DNA from: Clostridiales bacterium DTU033
GTDB lineage: Bacteria; Bacillota; Clostridia; Oscillospirales; Acutalibacteraceae
Direction of reading: 5' to 3'
Assembly (NCBI GenBank): GCA_001513365.1
Contig: LFTH01000067.1
Coordinates: 1-45,744 of the forward strand
Length of the DNA stretch: 45,744 nt
This document shows, in pieces, positions 1 through 45,744 of the stretch. The notes below the pieces were generated by a model. The model worked only from the letters and a program-made list of their open reading frames with translations, was not told the DNA's origin and searched no databases. The first letter of the stretch is position 1. Every line of letters begins with the position of its first letter. Both the position numbers and the translations under genes were made by a program.

Positions 1-7
1 TCAAAGA

Positions 8-43
8 AAACAGGCATTTTCACCCGCGTGAAAATGCCTGTTT
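8..43. terminator. Perfect 16-bp stem-loop (AAACAGGCATTTTCAC-CCGC-GTGAAAATGCCTGTTT), likely terminator
   Basis: Perfect inverted repeat read directly from the sequence. Confidence 0.75.
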
Positions 44-55
44 ATCGACAGTCTG

Positions 56-86
56 AAAGCCCTGAACTGATAACGTTCAGGGCTTT
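56..86 (-). terminator. Stem-loop AAAGCCCTGAAC/GTTCAGGGCTTT, likely terminator of the minus-strand ORF ending at 100
   Basis: Perfect 12-bp inverted repeat just 3' of the minus-strand gene. Confidence 0.75.
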
Positions 87-99
87 AGTATGCAAAGGC

Positions 100-1083
100 T
101 TAATAATCGTTGCGGCGAAGGTCATCGAGTATTTCATCCACAGTCGGCGTTTTCTGTTCCGGTTGCAGGCTTTCGCTCTGTTCTTCGGCGCCGGCTGTTA
201 TATCTTCTTCATCCCTTTTCAATTCGCCGTTATCAGAGGGTCGGCTGCCGAAAATCAGCACGACCGAGGTGCAAAGGGCGAATACGCCGATACAGAAATC
301 CACAAATCCCGCAAGCCGGCTCGCGTTATATGCGTCGGTTTCGCCGAGCATATACAGCAGCACCGATGTAACAGTGCCGGACAGCGACATCATGGCGGCG
401 CACAGGCTGAAAAACGGCACCGGCTGCCTTGTCGTGCCCTGTTTTGCGGTTTTGGAGATGTACTTTGAAAACGAGAACAGAAAGAGCATTGAGGAAATGA
501 CCATCACAAAATCATAAAAGCTCTGTTCGACCGGAATGGCGCTTGAGTATGAGATTTCGTACCGTACAATCCTGACCCAAATCCAGATTACCGGAGTGAG
601 CGCGGCAAGCGAGAACACAGGGCTGATTACCGGCCCCTCCCCGACGAGCTTATGGCCGAGATACACGAAGAATATGCCCGCCATAACCCCGAAAGCCAGT
701 GTTGCCGCAAGGGTGGCGGCGTCAAGACCGCTGATTACCCTCTCGTTCGGCGGAGGGGTGAGGCCAAACGCTATCCACTGCCACCAGTCAAATACCGAGG
801 AAATAATCAGCGCGAAACCCAATACGATTGCAGAAACGCTCACCGGCATTCGCTCCCGCCGCGGGATGTCATTCAGATGGTATATGCCGCGCCTGCCCGC
901 CATTGTCATAACAGCCAGAACAGCAACGGCTGCCAGCATAAATCCTATTATGAAATAGCTAACTTTGAATACGCCGGTATCGGTCTCCTGCATGCGCGGG
1001 GTTATGATTACGCGCAGGACAGTGGTCAGCGCCGCTGCCGCTAACATTGTCCAGAAAGCCGCGGGAAGAAAACGCTTTTTCAT
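100..1083 (-). CDS. Hypothetical multi-pass membrane protein with charged C-terminal tail
   Basis: 327-aa ORF with several hydrophobic segments; family not recognised. Confidence 0.7.
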   Translation of the reverse strand: MKKRFLPAAFWTMLAAAALTTVLRVIITPRMQETDTGVFKVSYFIIGFMLAAVAVLAVMTMAGRRGIYHLNDIPRRERMPVSVSAIVLGFALIISSVFDWWQWIAFGLTPPPNERVISGLDAATLAATLAFGVMAGIFFVYLGHKLVGEGPVISPVFSLAALTPVIWIWVRIVRYEISYSSAIPVEQSFYDFVMVISSMLFLFSFSKYISKTAKQGTTRQPVPFFSLCAAMMSLSGTVTSVLLYMLGETDAYNASRLAGFVDFCIGVFALCTSVVLIFGSRPSDNGELKRDEEDITAGAEEQSESLQPEQKTPTVDEILDDLRRNDY

Positions 1084-1130
1084 GCTGCAACCAACCTTTT
1101 ATCCCTTCCGGTTTTCAGCCGGAAGGATTA

Positions 1131-2498
1131 TTATTCTCGCTCGTTCAGCGGGATATAACTCCTTAAAGGAGCCAAAGACTTGTATGCGGGGCGGATTATA
1201 CGGTTGCCGGTAGTGATTTCCTCAATCCGGTGGGCGCACCACCCGGCCACCCGTGCGACAGCAAACAGAGGAGTGAACAAATCCTCGCAGATACCGAGGG
1301 TACGATATACAAGGCCTGAATATAAGTCTACATTCGCGCAGATTGCCCTATTAATCCCCTTGACTTTGGCGAAAATTTTCGGAGTCAGTTTTTCAACCAT
1401 TTCGAGCAGTCTGAAATCCTCTCCGAAGCCTTTTTGTTCCGCGAGTTTGTACGCGGACTGCTTAAGTACTACAGCGCGCGGGTCGGACAGGGTGTATATC
1501 GCGTGCCCCATTCCGTAAATAAGCCCTGAACGGTCGCCGGCTTCGCGTTTGATTATTCGGGTCAAAAACCTTTCGACTTCTTCCTCGTCGTTCCAGTCCC
1601 TGACCCCTTCCTTAATATAATCCAGCATCTCCATGACTTTGATATTGGCTCCGCCGTGGCGGTGGCCTTTCAGGGAGCCAATCGCGGCGGCGATTGCCGA
1701 ATATGTATCTGTGCAGGTGGAGGATAAAACCCTTGCGGCAAAGGTGGAGTTGTTCCCGCCGCCGTGTTCGGCGTGGAGCATAAGGCACAAATCCAGAAGT
1801 TTAGCCTCGTCATCGGTATACTGTTTGTTGGCGCGTATTGTGCGCAGTATGGTCTCAGCGGTACCGAGGCCTCGTATCATCGGGTGAAAGTACATGCTTT
1901 TTTTATCGTAGTGGCGCCGCTTGACCTGATATGCGTACGCCATTATGGTCGGGAGCATCGCGGTTATCCTGATTGACTGCCGCAAAAGGTTTTCAAGCGA
2001 CAAATCGTCAGGGTTCCGGTCGTAGGAGTAAAGGGCAAGAACTGCCTGCGCGAGTTTGTTCATGATGTTCGGCGAAGGCGCCTTAATTATCATGTCCTCG
2101 GCGAAATATTCGGGCAGTTCCCTGCAGTCGGACAGCAGCTCGCAGAACATATCGAGCTGGGCTTTGGTAGGCAGGTTTCCAAAAAGCAGCAGCCACGCGG
2201 TTTCCTCAAACCCGAACCTCTTTTCGTGCGCGCAGCCGTTAACCAGTTCGTAAATGTCAATCCCGCGGTAGGTGAGCTGTCCCTCGACGGGGGATTTCTC
2301 ACCTTCGCTGATGACATACCCGTGCACGTTGCAGATAAGGGTAAGCCCGGCAACTACGCCGGAGCCGTCCGGGTTTCTCAATCCGCGTTTTACATCGTAC
2401 TGTTCAAATTTAGAAGGGTCAATGCAGTTATTTTTTTTAAATTCCTCGCATAGTGATGTTAAGACGGAGTCGGAAATACTGACGTGGCTATATTCCAT
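1131..2498 (-). CDS. gltA: Citrate synthase (citrate/methylcitrate synthase family)
   Basis: Motifs GQLTYRGIDI, LHAEHGGGNNSTFAARV, GSLKGHRHGGAN, GMGHAIYTLSDPRA. Confidence 0.93.
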   Translation of the reverse strand: MEYSHVSISDSVLTSLCEEFKKNNCIDPSKFEQYDVKRGLRNPDGSGVVAGLTLICNVHGYVISEGEKSPVEGQLTYRGIDIYELVNGCAHEKRFGFEETAWLLLFGNLPTKAQLDMFCELLSDCRELPEYFAEDMIIKAPSPNIMNKLAQAVLALYSYDRNPDDLSLENLLRQSIRITAMLPTIMAYAYQVKRRHYDKKSMYFHPMIRGLGTAETILRTIRANKQYTDDEAKLLDLCLMLHAEHGGGNNSTFAARVLSSTCTDTYSAIAAAIGSLKGHRHGGANIKVMEMLDYIKEGVRDWNDEEEVERFLTRIIKREAGDRSGLIYGMGHAIYTLSDPRAVVLKQSAYKLAEQKGFGEDFRLLEMVEKLTPKIFAKVKGINRAICANVDLYSGLVYRTLGICEDLFTPLFAVARVAGWCAHRIEEITTGNRIIRPAYKSLAPLRSYIPLNERE

Positions 2499-2542
2499 AG
2501 GCTAGCTATCCTTTCAAAACAGGCTGTTGATTAATTGTTCCA

Positions 2543-2571
2543 ATTATATTAAACCTGCAGGTTAAAGTCAA
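2543..2571 (-). promoter_or_regulatory. SigA-like promoter for citrate synthase (TTGACT-17-TATAAT, minus strand) with palindrome AACCTGCAGGTT in the spacer
   Basis: -35 at 2566-2571, -10 at 2543-2548, palindrome at 2552-2563. Confidence 0.75.
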
Positions 2572-2723
2572 TAACGATTACTCAAATCCATCGCCGTTAT
2601 GCAGGAATATTTCCGGCCGGTTTCAAAATAAGGGCAAATTTTGCGCCGGTTTAAGGAGTTTTGAACAAAATCTGAAAGAATAAACAGAGGATTTTTCGTT
2701 ATGATACAGAAAGGAGAAGGAAA

Positions 2724-3719
2724 GTGCGGCGGTATCTGATTTGGGCGGCGGTTGTCTACCTGCTGCTGCTGTTGTTCCCCCTGCCGCTTTTGGGAAAATC
2801 CGAGCCAAAAACACAAAAAAAGCCGCAAAAAGAATTCTCAGCCCTGCCCGGCGCGGATAAAGACGGCGATAGCAAAGGGGTATTCCGCCTCCAAAGCGCA
2901 GACACCGGGGAGGTGTACGAGGTGCCGGAGCTCGATTTTGTGATAGGCGCGGTGAGCGCCGAGATGTACCCCACTTACCACACCGAAGCCCTGAAAGCGC
3001 AGGCTGTCGCCTCGTACACATATTACAGCGCAATCAGAAAGCGCAGCAGGGCAAACCCCGCAAAGGAGTTAAAAGGCGCGGATTTTTCGGACAAACAGCT
3101 CGGTTTTAATGTTTTTTACACCAAAGAACAGCTTAAAGAGCGGTGGAAGGACGGTTTTGAGGTATATTACAAAAAAGTAAGCGACGCGGTGGAATCAGTA
3201 TTCGAAAAACTGATTACATACGACGACCAGCCTATCACTGCGGTTTACCACGCCATCAGCGCGGGGACAACCGAAGACGCCGCGGTGCTGTGGGGGACAT
3301 CCTACCCTTACCTTCAGCCGGTCCCCAGCCCCGGCGACAAGCTCTCGCCGGATTACCTGACAGAGGCGTCCTTCACGCCGGATGAGCTTAATGAAAAGCT
3401 TAGCAGGGCCGAAGGGTTTAAAGCGAGCGGGGAGCCGGATAAATGGATTAAGGACAAACCGCAGACCTCTGCGTCCGGCACCGTAACACAGATTGAAATA
3501 TGCGGCAGGGTTTTTACAGGCGTTGAAATACGGGAACTGCTGGGTTTAAGGTCCGCGTGCTTTTCGGTGCGGTACGGGGACGGAGAGTTTGTTTTCACGG
3601 TATCAGGTTACGGGCATAACGTCGGCATGAGCCAGTACGGCGCGGACTATCTGGCGCGGCAGGGCATGACATACGAGGAAATCCTGCGCTATTATTATAC
3701 CGACGTCCAAATCAAATAA
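2724..3719 (+). CDS. spoIID: Stage II sporulation protein D (SpoIID/LytB family)
   Basis: Single N-terminal TM; EVPELDFVIGAVSAEMYPTYHTEALKAQAVASYTY and GYGHNVGMSQYGADYLARQGMTYEEILRYYYTDV. Confidence 0.93.
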   Translation: MRRYLIWAAVVYLLLLLFPLPLLGKSEPKTQKKPQKEFSALPGADKDGDSKGVFRLQSADTGEVYEVPELDFVIGAVSAEMYPTYHTEALKAQAVASYTYYSAIRKRSRANPAKELKGADFSDKQLGFNVFYTKEQLKERWKDGFEVYYKKVSDAVESVFEKLITYDDQPITAVYHAISAGTTEDAAVLWGTSYPYLQPVPSPGDKLSPDYLTEASFTPDELNEKLSRAEGFKASGEPDKWIKDKPQTSASGTVTQIEICGRVFTGVEIRELLGLRSACFSVRYGDGEFVFTVSGYGHNVGMSQYGADYLARQGMTYEEILRYYYTDVQIK

Positions 3720-3725
3720 TCACCG

Positions 3726-4286
3726 CTACTTTGACGCAAGCAGGGTTAGAGCCTCGGAGCGGGCTCTCGCGTCCGATTTCATACGCCCGCGCAGCGCCGA
3801 GGTCTGGGTGCGGCAGCCGGCGGCACGGGCGCCCCTCATGGTCATGCACAGGTGCTCGGCCTCGATAATCACCGCCACCCCCTGCGGGTTAATCTGCTTT
3901 TCGAGAAAATCGGCGATTTGGGTGGTCAGCCTTTCCTGAAGTTGGGGGCGGCGGGCAAAGCAGGAGACAATGCGCGCGAGTTTGGATAATCCGATAACCT
4001 TGCCGTCGCGGGGGATGTACGCGATATGGGCGACCCCGAAAAAGGGCACCAGATGGTGCTCGCATACCGAATACAGAGGTATATCCCGCACCGTAATCAT
4101 CTCGTCGTTTTCTTTCTCGTTAAAAATCTTCAGATGGCTTTCGGGATTTTCGGTAAGCCCCGAAAAAATTTCCTCGCACATATCGGCGACCCGCCGCGGG
4201 GTTTCTTTCAGCTCCGCCCTGTCCGGGTTTTCTCCGATTGCAATCAATATTTCACGCACAGCAGCCTTAATCCGCTCTTTATCCAT
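3726..4286 (-). CDS. folE: GTP cyclohydrolase I
   Basis: [57 protein letters not shown]; start placed at MDKERIK. Confidence 0.93.
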
Positions 4287-4524
4287 GCGCCGGCCTCCTT
4301 CCTGATTTTGCGGCCCGCGGTTTGCGCGCCGATGTAAGAACATGAAAAAATTATACCCCCGCCTTTGCAAAACGTCAACACGGTTAATTTTTTATAACCA
4401 GCGAGGCGGGCGGTGCGGTCGCGTTTTTATGGGAAATTGATAAATCCTTGTCGAATTTGCACACTTTTATCGGATGAATGAATAGGTGTCGGCAGACAAA
4501 AGGGGAGGATTTGGATTTTTGCAC

Positions 4525-4553
4525 TTGACACAAAGTCCGCAGCATTATACAAT
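4525..4553 (+). promoter_or_regulatory. SigA-like promoter TTGACA-17-TACAAT upstream of rny
   Basis: Near-consensus hexamers with 17-nt spacer, giving a 5' leader of about 160 nt. Confidence 0.7.
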
Positions 4554-4720
4554 ATTCTTTAGGTTTACGTTTAATTACCTTTGCTTTGGATGGCAGTGCT
4601 GTAAAAGGGACAAGCTTCAGGGAGTTTTGCCGGAGAGTGCATCCGGGACGATTGAACCCGTTAGAGACTATAACAAAATCCGCATTATAAGGAGGATTAC
4701 AAAGGAGGTGTAGCATCTAA

Positions 4721-6289
4721 GTGCCAGATTTTGTAATGAATATTATTTTTTGCGCGGCTGGACTGGTTGTCGGCTGTTTACTTGCGGGAATTATCGCCTT
4801 CAGATTAGGTGTTTCTCATAGAAAGAAGATTGCGGAAAAAACCATAGGCTCGGCCGAAGACGAAGCAAAGAGGATAGTAAGCGAGGCTCTTAACGCCGCG
4901 GAATCAAAAAAGAAGGAGATTTTACTTGAAGCCAAGGATGAAATCCATCGTCAGCGCACCGAACTGGAGCGCGAGTTAAAGGAACGGCGGGTTGATATCC
5001 AGAGGCAGGAACGGCGCCTTCAGCAGAAGGAAGAGTCGCTCGACCGTAAGATAGACAACTACGAAAGAAAAGAAGAAGAGATTGCAAAAAGGCAAAAGGA
5101 AGTTGAGGCAAGACTTGCGGAAGCGGAGAAGCTGAAAAAAGAGCAGTTTGAAAAGCTTGAGCTTATTTCCGGGTTTACGTCCGAGCAGGCGAAAGAACAC
5201 CTGTTGAGCATTCTTGAAAGCGAGCTTATCCACGAGAAAGCGCGCAAAATTTCGGAGATTGAATCCCAAATCCGCGATGAGGCGGACCAGCGTGCGCGCG
5301 AGCTGATTACCCACGCCATCCAGAGGTGCGCGGCGGACCAGGTAACCGAATCCACGGTTTCGGTTGTGCCGCTCCCGAACGATGAGATGAAGGGGCGTAT
5401 TATCGGGCGCGAAGGCCGCAACATCCGAGCAATCGAAACGTTGACCGGTGTAGATTTGATAATTGACGACACACCTGAAGCAATTACTCTGTCCAGCTTT
5501 GACCCTGTACGCAGGGAAATCGCACGGATTGCGCTTGAAAGGCTGATTTCGGACGGGCGTATCCATCCCGCAAGGATTGAGGAAATGGTGGAAAAAGCCC
5601 GCCGCGAAGTCGAGGCTACAATCAAGCAGGAAGGCGAGCGGGCGGTTATTGAAACCGGCCTGCACGGGATTTCCCCCGAAATCATCAAGCTGCTTGGGCG
5701 GCTGCATTACCGCACAAGCTATGGCCAGAATGTACTGAACCATTCAAAGGAAGTGGCTTTTCTTTCGGGAATTATGGCAAGCGAACTGGGAATTGACCCG
5801 GCTATCGCGCGCCGAGCGGGCCTGCTCCATGATATCGGCAAGGCTGTGGACCACGAAGTGGAAGGCTCTCACGTCGAGATTGGCATTGATATCGCCAGAA
5901 AGCACAAGGAAGGCGATGCGGTAATCCACGCAATCCAGGCTCACCACGGCGATGTGGAGCCCAAAACCATTGTGGCCTGCCTTGTTCAGGCGGCCGACGC
6001 GATATCAGCGGCAAGGCCGGGCGCCCGCCGAGAAAACCTTGAGAGCTATATCAAGCGGCTTGAAAAACTTGAGGAAATCGCGAACGAATTCGAAGGCGTT
6101 GAACGCTCTTTTGCCATCCAAGCCGGCCGTGAGGTACGGATTATCGTGCGTCCGGAAACAATCAGCGATGACCAGATGGTTATTCTCGCGCGTGAAATCG
6201 CGAAGAAAATCGAAGAAAATCTTGAGTATCCCGGCCAGATTAAAGTAAACCTGATTCGCGAAAACCGCGCCATCGAATACGCGAAATAA
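4721..6289 (+). CDS. rny: Ribonuclease Y
   Basis: N-terminal TM, long coiled coil, KH segment [33 protein letters not shown] motif [17 protein letters not shown]. Confidence 0.96.
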
Positions 6290-6309
6290 AAACCTGACTT
6301 TGCAAAACA

Positions 6310-6336
6310 GCGGCGTCCCGGTTTTGGGACGCCGTT
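6310..6336 (+). terminator. Stem-loop GGCGTCCC...GGGACGCC after rny
   Basis: Perfect inverted repeat followed by a short T tract. Confidence 0.55.
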
Positions 6337-6427
6337 TCAGCAATAATTTAGTATAGTGTTCGGGCAAATATATTTTGGTTGTTTTTGCAATAATATGATG
6401 TGTGAGACGTAGAGAGGATTGTTACCG

Positions 6428-7201
6428 ATGAAAGTGCTGTGCGTGGGGGACGTAGTCGGCAGTATAGGGCGTGGCATGCTGCGCAAGGCTCTTCCCTCGA
6501 TTAAACAGGAATACGCGGTTGACGTGTGCATTGTGAATGGAGAAAATGCGGCCGACGGAAACGGCTTGACACCTGCGGCGGCAAACAATATTTTTGAAAG
6601 CGGCGCGGACGTGATTACAGGCGGGAACCACACCTACAAACGCAGGGAAATCTATAAAACCCTGAATTCCGACAACAGGATTATCCGCCCCGGCAACTAC
6701 CCGCCGGGCGCCCCCGGCAGGGGGTACTGCGTTGTGAACAATGAGCGCGGCGCGGTGGCGGTAATCAATCTTCTTGGGGTGGTGTATATGGAGCCGCTCG
6801 GCTGCCCGTTCGAAACTCTTGATAAATTGCTTGAGGAATTGGGCCGCCCGAAATTCTGCGTGGTTGATTTTCATGCGGAAGCAACCGCCGAGAAAAAGTC
6901 CCTGGCTTTTTATGCCGACGGGCGGGTATCCGCCGTTTTCGGCACCCACACTCACGTCCAGACAGCCGACGAGCAGGTGCTCCCGAACGGGACCGGATAT
7001 ATCACCGATGTCGGGATGACCGGCCCGACGATATCTGTTTTGGGTATCAGGCCGGACCGGGCGGTCGCCAAAATGCAAAGCAAACTGCCGACCCGTTTTT
7101 CTGTCGCCGACGGGCCCTGCCAGCTTGACGCGGTGCTTTTCACCCTTTCGGACGATACCGGCAGGACGGTGGATGTCAAACGGATTAATATAGCGGATTA
7201 A
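6428..7201 (+). CDS. ymdB: YmdB-like metallophosphoesterase (TIGR00282 type)
   Basis: MKVLCVGDVVGSIGRGML, NGENAADGNGLTP, GGNHTYKR, GTHTHVQTADEQVLPNGTGYITDVGMTGP; adjacent to rny as in B. subtilis. Confidence 0.92.
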   Translation: MKVLCVGDVVGSIGRGMLRKALPSIKQEYAVDVCIVNGENAADGNGLTPAAANNIFESGADVITGGNHTYKRREIYKTLNSDNRIIRPGNYPPGAPGRGYCVVNNERGAVAVINLLGVVYMEPLGCPFETLDKLLEELGRPKFCVVDFHAEATAEKKSLAFYADGRVSAVFGTHTHVQTADEQVLPNGTGYITDVGMTGPTISVLGIRPDRAVAKMQSKLPTRFSVADGPCQLDAVLFTLSDDTGRTVDVKRINIAD

Positions 7202-7298
7202 GAATATTATTTTTAATTCTATTGAACTGACAGACACAATTTTGTATACTTGTTCTCGGTATTGGAATATAAGTATTATATGAGACGGGAGGAGAAAG

Positions 7299-8804
7299 AT
7301 GACTCGTTTTGTCGCAGTTGCGGCCGCTGTCTTTCTGATGTTCGGACTTGCTGGCTGTACGTGGGCTTCAAAACAGGATGAGAATTCGTCGCTGTCCTCC
7401 AATCAGACCGAGCCAGACACATCAAAGACTCAGCAAAACAAAAAGGCTGTCCAGTTCGCGCTTGCATATACCGGCGACGACACATTAAACCCCTATAAAG
7501 CCAAAACTTCGACAAACCTCAACCTGTCATGTCTGCTTTTTGAAGGGCTTGTCAAAATCGATGATGAAATGATGCCGGCGCCGCAGCTTGCCGCTTCTTT
7601 GGAATATCCTTCAAAGCTTACCATATCAGCCGTTCTGCGTTCGGACGCAAAGTTTTCGGACGGTTCGCCGGTAAAGGTTGAGGACGTGCTGTATTCCTTT
7701 TCGCTTGCGAAATCCTCTGACAATTACAAGGCGCTGATGTCAAACGTAAAATCAGCGAAAAAAGACGGGGAAAACGGAGTGTTGTTCACCTTAAACTCCG
7801 CCGACCCTCATGCCGACGCCTGCCTTTCCTTTCCGGTCTTGAAAAAAGGCACGGCAGACCGGCCTGTCGGCAGCGGCTTGTATATCTTTAAAGACGGCAG
7901 TCTGCCGCAGCTTATCTCCAATCCCAATAATCCGGTAAAACCAAAAATAAAGGAAATCCGGCTCCTCGACGTGCCGGACGGGGACGCGATGATATACGCG
8001 CTCGAAAGCGGGAACATCAGCTTTTATTACAACGACTTATCAGGCGGGTCGATACCGCAGATTACCACCGCCAGCATCAGCGTAGAATTGAACTCGCTGG
8101 TTTTTGTGGGAATAAACTCGTTTAAATCCGGATTGTCAAATCCCAAAGTGCGTTCGGCAATAAACCTTTCCATCAGCCGCGCAGAGATATGCGCGAACGC
8201 TTTCGCCGGACGAGCCCGGCCGGCGCAGACCCCGTTCAATCCGTCGTGGAAGGCGGCGTCCGGACTCAAAGGCTTTGATGAGAGGGAAAAAATCGATACG
8301 GCGGTTGCACAATTAAACGAAGCAGGTTATAATAAGGGAAATTCCCAAAAAAAGCTGAGCCTTGAGCTGCTTGTCGGCAAGGAAAACAGCTTCAGGGTCG
8401 CGGCGGCGGGGCTTTTGAAAAACCAGCTCGCCAGAGCGGGCGTAGAAATAAAAATAACAGAGCTGCCGCATACCGAGCTTATAAAAAGGCTTAAATCAGG
8501 GAAATTTGATTTATATATCGGAGAAATCCGGCTGTCGGCGAACATGAGCTTAAAACCGGTACTTGCAAGGGACGGCAGCGCCGCATACGGCGTAAACCGC
8601 AGCGGGGAAGCCGCGGCCGCGTATTCAAAATATCTGAACGGCGAGATTGATATGCAGCAGTTCACCGATATTTTCACAAAAGACGTGCCGTTCATCCCGC
8701 TGTGCTGGAGAAATGGGATTGCCGCTTACAACAGGTCGCTTTCCAAAGTTGCGGCGACTGCGTTTTGCGCGTATTATGGGATTGAAAACTGGACTTATCA
8801 ATAA
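7299..8804 (+). CDS. Lipoprotein, extracellular solute-binding protein family 5 (peptide/nickel type)
   Basis: Lipobox LAGC; DDTLNPYKAKTSTNLNLSCLLFEGLVKID, SDGSPVKVEDVLYSF, VRSAINLSISRAEI. Confidence 0.85.
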   Translation: MTRFVAVAAAVFLMFGLAGCTWASKQDENSSLSSNQTEPDTSKTQQNKKAVQFALAYTGDDTLNPYKAKTSTNLNLSCLLFEGLVKIDDEMMPAPQLAASLEYPSKLTISAVLRSDAKFSDGSPVKVEDVLYSFSLAKSSDNYKALMSNVKSAKKDGENGVLFTLNSADPHADACLSFPVLKKGTADRPVGSGLYIFKDGSLPQLISNPNNPVKPKIKEIRLLDVPDGDAMIYALESGNISFYYNDLSGGSIPQITTASISVELNSLVFVGINSFKSGLSNPKVRSAINLSISRAEICANAFAGRARPAQTPFNPSWKAASGLKGFDEREKIDTAVAQLNEAGYNKGNSQKKLSLELLVGKENSFRVAAAGLLKNQLARAGVEIKITELPHTELIKRLKSGKFDLYIGEIRLSANMSLKPVLARDGSAAYGVNRSGEAAAAYSKYLNGEIDMQQFTDIFTKDVPFIPLCWRNGIAAYNRSLSKVAATAFCAYYGIENWTYQ

Positions 8805-8843
8805 AGCTTGGATGTTGCCTTAAGAAAATTGGAGGAACGCATT

Positions 8844-9197
8844 ATGATTCAAATGGAAAACCATCTCGGCACTATTCAGATTTCCCAGGAGTATTTTGCC
8901 TATCTTGTCGGAAACGCCGCCTCCTCGTGCTATGGGGTTGCGGGGATGATGAAAAGCGGCGCCAGACAGGGCCTGCGGTCGCTAATCTCCCGCCGGACAT
9001 ACGCCGATGAAGGGGTGCGGGTGCGCAGCCAGGGCAACAAGCTGATAATCGATTTGCATATACGCGTGATTTATGGTATGAATATCTCGGCCATAGCGAA
9101 AAGCATAGTCAACAAAGTCAGATACACTGTGGAACAGGCGACAGGGCTTGAAGTCCAGAAGGTCAATGTCTTTGTTGACGGCATGAAAGCCGAATAA
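8844..9197 (+). CDS. Asp23/Gls24 family envelope stress protein
   Basis: ISQEYFAYLVGNAASSCYGVAGM...VRVRSQGNKLIIDLHIRVIYGMNI, VNVFVDGM. Confidence 0.9.
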   Translation: MIQMENHLGTIQISQEYFAYLVGNAASSCYGVAGMMKSGARQGLRSLISRRTYADEGVRVRSQGNKLIIDLHIRVIYGMNISAIAKSIVNKVRYTVEQATGLEVQKVNVFVDGMKAE

Positions 9198-9259
9198 ACT
9201 GAATGATATCGCCGCAAGGCATAAGCCTTTGGCGTTTTTCCTTCAAGGGAGTGCTTATA

Positions 9260-10915
9260 TTGATTCAAGGTAAAACTTTGTGTGATGCGATAATTTCTGC
9301 GTCCAACCGGCTGGCAAAGGAAAGGCAGGCGGTGGACGAGTTAAACGTATTCCCCGTTCCGGACGGGGATACCGGAACAAATATGTCAATGACCCTCGCT
9401 GCCGCGAGCCGCGAGCTTGAACGGCTGACCGAGCCGACTGTTTCGGAGGCGGCCGACGTCGCCGCTGCGGCGCTGCTCCGCGGAGCAAGGGGGAATTCAG
9501 GCGTAATACTGTCGCTGCTGTTCCGCGGCTTGTCAAAAGGGCTGAAAGGCAAGGAAACCGCCGACGGCGCCGATTTGGCAGAGGCGCTGGGCATGGGGGT
9601 TGAAGCCGCGTATAAAGCCGTTATGAAACCCACCGAGGGCACAATGCTGACGGTCGCCCGCGAGGCTGTAGCCAAAGGCAAGGAGGCGGCGGCGAAGGAT
9701 TCATCGGCAAAAAATGTGTGGGAAGCAATCTGCAAAGAGGCCGAGGCATCCCTGCAGCGCACTCCCGATTTGCTGCCGGTTTTGAAAAAGGCGGGAGTTG
9801 TGGACGCGGGCGGCAAAGGGCTTTGCATAGTTTTTAGGGCGATGCAGGACGTCTTTGAAGGCGGTTCAATCGAAACCAAAGCCGGCGAGGCTGTTAGCAC
9901 GGGCGAAATCAGCGCGGCCGGCGCTTTTGAGGCGGATATTAAATTCACCTACTGCACAGAATTCATTATAGGCCGCGAAAAGGGGAATACCAACGACCCG
10001 CTGCGCCTGCGCGCATATCTTGAATCCATCGGCGACAGCGTGGTTTTGGTGGACGACCCCGAAATCATCAAGGTCCATCTGCACACCAACGACCCCGGAC
10101 TCGCGCTGTCCGAAGCCATCAAGTACGGGCAGTTCGAGACGGTTAAAATCGAAAACATGCGGATACAGCACCAAAACGCCGCGTGGGTGCCGGAGGATGT
10201 ATCCGACAGCGAAACGCTGGAACGCAGTGAGCCCGAAAATGAGTACGGGTTTGTCGCGGTGGCGGCCGGGGAAGGGCTGAAGGCATTATTCAAGGACCTC
10301 GGCTGCGACAACGTCGTGTCAGGCGGGCAGACAATGAACCCCTCGACCGACGATATCCTCAACGCAATTCAGGCGACCCCCGCAAAGAATGTATTTGTTC
10401 TTCCGAACAACAAGAATATTATTCTTGCAGCCGAGCAGGCCATACCTTTGGCCGACAGAAAGGTGCACGTCCTTCAGACTAGAACAATCCCGCAGGGCAT
10501 TGCCGCCATGCTCAATTTCAATCCGGACGACGACGTCCAAACCAACCTGCTGAATATGATGAAAGCGGCTGACAATGTTACCACCGGCTCGGTTACCTTT
10601 GCGGTGCGCGACAGCGATTACAGCGGTCGCTCAATCAAAGAGGGGGATATTCTGGCGCTTGAGAACGGCAAAGTCATCTTTTCGGACAGCGAAGTCAAAC
10701 ACGCGGTTGTCAAGCTGACAAAAAGCATTGTCAACACCCGCAGGATTACCGGCAGGGAAACCAGCTTTATAACCCTGATTTACGGCAAGGATGTCAAGGA
10801 AGCCGAGGCGGAGGAAGTGCTTGAGGCCTTGCAGGAGAGATATGGCAACAGCATTGACATCACGCTGGTAAACGGCGGCCAGCCTGTATATTACTATTTT
10901 ATTTCTGTTGAATAA
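9260..10915 (+). CDS. DAK2/DegV-domain protein, fatty acid kinase FakA-like (YloV)
   Basis: FPVPDGDTGTNMSMTL, ALLRGARGNSGVILS, KPTEGTMLTVARE, VDAGGKGL; follows an Asp23 gene as yloU-yloV does. Confidence 0.92.
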   Translation: MIQGKTLCDAIISASNRLAKERQAVDELNVFPVPDGDTGTNMSMTLAAASRELERLTEPTVSEAADVAAAALLRGARGNSGVILSLLFRGLSKGLKGKETADGADLAEALGMGVEAAYKAVMKPTEGTMLTVAREAVAKGKEAAAKDSSAKNVWEAICKEAEASLQRTPDLLPVLKKAGVVDAGGKGLCIVFRAMQDVFEGGSIETKAGEAVSTGEISAAGAFEADIKFTYCTEFIIGREKGNTNDPLRLRAYLESIGDSVVLVDDPEIIKVHLHTNDPGLALSEAIKYGQFETVKIENMRIQHQNAAWVPEDVSDSETLERSEPENEYGFVAVAAGEGLKALFKDLGCDNVVSGGQTMNPSTDDILNAIQATPAKNVFVLPNNKNIILAAEQAIPLADRKVHVLQTRTIPQGIAAMLNFNPDDDVQTNLLNMMKAADNVTTGSVTFAVRDSDYSGRSIKEGDILALENGKVIFSDSEVKHAVVKLTKSIVNTRRITGRETSFITLIYGKDVKEAEAEEVLEALQERYGNSIDITLVNGGQPVYYYFISVE

Positions 10916-10957
10916 TCTGATAATATTTTTAGATATATTTTTATAAATTCATATATT

Positions 10958-10988
10958 TCGGGACGGCTTATGCTGTCCCGATTTTTAT
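10958..10988 (+). terminator. Rho-independent terminator CGGGACGGC-TTAT-GCTGTCCCG + T tract
   Basis: Inverted repeat with ATTTTTATTT tail. Confidence 0.75.
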
Positions 10989-11187
10989 TTGGATATGCTG
11001 AAAATGATTTCTTGTAAAAAGTTTTTAATGGTTAAATACTTTTTTTCAATAGTGGAACATTAAATCTGACCTCGCAAAAAGTTTGATGATGGTCATAAAA
11101 CTGGACATCAAAAGGGAGGTTAGAATTTGAAAGGCACCAGATTTTTTTTGATTGACAGTACAGCGCCGTCCATCAGATTAGAAAGGC

Positions 11188-12438
11188 ATGGTAACCGTTA
11201 TGCATAACATCCGCAGGGCAATACGCCGTTTCAGCACCGTTTTGTTTGGGACGTGCTGTTTTCTTTTTTCGGCTATTTTCCTTCTTGGGAGGGCAATGCC
11301 CGAACAGTTCAGCGTGGTGTCGGGTTATGACCTGAAACTGAACGGCGCGGTTCAGATTGATACCCGCAAAGCCATGGAAAAACTGTCAACGCCGGTTTCA
11401 AAACTGGCGCCGGGTAGCAGCTATCACGCGTCGCTGCAGCTTTTTGGGGTGTTTCCAATTAAGGAAGTTACGGTAAATGTGGTGGACGTAACGACCGTAA
11501 TCCCAAGCGGAATGCCGTTCGGAATTAAAATGTACACCGACGGAGTTTTGGTTGTGGGGATGTCGGACGTGGATACCAAAAACGGGCCGAAAAACCCGGC
11601 GAAGGAGGCGGGAATTAAAGTCGGGGACGTTTTGGTTATGATAGACGGAAAACCCGTAAACACAACCGAACAGGTGGCGGCGATAATAGAAAAAGCGGGG
11701 GGCAGGCAGATGTGTTTCAGGATAAGAAGGGGCAACATCACCTTCGACATGTATTTCAGCTGCGTTAAATCGGTGAACGAAAACTGCTACAAGGCGGGGC
11801 TCTGGGTGCGGGACAGCTCGGCGGGCATAGGCACAATGACCTTTTATATTCCGGGCAGCAATGTGTTCGGCGGGCTGGGGCACGCAATCTGCGACATTGA
11901 TACGGGCGAACCGCTGCCGCTGGCGAGCGGCGAAATCGTGCCGGCGCGGATTTACAGCATAATAAAAGGGCAGAGCGGCGAGCCGGGCGAGCTGCGCGGT
12001 GGCTTTGAGCTGGGGACTCTCGGCAATCTGTCAATCAACAGTGAGACCGGGATATACGGCATACTGAACAAAACCCCGATATCCGGCCAGCCCGTGCCAA
12101 TCGCGATGAAACAGCAGGTAAGGACCGGCGCGGCGAAATTATTGACCACCACCCTGGGCACAACACCTGAATTGTATGAAATAAAAATTGAACAGGTGCG
12201 GTATAACGATTCCTCCCCGACCAGAAACATGGTAATCTCAATCACCGACAAACGGCTCCTTGATAAAACCGGAGGGATTATTCAAGGGATGAGCGGCTCC
12301 CCAATCCTTCAGGACGGCAGGCTTATCGGAGCTATAACCCATGTTTTTGTGAACGACCCGACAAAGGGCTTTGCGATATTTGCAGAAAACATGCTTAAAA
12401 CAGCTAATACCGTGCAGCAGATGGCGCCTGCCGCATAG
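11188..12438 (+). CDS. spoIVB: SpoIVB peptidase (S55)
   Basis: N-terminal TM, PDZ-like segment, IIQGMSGSPILQDGRLIGAITHVFVNDPTKGFAIF; directly upstream of spo0A. Confidence 0.95.
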   Translation: MVTVMHNIRRAIRRFSTVLFGTCCFLFSAIFLLGRAMPEQFSVVSGYDLKLNGAVQIDTRKAMEKLSTPVSKLAPGSSYHASLQLFGVFPIKEVTVNVVDVTTVIPSGMPFGIKMYTDGVLVVGMSDVDTKNGPKNPAKEAGIKVGDVLVMIDGKPVNTTEQVAAIIEKAGGRQMCFRIRRGNITFDMYFSCVKSVNENCYKAGLWVRDSSAGIGTMTFYIPGSNVFGGLGHAICDIDTGEPLPLASGEIVPARIYSIIKGQSGEPGELRGGFELGTLGNLSINSETGIYGILNKTPISGQPVPIAMKQQVRTGAAKLLTTTLGTTPELYEIKIEQVRYNDSSPTRNMVISITDKRLLDKTGGIIQGMSGSPILQDGRLIGAITHVFVNDPTKGFAIFAENMLKTANTVQQMAPAA

Positions 12439-12497
12439 GGTTTTTGACCGCTCAAAAAATATTGTCCCCAAATTTAAAAAAAATTCCTTCCTAACAC

Positions 12498-12532
12498 TTG
12501 CATTTTATACCAATATATGGTAAAATGTCGTT
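12498..12532 (+). promoter_or_regulatory. SigA-like promoter TTGCAT-17-TAAAAT upstream of spo0A, overlapping a degenerate 0A-box-like TGTCGTT
   Basis: Motif inspection; two mismatches to the TGTCGAA core. Confidence 0.5.
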
Positions 12533-12575
12533 GTGAATTAGGAAATGAAAAAAACAATATGAGTTTGGGGGCAAA

Positions 12576-13358
12576 ATGATGGAAAAGGTAATAAAAGTTT
12601 TATTGGCAGATGACAGCGAACATTTCGGCAAACCCTGCGCCGCTATTATGCGGGCACATTCTCTGGACGTTCACACCGTGCAAAAGGACGGGCGTCAGGT
12701 TTTATCCTTTGTCGAGCAGATGCGTCCGGATGTGGTGATTATGGATTTCTTTTTGCCACATCTGGACGCAATCGGGGTACTTAAAGGGATACAAAGGATG
12801 AACCTCGCCACCCGTCCGCAGGTTATGATTATGTCCAGCTTTGACAATCCCAACCTTGAGCGTGAGGCGCTGCTGGCGGGAGCCGACTACTATTTTCTAA
12901 AGCCGTTTGATGCCGATGAAATGGCGGAGCGGATACTCGCGCTCAACGGCAAGCGCCGCGTCGAGATGATAAGGCGGGGCGGCATTCAGGGCACCCCGTC
13001 AATCGGCAGCCTTGAAATGAGGGTTACCGAAATAATCCATCAGATTGGAGTGCCCGCTCACATAAAAGGGTACCAGTACCTCAGGGACGCTATTATTATG
13101 GCGATTAACGACGACGATATCATCAACGCGGTTACAAAGCGGCTTTATCCCGCGGTTGCGAAAAAACACGGCACCACTTCCTCGCGTGTTGAGCGCGCAA
13201 TCAGGCACGCGATTGAAGTCGCATGGGACAGAGGGGACGTGGACGTGCTGAATTCCTATTTCGGCTACACCATACATAACGGCCGGGGCAAACCCACCAA
13301 CAGCGAGTTTATCGCTATGATTTCGGACAGGTTCCGCCTGCAGTTGAAGATATCTTAA
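12576..13358 (+). CDS. spo0A: Sporulation transcription factor Spo0A
   Basis: Receiver domain (LLADDSEHF, VIMDFFLPHLDAIGVL, YFLKPFD) and C-terminal SSRVERAIRHAIEVAWDRGDVDVLNSYFGYTI. Confidence 0.96.
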   Translation: MMEKVIKVLLADDSEHFGKPCAAIMRAHSLDVHTVQKDGRQVLSFVEQMRPDVVIMDFFLPHLDAIGVLKGIQRMNLATRPQVMIMSSFDNPNLEREALLAGADYYFLKPFDADEMAERILALNGKRRVEMIRRGGIQGTPSIGSLEMRVTEIIHQIGVPAHIKGYQYLRDAIIMAINDDDIINAVTKRLYPAVAKKHGTTSSRVERAIRHAIEVAWDRGDVDVLNSYFGYTIHNGRGKPTNSEFIAMISDRFRLQLKIS

Positions 13359-13472
13359 AAGACGCCAAAACCCGCAAGGGGCAAAGCGTATGCGCTTTAG
13401 CTTTAAGCTTTGAACAAGCCTTTTGTTTTTGCAGCCGTGATAGCGGAAAAATCCTCAAAACTCTCTCTTTAG

Positions 13473-13511
13473 ACACAAAAAGGCAGGCACAGACAGCCTG
13501 CCTTTTTGTGT
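13473..13511. terminator. Bidirectional terminator, perfect 16-bp stem (ACACAAAAAGGCAGGC/GCCTGCCTTTTTGTGT)
   Basis: Inverted repeat between convergent genes. Confidence 0.85.
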
Positions 13512-13536
13512 TTGTAAAACCATTTATCCATCACAG

Positions 13537-13917
13537 CTAATCCGCCTTAATAAAAACATTGCTGACGCTGATGTCGATTGTCAAATCATCTCCTCCCGCA
13601 TTTGGATAAATGCCGAAAGCGTCCACCTTGCTGAGCATTTCAAAAAATTCCGGCATCTCTTCCTGTGTTAATGTCAGGATTCCAATTCTGGCAGTAGCGT
13701 ACCCGTGGCGCTCTTTAGGGAGAAGGCTCACCTCGACTTTGTCGCCGAACATTTCACTCGCGAGCCTTTTGAGATAGGCGACGGCTTCTAAGTACTTCTT
13801 AAACTGCTGCGGATTGAGAATTAAGGTTCCCTGAAATTCCTCAATCTCTTTCCGGTATGCTGCCGCCAGCGCCATAAGAAACGGGTCTCTTTGGATTTCA
13901 AAATCAAAGTTATTCAT
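13537..13917 (-). CDS. Hypothetical protein (126 aa)
   Basis: Isolated ORF with own intergenic regions and facing terminator; family not recognised. Confidence 0.7.
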   Translation of the reverse strand: MNNFDFEIQRDPFLMALAAAYRKEIEEFQGTLILNPQQFKKYLEAVAYLKRLASEMFGDKVEVSLLPKERHGYATARIGILTLTQEEMPEFFEMLSKVDAFGIYPNAGGDDLTIDISVSNVFIKAD

Positions 13918-14170
13918 TTTTCAGCCCCCAATCCTTATTATTGTTTTTTGGAAAAACCAACGCGCGAGCGCAAAAAAATAAGCCTTTACCGGCGCTTTTG
14001 CGGTTTTGGCTTCCATATATATTACAACGAGATTTGAAAAATTTTTACCAGATTAAAAAAAATAATTTTTGTTAAAACCGTAATAACACAGCGGTATATT
14101 TTATTGTTTTTGTCTAAAATATCGCAAACACCTGCTTAAGATGAAAAGCGTTTTTTTAATAAAACCGGCA

Positions 14171-14200
14171 TTGACAAAAGCGCGTGTTATGATGTAAACT
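14171..14200 (+). promoter_or_regulatory. SigA-like promoter TTGACA-18-TAAACT for tRNA-Arg
   Basis: Motifs ending 21 nt upstream of the mature tRNA 5' end. Confidence 0.65.
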
Positions 14201-14221
14201 ATTCAGTGCGTTCTAATACAA

Positions 14222-14296
14222 GCCCCCGTAGTTAAGTGGATATAACGAGCCCCTCCTAAGGGCTAGTCGTGTGTTCGATTCACGCCGGGGGTGCCA
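14222..14296 (+). tRNA. tRNA-Arg (anticodon CCT), CCA encoded
   Basis: Acceptor GCCCCCG/CGGGGGT, anticodon arm AGCCCCTCCTAAGGGCT, T arm GTGTGTTCGATTCACGC, terminal GCCA. Confidence 0.9.
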
Positions 14297-14297
14297 A

Positions 14298-14333
14298 AAT
14301 GCCGGAAAACCAAATGGTTTTCCGGCATTTTTG
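14298..14333 (+). terminator. Terminator of tRNA-Arg (AATGCCGGAAAACC/GGTTTTCCGGCATTTTT)
   Basis: Strong inverted repeat with T tract. Confidence 0.85.
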
Positions 14334-14382
14334 TGCTTTATCATTTTAACGGATACGAAGCCCGCCCTGCTGCGGCCTAAAG

Positions 14383-17300
14383 CTATTCCACGCTTTTTAA
14401 GGATTCCACCATGTCAATGCGGTTGATTGAGATGCTCATGAAGAGGTTTACAATTACCGAGAAGGAGAGGGTAATCAGCGCGGAAAAAACATAATTCAGC
14501 CAGTCTGTCTGCCGGGCGAACATTACGATATCCACTTCGGCGGTGGTAACCACAAACAGCCGCATGAATATGCCGAGGACAAGCCCGCCGGCAATCCCAA
14601 TCAGGGTGAGTATAATGCTTTCGCGGTACAGGTACATATTGGTTTCCACATCGTTAAACCCAAGCACCTTCAATGTGGCGAGCTCCCTGCGGCGTTCTTC
14701 AATATTTATATTGGTAAGGCTGAACAGCACGATGAAAGCGAGGGCGGCGGCGGAGAGTATCAGAACCACCACCACTATATCCATGGCGCTTACCATATCG
14801 AAAAAGTTATCTCGCAGTGTTGTGGTGTACGAAACGTTGGCGACATAATCCAGATTGATAAGCGCCCTTGACAATTTGCCTTCAGCCGGTTCACTTTTGT
14901 CAAAAAGCTGCCCGTATACAGCGTTTGTTACGGCGGGCCCACCGTACAGGGAGCGGTACAGTTCATCCGTCATATAGATATAATGTAAAACATAGTTTTC
15001 AGCCAGTCCCGCGACCTTGACAGTGATGTCCGGTTTTTCCTTGACACTCAAGGTCAGGGTGTCCCCGGCTTTCAGCTTTAACATCCTGCCCAGCTTTTCG
15101 GTAATAACCACCGAGTTGTCCGGAAGGTTTATCGGCGTTTTGTCCTTTCTGCCGCGAAGCGCAATGAATTCCCTGAATTTGCCGCGGTCGCCCGTAACAA
15201 CCAGATAGGCGGACTGGGATAAACCATTTGCTTTGGCGTCTGTTTCCGCCTGATGGAATGAGACGAAATTCTTAACATTCGAATCGGCTGTCAAAACTCC
15301 GTCAAGCTGTGTTTTTTGCTGCTGGCTCACTGTGTTTTTCAGATAGACGGCAAAATCGAATTTCTGTATTTCGTCATACTGCAGCGGCACCATCATGCGG
15401 ATTGAGTCCCTTAACCCAAAGCCGGTAAAGACAAGCGCGGTACAGCCGACGACACCCAAAATGGTCATGAACAGCCGCTTTTTATACCTGAACAGGTTGC
15501 GGCAGGTAACCTTCTGAGAGAAGTTCAGCCGGTTCCAAATCAGGGACGCGCGTTCCAGAAGTATACGCCTGCCGTGTTTGGGCGCGCGGGGCCTCATCAG
15601 GGTGGCGGGTACCGCGGCCAACTCCTTGTAGCAGACCAGCAGGGTGGGAAGGACCGCGCTGGCAAAGGCCCCGGCCCCTGCAATAATGGCACTGCCCGGG
15701 TCAACCGCAGTTTGGACGGTGGGCAGGGTGTAGATTATTCCGTACGCGTCCCCGATAACTCTCGAAAACAGGATGGGGCCGGTCGCAATGCCGATACCAA
15801 TCCCAAGCAGCGCGGCGGCTCCGGAATATATGAGATACTTTGCCGCTATCGAAAAACTGCTAAAGCCCAGAGCTTTGAGAATTCCGATGTTCTGGCGTTC
15901 GTCTTCCACAATCCGAGTCATGGTGGTCAGGCTGACCAAAGCGGCCACCAGAAAGAATATCAGCGGAAACACAAGCCCGATTGCCGCAACCCTGTCGGTG
16001 TCCTGCCTGTACCCGGAAAAGCCGGTGTTTTTTTCAAGGTCGAGTATATACCACTCCGGCTCTTTCAAATCTTTAAGCTCCTGCTCGCCTTCCGCGAGCT
16101 TTTTCTTTGCGTCCTCGATTTTGGCAAGCGCGTCCGGCTTTTTATATGCGTATTCTTGTTTGGCTTGTTCAAGCTCCCGCCGGGATTTGTCAAGCTCTCT
16201 CTGCGCTTTATCGAGCTCGCGGGCTCCTTCTGTTTTTGACTTTTCAAATAATGACAGGTTTTTCCGGTATTCTGACTCGCCCCTGCGGTATTCCTCCCAG
16301 CCTTTTTTAAGCTGTGCCTCGCTGTTTTCAAGCTCTTTCTGGTTGGCGCTGATTTGCGCGGCGCCTTGCTCGTACTGCTTTTTAGCGTCTTCAAGCTCTT
16401 TTGACTGCTGCTGATAAATCCCCTGAAGCTGTGAAATCTGTGCCGCAAGCCCGGCGGCTTCTGGGCTGTCCTGCGGCAGTAGTTCAAGCTGTGAAGAAAG
16501 GGCGGCGATTTGAGCGTTGAGCTGAGCGAGCGCCTGCTCTCCCTGTGTCAGTTTTGACCTGTTTTCATCAAGCTCGGCTTTTGCCTTCTCAAGCGCGGAT
16601 TTTCCAGCCTCTAACCGGCTCTCGCTGTCTTCCAGTTCGGCTTTTGCTTTTTCGAGCTCGGCTTTTGCCCGATTCAGCTCTTCTTCTGCGTTGTTGATTT
16701 CGTTTTCATACTTTTTGCGATTTTTTGCAAGCTCCTTTTCACCGTCCGCAAGTTTCCTCTCGCCGTTTTGCAGTTCCTTTTCGCCGTCAATCAGCTTTTG
16801 CTCGGCGTCTTTGATTTCCTTTCTGCCTTTGGCAAGCTCTTTTTCGGCTTCCGCTATAATCTCTTTATAGCGCAGCGGATTGCGCCGGTTGCCGATTTGC
16901 TTGATTTCTTCCTCAATCCCGTCAATCCGCTTGACATAACTGTCGGAAAAACGCGAACTATCGGTATTTTTGACTTTTATGAAAACCTGCGTGTACACGT
17001 CCATTTTGAAATTCTGTTCGGGTATCAGCGCAAACCCGCTTAAAACGCCTTCGCCCTTATTGCTGCTGCCGCGCTGTATCGAGATGTGCTGCACCGAATT
17101 CACAAAGCCTACCACCCTGTATTCCAGCAAACCGAGCGAATCGGCAATCGTCGGGTCGTTGGCAGCCAGAATATTTATAGAGTCGCCGAGCTTAAAACCA
17201 TAAAAATCTTTCAGCATACTGTCAAGAACACATTCGTTATTGGAAACCGGCAGCCTTCCTTCTACCAGAGCCGGCCTGTTTAAAACGGTGTCCGGACGGC

Positions 17301-17652
17301 TGTTGAGGCTGTCAAGATCCAGCGACTGAAAACTGATTAAAAGGGTGCGGTCCCCTTTTTTCATAAAACCATCCACCGAATAGCCGGGCATAACGATGTC
17401 GACGTCTTTCGCGCTGCTGATTGCCTTAATGTCCCCGTCGTCAAAGCCCGTGGTGGAAATTATCTGAATGTCTGACGAGCTGTATTCATCAAAATATTTG
17501 TCTACGGTCAGACGCATGTTCGGACTGGCGGCACGAACCCCCGAATAAAATGAAACTCCGAGCACGACGATGGACAAAATCGCAAAAAAACGGCGGGGGT
17601 TGCCGATTATCTGTCGTATGACGGTTTTAAGGTAAGAGCTGACCATTACCAC
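14383..17652 (-). CDS. FtsX/MacB-type ABC transporter permease with very long extracytoplasmic coiled-coil insert
   Basis: N-terminal TM followed by MacB-like region, about 250-aa heptad-rich segment (EAEKELAKGRKEIKDAEQKLIDGEKELQNGERK...), two FtsX TM blocks; overlaps its ATPase gene. Confidence 0.92.
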   Translation of the reverse strand: MVMVSSYLKTVIRQIIGNPRRFFAILSIVVLGVSFYSGVRAASPNMRLTVDKYFDEYSSSDIQIISTTGFDDGDIKAISSAKDVDIVMPGYSVDGFMKKGDRTLLISFQSLDLDSLNSRPDTVLNRPALVEGRLPVSNNECVLDSMLKDFYGFKLGDSINILAANDPTIADSLGLLEYRVVGFVNSVQHISIQRGSSNKGEGVLSGFALIPEQNFKMDVYTQVFIKVKNTDSSRFSDSYVKRIDGIEEEIKQIGNRRNPLRYKEIIAEAEKELAKGRKEIKDAEQKLIDGEKELQNGERKLADGEKELAKNRKKYENEINNAEEELNRAKAELEKAKAELEDSESRLEAGKSALEKAKAELDENRSKLTQGEQALAQLNAQIAALSSQLELLPQDSPEAAGLAAQISQLQGIYQQQSKELEDAKKQYEQGAAQISANQKELENSEAQLKKGWEEYRRGESEYRKNLSLFEKSKTEGARELDKAQRELDKSRRELEQAKQEYAYKKPDALAKIEDAKKKLAEGEQELKDLKEPEWYILDLEKNTGFSGYRQDTDRVAAIGLVFPLIFFLVAALVSLTTMTRIVEDERQNIGILKALGFSSFSIAAKYLIYSGAAALLGIGIGIATGPILFSRVIGDAYGIIYTLPTVQTAVDPGSAIIAGAGAFASAVLPTLLVCYKELAAVPATLMRPRAPKHGRRILLERASLIWNRLNFSQKVTCRNLFRYKKRLFMTILGVVGCTALVFTGFGLRDSIRMMVPLQYDEIQKFDFAVYLKNTVSQQQKTQLDGVLTADSNVKNFVSFHQAETDAKANGLSQSAYLVVTGDRGKFREFIALRGRKDKTPINLPDNSVVITEKLGRMLKLKAGDTLTLSVKEKPDITVKVAGLAENYVLHYIYMTDELYRSLYGGPAVTNAVYGQLFDKSEPAEGKLSRALINLDYVANVSYTTTLRDNFFDMVSAMDIVVVVLILSAAALAFIVLFSLTNINIEERRRELATLKVLGFNDVETNMYLYRESIILTLIGIAGGLVLGIFMRLFVVTTAEVDIVMFARQTDWLNYVFSALITLSFSVIVNLFMSISINRIDMVESLKSVE

Positions 17653-18350
17653 TCTATCCTTTCCACCGGCATAGGGTTGTCATTTTGCTCCACCGACCTG
17701 ACCCTGCCGCTGCTGAGCCTGATAATCCTGTCTGCAATCGGGGTAATGGCCTGATTGTGTGTAATGACAAACACAGTCATGCCGGCGTTGCGGCATGTGC
17801 TGTGCAAAAGTTTAAGCACCTGCCGACCGGTGGCGTCGTCCAGCGCGCCGGTCGGCTCGTCGCATAGAAGGAGTTTAGGGTTTTTGGCGAGCGCGCGGGC
17901 GATTGATACCCGCTGCTGCTCCCCGCCCGAAAGCTGGGCAGGGAAGTTGTGCATGCGCTCCTCAAGCCCGACGTCTTTCAGCACCTGTCTTGCGTCCAGA
18001 GGACTGCGGCAGATTTGCGCCGCAAGCTCCACATTCTCAAGCGCAGTCAGGTTCTGCACCAGGTTGTAAAACTGGAATACAAAGCCGATATCATGCCTTC
18101 TGTAATAAACCAGCTGTTTTTTGCTGAATGAACTGACTTCCATGCCGTCCACAATGATTTTGCCGCTGTCGCAGGTATCCATACCGCCGAGAATGTTCAG
18201 CACGGTGGTCTTGCCTGCGCCGCTGGGACCGACAATCACCACGAACTCGCCTTTTTGAACTTCAAAGGTAATCCCGTCGGCGGCGCGGACAGCGACATCT
18301 CCCGTTTTATATTCCTTTACCACATCGCGAAACTCCACAAAACCAGACAT
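17646..18350 (-). CDS. ABC transporter ATP-binding protein (LolD/MacB type)
   Basis: Walker A GPSGAGKTT, signature LSGGEQQRVSIARALAKNPKLLLCDEPTGALD; start placed at MSGFVEF. Confidence 0.95.
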   Translation of the reverse strand: MSGFVEFRDVVKEYKTGDVAVRAADGITFEVQKGEFVVIVGPSGAGKTTVLNILGGMDTCDSGKIIVDGMEVSSFSKKQLVYYRRHDIGFVFQFYNLVQNLTALENVELAAQICRSPLDARQVLKDVGLEERMHNFPAQLSGGEQQRVSIARALAKNPKLLLCDEPTGALDDATGRQVLKLLHSTCRNAGMTVFVITHNQAITPIADRIIRLSSGRVRSVEQNDNPMPVERIEW

Positions 18351-18496
18351 TTCAGCACCTCGAAACCGGTTTTCCTTAAATCGGAAAGAGAATTTGATAA
18401 AATATAATTTAATTATATTTGAATTTAATAATCTTTTTTGCAATAAACTGTGAACTTTGTATTAACTTATTGATACCGGAGAGTGATTATTAAATC

Positions 18497-18524
18497 ACAG
18501 TTCAATGCGGTTTTTCATAGGATA
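18497..18524 (+). promoter_or_regulatory. Candidate sigma-K promoter (AC-N17-CATAGGATA) upstream of dpaA
   Basis: Matches the sigma-K pattern AC-N16/17-CATANNNTA, 30 nt before the start codon. Confidence 0.55.
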
Positions 18525-18554
18525 TAGCAAAGAGAACAACAAAGGTTTTGGGGG

Positions 18555-19433
18555 TTGGATACCGTGAATATAGATACTTTTGCCATTATCGGCGGGGATT
18601 TGAGGAGCGCATATCTCGCCGGCCTTTTGGCGGCGGACGGGTACAAGGTGATTACGACCGGGTTTGACAGCACGGATTTGCCGCCCTGCGTTACAGGTTG
18701 TACCAATCCGGCTTCGGCGGTGGCACTTGCGGATTTTATTATCCTTCCGGTGCCGGTCAGCACCGACGGGACCACGATAAACGCGCCTTTTTCCCGGACG
18801 CGCATCTCAATTGACCAGGTGCTCAACGCGGTAAAGCCTGACCAGTGCGTGGCCGGAGGGGCGCTGACCAGCGAAATACATAAAGAGGCGGAAAAACGCG
18901 GAATAAAAATACACGACTATCTTAAGCGCGAGGAACTGGCAATCTACAACGCGGTTCCGACTGCCGAAGGCGCAATACAGCTTGCCATGGAGGAGCTGCC
19001 GATAACCATAAGGGGCTCAAACTGCCTTGTAACCGGCTACGGGCGAGTAGGAAAAATGCTGTCCCAAATGCTGGTGGCGCTCGGAGCCCGTGTTACTGTC
19101 TCCGCGCGGAAGTATTCGGATTTGGCGTGGGCGGGCTCACAGGGCTGCTGCACGGTCGAACTGCGGCAGCTTGCCGAGGCGGGGAGTTTTGACGTGATTT
19201 TCAATACCATACCATTCCCGATTTTCAACAGGGAAATACTCAGCGGGCTTGACAAAAACACCCTGCTTATCGACCTTGCGTCCCGCCCCGGCGGCGTTGA
19301 TTTCAAGGCCGCCGCGGAACTGCAGATTAAAACAATCTGGGCGTTGTCGCTACCCGGCAGGGTTGCGCCTAAAAGCGCGGGGCAGATCATAAAAAACACT
19401 ATCCTCAACATGATTAAGGAGGGTGGGTTATGA
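18555..19433 (+). CDS. dpaA: Dipicolinate synthase subunit A
   Basis: FAIIGGDLRSAYLAGLLAADGY, YNAVPTAEGAIQLAMEE, VTGYGRVGKML; followed by subunit B. Confidence 0.93.
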   Translation: MDTVNIDTFAIIGGDLRSAYLAGLLAADGYKVITTGFDSTDLPPCVTGCTNPASAVALADFIILPVPVSTDGTTINAPFSRTRISIDQVLNAVKPDQCVAGGALTSEIHKEAEKRGIKIHDYLKREELAIYNAVPTAEGAIQLAMEELPITIRGSNCLVTGYGRVGKMLSQMLVALGARVTVSARKYSDLAWAGSQGCCTVELRQLAEAGSFDVIFNTIPFPIFNREILSGLDKNTLLIDLASRPGGVDFKAAAELQIKTIWALSLPGRVAPKSAGQIIKNTILNMIKEGGL

Positions 19434-20005
19434 AAGGCCTGCGGATAGGTTTTGCGATTTCCGGCTCCTTCTGCACGATTGACGGGGTTCTTTCGGTAAT
19501 ACAGAGCCTTGCGGATGAAGGGGCGGATATTACGCCGATTTTGTCCTTCTCAGCCTCAACCACAGATACAAGGTTTGGGCGCTGCGCGGATTTGCATGCA
19601 AAGCTTGAAAAAATAACCGGCAAAAAACCGCTTGACACACTGGTCGGCGTGGAGCCGATAGGCCCGCAGGGATTGCTGGATGTGCTGGTTGTGGCTCCCT
19701 GCACCGGCAGCACTCTCGGCCGTCTTGCGAACGGTATCAGCGACACGCCTGTCGCGCTGGCGGTAAAAGCGCAGCTAAGGTGTTGCAGGCCGGTGGTAAT
19801 CGCAGTTTCCACCAATGACGCTCTGGGCGCTTCGATGAGGAACATCTCCCTTCTTAACAACGCAAAAAACATCTACTTTGTACCATTTAAACAGGATAAC
19901 CCGATTTCAAAGCCGAATTCAATGATTGCGGATTTTTCCATGATACCAGAAACAATCTCGGCCGCGATTGAGGGAAAACAGATTCAGCCTTTGATAATAA
20001 GTTAG
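19430..20005 (+). CDS. dpaB: Dipicolinate synthase subunit B (flavoprotein family)
   Basis: RIGFAISGSFCTIDGV, VVAPCTGSTLGRLANGISDTPVALAVKAQLR, STNDALGASMRNI; 4-nt overlap with dpaA. Confidence 0.94.
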   Translation: MKGLRIGFAISGSFCTIDGVLSVIQSLADEGADITPILSFSASTTDTRFGRCADLHAKLEKITGKKPLDTLVGVEPIGPQGLLDVLVVAPCTGSTLGRLANGISDTPVALAVKAQLRCCRPVVIAVSTNDALGASMRNISLLNNAKNIYFVPFKQDNPISKPNSMIADFSMIPETISAAIEGKQIQPLIIS

Positions 20006-20091
20006 CTGTATTAATATAGAGCAAATTGTGGTATAATAATCCAGGAACACGGCCCGTCCGGTTTTTGGATTATTTGTTAGGGGGTTTAAAG

Positions 20092-20541
20092 ATGATTGCG
20101 ATTGCATGCGACCATGCGGCGCTGAAGATGAAAAAAATCATCGTCGAACTGCTTGAGGAGATGGGGCTTGAATACAGGGATTTCGGCACATACAGCGAGG
20201 AGAGCTGCGATTATCCGGTTTTTGCGCTTAAAGCGGCGCGCGCGGTCGCCAGCGGGGAATGCGAACGCGGGATTTTAATCTGCGGCACCGGTATCGGCAT
20301 GTCGCTGGCTGCGAACAAGGTGCCGGGTATCCGCTGCGTGGTATGCAGCGAGCCATATTCGGCGCAGCTTTCAAGGCTGCACAACAACAGCAATATGCTG
20401 GCTTTCGGCGCCCGCGTGATAGGGGAGGGGATGGCGCGGATGATAACCAAGGTCTGGCTTGAAACCCCGTTTGAAGGCGGACGCCACCAGCGCCGGGTTG
20501 ATATGATAGCGGAGATTGAAAAGGGAAGTGTGTTGGAATAA
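20092..20541 (+). CDS. rpiB: Ribose-5-phosphate isomerase B
   Basis: MIAIACDHAALKMKK, GILICGTGIGMSLAANKVPGIRCVVC, NMLAFGARVIG. Confidence 0.95.
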   Translation: MIAIACDHAALKMKKIIVELLEEMGLEYRDFGTYSEESCDYPVFALKAARAVASGECERGILICGTGIGMSLAANKVPGIRCVVCSEPYSAQLSRLHNNSNMLAFGARVIGEGMARMITKVWLETPFEGGRHQRRVDMIAEIEKGSVLE

Positions 20542-20713
20542 AGCTTCAATAATCCGTATATAGCGCGAAAGAGACAGGATTTTGATTGCTGGCAGTACGT
20601 GCACAGGCAAAACCATCCCCGCATATTTTCAGGACACTTGTAAGACATAATAGCGGTTTTATTCCGCTTTTATTCGGAAAAATCATATATCGGTCGGAAT
20701 AAAATCCAAAAAG

Positions 20714-20759
20714 AAAACCGTGTATAAAAGCCTTGAAAATGGCTTGAATACACGGTTTT
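20714..20759. terminator. Terminator hairpin AAAACCGTGTAT...ATACACGGTTTT
   Basis: Perfect inverted repeat between rpiB and convergent tRNA-Thr. Confidence 0.8.
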
Positions 20760-20774
20760 TTCGTGTTTTGCATT

Positions 20775-20849
20775 TGGAGCTGATGGTCGGAATCGAACCG
20801 ACAACCTGTTCATTACGAGTGAACTGCTCTGCCATTGAGCCACATCAGC
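20775..20849 (-). tRNA. tRNA-Thr (anticodon CGT), CCA encoded
   Basis: Minus strand GCTGATG...CATCAGCTCCA acceptor; anticodon arm GTTCA-CTCGTAA-TGAAC; T arm with GGTTCGATTCC. Confidence 0.9.
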
Positions 20850-21082
20850 GCGTAAAGAGAATTTTTGACCGTAGGTTAATATAGCATATTTCGGGTTTTT
20901 AGTCAATAAACGCGGGGCTGAAACTTTGCAAAAACCGGAACGGCTGATAAAATGATAAAAAACAGTTGCTCAACAGGCACTTTGTGGTATAATAATGAGC
21001 AAGAGAATTATATTAATATACAATTGATATGCAATTATATACACCACGGATTTCTCCAGAATAAGGAAAGGCAGGTTTATTA

Positions 21083-21445
21083 ATGAACAAAAAAGGATAC
21101 AAAGCCCCTGAGGGGAGCTGCATTATTTCGGAGGATGTAATCGCGTCAATAGCGAGCACAGCAGTGATGGAAGTGCCGGGCGTTGCAGGAATGGCTCAGA
21201 GACCTGCTGACCTTAGAGGAATTATCGGGAGCGGCGCCGCAAAGTCGGTCAGGGTTTTCAACAACGAAATAGAGACCATACTCGACGTTTATATAAATGT
21301 CAAGCCGGACGCGAGGATTCCGGAGGTTGCTCCTGCTGTTCAGCATAGCGTCAAGGTTGCGGTACAGTCCATGACCGGAAAACCTGTAAACAAGGTTAAT
21401 GTTCATATCATGGGAATTGTACTTGACGAAAACAGTAAGGAATGA
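21083..21445 (+). CDS. Asp23/Gls24 family protein (YqhY-like)
   Basis: GSCIISEDVIASIASTAVMEVPGVAGM, VNKVNVHIMGI; located upstream of nusB. Confidence 0.92.
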   Translation: MNKKGYKAPEGSCIISEDVIASIASTAVMEVPGVAGMAQRPADLRGIIGSGAAKSVRVFNNEIETILDVYINVKPDARIPEVAPAVQHSVKVAVQSMTGKPVNKVNVHIMGIVLDENSKE

Positions 21446-21462
21446 TTGTCGGCTTAAGCGGG

Positions 21463-21490
21463 ACCCTCCGCACAAAGTGGAGGGTTTCTT
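21463..21490 (+). terminator. Terminator after Asp23 gene (ACCCTCC...GGAGGGT)
   Basis: Inverted repeat plus TTTCTTTT. Confidence 0.75.
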
Positions 21491-21575
21491 TTATGATTTT
21501 ATGCTTTCCCGGCAGAAACTGCGGCCGGCACTTTGCAGGGTATCACAACTTTTAATCGAAAGGCATGGTTGACGA

Positions 21576-21974
21576 ATGACGCGTCGCGAAGCCCGTGAGC
21601 TGGCGTTTGCGCTGCTGTTCGAAAAGACTTTTACGGATTATCCGGTCCGGCAGATTGTCGAAAATGCCGTGCAGGCGCGCGATATCGCCTGCGACGATTT
21701 TGCCTTGTCGCTTGCCGAAGGCGTGGAAAAACATATGGGGGAGATTGACGAGGCTATCTCAGAACACCTGCATAAATGGAGAAAGGAAAGATTGTCGCGC
21801 GTCGCCCTCTCCATCATCAGGCTTTCGGTTTATGAAATACTGTACAGCGAAGACATTCCGGTTAGCGTTTCCATTAACGAAGCTGTTGAGCTTGCAAAGA
21901 AGTACGGCGGAGATGACGACCCCTCGTTTGTCAACGGCGTACTCGGCGGAATTGCCCGGCAAGAAGGGGAATGA
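21576..21974 (+). CDS. nusB: Transcription antitermination factor NusB
   Basis: MTRREARELAFALLFEKTF, LSIIRLSVYEILYSEDIPVSVSINEAVELAKKYGGDDDPSFVNGVLGGI. Confidence 0.95.
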   Translation: MTRREARELAFALLFEKTFTDYPVRQIVENAVQARDIACDDFALSLAEGVEKHMGEIDEAISEHLHKWRKERLSRVALSIIRLSVYEILYSEDIPVSVSINEAVELAKKYGGDDDPSFVNGVLGGIARQEGE

Positions 21975-22945
21975 AGATGGGCGATTTTTTGGGAATTGAT
22001 ACCAGCAATTACACCACGTCGGCCGCGGTATACAATTCATCAAAAAAATCGGTTGTTCAAAAAAAGCTGCCCCTGCTGGTGAAAGAGGGGGAGCTTGGTC
22101 TCAGGCAGTCGGACGCCGTTTTTCACCACACCCGCCATCTGCCGAAGATTTTTGAGGAACTGTTTTTAAACGGTATCAGGATTGACGCGGTCGCCGCGTC
22201 CGACCGCCCGACCGAAGCCGAAGGCTCATATATGCCGTGTTTTCTCTCCGGATTAGGGGCGGCAAGGCAGCTCGCGGCAGCCATGCGCCTGCCGCTGATG
22301 AGATTTTCGCACCAGCAGGGGCATGTGGCTGCGGCCGCTTACGGCGCGAACCGGGTGGATTTGCTTGACGGGGAGTTTATTGCTTTTCATGTCTCCGGCG
22401 GCACGACCGACGGATTGATTGTAAGGCCCGATGACCATACAATAATAAGCTGCGAGCGGGTCGCGGGCTCACTGGATTTAAAGGCCGGACAGCTCGTCGA
22501 CAGGATTGGGCTTATGTTGGGGCTTAAGTTCCCGGCCGGCCCTGAACTTGAAAAACTTGCGCTGAAAGCCGCCGGCGGGTACAGCCCAAAGCCGACGCTC
22601 AAAGACGGCTGGTGCAGCCTGTCCGGCATTGAAAATCAATGCCGCAGCCTTTATGAAAAGGGCGCGGACGGCGCCGAGATTGCGCTTTTCTGTATAGCCA
22701 GTATTCTTGCGGCGGTTGACGGTATGACAAGTTTTCTGATCGAGCAGTATCCCAACCGCCCGATTGTGTATTCCGGCGGGGTAATGTCCAATTCTATCAT
22801 CAGAAAAGCGATTCAAGACAAATACGGCGGTTATTTCGCGCCGCCTGAATATTCGTCGGACAACGCGGTCGGAATTGCGCTGCTGGCGGCTTTGAAATCC
22901 GAAAGGCGGGGTTTTTGTGCAGGTAATCACGGTAAGCCAGCTTAA
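21971..22945 (+). CDS. TsaD/Kae1-like (O-sialoglycoprotein endopeptidase-like) ASKHA protein, probably a paralog and not canonical TsaD
   Basis: FLGIDTSNYTTSAAVY, SHQQGHVAAAAYG, FHVSGGTTDGL, YSGGVMSNSIIR; no canonical TsaD VHHLEGH. Confidence 0.85.
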   Translation: MKMGDFLGIDTSNYTTSAAVYNSSKKSVVQKKLPLLVKEGELGLRQSDAVFHHTRHLPKIFEELFLNGIRIDAVAASDRPTEAEGSYMPCFLSGLGAARQLAAAMRLPLMRFSHQQGHVAAAAYGANRVDLLDGEFIAFHVSGGTTDGLIVRPDDHTIISCERVAGSLDLKAGQLVDRIGLMLGLKFPAGPELEKLALKAAGGYSPKPTLKDGWCSLSGIENQCRSLYEKGADGAEIALFCIASILAAVDGMTSFLIEQYPNRPIVYSGGVMSNSIIRKAIQDKYGGYFAPPEYSSDNAVGIALLAALKSERRGFCAGNHGKPA

Positions 22946-24101
22946 CAGGTACGTCAAATCCCTTCTCGAAAGCGACCGGAGGCTGGTTTCGGTTTACATC
23001 AGCGGTGAAATATCCAACTTCACCGACCATTATAAATCCGGCCATCTTTATATGACCCTGAAGGACGAGAACGCGGCTGTAAAGGCAGTGATGTTCCGCG
23101 CATACGCGTCAAAGTTAGGGTTTAAACCCGAAAACGGGATGAAAGTAATCGCCAGAGCGAGAGTCTCGCTTTATGAAAAAGACGGCAGCTTTCAGATTTA
23201 TATAGAGCAGATGCAGCCCGACGGGATTGGGGCTCTGCAGCTTGCTTTTGAGCAGCTTAAAAAGAAGCTGGCGCAGGAAGGCCTGTTTGACCAAAGCCGC
23301 AAGCTGCCGATACCGAGATACCCGTCGAAGGTGGGGGTAATAACCTCCCCGACCGGCGCCGCGGTGCGGGATATATTCAACGTTCTCGGCAGAAGGTACC
23401 CGCTTGCGGAAATAGTGTTTTTCCCTGTTCTGGTGCAGGGGGAGGGCGCGCCGCCACAGCTGATAAACGCGCTTAAGTGGTTTGACGCCAACAATGCCGC
23501 CGACGTGATTATAATCGGTCGGGGCGGCGGCTCAATTGAGGAATTGTGGGCGTTCAACGACGAAGGGGTTGCACGCGCGGTCGCGGCTTGCCGTATTCCG
23601 GTTATTTCGGCGGTTGGGCACGAGACCGATTTCACGATATGCGATTTTGCGTCGGATTTGCGTGCTCCCACCCCTTCCGCAGCGGCCGAACTGGCAGTGC
23701 CGGACAGCGAGCAGCTTTTAATCCATATTCAAAAACTGTATGTCATCGCAAGGCGCAGCGTCCGAGCGGCAATCGAATCCTCAAGCCAGCGTTTGAACTC
23801 GCTGGTTTCACGCAGGGCGCTTTCAACCCCGACATATTTTATCGAAGAACAGTACATACGGCTGGATTTACTGACAAGGGCATTTGCGCAGGCGGCAAGA
23901 AACAGGGTATATGAATCAATCAACCGGCTTGGCGCCGCAAGCTCCAAACTGGACGCATTAAGCCCTTTAAAAGTGCTTGCGCGCGGTTATTCCATAGCGT
24001 ATGTAAATGATAAAGTGATAAAAAGCACGTCCGATGTTTTTTCAGGGGACAGGCTCTCGCTGCGGGTCAGCGACGGCAGTATTGATTGCACGGTTGATTA
24101 A
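22917..24101 (+). CDS. xseA: Exodeoxyribonuclease VII large subunit
   Basis: SQLNRYVKSLLESDRRLVSVYISGEISNFT, GRGGGSIEELWAFNDE, PVISAVGHETDFTICDFASDLRAPTPSAAAELA. Confidence 0.96.
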   Translation: MQVITVSQLNRYVKSLLESDRRLVSVYISGEISNFTDHYKSGHLYMTLKDENAAVKAVMFRAYASKLGFKPENGMKVIARARVSLYEKDGSFQIYIEQMQPDGIGALQLAFEQLKKKLAQEGLFDQSRKLPIPRYPSKVGVITSPTGAAVRDIFNVLGRRYPLAEIVFFPVLVQGEGAPPQLINALKWFDANNAADVIIIGRGGGSIEELWAFNDEGVARAVAACRIPVISAVGHETDFTICDFASDLRAPTPSAAAELAVPDSEQLLIHIQKLYVIARRSVRAAIESSSQRLNSLVSRRALSTPTYFIEEQYIRLDLLTRAFAQAARNRVYESINRLGAASSKLDALSPLKVLARGYSIAYVNDKVIKSTSDVFSGDRLSLRVSDGSIDCTVD

Positions 24102-24127
24102 TGTTTTTCCTTTTAGGGGGCAGTTAT

Positions 24128-24373
24128 ATGTCGAACGAATTGACGTTTGAAAAGGCAATAACAAGGCTTGAACAAATCGTGTCAAAGCTGGAAGGGGGGC
24201 AGTGTACCCTCGACGAATCTCTCAAGCTGTTTGAGGAGGGGACAAAGCTGGCCGCCTTCTGCAATAAGGCACTTAAAAACGCAGAGCAGAAAATCACGCG
24301 TCTGATGTCGGGAAAATCCGGCGATACATCAGGCGGCGAAGCGGCGGATGAAGGCGGACACGAACAGCCATAG
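24128..24373 (+). CDS. xseB: Exodeoxyribonuclease VII small subunit
   Basis: LTFEKAITRLEQIVSKLEGGQCTLDESLKLFEEGTKL. Confidence 0.93.
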   Translation: MSNELTFEKAITRLEQIVSKLEGGQCTLDESLKLFEEGTKLAAFCNKALKNAEQKITRLMSGKSGDTSGGEAADEGGHEQP

Positions 24374-24414
24374 AACTGGAGTTGGGTTTTAAATGATGAA
24401 AGGCAAGGTGCTGT

Positions 24415-25317
24415 ATGGGTAATCAGCTTTACAGCCCGGTCCTGCAGGCACATTTGTCGGACGTGGAGAAAGCGCTGCCAGCATATCTGCCCCAAGATAA
24501 TAAGGCGCCGCAGCAGCTGCTATATGAAATCATGAGCTATGCCTGCGAAGCGGGCGGCAAAAGGCTGCGGCCTGTGCTGGTCCTTGAATTCTGCCGCGTT
24601 TGCGGCGGGGACACCGCAAGGGCAATGCCGTTTGCCTGCGCGGTCGAGATGATACATTCGTATTCCCTCGTGCACGATGATTTGCCCTGTATGGACAACA
24701 GTTCGGTCAGAAGGGGACGCCTCTCAGCCCATGCCGCGTACGGCGAGGCCATGGCGGTTCTGGCGGGGGACGCGCTGCTGAACAGAGCTTTTGAAATAAT
24801 CCTCGACCCGGCAAACCGTAGCGGGATACCTGAGGAATATGCCCTGCGCGCCGCATACGAGCTGGCCGGCGCTTCCGGCGCAGGCGGGATGGTAGGCGGA
24901 CAGGCGCTCGACCTTTTGTATGAAAACAAACCGGTAGATTTGGATATTCTTGAAAAACTCCAGCACGGGAAGACAGCCGCGCTGTTTGAAGCCGCGTGCG
25001 CGGTAGGCTGCCACATCGCCGGCGCCGGCGCGGAAAAGCTTACGGCGGCGCGAGAATACGGTATGCAGCTTGGTATGTCATTCCAGATAGTTGACGATAT
25101 TTTGGACGCCACCGCGACTTCAGAGCAGCTTGGAAAGCCTGCCGGCAGCGACATTGAACACGGGAAGGCCACTTACGTTTCGCTGCTTGGGGTAAAAGCC
25201 GCCGCGGAGCTTGCAAAAGAACGGGTCCAAAAAGCGGTGAAAGCCCTTTCGGTTTTCGGGAATAAGGCAGACGCTTTGTGTGATTTGGCGTTCGCCTTGC
25301 TGAAAAGGAAGAAATGA
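24415..25317 (+). CDS. ispA: Farnesyl/geranyl diphosphate synthase
   Basis: GGKRLRPVLVLEF, HSYSLVHDDLPCMDNSSVRRGR, FQIVDDILD. Confidence 0.95.
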   Translation: MGNQLYSPVLQAHLSDVEKALPAYLPQDNKAPQQLLYEIMSYACEAGGKRLRPVLVLEFCRVCGGDTARAMPFACAVEMIHSYSLVHDDLPCMDNSSVRRGRLSAHAAYGEAMAVLAGDALLNRAFEIILDPANRSGIPEEYALRAAYELAGASGAGGMVGGQALDLLYENKPVDLDILEKLQHGKTAALFEAACAVGCHIAGAGAEKLTAAREYGMQLGMSFQIVDDILDATATSEQLGKPAGSDIEHGKATYVSLLGVKAAAELAKERVQKAVKALSVFGNKADALCDLAFALLKRKK

Positions 25318-25356
25318 AGCCGAGATTTACCTTGCGTCGGAAAGGCATGATGTTCA

Positions 25357-25833
25357 ATGTCGGTTCTGCACGAATTTTTTAGCAACCGGGTTTTGTTCGC
25401 TGCCGTTTTAGGTTGGCTGGCATCTCAACTGGCCAAGTTTATAATAACCCTGATATTTACCAGAAAAGTGAATTTTGAAAGGCTGTGGGGCTCCGGCGGA
25501 ATGCCGAGCGCACATTCATCCATGGTTTGTGCGCTGACCATAACCACGGCGCGTTTTTACGGGGTCGACACCCCTGTTTTCGCATTGGCGGTGATGTTCG
25601 CGTTCGTAACCATGTATGACGCGATGGGTGTGAGGCGCGAGACCGGCGAGCATGCCCGCCTGCTGAACAAATATTTAAACGAAATTGAAATCTCGAAAGC
25701 CGATAATGACGGGGACGGTATCCCGGACAAAAAGGTTGGCGAAATCGAGCTTAAGGAATTTATCGGCCACACCCCTCTCGAAGTGTTGGGCGGGGCGCTG
25801 CTGGGAATTCTGACAGGTATTCTGGTGCCATGA
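25357..25833 (+). CDS. Divergent PAP2 family membrane protein (YuiD-like)
   Basis: GGMPSAHSSMVCAL, YDAMGVRRETGEHARLLN, GHTPLEVLGGALLGI. Confidence 0.92.
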   Translation: MSVLHEFFSNRVLFAAVLGWLASQLAKFIITLIFTRKVNFERLWGSGGMPSAHSSMVCALTITTARFYGVDTPVFALAVMFAFVTMYDAMGVRRETGEHARLLNKYLNEIEISKADNDGDGIPDKKVGEIELKEFIGHTPLEVLGGALLGILTGILVP

Positions 25834-25886
25834 ACGCGGTTTTGATTTCCCGCGATACCTTCCGCAGAAAGTGAGGTTTACCTGCG

Positions 25887-27803
25887 ATGCCGGAAATACG
25901 CAATATGCCGAATTTAAAATATCTGAATAAAATCAATTCCCCTCAGGACATAAAGTCTTTTGATATAAAAACGCTGAGGGAGTTGTGCGCCGAGCTGCGC
26001 AGCGTTATGATTAACACGATATCAAAGACGGGCGGCCATCTTGCGTCCAATCTCGGAGTTGTCGAGCTTACGGTTGCCCTTCACAGGGTGTTTGACACCC
26101 CCCATGACCAGTTCGTCTGGGATGTCGGCCACCAGTGTTATGCCCACAAGCTGCTGACCGGCAGGGCGTCGAGGTTTCACTCGCTTAGAAAGGACGGAGG
26201 CCTGTCGGGGTTCCCGTCTCCGAAAGAGAGCGAGCACGATTCATTTATGGTCGGGCACAGCAGCACCTCTATTTCCGCCGCCAACGGGCTGGCGAAAGCC
26301 AAATCCCTGCTCGGCAAAGGTGGAACGGTGGTAGCGATAATCGGGGACGGCGCATTGACCGGCGGGCTGGCTTACGAGGGCTTGAGCAACGCGGGCAGGA
26401 GCAAGGACAAGCTGATTGTGGTTTTAAACGACAACGGCATGTCCATAAGCCGGAACGTCGGCTTTATTGCCCGCCATCTGGCTGCCCTGCGCGCAAGGCC
26501 GCGGTATGTCCGCGCCAAAATGATGTTCAGTAACCTCCTTTCCTCAATTCCGGTTATCGGCTCGCCTGTCAGGAACGGTTTGTTTTATATTAAAACCGAA
26601 ATTAAGAAATTGATATACAGCCGCAGCAGCTTTTTTGAGGAGATGGGGTTCAACTATATCGGCCCGCTTGACGGCCATAACCTTGAGGATTTAATCCACG
26701 GTTTGAAGGCGGCAAAAAAGCTGGACCGCCCCGTGCTGCTGCATGTCGCGACAATCAAAGGCAAGGGCTGCGAGTTTGCGGAAAAAAATCCGGATATTTA
26801 TCACGGCGTCTCGAATTTCGACACCGAAACCGGGGACCGCTTACCCGACCCCGAAACCTTCTCGTCTGTTTTCAGCAGGGAGATATGCAAGCTGGCGGCT
26901 GAGGACGAGCGGATTTGCGCCATAACCGCGGCGATGAAAAGCGGTACCGGACTGGTGGAATTCAGCAAGCGTTTTCCAAAGCGCTGTTTTGATGTCGGTA
27001 TTGCGGAGGGACACGCCGTTACTTTTTCGGCCGGCCTTGCCCGCAACGAGGCAATCCCGGTATTTGCGGTATATTCAACCTTTCTGCAGCGCAGCTACGA
27101 CCAGATACTGAACGACGCGGCGATAGCCGGCGAGCATATCGTGCTGGCTGTTGACCGCGCGGGGGTAGTGGGTGAAGACGGCGAAACCCATCAGGGGATT
27201 TTCGACGCCGCCTTTTTGAACACCATTCCAAACGCCACCGTATATTCGCCGTCATGCTTTGAGGAGCTGCGGATTAATCTCAGGCAGGCGATATATGACG
27301 TGTCCGGCGTGGCCGCCGTACGCTACCCGCGCGGCTCGGAGCCGGACGGGCTGAAGTATTACCAGCCGGATTACAAGGATTATACTCTGTTCAGGCAGGA
27401 CGGCTCGGAAATACTTCTGGTTACCTACGGCAGGATATTTGCGAATGTCAGGAAGGCGGCTAACATCCTGAAAGGCATGGGCATACCGGTTTCGGTCCTG
27501 AAACTTACCCGGATAAAGCCGATTGACAGCGAATGCGCAACGCTTGCGGCTGATTTCCAAAGCATATACTTCTTTGAAGAGGGTATTCGCTGGGGCGGGA
27601 TTGGCGAGAGCTTTGGCTCCATGCTTATTGAGAACGGTTTTTCAGGCAGATTTAAGCTCACCGCGATACAGGATTTCATCCCGACATGCAGCGTCCAGAC
27701 GGGGCTGCGCAGCGTCGGGCTTGACACAGACAGCATAGTAAGACTTATTTCAAAGGACTGCGGCAGTGCCGGAATGGAGGGGCCATGGGTCCGGACGGTC
27801 TGA
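25887..27803 (+). CDS. dxs: 1-deoxy-D-xylulose-5-phosphate synthase
   Basis: GGHLASNLGVVELTVALH, GDGALTGGLAYEGLSNAG, DRAGVVGEDGETHQGIFD. Confidence 0.96.
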   Translation: MPEIRNMPNLKYLNKINSPQDIKSFDIKTLRELCAELRSVMINTISKTGGHLASNLGVVELTVALHRVFDTPHDQFVWDVGHQCYAHKLLTGRASRFHSLRKDGGLSGFPSPKESEHDSFMVGHSSTSISAANGLAKAKSLLGKGGTVVAIIGDGALTGGLAYEGLSNAGRSKDKLIVVLNDNGMSISRNVGFIARHLAALRARPRYVRAKMMFSNLLSSIPVIGSPVRNGLFYIKTEIKKLIYSRSSFFEEMGFNYIGPLDGHNLEDLIHGLKAAKKLDRPVLLHVATIKGKGCEFAEKNPDIYHGVSNFDTETGDRLPDPETFSSVFSREICKLAAEDERICAITAAMKSGTGLVEFSKRFPKRCFDVGIAEGHAVTFSAGLARNEAIPVFAVYSTFLQRSYDQILNDAAIAGEHIVLAVDRAGVVGEDGETHQGIFDAAFLNTIPNATVYSPSCFEELRINLRQAIYDVSGVAAVRYPRGSEPDGLKYYQPDYKDYTLFRQDGSEILLVTYGRIFANVRKAANILKGMGIPVSVLKLTRIKPIDSECATLAADFQSIYFFEEGIRWGGIGESFGSMLIENGFSGRFKLTAIQDFIPTCSVQTGLRSVGLDTDSIVRLISKDCGSAGMEGPWVRTV

Positions 27804-28618
27804 CAATCCAAAGCATGCGGATTGATACCGCGCTGGTGAAGCGGGGGCTTGTAAGCAGCCGGGAACGCGCAAGGCGGCTTATCCTCGCGGGCGCGGTACA
27901 TGTCAACGGGCAGGTTGTCTTAAAGCCGTCTGTCGCGGTTTTCCCTTCTGATATAATTGAGCTGCAGGAATGCGCAGAGACAAGGTATGTGAGCCGGGGA
28001 GGGCTGAAGCTCGAAAAGGCGATACGTCTGGGCGGATACGATTTGAATAACACGACCGCGATAGATGTCGGGGCGTCCGCCGGCGGATTTACCGACTGCA
28101 TGCTGCAGCACGGCGCGGCTTTGGTGTACGCGGTGGATGTGGGGCACGGGCAGCTTAATCAAAAGCTGGTTTCGGACCAGAGGGTGGTCAGCCTTGAAGG
28201 GGTCGACATACGCGATTTTGAACGGCTTTCAAAAACAATCCCGCCGAATTCTGCGGATTTTTGCGCGTTTGACGTTGCCTTTATATCGGTAACAAAGGTT
28301 TTCCCGTCCGTAATCCCGTTTCTTAAAAAGAATGCCGGCGCCGTCTGCCTGATTAAACCCCAGTTTGAGGCGGGCAGGGGAAATACAGGCAAACGCGGGG
28401 TGGTAACAAATCCGAAGGTGCATAAAAGCGTGATTGAGCGGACGGTATCGTTTTTTGGTGAGCACGGGTTTGGACTTTTGGGGCTGACATATTCGCCGGT
28501 AAAAGGCGGCGACGGGAATATAGAGCACCTTGCGCTGCTGCGACAGGGACAGCGCACTGCCGGTTCAATCAATGCGGGCGATATCGTCAGCGAAGCTCAC
28601 GACGTTTTTAGAGGATAA
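27785..28618 (+). CDS. tlyA: TlyA family rRNA 2'-O-methyltransferase / hemolysin-like
   Basis: S4 domain RIDTALVKRGLVSSRERARRLILAGAVHVNG, DVGASAGGFTDCMLQHGA, DVAFISVTKV. Confidence 0.94.
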   Translation: MGPDGLTIQSMRIDTALVKRGLVSSRERARRLILAGAVHVNGQVVLKPSVAVFPSDIIELQECAETRYVSRGGLKLEKAIRLGGYDLNNTTAIDVGASAGGFTDCMLQHGAALVYAVDVGHGQLNQKLVSDQRVVSLEGVDIRDFERLSKTIPPNSADFCAFDVAFISVTKVFPSVIPFLKKNAGAVCLIKPQFEAGRGNTGKRGVVTNPKVHKSVIERTVSFFGEHGFGLLGLTYSPVKGGDGNIEHLALLRQGQRTAGSINAGDIVSEAHDVFRG

Positions 28619-28629
28619 CAGAAAATATA

Positions 28630-29487
28630 TTGCGAAAGTATGGTGTTTATATGCTGATTGCATTGGTCGCAAACGACAAGGCGCCGGACGTCTGTTCTTC
28701 GGTCGGTGAGGTGCGGTCGGTGTTGGAAAAACTGGGCGCCGGGGTTTTAATGCCGCCGGAAGGCTCGTCCTTTCCCGATAACCTGAAAGATGATTTTTTG
28801 AAGTTTTGCGATGTGGTGGTTGTGCTCGGCGGGGACGGCACAATAATCCATACGGCAAAAAACGCTGCCCTTTTCGACAAACCGGTGCTCGGAATAAACT
28901 GCGGCACTCTTGGGTTCATGGCAGGGCTTGAGATTGACGAGCTGTCAAAGCTGTCGGCGCTGATGGACGGCAGGTATTCGGTGGAGCACAGAATGATGTT
29001 GGATATCGAGGTTTGTTCAGCGGACGGCAAGGTTTCGGAATTTTCCGCGCTCAACGAAGCGGTTTTATCCCGCGGCTCGCTGTCCCGCATGGTTGAGTTT
29101 GAGGTTTCCACCGAACGCGAGAATGTCCTGACTTACCGCGCGGACGGCGTAATGGTCGCCACTCCGACCGGCTCCACCGCCTACTCATTGTCTGCGGGCG
29201 GGCCGATTGTGGACCCGGCGGTCAGGTGCCTGTTGCTGACCCCGATTTGCGCCCATTCCCTGCACGCGCGCTCGTATATTTTCAGTGAGGATACCCGGAT
29301 TTGCCTGAGGACGGTCAGTGCCGACCCGCACGAGGTGTTTTTGACCGTTGACGGCGAACAGTGCGTGCAGATTAATCCGGAGGACAGGCTGTGCATAAAA
29401 CGTTCCAAAACGTTTGCGCGCCTTATTATAATCGAGGAGAAGTCGTTTTATAAGCTGCTGAACCAAAAGCTGATAAAACGCCGGTAA
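28630..29487 (+). CDS. nadK: NAD kinase (start may be the ATG at 28651)
   Basis: VVLGGDGTIIHTAKNAALFDKPVLGINCGTLGFMAGLE, VMVATPTGSTAYSLSAGGPIVDP. Confidence 0.95.
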   Translation: MRKYGVYMLIALVANDKAPDVCSSVGEVRSVLEKLGAGVLMPPEGSSFPDNLKDDFLKFCDVVVVLGGDGTIIHTAKNAALFDKPVLGINCGTLGFMAGLEIDELSKLSALMDGRYSVEHRMMLDIEVCSADGKVSEFSALNEAVLSRGSLSRMVEFEVSTERENVLTYRADGVMVATPTGSTAYSLSAGGPIVDPAVRCLLLTPICAHSLHARSYIFSEDTRICLRTVSADPHEVFLTVDGEQCVQINPEDRLCIKRSKTFARLIIIEEKSFYKLLNQKLIKRR

Positions 29488-29511
29488 AACGAGGATTGGG
29501 GAGAAGCTCAA

Positions 29512-29964
29512 ATGAAATCCAAGCGGCATGCAAAGATACTCGAAATCATAAAATCACACCCGATTACCACACAGGAAGAGCTGCTCAAACACCTCAACGA
29601 CAGCGGCTTTAAGGTAACACAGGCAACCATCTCCCGTGACATCAAGGAGCTCAGGCTGATAAAAACCCTTGACAGCAGCGGGAACTATCATTATTCTACG
29701 GTCCAGCAGGAAAGCGAGGATTTATCCTCAAAATTTCACTCCCTCTTTGCCGACACGGTAATCAACGTGGACTATGCCGGGAATATTGTGGTTGTGAAAT
29801 GCCTGTCCGGCATGGCGTCGGCTGTCTGCGCCGCATTGGACGCGCTCAACCGCCCGGATATTGTGGGAACGATTTCGGGCGACGACACCTTTATCTGCAT
29901 TATGAGGAATGAGAATTATTCTTTGGAGCTTTTCAAAGAGCTTAATAAGCTTATTAAGGATTGA
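29512..29964 (+). CDS. argR: Arginine repressor
   Basis: KILEIIKSHPITTQEELLKHLNDSGFKVTQATISRDIKELRLIK, GTISGDDTFICIMRNE. Confidence 0.95.
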   Translation: MKSKRHAKILEIIKSHPITTQEELLKHLNDSGFKVTQATISRDIKELRLIKTLDSSGNYHYSTVQQESEDLSSKFHSLFADTVINVDYAGNIVVVKCLSGMASAVCAALDALNRPDIVGTISGDDTFICIMRNENYSLELFKELNKLIKD

Positions 29965-30000
29965 TTAGTCAACCCGCATGCTGCGGTATCGGAAGGGGCA

Positions 30001-31680
30001 ATGCTGAACATGCTGTCCAGCCTTCACATTGAAAATATTGCGGTCATCGAAAAAGCCGAGATTGAACTCGGCTTTGGACTTAATATTCTGACAGGCGAAA
30101 CAGGTGCCGGCAAATCAATCGTGATAGACGCGATTAACGCTGTTTTGGGCGAACGCGTCAGCAAGGACATCGTCCGCACAGGCAGCGGCGAAGCGCGGAT
30201 AACCGCCGTCTTTACCGATATTTCCGAAAAAAACTTAAGGCAGCTGAATGAGCTTGGATACCCCGCGGACGAGGACGGCTCCCTTTTAATTCAGCGGACG
30301 ATTTCCGCCGACGGCAGGGGCGGCTGCCGGATTAACGGCCAGCCCTCTACAATATCAATGCTCAGGACAATCGGGCGCATGCTTGTGAATATCCACGGCC
30401 AGCATGAGAACCAGTCCTTGCTGTCGCCCGAAACCCATCTGTTTTACTTAGAGCAGATAGGCGGCATAGTCCCGCTGCATGAGGAATACAGGCGGGCATA
30501 CCGCGAAATGTGTCGGATAAAGGAACTGCTTGAGCAGTCGAAGATGGACGAGGGTCTTAAAGCCAGGAAAATAGATATACTGCAGTTTCAGATTAATGAG
30601 ATTGAAGCAGCTCAAATCCGCCCGGGCGAGGAAGAAGAATTATCCGCCCAGAGGGATTTGTACCGCAATGCCGAAAAAATTGCGGTTGCAATCAGCGGCG
30701 CGAGGGAGCAGCTTTTGGGCGGCGACGGCAGCGCGGGGGCGTTGGAGCTTTTATCCGACGCGGTTTCACAGGTTAATTTCGCCGGGCAGTATGTTGAAAG
30801 CATGGCGGAACTCGGCAAAAAGCTCGAAAGCCTGATGTATGATTTGGAGGAGTATTCCGGGGAACTGCGGGATTTCTTCTCGCAGCTGGATTTTGAACCC
30901 GACGACCTTGAACAGGTCGAGGAAAGGCTTGATTTAATCCGCAGGCTTAAGTCAAAATACGGCGGCAGCGAGCAGGCGGTTCTGGATTATTTGGAGCAGG
31001 CGAAAAAGGAGCTTGAAGAAATCGAGCTGTCCGACGTCCGTATAGAGCAGTTGAACGGGGAGCTTAAGCGGGCTGAAAGCATGGTCAATGAGCTTGCAAA
31101 AAAGCTGTCAGACGAAAGGCGGAAAGCCGCTAAAAAATTTGAGCAGAATGTGAATGAGCAGCTGAATTATCTCGATATGCCGAACGTCCGGTTCAGTGTG
31201 GACATTCGACCAATCGAACCCGGCCCGAACGGCATTGACCGGGTGGAATTTCTTATAGCGCCAAACCCCGGCGAGCCCCCTAAACCTATCGCAAGGATTG
31301 CCTCCGGCGGTGAGCTTTCCCGCATTATGCTTGCGCTGAAATCGGTGATGGCGGACGCGGACGACATAGATACCCTAATATTTGACGAAATAGACTCCGG
31401 CATAAGCGGTATGGCCGCCAGCAAGATAGGGATAAAGCTGCGCGAAATCTCTGAAAAACGTCAGGTGATTTGCGTAACCCACTTAGCCCAGATAAGCGCG
31501 CAGGCGCGCAATCATTTCCTGATAGTAAAGAACGTCAGAGGCGGGCGTACATATACCGATGTCCTGCCGCTGGACTATCAGGGCAGGGTGAAGGAGCTGG
31601 CGCGGATTATCGGCGGGGTAATCAGCGAGGCGGCGCTGCAGACGGCAAGGGAAATGCTGAGCAACGCGGGCTGGAATTGA
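30001..31680 (+). CDS. recN: DNA repair protein RecN
   Basis: LTGETGAGKSIVIDAINAVLGERV, VNIHGQHENQSLL, ASGGELSRIMLALK, DEIDSGISG. Confidence 0.96.
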   Translation: MLNMLSSLHIENIAVIEKAEIELGFGLNILTGETGAGKSIVIDAINAVLGERVSKDIVRTGSGEARITAVFTDISEKNLRQLNELGYPADEDGSLLIQRTISADGRGGCRINGQPSTISMLRTIGRMLVNIHGQHENQSLLSPETHLFYLEQIGGIVPLHEEYRRAYREMCRIKELLEQSKMDEGLKARKIDILQFQINEIEAAQIRPGEEEELSAQRDLYRNAEKIAVAISGAREQLLGGDGSAGALELLSDAVSQVNFAGQYVESMAELGKKLESLMYDLEEYSGELRDFFSQLDFEPDDLEQVEERLDLIRRLKSKYGGSEQAVLDYLEQAKKELEEIELSDVRIEQLNGELKRAESMVNELAKKLSDERRKAAKKFEQNVNEQLNYLDMPNVRFSVDIRPIEPGPNGIDRVEFLIAPNPGEPPKPIARIASGGELSRIMLALKSVMADADDIDTLIFDEIDSGISGMAASKIGIKLREISEKRQVICVTHLAQISAQARNHFLIVKNVRGGRTYTDVLPLDYQGRVKELARIIGGVISEAALQTAREMLSNAGWN

Positions 31681-31717
31681 AAACCATACCGCAGGTTATA
31701 TGTATTGAGGGGTTTGA

Positions 31718-32311
31718 ATGGAAAATTCAAGGTTTGAAAAGCAGCTTGAGTTTTTGATTAAAGCCGATAAGCTGAAAAACGTGTTAAGGCAGACGGTGTT
31801 GGTCGACGAATCAAGGCAGGAGACGGTTGCGGAACACTCATGGCATTTTGCCCTGACGGCCGCGACGTTGCTTGAATACTCAAACTTTCCGAAAATCGAC
31901 ATGCTGAAAGTGCTGAAAATGGCGCTGGTCCATGATTTGGTCGAAGTATATGCCGGGGACACCTTCGCCTATGACGAAGCCGGCTACGCAGATAAAGAGG
32001 AGAGGGAAAAAGAAGCCGCTGACAGGATATTCGGCTTGCTGCCGGAGGAACAGGCGGCGGAGTTCCGCGGACTGTGGGAAGAATTTGAAGCCATGAAAAC
32101 GCCCGAAGCGGTTTACGCCGCGGCTGTGGACAGGCTGCAGCCGTTTATCAACAACTACATGACAAGAGGGCATACATGGAGGCTGCACAAAGTTACAAGC
32201 GACAAGGTTTACAGGCGGATGGAAGTTGTTAAACAGGCTATGCCGGAGCTTTGGGGCTTTGTGGATGAAGTAATACGGGATTCGATTAAAAAGGGATATA
32301 TAAAGGAGTAG
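31718..32311 (+). CDS. HD-domain phosphohydrolase (YfbR-like)
   Basis: AEHSWHFALTA, ALVHDLVEVYAGDTFAYD. Confidence 0.88.
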   Translation: MENSRFEKQLEFLIKADKLKNVLRQTVLVDESRQETVAEHSWHFALTAATLLEYSNFPKIDMLKVLKMALVHDLVEVYAGDTFAYDEAGYADKEEREKEAADRIFGLLPEEQAAEFRGLWEEFEAMKTPEAVYAAAVDRLQPFINNYMTRGHTWRLHKVTSDKVYRRMEVVKQAMPELWGFVDEVIRDSIKKGYIKE

Positions 32312-32357
32312 TGCGTTCCTTAAATCCGGCGGATTGCGCCGGAATGAGACAGTAAAA

Positions 32358-32394
32358 AAACCGCCAGCTTTTAAAACCCGAAAGCCGGCGGTTT
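32358..32394. terminator. Bidirectional terminator between convergent HD-domain and asnB genes
   Basis: AAACCGCC/GGCGGTTT inverted repeat flanked by A/T tracts. Confidence 0.8.
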
Positions 32395-32410
32395 ATAAGT
32401 GTCCCGATTG

Positions 32411-34282
32411 TTAAGACTGCTGATTTTCCTGACTTTTTGAATTGCCCGGGAAATATATGTCGTACCACAGCAGAAACACGTAGATTGTCCATATCTTCCG
32501 GCTGTTGTCCCGCTTGCCCCTGTAATGCTGGTCAAGCAGCCGCAGCAGTTCGCCGGTATTAAAGAAGCGCTGTGCGGCGGGGGAAAGGAATGCGGCTTTG
32601 ACGCGGCTGTAATACTTTTCCTGCCTGAGCCAGACGCGGATTGGCACCGGAAACCCCAGTTTTGGCCTGTCGGCCGGCTTTTCCGGTATCCGCCTTTTTG
32701 CGGCAAGCCGCATCGCGTATTTTGTGGTGCCGCCCGCAATCCTGTGTTTTACGGGTATGCGGGAGGCGACCGCGAAAACCTCTTTGTCAAGAAACGGCAC
32801 CCGCAGTTCCAGAGAATGAGCCATGCTCATACGGTCGGCTTTAAGCAGAATATCCCCGACCATCCAGCGGTTGATGTCGAGGTACTGCATACGGGTTACG
32901 TCGTCCTGTCCCTTTGTCTTTTGATAGATTGACGACACCATTTCCGCGGGGTCGGTCGCCGGAATATTTTTCAACAGCCGCTGTTTTTCCTGCCTGTTGA
33001 AGATATATGCGTTTCCGATAAAGCGTTCTTCAATAGTCTTTGAGCCCCGGATGATAAAGGACTTGCCCTTGAAATCTGGGAACACCGACACAACCGCGGC
33101 AAGCGCCCTGCGCAGCCAGCGCGGCAGCTTTTGATAACCGGCGAGCGAATAGGGTTCGTGGTATATCCGGTATCCGCCGAAAAGCTCGTCCGCACCTTCC
33201 CCCGAAAGCACCACCTTGACGAGTTCAGACGCAAGGCGCGACACAAAATACAGCGCGACGCAGGACGGGTCGGCGAGCGGCTGGTCAAGGTGGTAAAGGA
33301 CGTCGGGCAGTGAGTTCCAGTATTCGTCGTCGCTGATGACATGGGAGTAATGCTCAATTCCGAAATGTTTTGCGAGCGCAGAGGCGTATTCGCACTCGTT
33401 GTAATGGGAGCCGCTGTCAAACCCGACGGTGAAAGCCTTTTGTCCGGAGAAAAAGCTGGCGACCAGACTTGAATCCACTCCGCTTGACAAGAAGCAGCCT
33501 ACTTCAACGTCGCTGATACGGTGCGCCTCGACCGAATTGGCAAATGCGCGGTCGATTTCGTTTACCGCTTCTTCCAAAACCATGCTGTCGTCGGGGTTGA
33601 AGGTGGAATCCCAATACCGGTGCTCGCTGATTTCGCCGTTTTTGTACCACATATAGTGGGCCGGCGGCAGGCAGTAGACGTTTTTGAAAAATGTCTCGCG
33701 GGGGACCGAGTACTGGAAAGAAAGATAGCCGTCCAAAGCCTGCTCGTTGAACTCGCAGGAAAAGCCGGGGTGTTCGAGTATGCACTTGATTTCTGACGCA
33801 AATATTATTTGCCCGTCCGGAAGCAGTGTATAGTGCATAGGCTTTACGCCAAAATAATCGCGGGCGACGAAAAGCGAATGGTCGGCGCAGTTCCATATTG
33901 CAAAGGCGAACATGCCGCGCAGCTTTGTCAGAAGCTCCTCGCGCCACTCCTCAAAACCGTGCAGCAGCACCTCGCTGTCCGATTCAGTTGTAAAGGTGTG
34001 CCCCTTCTCAATCAGTTCGTCGCGCAGAGCGCGGTAGTTGTATATCTCGCCGTTGACTGTCAGAACAAGGGATTTGTCCTCGTTATACAGAGGCTGGTCT
34101 CCGGTTTTTAAATCAATTATGCTAAGGCGGCGAAAACCAATCGCAATGCTGTCGCGCTGACCCTCTCCGGAAATATGGTACCCTTCAGAATCCGGCCCGC
34201 GGTGGGCAATACGCCGGGTCATCGCGCGCAGCACCTCTTCGCGATTTTCAATCTGGCCGGTAAATCCGCAAAAACCGCACAT
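32411..34282 (-). CDS. asnB: Asparagine synthase (glutamine-hydrolysing)
   Basis: MCGFCGFTGQIENREEVLRAM, RRLSIIDL, GEIYNYRALRDEL, FLSSGVDSSLVASF, SGEGADELFGGY. Confidence 0.96.
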   Translation of the reverse strand: MCGFCGFTGQIENREEVLRAMTRRIAHRGPDSEGYHISGEGQRDSIAIGFRRLSIIDLKTGDQPLYNEDKSLVLTVNGEIYNYRALRDELIEKGHTFTTESDSEVLLHGFEEWREELLTKLRGMFAFAIWNCADHSLFVARDYFGVKPMHYTLLPDGQIIFASEIKCILEHPGFSCEFNEQALDGYLSFQYSVPRETFFKNVYCLPPAHYMWYKNGEISEHRYWDSTFNPDDSMVLEEAVNEIDRAFANSVEAHRISDVEVGCFLSSGVDSSLVASFFSGQKAFTVGFDSGSHYNECEYASALAKHFGIEHYSHVISDDEYWNSLPDVLYHLDQPLADPSCVALYFVSRLASELVKVVLSGEGADELFGGYRIYHEPYSLAGYQKLPRWLRRALAAVVSVFPDFKGKSFIIRGSKTIEERFIGNAYIFNRQEKQRLLKNIPATDPAEMVSSIYQKTKGQDDVTRMQYLDINRWMVGDILLKADRMSMAHSLELRVPFLDKEVFAVASRIPVKHRIAGGTTKYAMRLAAKRRIPEKPADRPKLGFPVPIRVWLRQEKYYSRVKAAFLSPAAQRFFNTGELLRLLDQHYRGKRDNSRKIWTIYVFLLWYDIYFPGNSKSQENQQS

Positions 34283-34548
34283 AAATTACGCTCCTTATAC
34301 TTCTGTAGGTTTTGAACAACCAATACAGAAAATATAACAGATTTTATTTTTGGTGTAAACACTATTGAGCAGAAATGCGGGCATTTATTGCTAAATTTTA
34401 TCATAAGGGCAAAAAATATAAGGCAGGGAGCTTGAAACCGCGGCGGTTTTCTGGTATCTTTTTTAAGGTCGGGATAATAAACAATACATCTTTGATATTT
34501 GCTGTCCGTCCCCCGGATACACCACCGATTGTCAGAATGGAGATTTGC

Positions 34549-35250
34549 ATGTTCAAGTACGAGATACACCTGCATTCCTCGGCTTGCAGCGCCTGCGCGG
34601 TATCCACCGCCGAGGAAATGGTGGCTGCCGCCAAAGAGAAGAATTATGCCGGCGTTGCTTTTACCAACCATTTTTACTGCGGCAACACCGCGGTTGACCG
34701 AAAGCTCAGCTGGAGGGAGTTTGTTGAAGCCTACGAACAGGATTACCTTAGGGCCGCGAAGGTAGGAAAAGCCCTTGATATTGACGTGTTTTTCGGCATT
34801 GAGACGGTATATGAGCCGGGCAAGGAGGCGCTGATTTACGGGATTGAGCCTGAACTTATAAAAAACGCGCCGTTTTTGAAGGGTTGCGGTATTGAGCAGT
34901 TATCCGAGTTTGTGCGAAAAAACGGCGGGTTTATAGCCGCCGCCCACCCGCTCAGACGGAGGGACTACATTCCCGACCCCGACAAAGAGCCCGACATGCG
35001 TTATTTCGACGCGATTGAGGCGTACAATCTCGGCAATACGGACGAGGACAACCAGAGGGCTTTTGACTTTGCCAGAAGGAAGAAAGTGCCGGCGATTTCG
35101 AGCGGGGACGTTCACAACAAAGAGAATCTGGGCAAAAGCGGACTGGCTTTCTTTGAGCGGCTGTATACGCCCGAGCGGCTTGTTGAGGCATTGAAAAAAC
35201 AGCGGTACCGGCTGATAATTGACGGCAAAATCATTGAGGATTTGCCATAA
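34549..35250 (+). CDS. PHP-domain phosphoesterase-like protein
   Basis: YEIHLHSSACSACAVSTAEEMVAAAKEKNYAGVAFTNHF, AAHPLRRRDY, SSGDVHNKENLG. Confidence 0.88.
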   Translation: MFKYEIHLHSSACSACAVSTAEEMVAAAKEKNYAGVAFTNHFYCGNTAVDRKLSWREFVEAYEQDYLRAAKVGKALDIDVFFGIETVYEPGKEALIYGIEPELIKNAPFLKGCGIEQLSEFVRKNGGFIAAAHPLRRRDYIPDPDKEPDMRYFDAIEAYNLGNTDEDNQRAFDFARRKKVPAISSGDVHNKENLGKSGLAFFERLYTPERLVEALKKQRYRLIIDGKIIEDLP

Positions 35251-35274
35251 TATTAAATATTCTGTTAGTACGGC

Positions 35275-35316
35275 AAACCCCATTCGCGGCATTGGCCCGC
35301 GAATGGGGTTTTTGCG
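35275..35316 (+). terminator. Terminator CCCCATTCGCGG...CCGCGAATGGGGTTTTTG
   Basis: Strong inverted repeat with T tract. Confidence 0.88.
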
Positions 35317-35442
35317 TATGGCCTGCGGTTAGAAAAAAATAGAATTTAGCAAAACAAAACATATTTCAAGGAATTAGTAACAGAATATATATGCCGAAAC
35401 AGAACATAAGAACAATCGATGTATGAAAGGGTTGGATAGGGT

Positions 35443-36372
35443 ATGAAAAAATATATAGCTTTGTTTGCCTTTACATCGATTATAATAGCGGGGATGCTTT
35501 ATTTTAGCGCAAGGCAGAGTTACCCCGGCACACTGGTTTCGGTATATGAAGTCAGACCGACAAAGGTTACGCAGACTGTAACATGTTCGGGAAGGATTGA
35601 GGCGGCTGAAAGCGAAGACGTGTATGTGGACATTCCCTGCGTTGCGGACAGGGTGTTCGTTTCGGCGGGAGATGAGGTGAAAAAAGGGGATACTCTGTTT
35701 ACGGTTGACGTCAAAGCCACAAAGCAGGTAATCGCCGCGGCTGCGGGAGTATCGTCGGCAATGATTACCGACGACAGGATAAAGGAAAAAATCACCTCGC
35801 CGGTTTCCGGAAAAATCCGGTCAATCAACGTATCGCCGGGGAAAACGGTGGACAGCCAGTCGCCCTGTGCGATGATTTCATCCGGCGACGCGCTTTTAGT
35901 CAAGGTGGCAATTCAGGAAAGCAAACTGAAGGATATCAAAGTCGGGCAGCCTGCCAGAATATCCGGTATTGCGTTTGAGAAGGAAGAGTATTCGGGTATC
36001 GTGTCGCAGATAGCGAGTTCCGCGCGCCAGCAGTATGTCGGCACCATTACCGAAACGGTTGTGGACGCGGTGATTACCTTAACCGAAAAGGACGAATCGC
36101 TTAAGCCCGGACTTTCCGCAAAATCCGTTATTGTTGTGGGAGAGCAGCAAAACTGTATAGTGATACCCTACGAGTACGTGATGCAGGATGAAGAAAACAA
36201 CGAGTATGTGTATCTATACAACGACGGGTACTGCATTAAACGGGTAATCCGAACAGGGAAGGAATTCAGCAACGGCTATGAAATCCTTTCAGGTATTGCC
36301 GAAGGGGACAGGGTGATACAAAACCCGGACGGCATAACAAAACCAGGGGAGAGGGTAAGACTGAAACCCTGA
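35443..36372 (+). CDS. HlyD/MacA-type membrane fusion protein (efflux periplasmic adaptor family)
   Basis: N-terminal TM, SVYEVRPTKVTQTVTCSGRIEAAESEDVYVDIPC, SPVSGKIRSINVSPGKTV, GLSAKSVIVVGEQQNCIVIPYEYV. Confidence 0.88.
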   Translation: MKKYIALFAFTSIIIAGMLYFSARQSYPGTLVSVYEVRPTKVTQTVTCSGRIEAAESEDVYVDIPCVADRVFVSAGDEVKKGDTLFTVDVKATKQVIAAAAGVSSAMITDDRIKEKITSPVSGKIRSINVSPGKTVDSQSPCAMISSGDALLVKVAIQESKLKDIKVGQPARISGIAFEKEEYSGIVSQIASSARQQYVGTITETVVDAVITLTEKDESLKPGLSAKSVIVVGEQQNCIVIPYEYVMQDEENNEYVYLYNDGYCIKRVIRTGKEFSNGYEILSGIAEGDRVIQNPDGITKPGERVRLKP

Positions 36373-36385
36373 AGGAGGCGGATAA

Positions 36386-37579
36386 ATGTTTGATATATTC
36401 CTTTGCGCGATAAAAAGCCTTTTTAGAAAAAGGCTGCGCACCGTACTTACAGCCGGCAGTATCACAATCGGCGTGATGATGGTGGTAATTGTAACGATAA
36501 TCAGCAGCGCGGGCAAACGGGTGGTCAACAAGGAGTTTCAAAGCCTCGGCCTGTCCGGAATTTCAATCACCACCACCCAGAGCGCTGTAAACGACGGGCA
36601 GCATGGCATTTCCGCCGAAGGGCTTGAGGTTATCAGAAATACCCGCAACGTCTCGACCGCTATGCCGCTGTTAATCCAGTTTGCCAGTTCGCTGATAAGA
36701 GACACGCGCTGCGACACTATTATATGCGGCATTGACGCGGGCGCGGTTCAGGCAATTTCGCTGCACTTAAAGTACGGGCGGATGATTACAAAAGGGGATG
36801 TGCGCTCGGTAGAGAATATCTGCGTCATAGACGAAACCCTCGCAAAAACTGCATACGGCAGGGAGAATATCACCGGCAAAACCATAAGCCTTCAAATCAA
36901 CGGCGTCGACAACCAGTTTTTGATTGTCGGGATTGCTAAAGCCGGCAGCGCGCTTTTAAGCAACCTTGGGGAGATTATCCCGGGCATGGTATATATCCCT
37001 TACAGCACCCTCCAGACTCTGACCGGCAGGATGAATTTCGACCAGGTCGCGGTGCGTGTCGCAAATCAGGGGGAGATTGCCGAAACCGGAAGCCAGATAA
37101 TTAAAAGGCTGGAGCATTTGACAGGGAGCCGCGGCTATTTCCGCGCAGAAAACTTAACCCTCCACAGGGACAGGCTGGGAGGGCTGCTTGACATCATCGG
37201 CCTGATTTTGACCGCGCTGAGCGCTATTTCAATGGTTGTGTCCGGCCTTGGGATTATGACGATTATGCTGGTTTCTGTCAATGAGAGAATGCGTGAAATC
37301 GGGATAAAAAAATCCATCGGCGCGTCAAGGGGGAGGATTATGCTGGAGTTTTTGACCGAATCCGTCGCGATTTCACTGATTGGAAGCCTGACAGGGATTA
37401 TAATCGGCAGCGCGGTTTCGGCGGTGGGGCTTGGGTTGTACGGGCAAAGCATGCCGTTCATCCTCCGCGACATGGCGGCCATTGTGTTTGTGTCGATCGC
37501 AATCGGAGCGGTTTTCGGGGTTTACCCTGCGGTCAAAGCCGCAAAACTCAGACCGGTTGACGCATTGAGAATGGAGTAA
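36386..37579 (+). CDS. MacB/FtsX-type ABC transporter permease
   Basis: AIKSLFRKRLRTVLTAGSITIGVMMVVIV, MREIGIKKSIGASRGRIMLEFLTESVAISLIG, FGVYPAVKAAKLRPVDALRME. Confidence 0.92.
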   Translation: MFDIFLCAIKSLFRKRLRTVLTAGSITIGVMMVVIVTIISSAGKRVVNKEFQSLGLSGISITTTQSAVNDGQHGISAEGLEVIRNTRNVSTAMPLLIQFASSLIRDTRCDTIICGIDAGAVQAISLHLKYGRMITKGDVRSVENICVIDETLAKTAYGRENITGKTISLQINGVDNQFLIVGIAKAGSALLSNLGEIIPGMVYIPYSTLQTLTGRMNFDQVAVRVANQGEIAETGSQIIKRLEHLTGSRGYFRAENLTLHRDRLGGLLDIIGLILTALSAISMVVSGLGIMTIMLVSVNERMREIGIKKSIGASRGRIMLEFLTESVAISLIGSLTGIIIGSAVSAVGLGLYGQSMPFILRDMAAIVFVSIAIGAVFGVYPAVKAAKLRPVDALRME

Positions 37580-37710
37580 CCGGATTTGCGCTCAATATAA
37601 AATATAAAGCTTTATGCAATAAAAAACGGGCGGATATGCAAATCCGCCCCTCAGTTTAATATAAACAATTATCCAGCTGTAAACGCAAAGCCCATGGCTT
37701 TATTATTAGC

Positions 37711-38562
37711 TTAATACAGGTTAAGGCTTTTGATAAGTCTGGGCAAGGTGCATTCAAAATTTACGCCGAACCTGACATCGGTGCCCGCCGCTTTTGTTTT
37801 CCTGATACTTTCGACCGTAAAATCAACGGCGACTTTGGTGGAGTCGGCCAAATCAAACCCGTTCAGCAGCGCCGCGAGCAGCGCGCTCCCGAACACGTCG
37901 CCGGTGCCGTGGTAATAACCCTCAATCTTTTCCTCGAAAGCGAAGCTGATTTTACCGGTGGTTTTATCGAGGCAAGCGGCGCCGAGGTGCCGGTCGTCGA
38001 AAAATACGCCGGTCAGCACAATTCTTTCAGGCCCGATTGAGCTTAACTCCATCAGCATATCCTTGATATACTTCTCTGTATAAGGGCCGGGGTTATACGG
38101 CCTGCCGAGCAGAAACGCCGCTTCGGTTATGTTCGGCACGATTATGTCTGCCTTTTGGCACAGCTTCAGCATACCCTTCGGGAAATCGGGCGAAAAGCTG
38201 GGGTAGAGCTTGCCGTTGTCGGCCATTACCGGGTCGACCAGAATAATATTGTTTTGGGTGCGAAAATCGTCAAAAAACTCCGATACGATATCCAGCTGTT
38301 CAAACGAGCCCAGATAGCCGGTATAAATCGAGTCAAACTCAAGCCCAAGCGACCGCCAGTGCTCTGAAATCGGGCGGATGTCGTGGGTTAAATCGCGGAA
38401 AGTGTAGCCGGTAAACCCGCCGGTATGGGTTGACAGCACGGCGGTCGGGATTACGCTTGTTTCAATACCGGTCGCCGACAGTATTGGCAGCGCGACAGTC
38501 AGCGAGCATCTGCCGAAACAGGATATGTCATGGATTGCGACAATTCGTTTTTGTCTGGTCAT
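37711..38562 (-). CDS. Pyridoxal/pyridoxamine kinase (PfkB-like PdxK/PdxY)
   Basis: IVAIHDISCFGRCSLTVALPILSATGIETSVIPTAVLSTHTGGF, DPVMADNGKLY, GTGDVFGSALLAALLNG. Confidence 0.92.
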   Translation of the reverse strand: MTRQKRIVAIHDISCFGRCSLTVALPILSATGIETSVIPTAVLSTHTGGFTGYTFRDLTHDIRPISEHWRSLGLEFDSIYTGYLGSFEQLDIVSEFFDDFRTQNNIILVDPVMADNGKLYPSFSPDFPKGMLKLCQKADIIVPNITEAAFLLGRPYNPGPYTEKYIKDMLMELSSIGPERIVLTGVFFDDRHLGAACLDKTTGKISFAFEEKIEGYYHGTGDVFGSALLAALLNGFDLADSTKVAVDFTVESIRKTKAAGTDVRFGVNFECTLPRLIKSLNLY

Positions 38563-38620
38563 AATGCGTTTTTTCCTTTCCTATAAAATGAGTTTTGGCG
38601 AAAAGACTTTGATAATCTAA

Positions 38621-38649
38621 TTTATATCACTATATCGGTTGTCAGTCAA
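38621..38649 (-). promoter_or_regulatory. SigA-like promoter TTGACT-17-TATAAA (minus strand) for the pyridoxal kinase gene
   Basis: Motif and spacing; abuts the broken 5' edge of the glnN fragment. Confidence 0.6.
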
Positions 38650-38675
38650 CAATATTAAAACCAAATCTTTACTTT

Positions 38676-39506
38676 TTGCCGAAATTCCCCCGCGACAACA
38701 CCGACCGCAACAGGACATCCCCGTTTGCGTTCACCGGCAACAAGTTCGAGTTTCGGATGGTCGGAGCGGCCAGCAGTATCGCAGACGCGAACACCGTTCT
38801 TAACAGTTCGGTTGCCGAGTCGCTCAGAGTATTCGCCGACAGGCTGGAAGGCGCCGAGAACCTGAAAACCGCGCTGCATGAGCTTATCAAAGAGACCGTA
38901 AAGAAGCACAAGAGGATAGTATTCAACGGCAACGGGTACGACCAAAGATGGCTTAAGGAAGCGGTGGAAAAGCGCGGGTTGAAGAATTACCGCACCACTC
39001 CTGACTGCCTGCCGCGCCTGATGGACAAAAAGAATGTGGATATGCTGACACGGCACGGGGTGTATACCGAAGCTGAAATCAGGTCCAGATATGAAATCAT
39101 GACGGGCAACTACTGTAAGACGGTGATGATTGAAGCCAGCACCATGGTGGATATTGCGAGGACGCTGATTGCCCCGGCCGTCGAGGCCTATGCCGCCGAC
39201 GTCGCAAAGGCCGCCGCCGCAAAAAAGGCTCTGGACCCGGCGATTTCCTGCAGTTACGAAACAAGGCTGGTCCGAAAACTGTCCGCGCTGACAGACAGGA
39301 TAGCCTCAAAGACCGAGGAGCTTAACAACGCGCTGTTCGCATTGCAGAACGTGGAGGATGTCGGCACGAAAGCCGTGATGATTCGCGACAACCTGCTGAA
39401 CCTGATGGGCGAGTTGAGACTTGCGTGCGACGAGGCGGAAACCATCACCGCAAGAAGCTACTGGCCGTTCCCGACATACGCGGAGCTTTTGTACTGTGCA
39501 GGATAA
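38676..39506 (+). pseudogene. glnN: C-terminal fragment of type III glutamine synthetase (GSIII)
   Basis: Begins abruptly at PKFPRDNTDRNRTSPFAFTGNKFEFRMVGAASS and continues to the natural C-terminus ARSYWPFPTYAELLYCAG; about the first 60% of a GSIII is absent. Confidence 0.85.
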
Positions 39507-39584
39507 GTTCTGGTTTCAGGTTTGATTATTGGGGACAGCGCTGCGGGCGATTTGTAAAAATGCCAAAAAATTCATATTTTATTA

Positions 39585-39612
39585 TTGACAACATGCCCAA
39601 AGAGAGTATAAT
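39585..39612 (+). promoter_or_regulatory. Consensus SigA promoter TTGACA-16-TATAAT driving gatCAB
   Basis: Both hexamers match consensus exactly. Confidence 0.8.
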
Positions 39613-39621
39613 TTATTTAGC

Positions 39622-39662
39622 AAAAGGCAATGATGTCTTTGGTGTGGGCATCATTGCCTTTT
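39622..39662 (+). promoter_or_regulatory. 14-bp perfect stem-loop (AAAAGGCAATGATG / CATCATTGCCTTTT, 13-nt loop) at the predicted 5' end of the gatCAB transcript
   Basis: Inverted repeat begins about 10 nt after the -10 box; stem ends in a T tract. Confidence 0.8.
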
Positions 39663-39686
39663 TCATCCAAAAAGGGGTTGAACGCC

Positions 39687-39974
39687 TTGAAAATTGATAA
39701 AAAACTAATCAGGCATATTGCGGCGCTGGCAAAGCTTGAAATTGACGAAAATGATATTGATAAGTGGATTGGGCAGATGAACGAGATAATCGCCTTTGCC
39801 GACCGGCTGAATGAATTTAATTTGCAGGATTTCAGCGAAACGGCGCATGGGTTTGACGCGCCCGGTGTTTTTCTCGAGGACGTAAGAAAGCCGTCATATC
39901 CGAGAGAGGCAATGCTGGCGAACGCTCCGGATGTGGAAGGCGGATGTTATTCGGTGCCCATAATTGTCGAGTGA
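39687..39974 (+). CDS. gatC: Asp-tRNA(Asn)/Glu-tRNA(Gln) amidotransferase subunit C
   Basis: IRHIAALAKLEIDENDIDKWIGQMNEIIAFADRLNEFN; TTG start with upstream AAGGGG. Confidence 0.9.
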   Translation: MKIDKKLIRHIAALAKLEIDENDIDKWIGQMNEIIAFADRLNEFNLQDFSETAHGFDAPGVFLEDVRKPSYPREAMLANAPDVEGGCYSVPIIVE

Positions 39975-39982
39975 GGTAATAT

Positions 39983-41482
39983 ATGATACGGTTTGGAAAA
40001 AGCACGGTCAGGGAGCTTTCGGCTCTTTTGATGAACAGGGAGGTTTCCTCGACCGAGCTTGCGAAAGGCTATCTTGACAGGATAAAAGAATACGACCCGG
40101 CAATCGAAAGCTACATCACTGTATGCGAAAAAGAGGCAATGGACGCCGCAAAGAGCGCGGACAGGCGGATAGCGGCGGGCGAAAAAGGGGATTTGCTGGG
40201 AATTCCCGTCGGGATTAAGGACAACATCTGCACCTGCGGGATTAATACAACCTGCGGCTCCCGAATGCTTCACAACTTTGTGCCTCCATACGACGCCACG
40301 GTTGTCAGAAAGCTCAGGGAGGCCGACGCGGTTATCCTCGGCAAGCTCAATATGGACGAGTTTGCGATGGGTTCATCCACCGAAACCTCTTACTTCAAAA
40401 AGACAAAAAACCCTTATGATTTAACCTGCGTTCCCGGCGGCTCGTCCGGCGGTTCGGCCGCCGCGGTTTCCGCCGATTTGGCGGCTTTCGCGCTTGGCTC
40501 GGATACCGGCGGCTCAATCCGGCAGCCGGCTGCTTTTTGCGGCTGTGTGGGGCTTAAACCAACCTACGGGCTGGTATAGAGGTTTGGGCTGGTGGCGTTC
40601 GCCTCCTCCCTTGACCAAATCGGCCCGCTTGCCAAAACCGTCGAGGACTGCGCTCTAATCTTAAAACATATTGCCGGGCACGACGAAATGGACTCCACCT
40701 CGGCGAATGCCGAAATCCCGAACTATACGGCGGCACTGGGACGCGGCATAGCCGGTATGAGGATTGGGGTGCCGAAACAGTATCTTGAAAACGGGATACA
40801 GCCCGAAATCAAAAAAGCGGTGCTGGACGCCGTAAAGGTTTATGAGGATTTGGGCGCGGCATGTGAAGAATGCTCGCTGCCTTTGGTAGAATATGCTCTT
40901 TATGCTTACTATTTAATCTCATCGGCAGAGGCAAGCTCAAACCTTGCAAGGTACGACGGGGTGAAATATGGTTTCAGAGCAGATAACTTCGGGGATTTAA
41001 GAGATATGTACCTTAAAACCCGCAGTCAGGGCTTTGGCGAGGAAGTAAAAAGAAGGATAATGCTGGGCACCTTCGCGCTGAGTTCCGGATACTACGACGC
41101 GTATTATAAAAGATCCCGGCTGGTATCCGGGTTAATCAGTGATGAGTTTTCCGCCCGCTTTTCAAAATACGACGCGCTCCTGACCCCGACCACCCCGACC
41201 ACCGCTTTCCGTTTCGGGGAGAAAGCGGACCCGATTTCAATGTATATGGGGGACGTATGCACTGTCGCGGTGAATATCGCAGGGCTGCCGGCAATCAGCA
41301 TTCCCGCGGGTTTTGACGGCGCCGGCAAACCGATTGGCATTCAGCTTATCGCAGACCGCTTTGAGGAAGAAAAGCTGCTGCGCCTTGCATATTCTTATGA
41401 GAAGGTGGCCGGTTTTGAAAACGCCCGCCCTGAGCTTTCTGACGTAAAGGGGGGATTGCAGTGGACTACGAGACAATCATAG
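39983..41482 (+). pseudogene. gatA: Glu-tRNA(Gln) amidotransferase subunit A, interrupted by an in-frame TAG at 40577-40579
   Basis: ORF 39983-40579 ([42 protein letters not shown]) continues in the same frame as RFGLVAFASSLDQIGPLAKTVEDCA... to 41482. Confidence 0.92.
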
Positions 41483-42885
41483 GCCTTGAAATCCACGCCG
41501 AGCTTTCGACAGAGTCGAAGATTTTCTGCTCATGCTCCACCGAATTCGGTGCGGACGTGAATACCCATACCTGCCCCGTATGCACCGGAATGCCGGGAGT
41601 CCTGCCGGTTTTGAATAAAAAGGCGGTCGAATACGCGATTATGGCGGGGCTTGCAATGAACTGCAACATAACCCGTTACGGAAAACAGGACAGGAAAAAC
41701 TATTTTTACCCGGATTTGCCAAAAGGATACCAGATTTCACAGTACGACCTTCCAATATGCTATGGCGGGTACATGGAGATTGAAGCGGACGGCCAACAAA
41801 AAAAGATTGGCATAACCCGCATCCACATTGAGGAAGACGCCGGCAAGCTGATTCACGACGATTTCCTCGGAGTATCACTTGTGGATTACAACAGGGCCGG
41901 AGTGCCCCTGATAGAGATAGTAACCGAGCCGGACGTACGTTCAGCCGGAGAGGCGAAAGCCTTTCTGGAAAAGGTGAAATCCATACTGGAGTACACCGGC
42001 GTTTCGGATTGTAAAATGCAGGAGGGCTCGCTCAGGTGCGACATCAACCTTTCGGTAAGACCGATGGGGCAAAAGGAGTTAGGCACCCGCACCGAGATAA
42101 AAAACATCAATTCATTCAGCGCGGCGGTACGGGCAATCGAATTTGAGCGCAGCCGGCAGATTGGCTTGATTTCTGCCGGAAAAGAAGTGGCTCTGGCCAC
42201 TTTAAGATGGGACGACGAAAACGGGATAGGCTATGAAATGCGCTCAAAGGAAGAAGCCCACGACTACCGGTATTTTCCCGAGCCGGATTTGGCACCTGTT
42301 GTGATTGACGACGGGTGGATTGAAAAAATCAAAAACAGTTTACCGGAGCTGCCGGACGCAAGGAAGGAAAGGTATGTCAGCGATTTCGGCCTTCCCGAAT
42401 ACGATGCCGCCTTCATAACCGCTTCGCGAAAGCTGGCTGATTACTTTGAAAAGGCGGTCGAGCTTGGGGCGCCGCCGAAAATCGCGAGCAACTGGATTAT
42501 GGGAGACATATCAAGGCTGCTGAAAGACAGAGGGCTTGAGGATATCCCGTTTGCACCGGAATATCTTGTAAAAACCACTGATTTAATTGAAAAAGGTGTG
42601 GTCAGCACCACTGCTGCAAAAAGGATTGTAGCGGAGCTGTTTGACGGGGAAAAAGACCCCGAACAAATCGCAAAAGAGGCAGGGCTTATTCAGGTGAGCG
42701 ACGAGTCCGAGCTTGCACTGCTGGTAAAACAGGTTATTGACGAAAACCCCAAAGCGGTGGCGGAAGTCCGCGCCGGCAAGGAAAAGGCGATGGGGTTTTT
42801 AATCGGGCAGGCCATGCGAGTCTCAAAGGGGAGCGCAAACCCGCGGATTATCAGCAGGCTTGTAAGGAAAATGCTCGGACTCTAA
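41461..42885 (+). CDS. gatB: Asp-tRNA(Asn)/Glu-tRNA(Gln) amidotransferase subunit B
   Basis: [58 protein letters not shown]; full length; overlaps gatA. Confidence 0.96.
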
Positions 42886-43003
42886 CATGATAGAATTAGG
42901 CATTAGCATTTGCCGCGCTGCGCTTTGGACACAGAGCGTTTCTGCGAAAACCGCATTTTTGCCGCCTGCGGGCATATCAATTCATTGGAAGAGAGCTGAC
43001 AGG

Positions 43004-44535
43004 ATGGATAAAATTCTGGTTTTGGATTTCGGCGGGCAGTATAACCAGCTTATTGCGCGCAGGGTGCGCTCAGAGCAGGTGTACGCCGAGATTAGGCACT
43101 GCGATAAAATCACCCCGCCAGAGATTAAAAAAGTGGGGTACAGGGGTATTATCTTAACCGGCGGGCCGAACAGCGTCTACGAGCCGTCCTCGCCGCGCTA
43201 TGACCCCGCGGTGCTTGAGCTTGGGATACCGGTGCTTGGGATTTGCTACGGATTTCAGCTGCTCGCCTTTTTGGCGGGCGGCGAGGTAGCAACTGCGGAC
43301 TCCGGCAGCGAGTACGGCAGTACCACGCTTTATGCAAAAGGCAGCGCCCTGTTTGACGGAGTGCCGGAAGAAAGCGTTTGCTGGATGAGCCATACCGATA
43401 CGTGAAAAAACCGCCTGAAGGCTTTAAAACGATTGCCCGCACCGAAAAATGCCCCTGCGCCGCCCTCTGCGATGATAACCGCAAGCTGTACGGGGTGCAG
43501 TTTCATCCTGAAGTTTCACATACCGTTTACGGCAGGCAGATAATCCGCAATTTCATCTTTTCTATCTGCGGCTGCAGGCCGGACTGGAAAGCGGAAAACT
43601 TTGTAGAGAGCGCTATCCAAAAATACAAATCAGTGCTTTCGGGCAAAAAGGTTTTGCTGGCGCTTTCAGGCGGGGTGGATTCCACTGTGGCGGCGGCGCT
43701 TTTACACAAAGCTATCGGCAGAAACCTTATCTGCGTGTTTGTGGACCACGGGCTTTTGCGGAAAGGCGAAGGGGATTATGTTGAGAAAACCTTAAGCGGC
43801 GGACTGGGTATCAACCTTGTGCGCGTGAATGCCGGGGACAGGTTTTTAACAAGATTGTCGGGGGTGTCCGAACCGGAGAAAAAGCGCAAGATTATAGGCG
43901 AAGAATTTATAAGGGTGTTTGAAGAAGAGGCCAAAAAACTCGGCGCAATTGACGCGCTTGCTCAGGGTACCATTTACCCCGATGTCATCGAAAGCGGCAG
44001 CGGCGGTTCGGCGGTAATCAAAAGCCACCACAATGTCGGCGGGCTCCCCGATGTCATAGCGTTTAAGGAGATAATCGAGCCGCTGCGTGATTTGTTCAAG
44101 GATGAAGTGCGCGAAGTGGGGGAGCAGCTGGGTCTTCCGGGCAAACTTGTGTGGAGGCAGCCGTTCCCCGGTCCCGGCCTTGCGGTGCGGGTAACCGGAG
44201 AGGTTACAAAAGAAAAGCTTGGACTTCTGCGTGAAGCCGACGTGATTTTCCGTAAGGAGATTGAAAACGCGGGGCTTGAAAGAAAGGTCAACCAGTATTT
44301 TGCGGTGCTGACCGACTCCCGCAGCGTTGGCGTGATGGGGGACACGAGGACCTACGGATATACGGTGGCTCTGCGCGCGGTTACCACCGACGATTTCATG
44401 ACCGCCGAATGGGCAAGGCTGCCCTATGAGGTGCTGGCAAGGGCGTCCGGCAGGATTACAAACGAAGTCAGGGGCATTACCAGAGTGGTATATGACATAA
44501 CCTCAAAACCGCCGGCTACGGTGGAGTGGGAATAG
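43004..44535 (+). pseudogene. guaA: GMP synthase (glutamine-hydrolysing), split by a 1-nt frameshift near 43400
   Basis: First part ends CWMSHTDT* at 43405; second frame continues [22 protein letters not shown]...FHPEVSHT...[19 protein letters not shown]...KPPATVEWE. Expected HTDYVxKxPEGF is restored by one added T (GAT[T]ACGTG). Confidence 0.92.
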
Positions 44536-44554
44536 ACTGATAACGGAGGAAAAG

Positions 44555-45744
44555 ATGGCTATTCGCGAAGAATGCGGGGTTTTCGGCGTTTTTTCGCCAA
44601 GCCCTGATGATGTGGCGGCAATTTCATATTACGGGCTGTACGCTCTACAGCACAGGGGGCAGGAAAGCTGCGGCATTGTGGTGAACAGCGGCGGCGAGTT
44701 TGTGTCCCACAAGGATTTGGGGCTTGTCAGCGAGGTTTCCACAAAGGAAACCCTGTCCCGTATGCCGAGTGGTACGGCGGCGGTTGGCCACGTCCGGTAC
44801 GGCACCACCGGCAGGTCAAGCCGCAGCAACTGCCAGCCGATTGAAGTAAACCATTACATGGGAAAAATGGCGCTGGCCCATAACGGAAACCTCTCGAATG
44901 TGTGGGAGCTGAAAGAAAAGCTCGAACTATCGGGGGCTATTTTCCATACCACCAGCGACACCGAGACCGTTGCCTATATCATCACCAGAGAGAGACTGAA
45001 CGCGCCGTCGGTCGAGGACGCGGTAAGCCGCGCGATGGAGGTTATAGAAGGCGCTTATTCCCTGATTATTATGACGCCCGACAAATTAATCTGCGCAAGG
45101 GATATGTACGGGTTCAGGCCGCTGTGCTTTGGCAAAACCGCCGGCGGCGTTTACGTAGCTGCGTCCGAAAGCTGCGCGGTTAAAGCGGTGGGCGCCGAAG
45201 TTGTCAGGGATGTGGAGCCGGGCGAGATACTGGTGTTCAGCCGGGACGGGGTATTCTCCCGCACAGAGCACTGCGGCAAAAAGCAAAAACATCTCTGCAT
45301 ATTCGAGTACATCTATTTTGCGCGGCCGGATTCGGTAATCGACGGGGTTTCGGTCCACGCGTCCCGCGTGGACGCGGGCAGGAAGGATTACCAGCTGCTC
45401 TATTTTCAAAACGGCAAGGGAAGGTTTATGCTCGGTGAAACCTGCTATACGGTTTCGGAAGGCGAGTTTTTCATTTATTATCCGAACGAGCCGCAGCATT
45501 ATGAATATCGCCTTTCCGACACTCCGGATTTGTACTGGATTCACTTTACAGGCAAAGACGTGCCGCAGATACTGCAGCAGTTGGATTTTGCGGAGTCCCG
45601 ACGGTATCATGTCAGGGTAAAGGATGTCTATCACAGTTTATTCGATAAAATCATTCACGAACTGCAGATGAAACAAAGCCACTTTGAAAGTCTCGCAAAC
45701 ACTTATTTTCTTGAACTGCTGACCCTGATGTCCCGTTCGGCAAC
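44555..45744 (+). CDS. purF: Chimeric ORF open at the window end: PurF glutaminase domain fused in frame to an AraC-type N-terminal cupin/sensor domain
   Basis: EECGVFGVFSPSPDDVAAISYYGLYALQHRGQESCGIV...FEYIYFARPDSVIDGVSVHASRV (PurF), then AGRKDYQLLYFQNGKGRFMLGETCYTVSEGEFFIYYPNEPQHYEY...LYWIHFTG (AraC-family binding domain); no stop to 45744, so absent from the ORF track. Confidence 0.88.
   Translation, partial: MAIREECGVFGVFSPSPDDVAAISYYGLYALQHRGQESCGIVVNSGGEFVSHKDLGLVSEVSTKETLSRMPSGTAAVGHVRYGTTGRSSRSNCQPIEVNHYMGKMALAHNGNLSNVWELKEKLELSGAIFHTTSDTETVAYIITRERLNAPSVEDAVSRAMEVIEGAYSLIIMTPDKLICARDMYGFRPLCFGKTAGGVYVAASESCAVKAVGAEVVRDVEPGEILVFSRDGVFSRTEHCGKKQKHLCIFEYIYFARPDSVIDGVSVHASRVDAGRKDYQLLYFQNGKGRFMLGETCYTVSEGEFFIYYPNEPQHYEYRLSDTPDLYWIHFTGKDVPQILQQLDFAESRRYHVRVKDVYHSLFDKIIHELQMKQSHFESLANTYFLELLTLMSRSA
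45353..45373. repeat. Perfect 9-bp inverted repeat GTCCACGCG-TCC-CGCGTGGAC at the PurF/AraC junction
   Basis: Read directly from sequence. Confidence 0.9.

Follow-up and report, generated by a model that had tools for sequence, protein, structure and literature searches.

An in-frame purF-araC open reading frame beside a contig end in a draft Clostridiales genome: a probable chimeric join of two separate genes

The DNA analysed here (the window, i.e. the whole stretch of 45,744 nucleotides, G000:C139:1-45744) makes up the opening contiguous part of a scaffold of 59,424 bases (59.4 kb). The scaffold belongs to the draft, metagenome-derived genome of Clostridiales bacterium DTU033, which comprises 1.48 Mb in 141 contigs and is 77% complete. 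From 44555 to its end the window is occupied by an open frame in which residues 1-276 of a PurF are followed directly by the cupin sensor domain of an AraC-family regulator (Table 1). An uninterrupted frame of this kind was the subject of the original prediction, and was confirmed both by translation of 44555-45742, which yields 396 stop-free residues, and by matches to the NCBIfam purF model TIGR01134 and the Pfam AraC_binding model PF02311; these matches and the alignments of relatives also showed that its domain calls and the position it gave for the junction were correct.

Table 1. Coordinates of the features discussed in the text (window positions unless a locus is given)
Feature	Position	Strand	Basis or remark
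5'-truncated second glnA-III-type glutamine synthetase, homologous from residue 408/698	38616..39503	+	Intact copy on C43
gatA with in-frame TAG at 40577-40579	39980..41479	+	Intact second gatA on contig C22
guaA split by frameshift near 43400	42866..44532	+	
Second copy of purF, residues 1-276; Ntn-type glutaminase complete, phosphoribosyltransferase domain a short stub, 3' part missing	44555..45382	+	TIGR01134; 78% identity to intact 470-aa congener PurF
Perfect inverted repeat, GTCCACGCG-TCC-CGCGTGGAC, 9-nt arms, 3-nt loop	45353..45373		At junction; may be chance
purF/araC junction (codons 272-276)	about 45370..45384	+	End of PurF homology, start of AraC homology; DNA comparison with relatives
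5'-truncated araC-family gene, cupin sensor; about first 60 codons missing; continues past window after NN	45375..45744	+	PF02311; 61% identity to G007 AraC; HTH after gap
CarB-DapF frame	L093:6146-10204		Own genome, contig C67
CarB-DapF frame	L098:1537-5607		
CarB-DapF frame	L099:1493-5542		
CarB-DapF frame	L100:1461-5519		

The PurF part (residues 7-277) covers positions 1-262 of the 432 in TIGR01134 at 285.9 bits, which falls below the family cut-off of 350 bits because the second part of the model (positions 263-432) is missing. Comparison with the PurF proteins of the congeners G006 and G008 and with the Bacillus subtilis structure 1ao0, to which the alignment extends up to 1ao0 residue 264, shows that the class II (Ntn) glutaminase is present with its N-terminal Cys and conserved motifs. 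The type I phosphoribosyltransferase domain is reduced to a short stub without the PRPP loop, and the DDSxVRG motif of that loop is absent from the fused PurF part. On the other side, residues 276-389 correspond to positions 21-135 of the 135 in PF02311 (3.4e-12; 46.7 bits, above the cut-off of 21.1 bits), the N-terminal arm and the first cupin strands, i.e. the first 20 of the 135 positions, being lost.

At the junction the PurF proteins of relatives can be aligned as far as residue 275/276, and close matches to AraC start at residues 272-274. The exact point of joining is ambiguous because both parents read Gly-Arg there (..VRAGR.. in PurF and ..TGRKDYQLLY.. in AraC), and the 11-mer GGGCAGGAAGG at the junction is also found in the purF of G006. 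A short stretch common to both parents is what would be expected at a chimeric or a microhomology join. The join is internal to both domains and at the boundary of neither, that of PurF being one which we take, from the structure, to lie near residue 230. The inverted repeat at this point was considered as a recombination site and rejected, as hairpins with 9-nt arms are also present at several further sites along the scaffold and it matched no known element. No second copy of the junction 13-mer, which would have been a sign of an overlapping contig, was found. Random joining of two genes keeps both strand and frame about 1/6 of the time, and the retention of the frame is therefore no evidence of design.

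The end of the window is not the end of the scaffold: two Ns stand at 45745-45746, after which the sequence continues. Reading past 45744 for an AraC helix-turn-helix (HTH) domain, as had been proposed, gave a divided answer. The HTH domain of that AraC gene does follow the NN, at scaffold 45747-46016 on the same strand; it lies across the gap and outside the printed frame, which meets a stop just after the NN and before the HTH. Alignment with the AraC proteins from two congeners shows that some 25 residues linking the cupin to the HTH are absent at the NN, which we therefore read as a nominal gap marker; an NN is also present in contig C43. Beyond the HTH lie nadE and then galM, on the other strand. 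Scaffold gaps are written as 2 Ns twice, at L054:5745-5746 and L102:4171-4172, and as 149 Ns at L054:7685-7833; the last of these, in galM, also breaks the frame, indicating that gap sizes are unreliable.

Both parts of the frame have complete and separate counterparts in the genus. The PurF orthologues (G006, G008, G009 and G010) show 64-78% identity, with 78% for the 470-aa protein of G006 and 76% for the 478-aa protein of G008. The AraC orthologues of G007 (297 aa) and G005 (285 aa), with 50-61% identity in the cupin core, are each encoded divergently from a GH2 β-galactosidase gene (the enzyme being named by reading of its sequence), an arrangement suggesting that the AraC protein is probably a regulator of sugar utilisation. 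An intact purF, for which a search of the genome had been suggested, is present on contig C93 in the pur operon. For the start of araC, the phosphoribosyltransferase part of purF, lacZ, and the carA-carB-dapF-dapL genes of the truncated purF's operon, only distant paralogues were found on the other contigs of the 77%-complete assembly. The nitrogen/purine block around guaA and purF differs among relatives (L048, L050 and L049), the order being gatB-guaA-glmS-purF-carA-carB-dapF-dapL-nadE in G006, glnA-amtB-guaA-purF-carA-carB-dapF-dapL in G012 and glnA-amtB-purF in G008. In the last of these an unrelated regulator follows purF, implying that this end of the operon varies.

No match spanning the junction was found in 12 congeneric genomes, or in 40 relatives. 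When a junction-centred peptide was compared with 394 genomes of the order, 255 matched one side of it, and among the matches listed both sides were matched only in the genome itself. When 84,980 species genomes were scanned by pattern, the PurF matches stopped at the same point except for two weak overhangs; the alignments of L065 and L066 past residue 276 look like over-extended low-identity PurF matches. A literature search for a PurF-AraC fusion returned nothing relevant. The recurrence in related genomes by which a genuine fusion might be recognised was thus seen neither in the genus nor in the relatives, the order or the species-genome scan. A different case is offered by CarB and DapF, which share one stop-free frame of 1350-1357 codons with a conserved linker, STELV[DN]INNMRS, in four of the four genus genomes read. 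Going by sequence, this is a true conserved fusion and a model of what a real one looks like, and we know of no CarB-DapF fusion in the literature. It resembles purF-araC in placing two metabolic genes in one stop-free frame, and is unlike it in that four genomes share it, the linker being conserved among them.

These comparisons bear directly on the proposal that the frame encodes a novel regulator, in which a glutamine-hydrolysing Ntn domain carried by an AraC-type transcription factor would serve perhaps in glutamine sensing or local ammonia release. The frame is kept, the catalytic Cys and conserved glutaminase motifs are intact, and an AraC HTH lies downstream on the same strand, all of which would suit such a protein. 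However, the fusion is unique to this contig, the join falls inside both domains and not at a linker, and the frame as printed stops just past the NN, short of the HTH. With no relative carrying the fusion, the parents separate and complete in congeners, and the join near a contig end, this proposal of the original prediction found no support; we consider a functional fusion highly improbable, and a strain-specific nitrogen-responsive regulator made of the PurF Ntn domain, the AraC sensor and the HTH hardly to be expected. Were it real and functional it would be, to our knowledge, the first case of an AraC regulator that carries a class II glutaminase.

The truncated purF closes a block, 38616-45382, that has a half gene at either edge, namely the truncated glnA at 38616 and the truncated purF at 45382. 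Genes of which this block holds an extra copy are intact elsewhere, with purF on C93, glnA-III on C43, and gatA together with gatB on C22. The glnA-III truncation (window 38580-38631), the second abrupt one in the contig, comes directly after pdxK, which is on the other strand. Those genes outside the block that were checked appear intact. A foreign or contaminant origin of the block was rejected, as its GC and tetranucleotide composition match the genome (0.932 versus 0.930-0.957 for other chunks). In a comparison of pN/pS, taken without the figures for galM and yqfD on account of their out-of-frame coordinates, gatB, guaA and purF are under purifying selection like their neighbours (0.18-0.20). 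The possibility of an old pseudogene block was likewise set aside, since these values are as low as those of the neighbours, and any decay would accordingly be very recent.

In light of this block, a real deletion or rearrangement in the strain can be entertained as the main, though less likely, alternative. It would have removed the 3' part of a redundant purF along with the 5' part of the downstream araC, and what stayed behind would be an in-frame remnant free of selection; purine synthesis would then depend on the other purF, the intact copy in the pur operon. The presence of that second copy is consistent with such an event, as are the richness of the block in broken extra copies, among them glnA-III and gatA with intact versions elsewhere, and the lack of the lost halves from the rest of the assembly. 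It also accommodates the genome-like composition of the block, the neighbourhood of nadE and purF in G006 as well, and the variability of the operon end, as seen with the regulator after purF in G008. Yet the position of the junction, only 370 bp before a contig ends at a mis-sized gap, would be an unlikely coincidence for a deletion, and the pN/pS values of gatB, guaA and purF would require that the decay be very recent.

The reading we favour, with a probability of roughly 0.6, is that two unrelated genes of one draft genome were joined into the open frame as a chimera, either while the library was prepared or during assembly. The original prediction had offered a chimeric join as one of its options, and this option (or else a one-off deletion scar) is supported by the lack of the fusion in relatives, the separate parents, and the contig end with its mis-sized gap. 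All homology switches abruptly at one point, residues 274-276, and 370 bases downstream the contiguous piece ends at a nominal 2-N gap that hides about 25 AraC codons; a nominal NN of this kind is present in another contig too. Further arguments for this reading are that both parents are complete and separate in the genus, that no junction-spanning match came from the genus, relatives, order or species-genome scan, and that both domains are cut internally, with loss of the PRPP loop in one and of the first AraC_binding positions in the other. So are the other local faults, namely the in-frame stop in gatA, the frameshift in guaA and the truncated glnA, and the contrast of purF-araC with CarB-DapF, the true fusion of the genus, which is present in each of the four genomes read. 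Counting against a chimera, the missing parts of purF, araC and lacZ were not found on other contigs, although the assembly lacks about 23% of the genome, and the purF-side block has the composition of the genome. Moreover, nadE, which lies beyond the junction, is near purF in G006 too, so that the sequences on either side of the junction may really be near neighbours. From the observed domain content, breakpoint, lack in relatives, contig end and mis-sized gap we infer that joining outside the cell is most likely. The weights assigned to the three readings, whether given as a figure or in words, are matters of judgement and were not computed.

Were the frame such a chimera, the contig running through the second purF copy would have been extended into an AraC-family gene, within its 5' part, at a short stretch where GC-rich Gly-Arg codons are common to both; it would then have stopped 370 bases on and been scaffolded across the nominal 2-N gap to the remainder of araC. 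The cell itself would have purF and araC as two distinct genes, and no fusion protein is predicted. The case is a cautionary one, in that a draft genome can show two familiar domains fused in frame and without a stop when no real fusion underlies them. Most such cases can be settled by looking in congeners for both parents as full-length genes of their own and by noting the distance to contig ends.

Set against known systems, the frame shares with PurF (TIGR01134; Bacillus subtilis 1ao0/1gph) the same complete N-terminal glutaminase with its Cys nucleophile (residues 7-276), whereas the phosphoribosyltransferase domain and PRPP loop of PurF are missing here. With the AraC orthologues of G007 and G005 (PF02311 cupin, beside the GH2 β-galactosidase) it has in common a similar cupin core, followed after the gap by the HTH, while their N-terminal arm and first strands are replaced here by PurF and about 25 cupin-HTH codons are unassembled. 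Finally, the GATase1-like AraC regulators of the GlxA type combine a DJ-1/PfpI-like domain with an AraC HTH, and are thus alike in having an amidotransferase-like domain alongside such an HTH; in them, however, a class I triad-type domain replaces the cupin, whereas here a class II Ntn domain precedes it.
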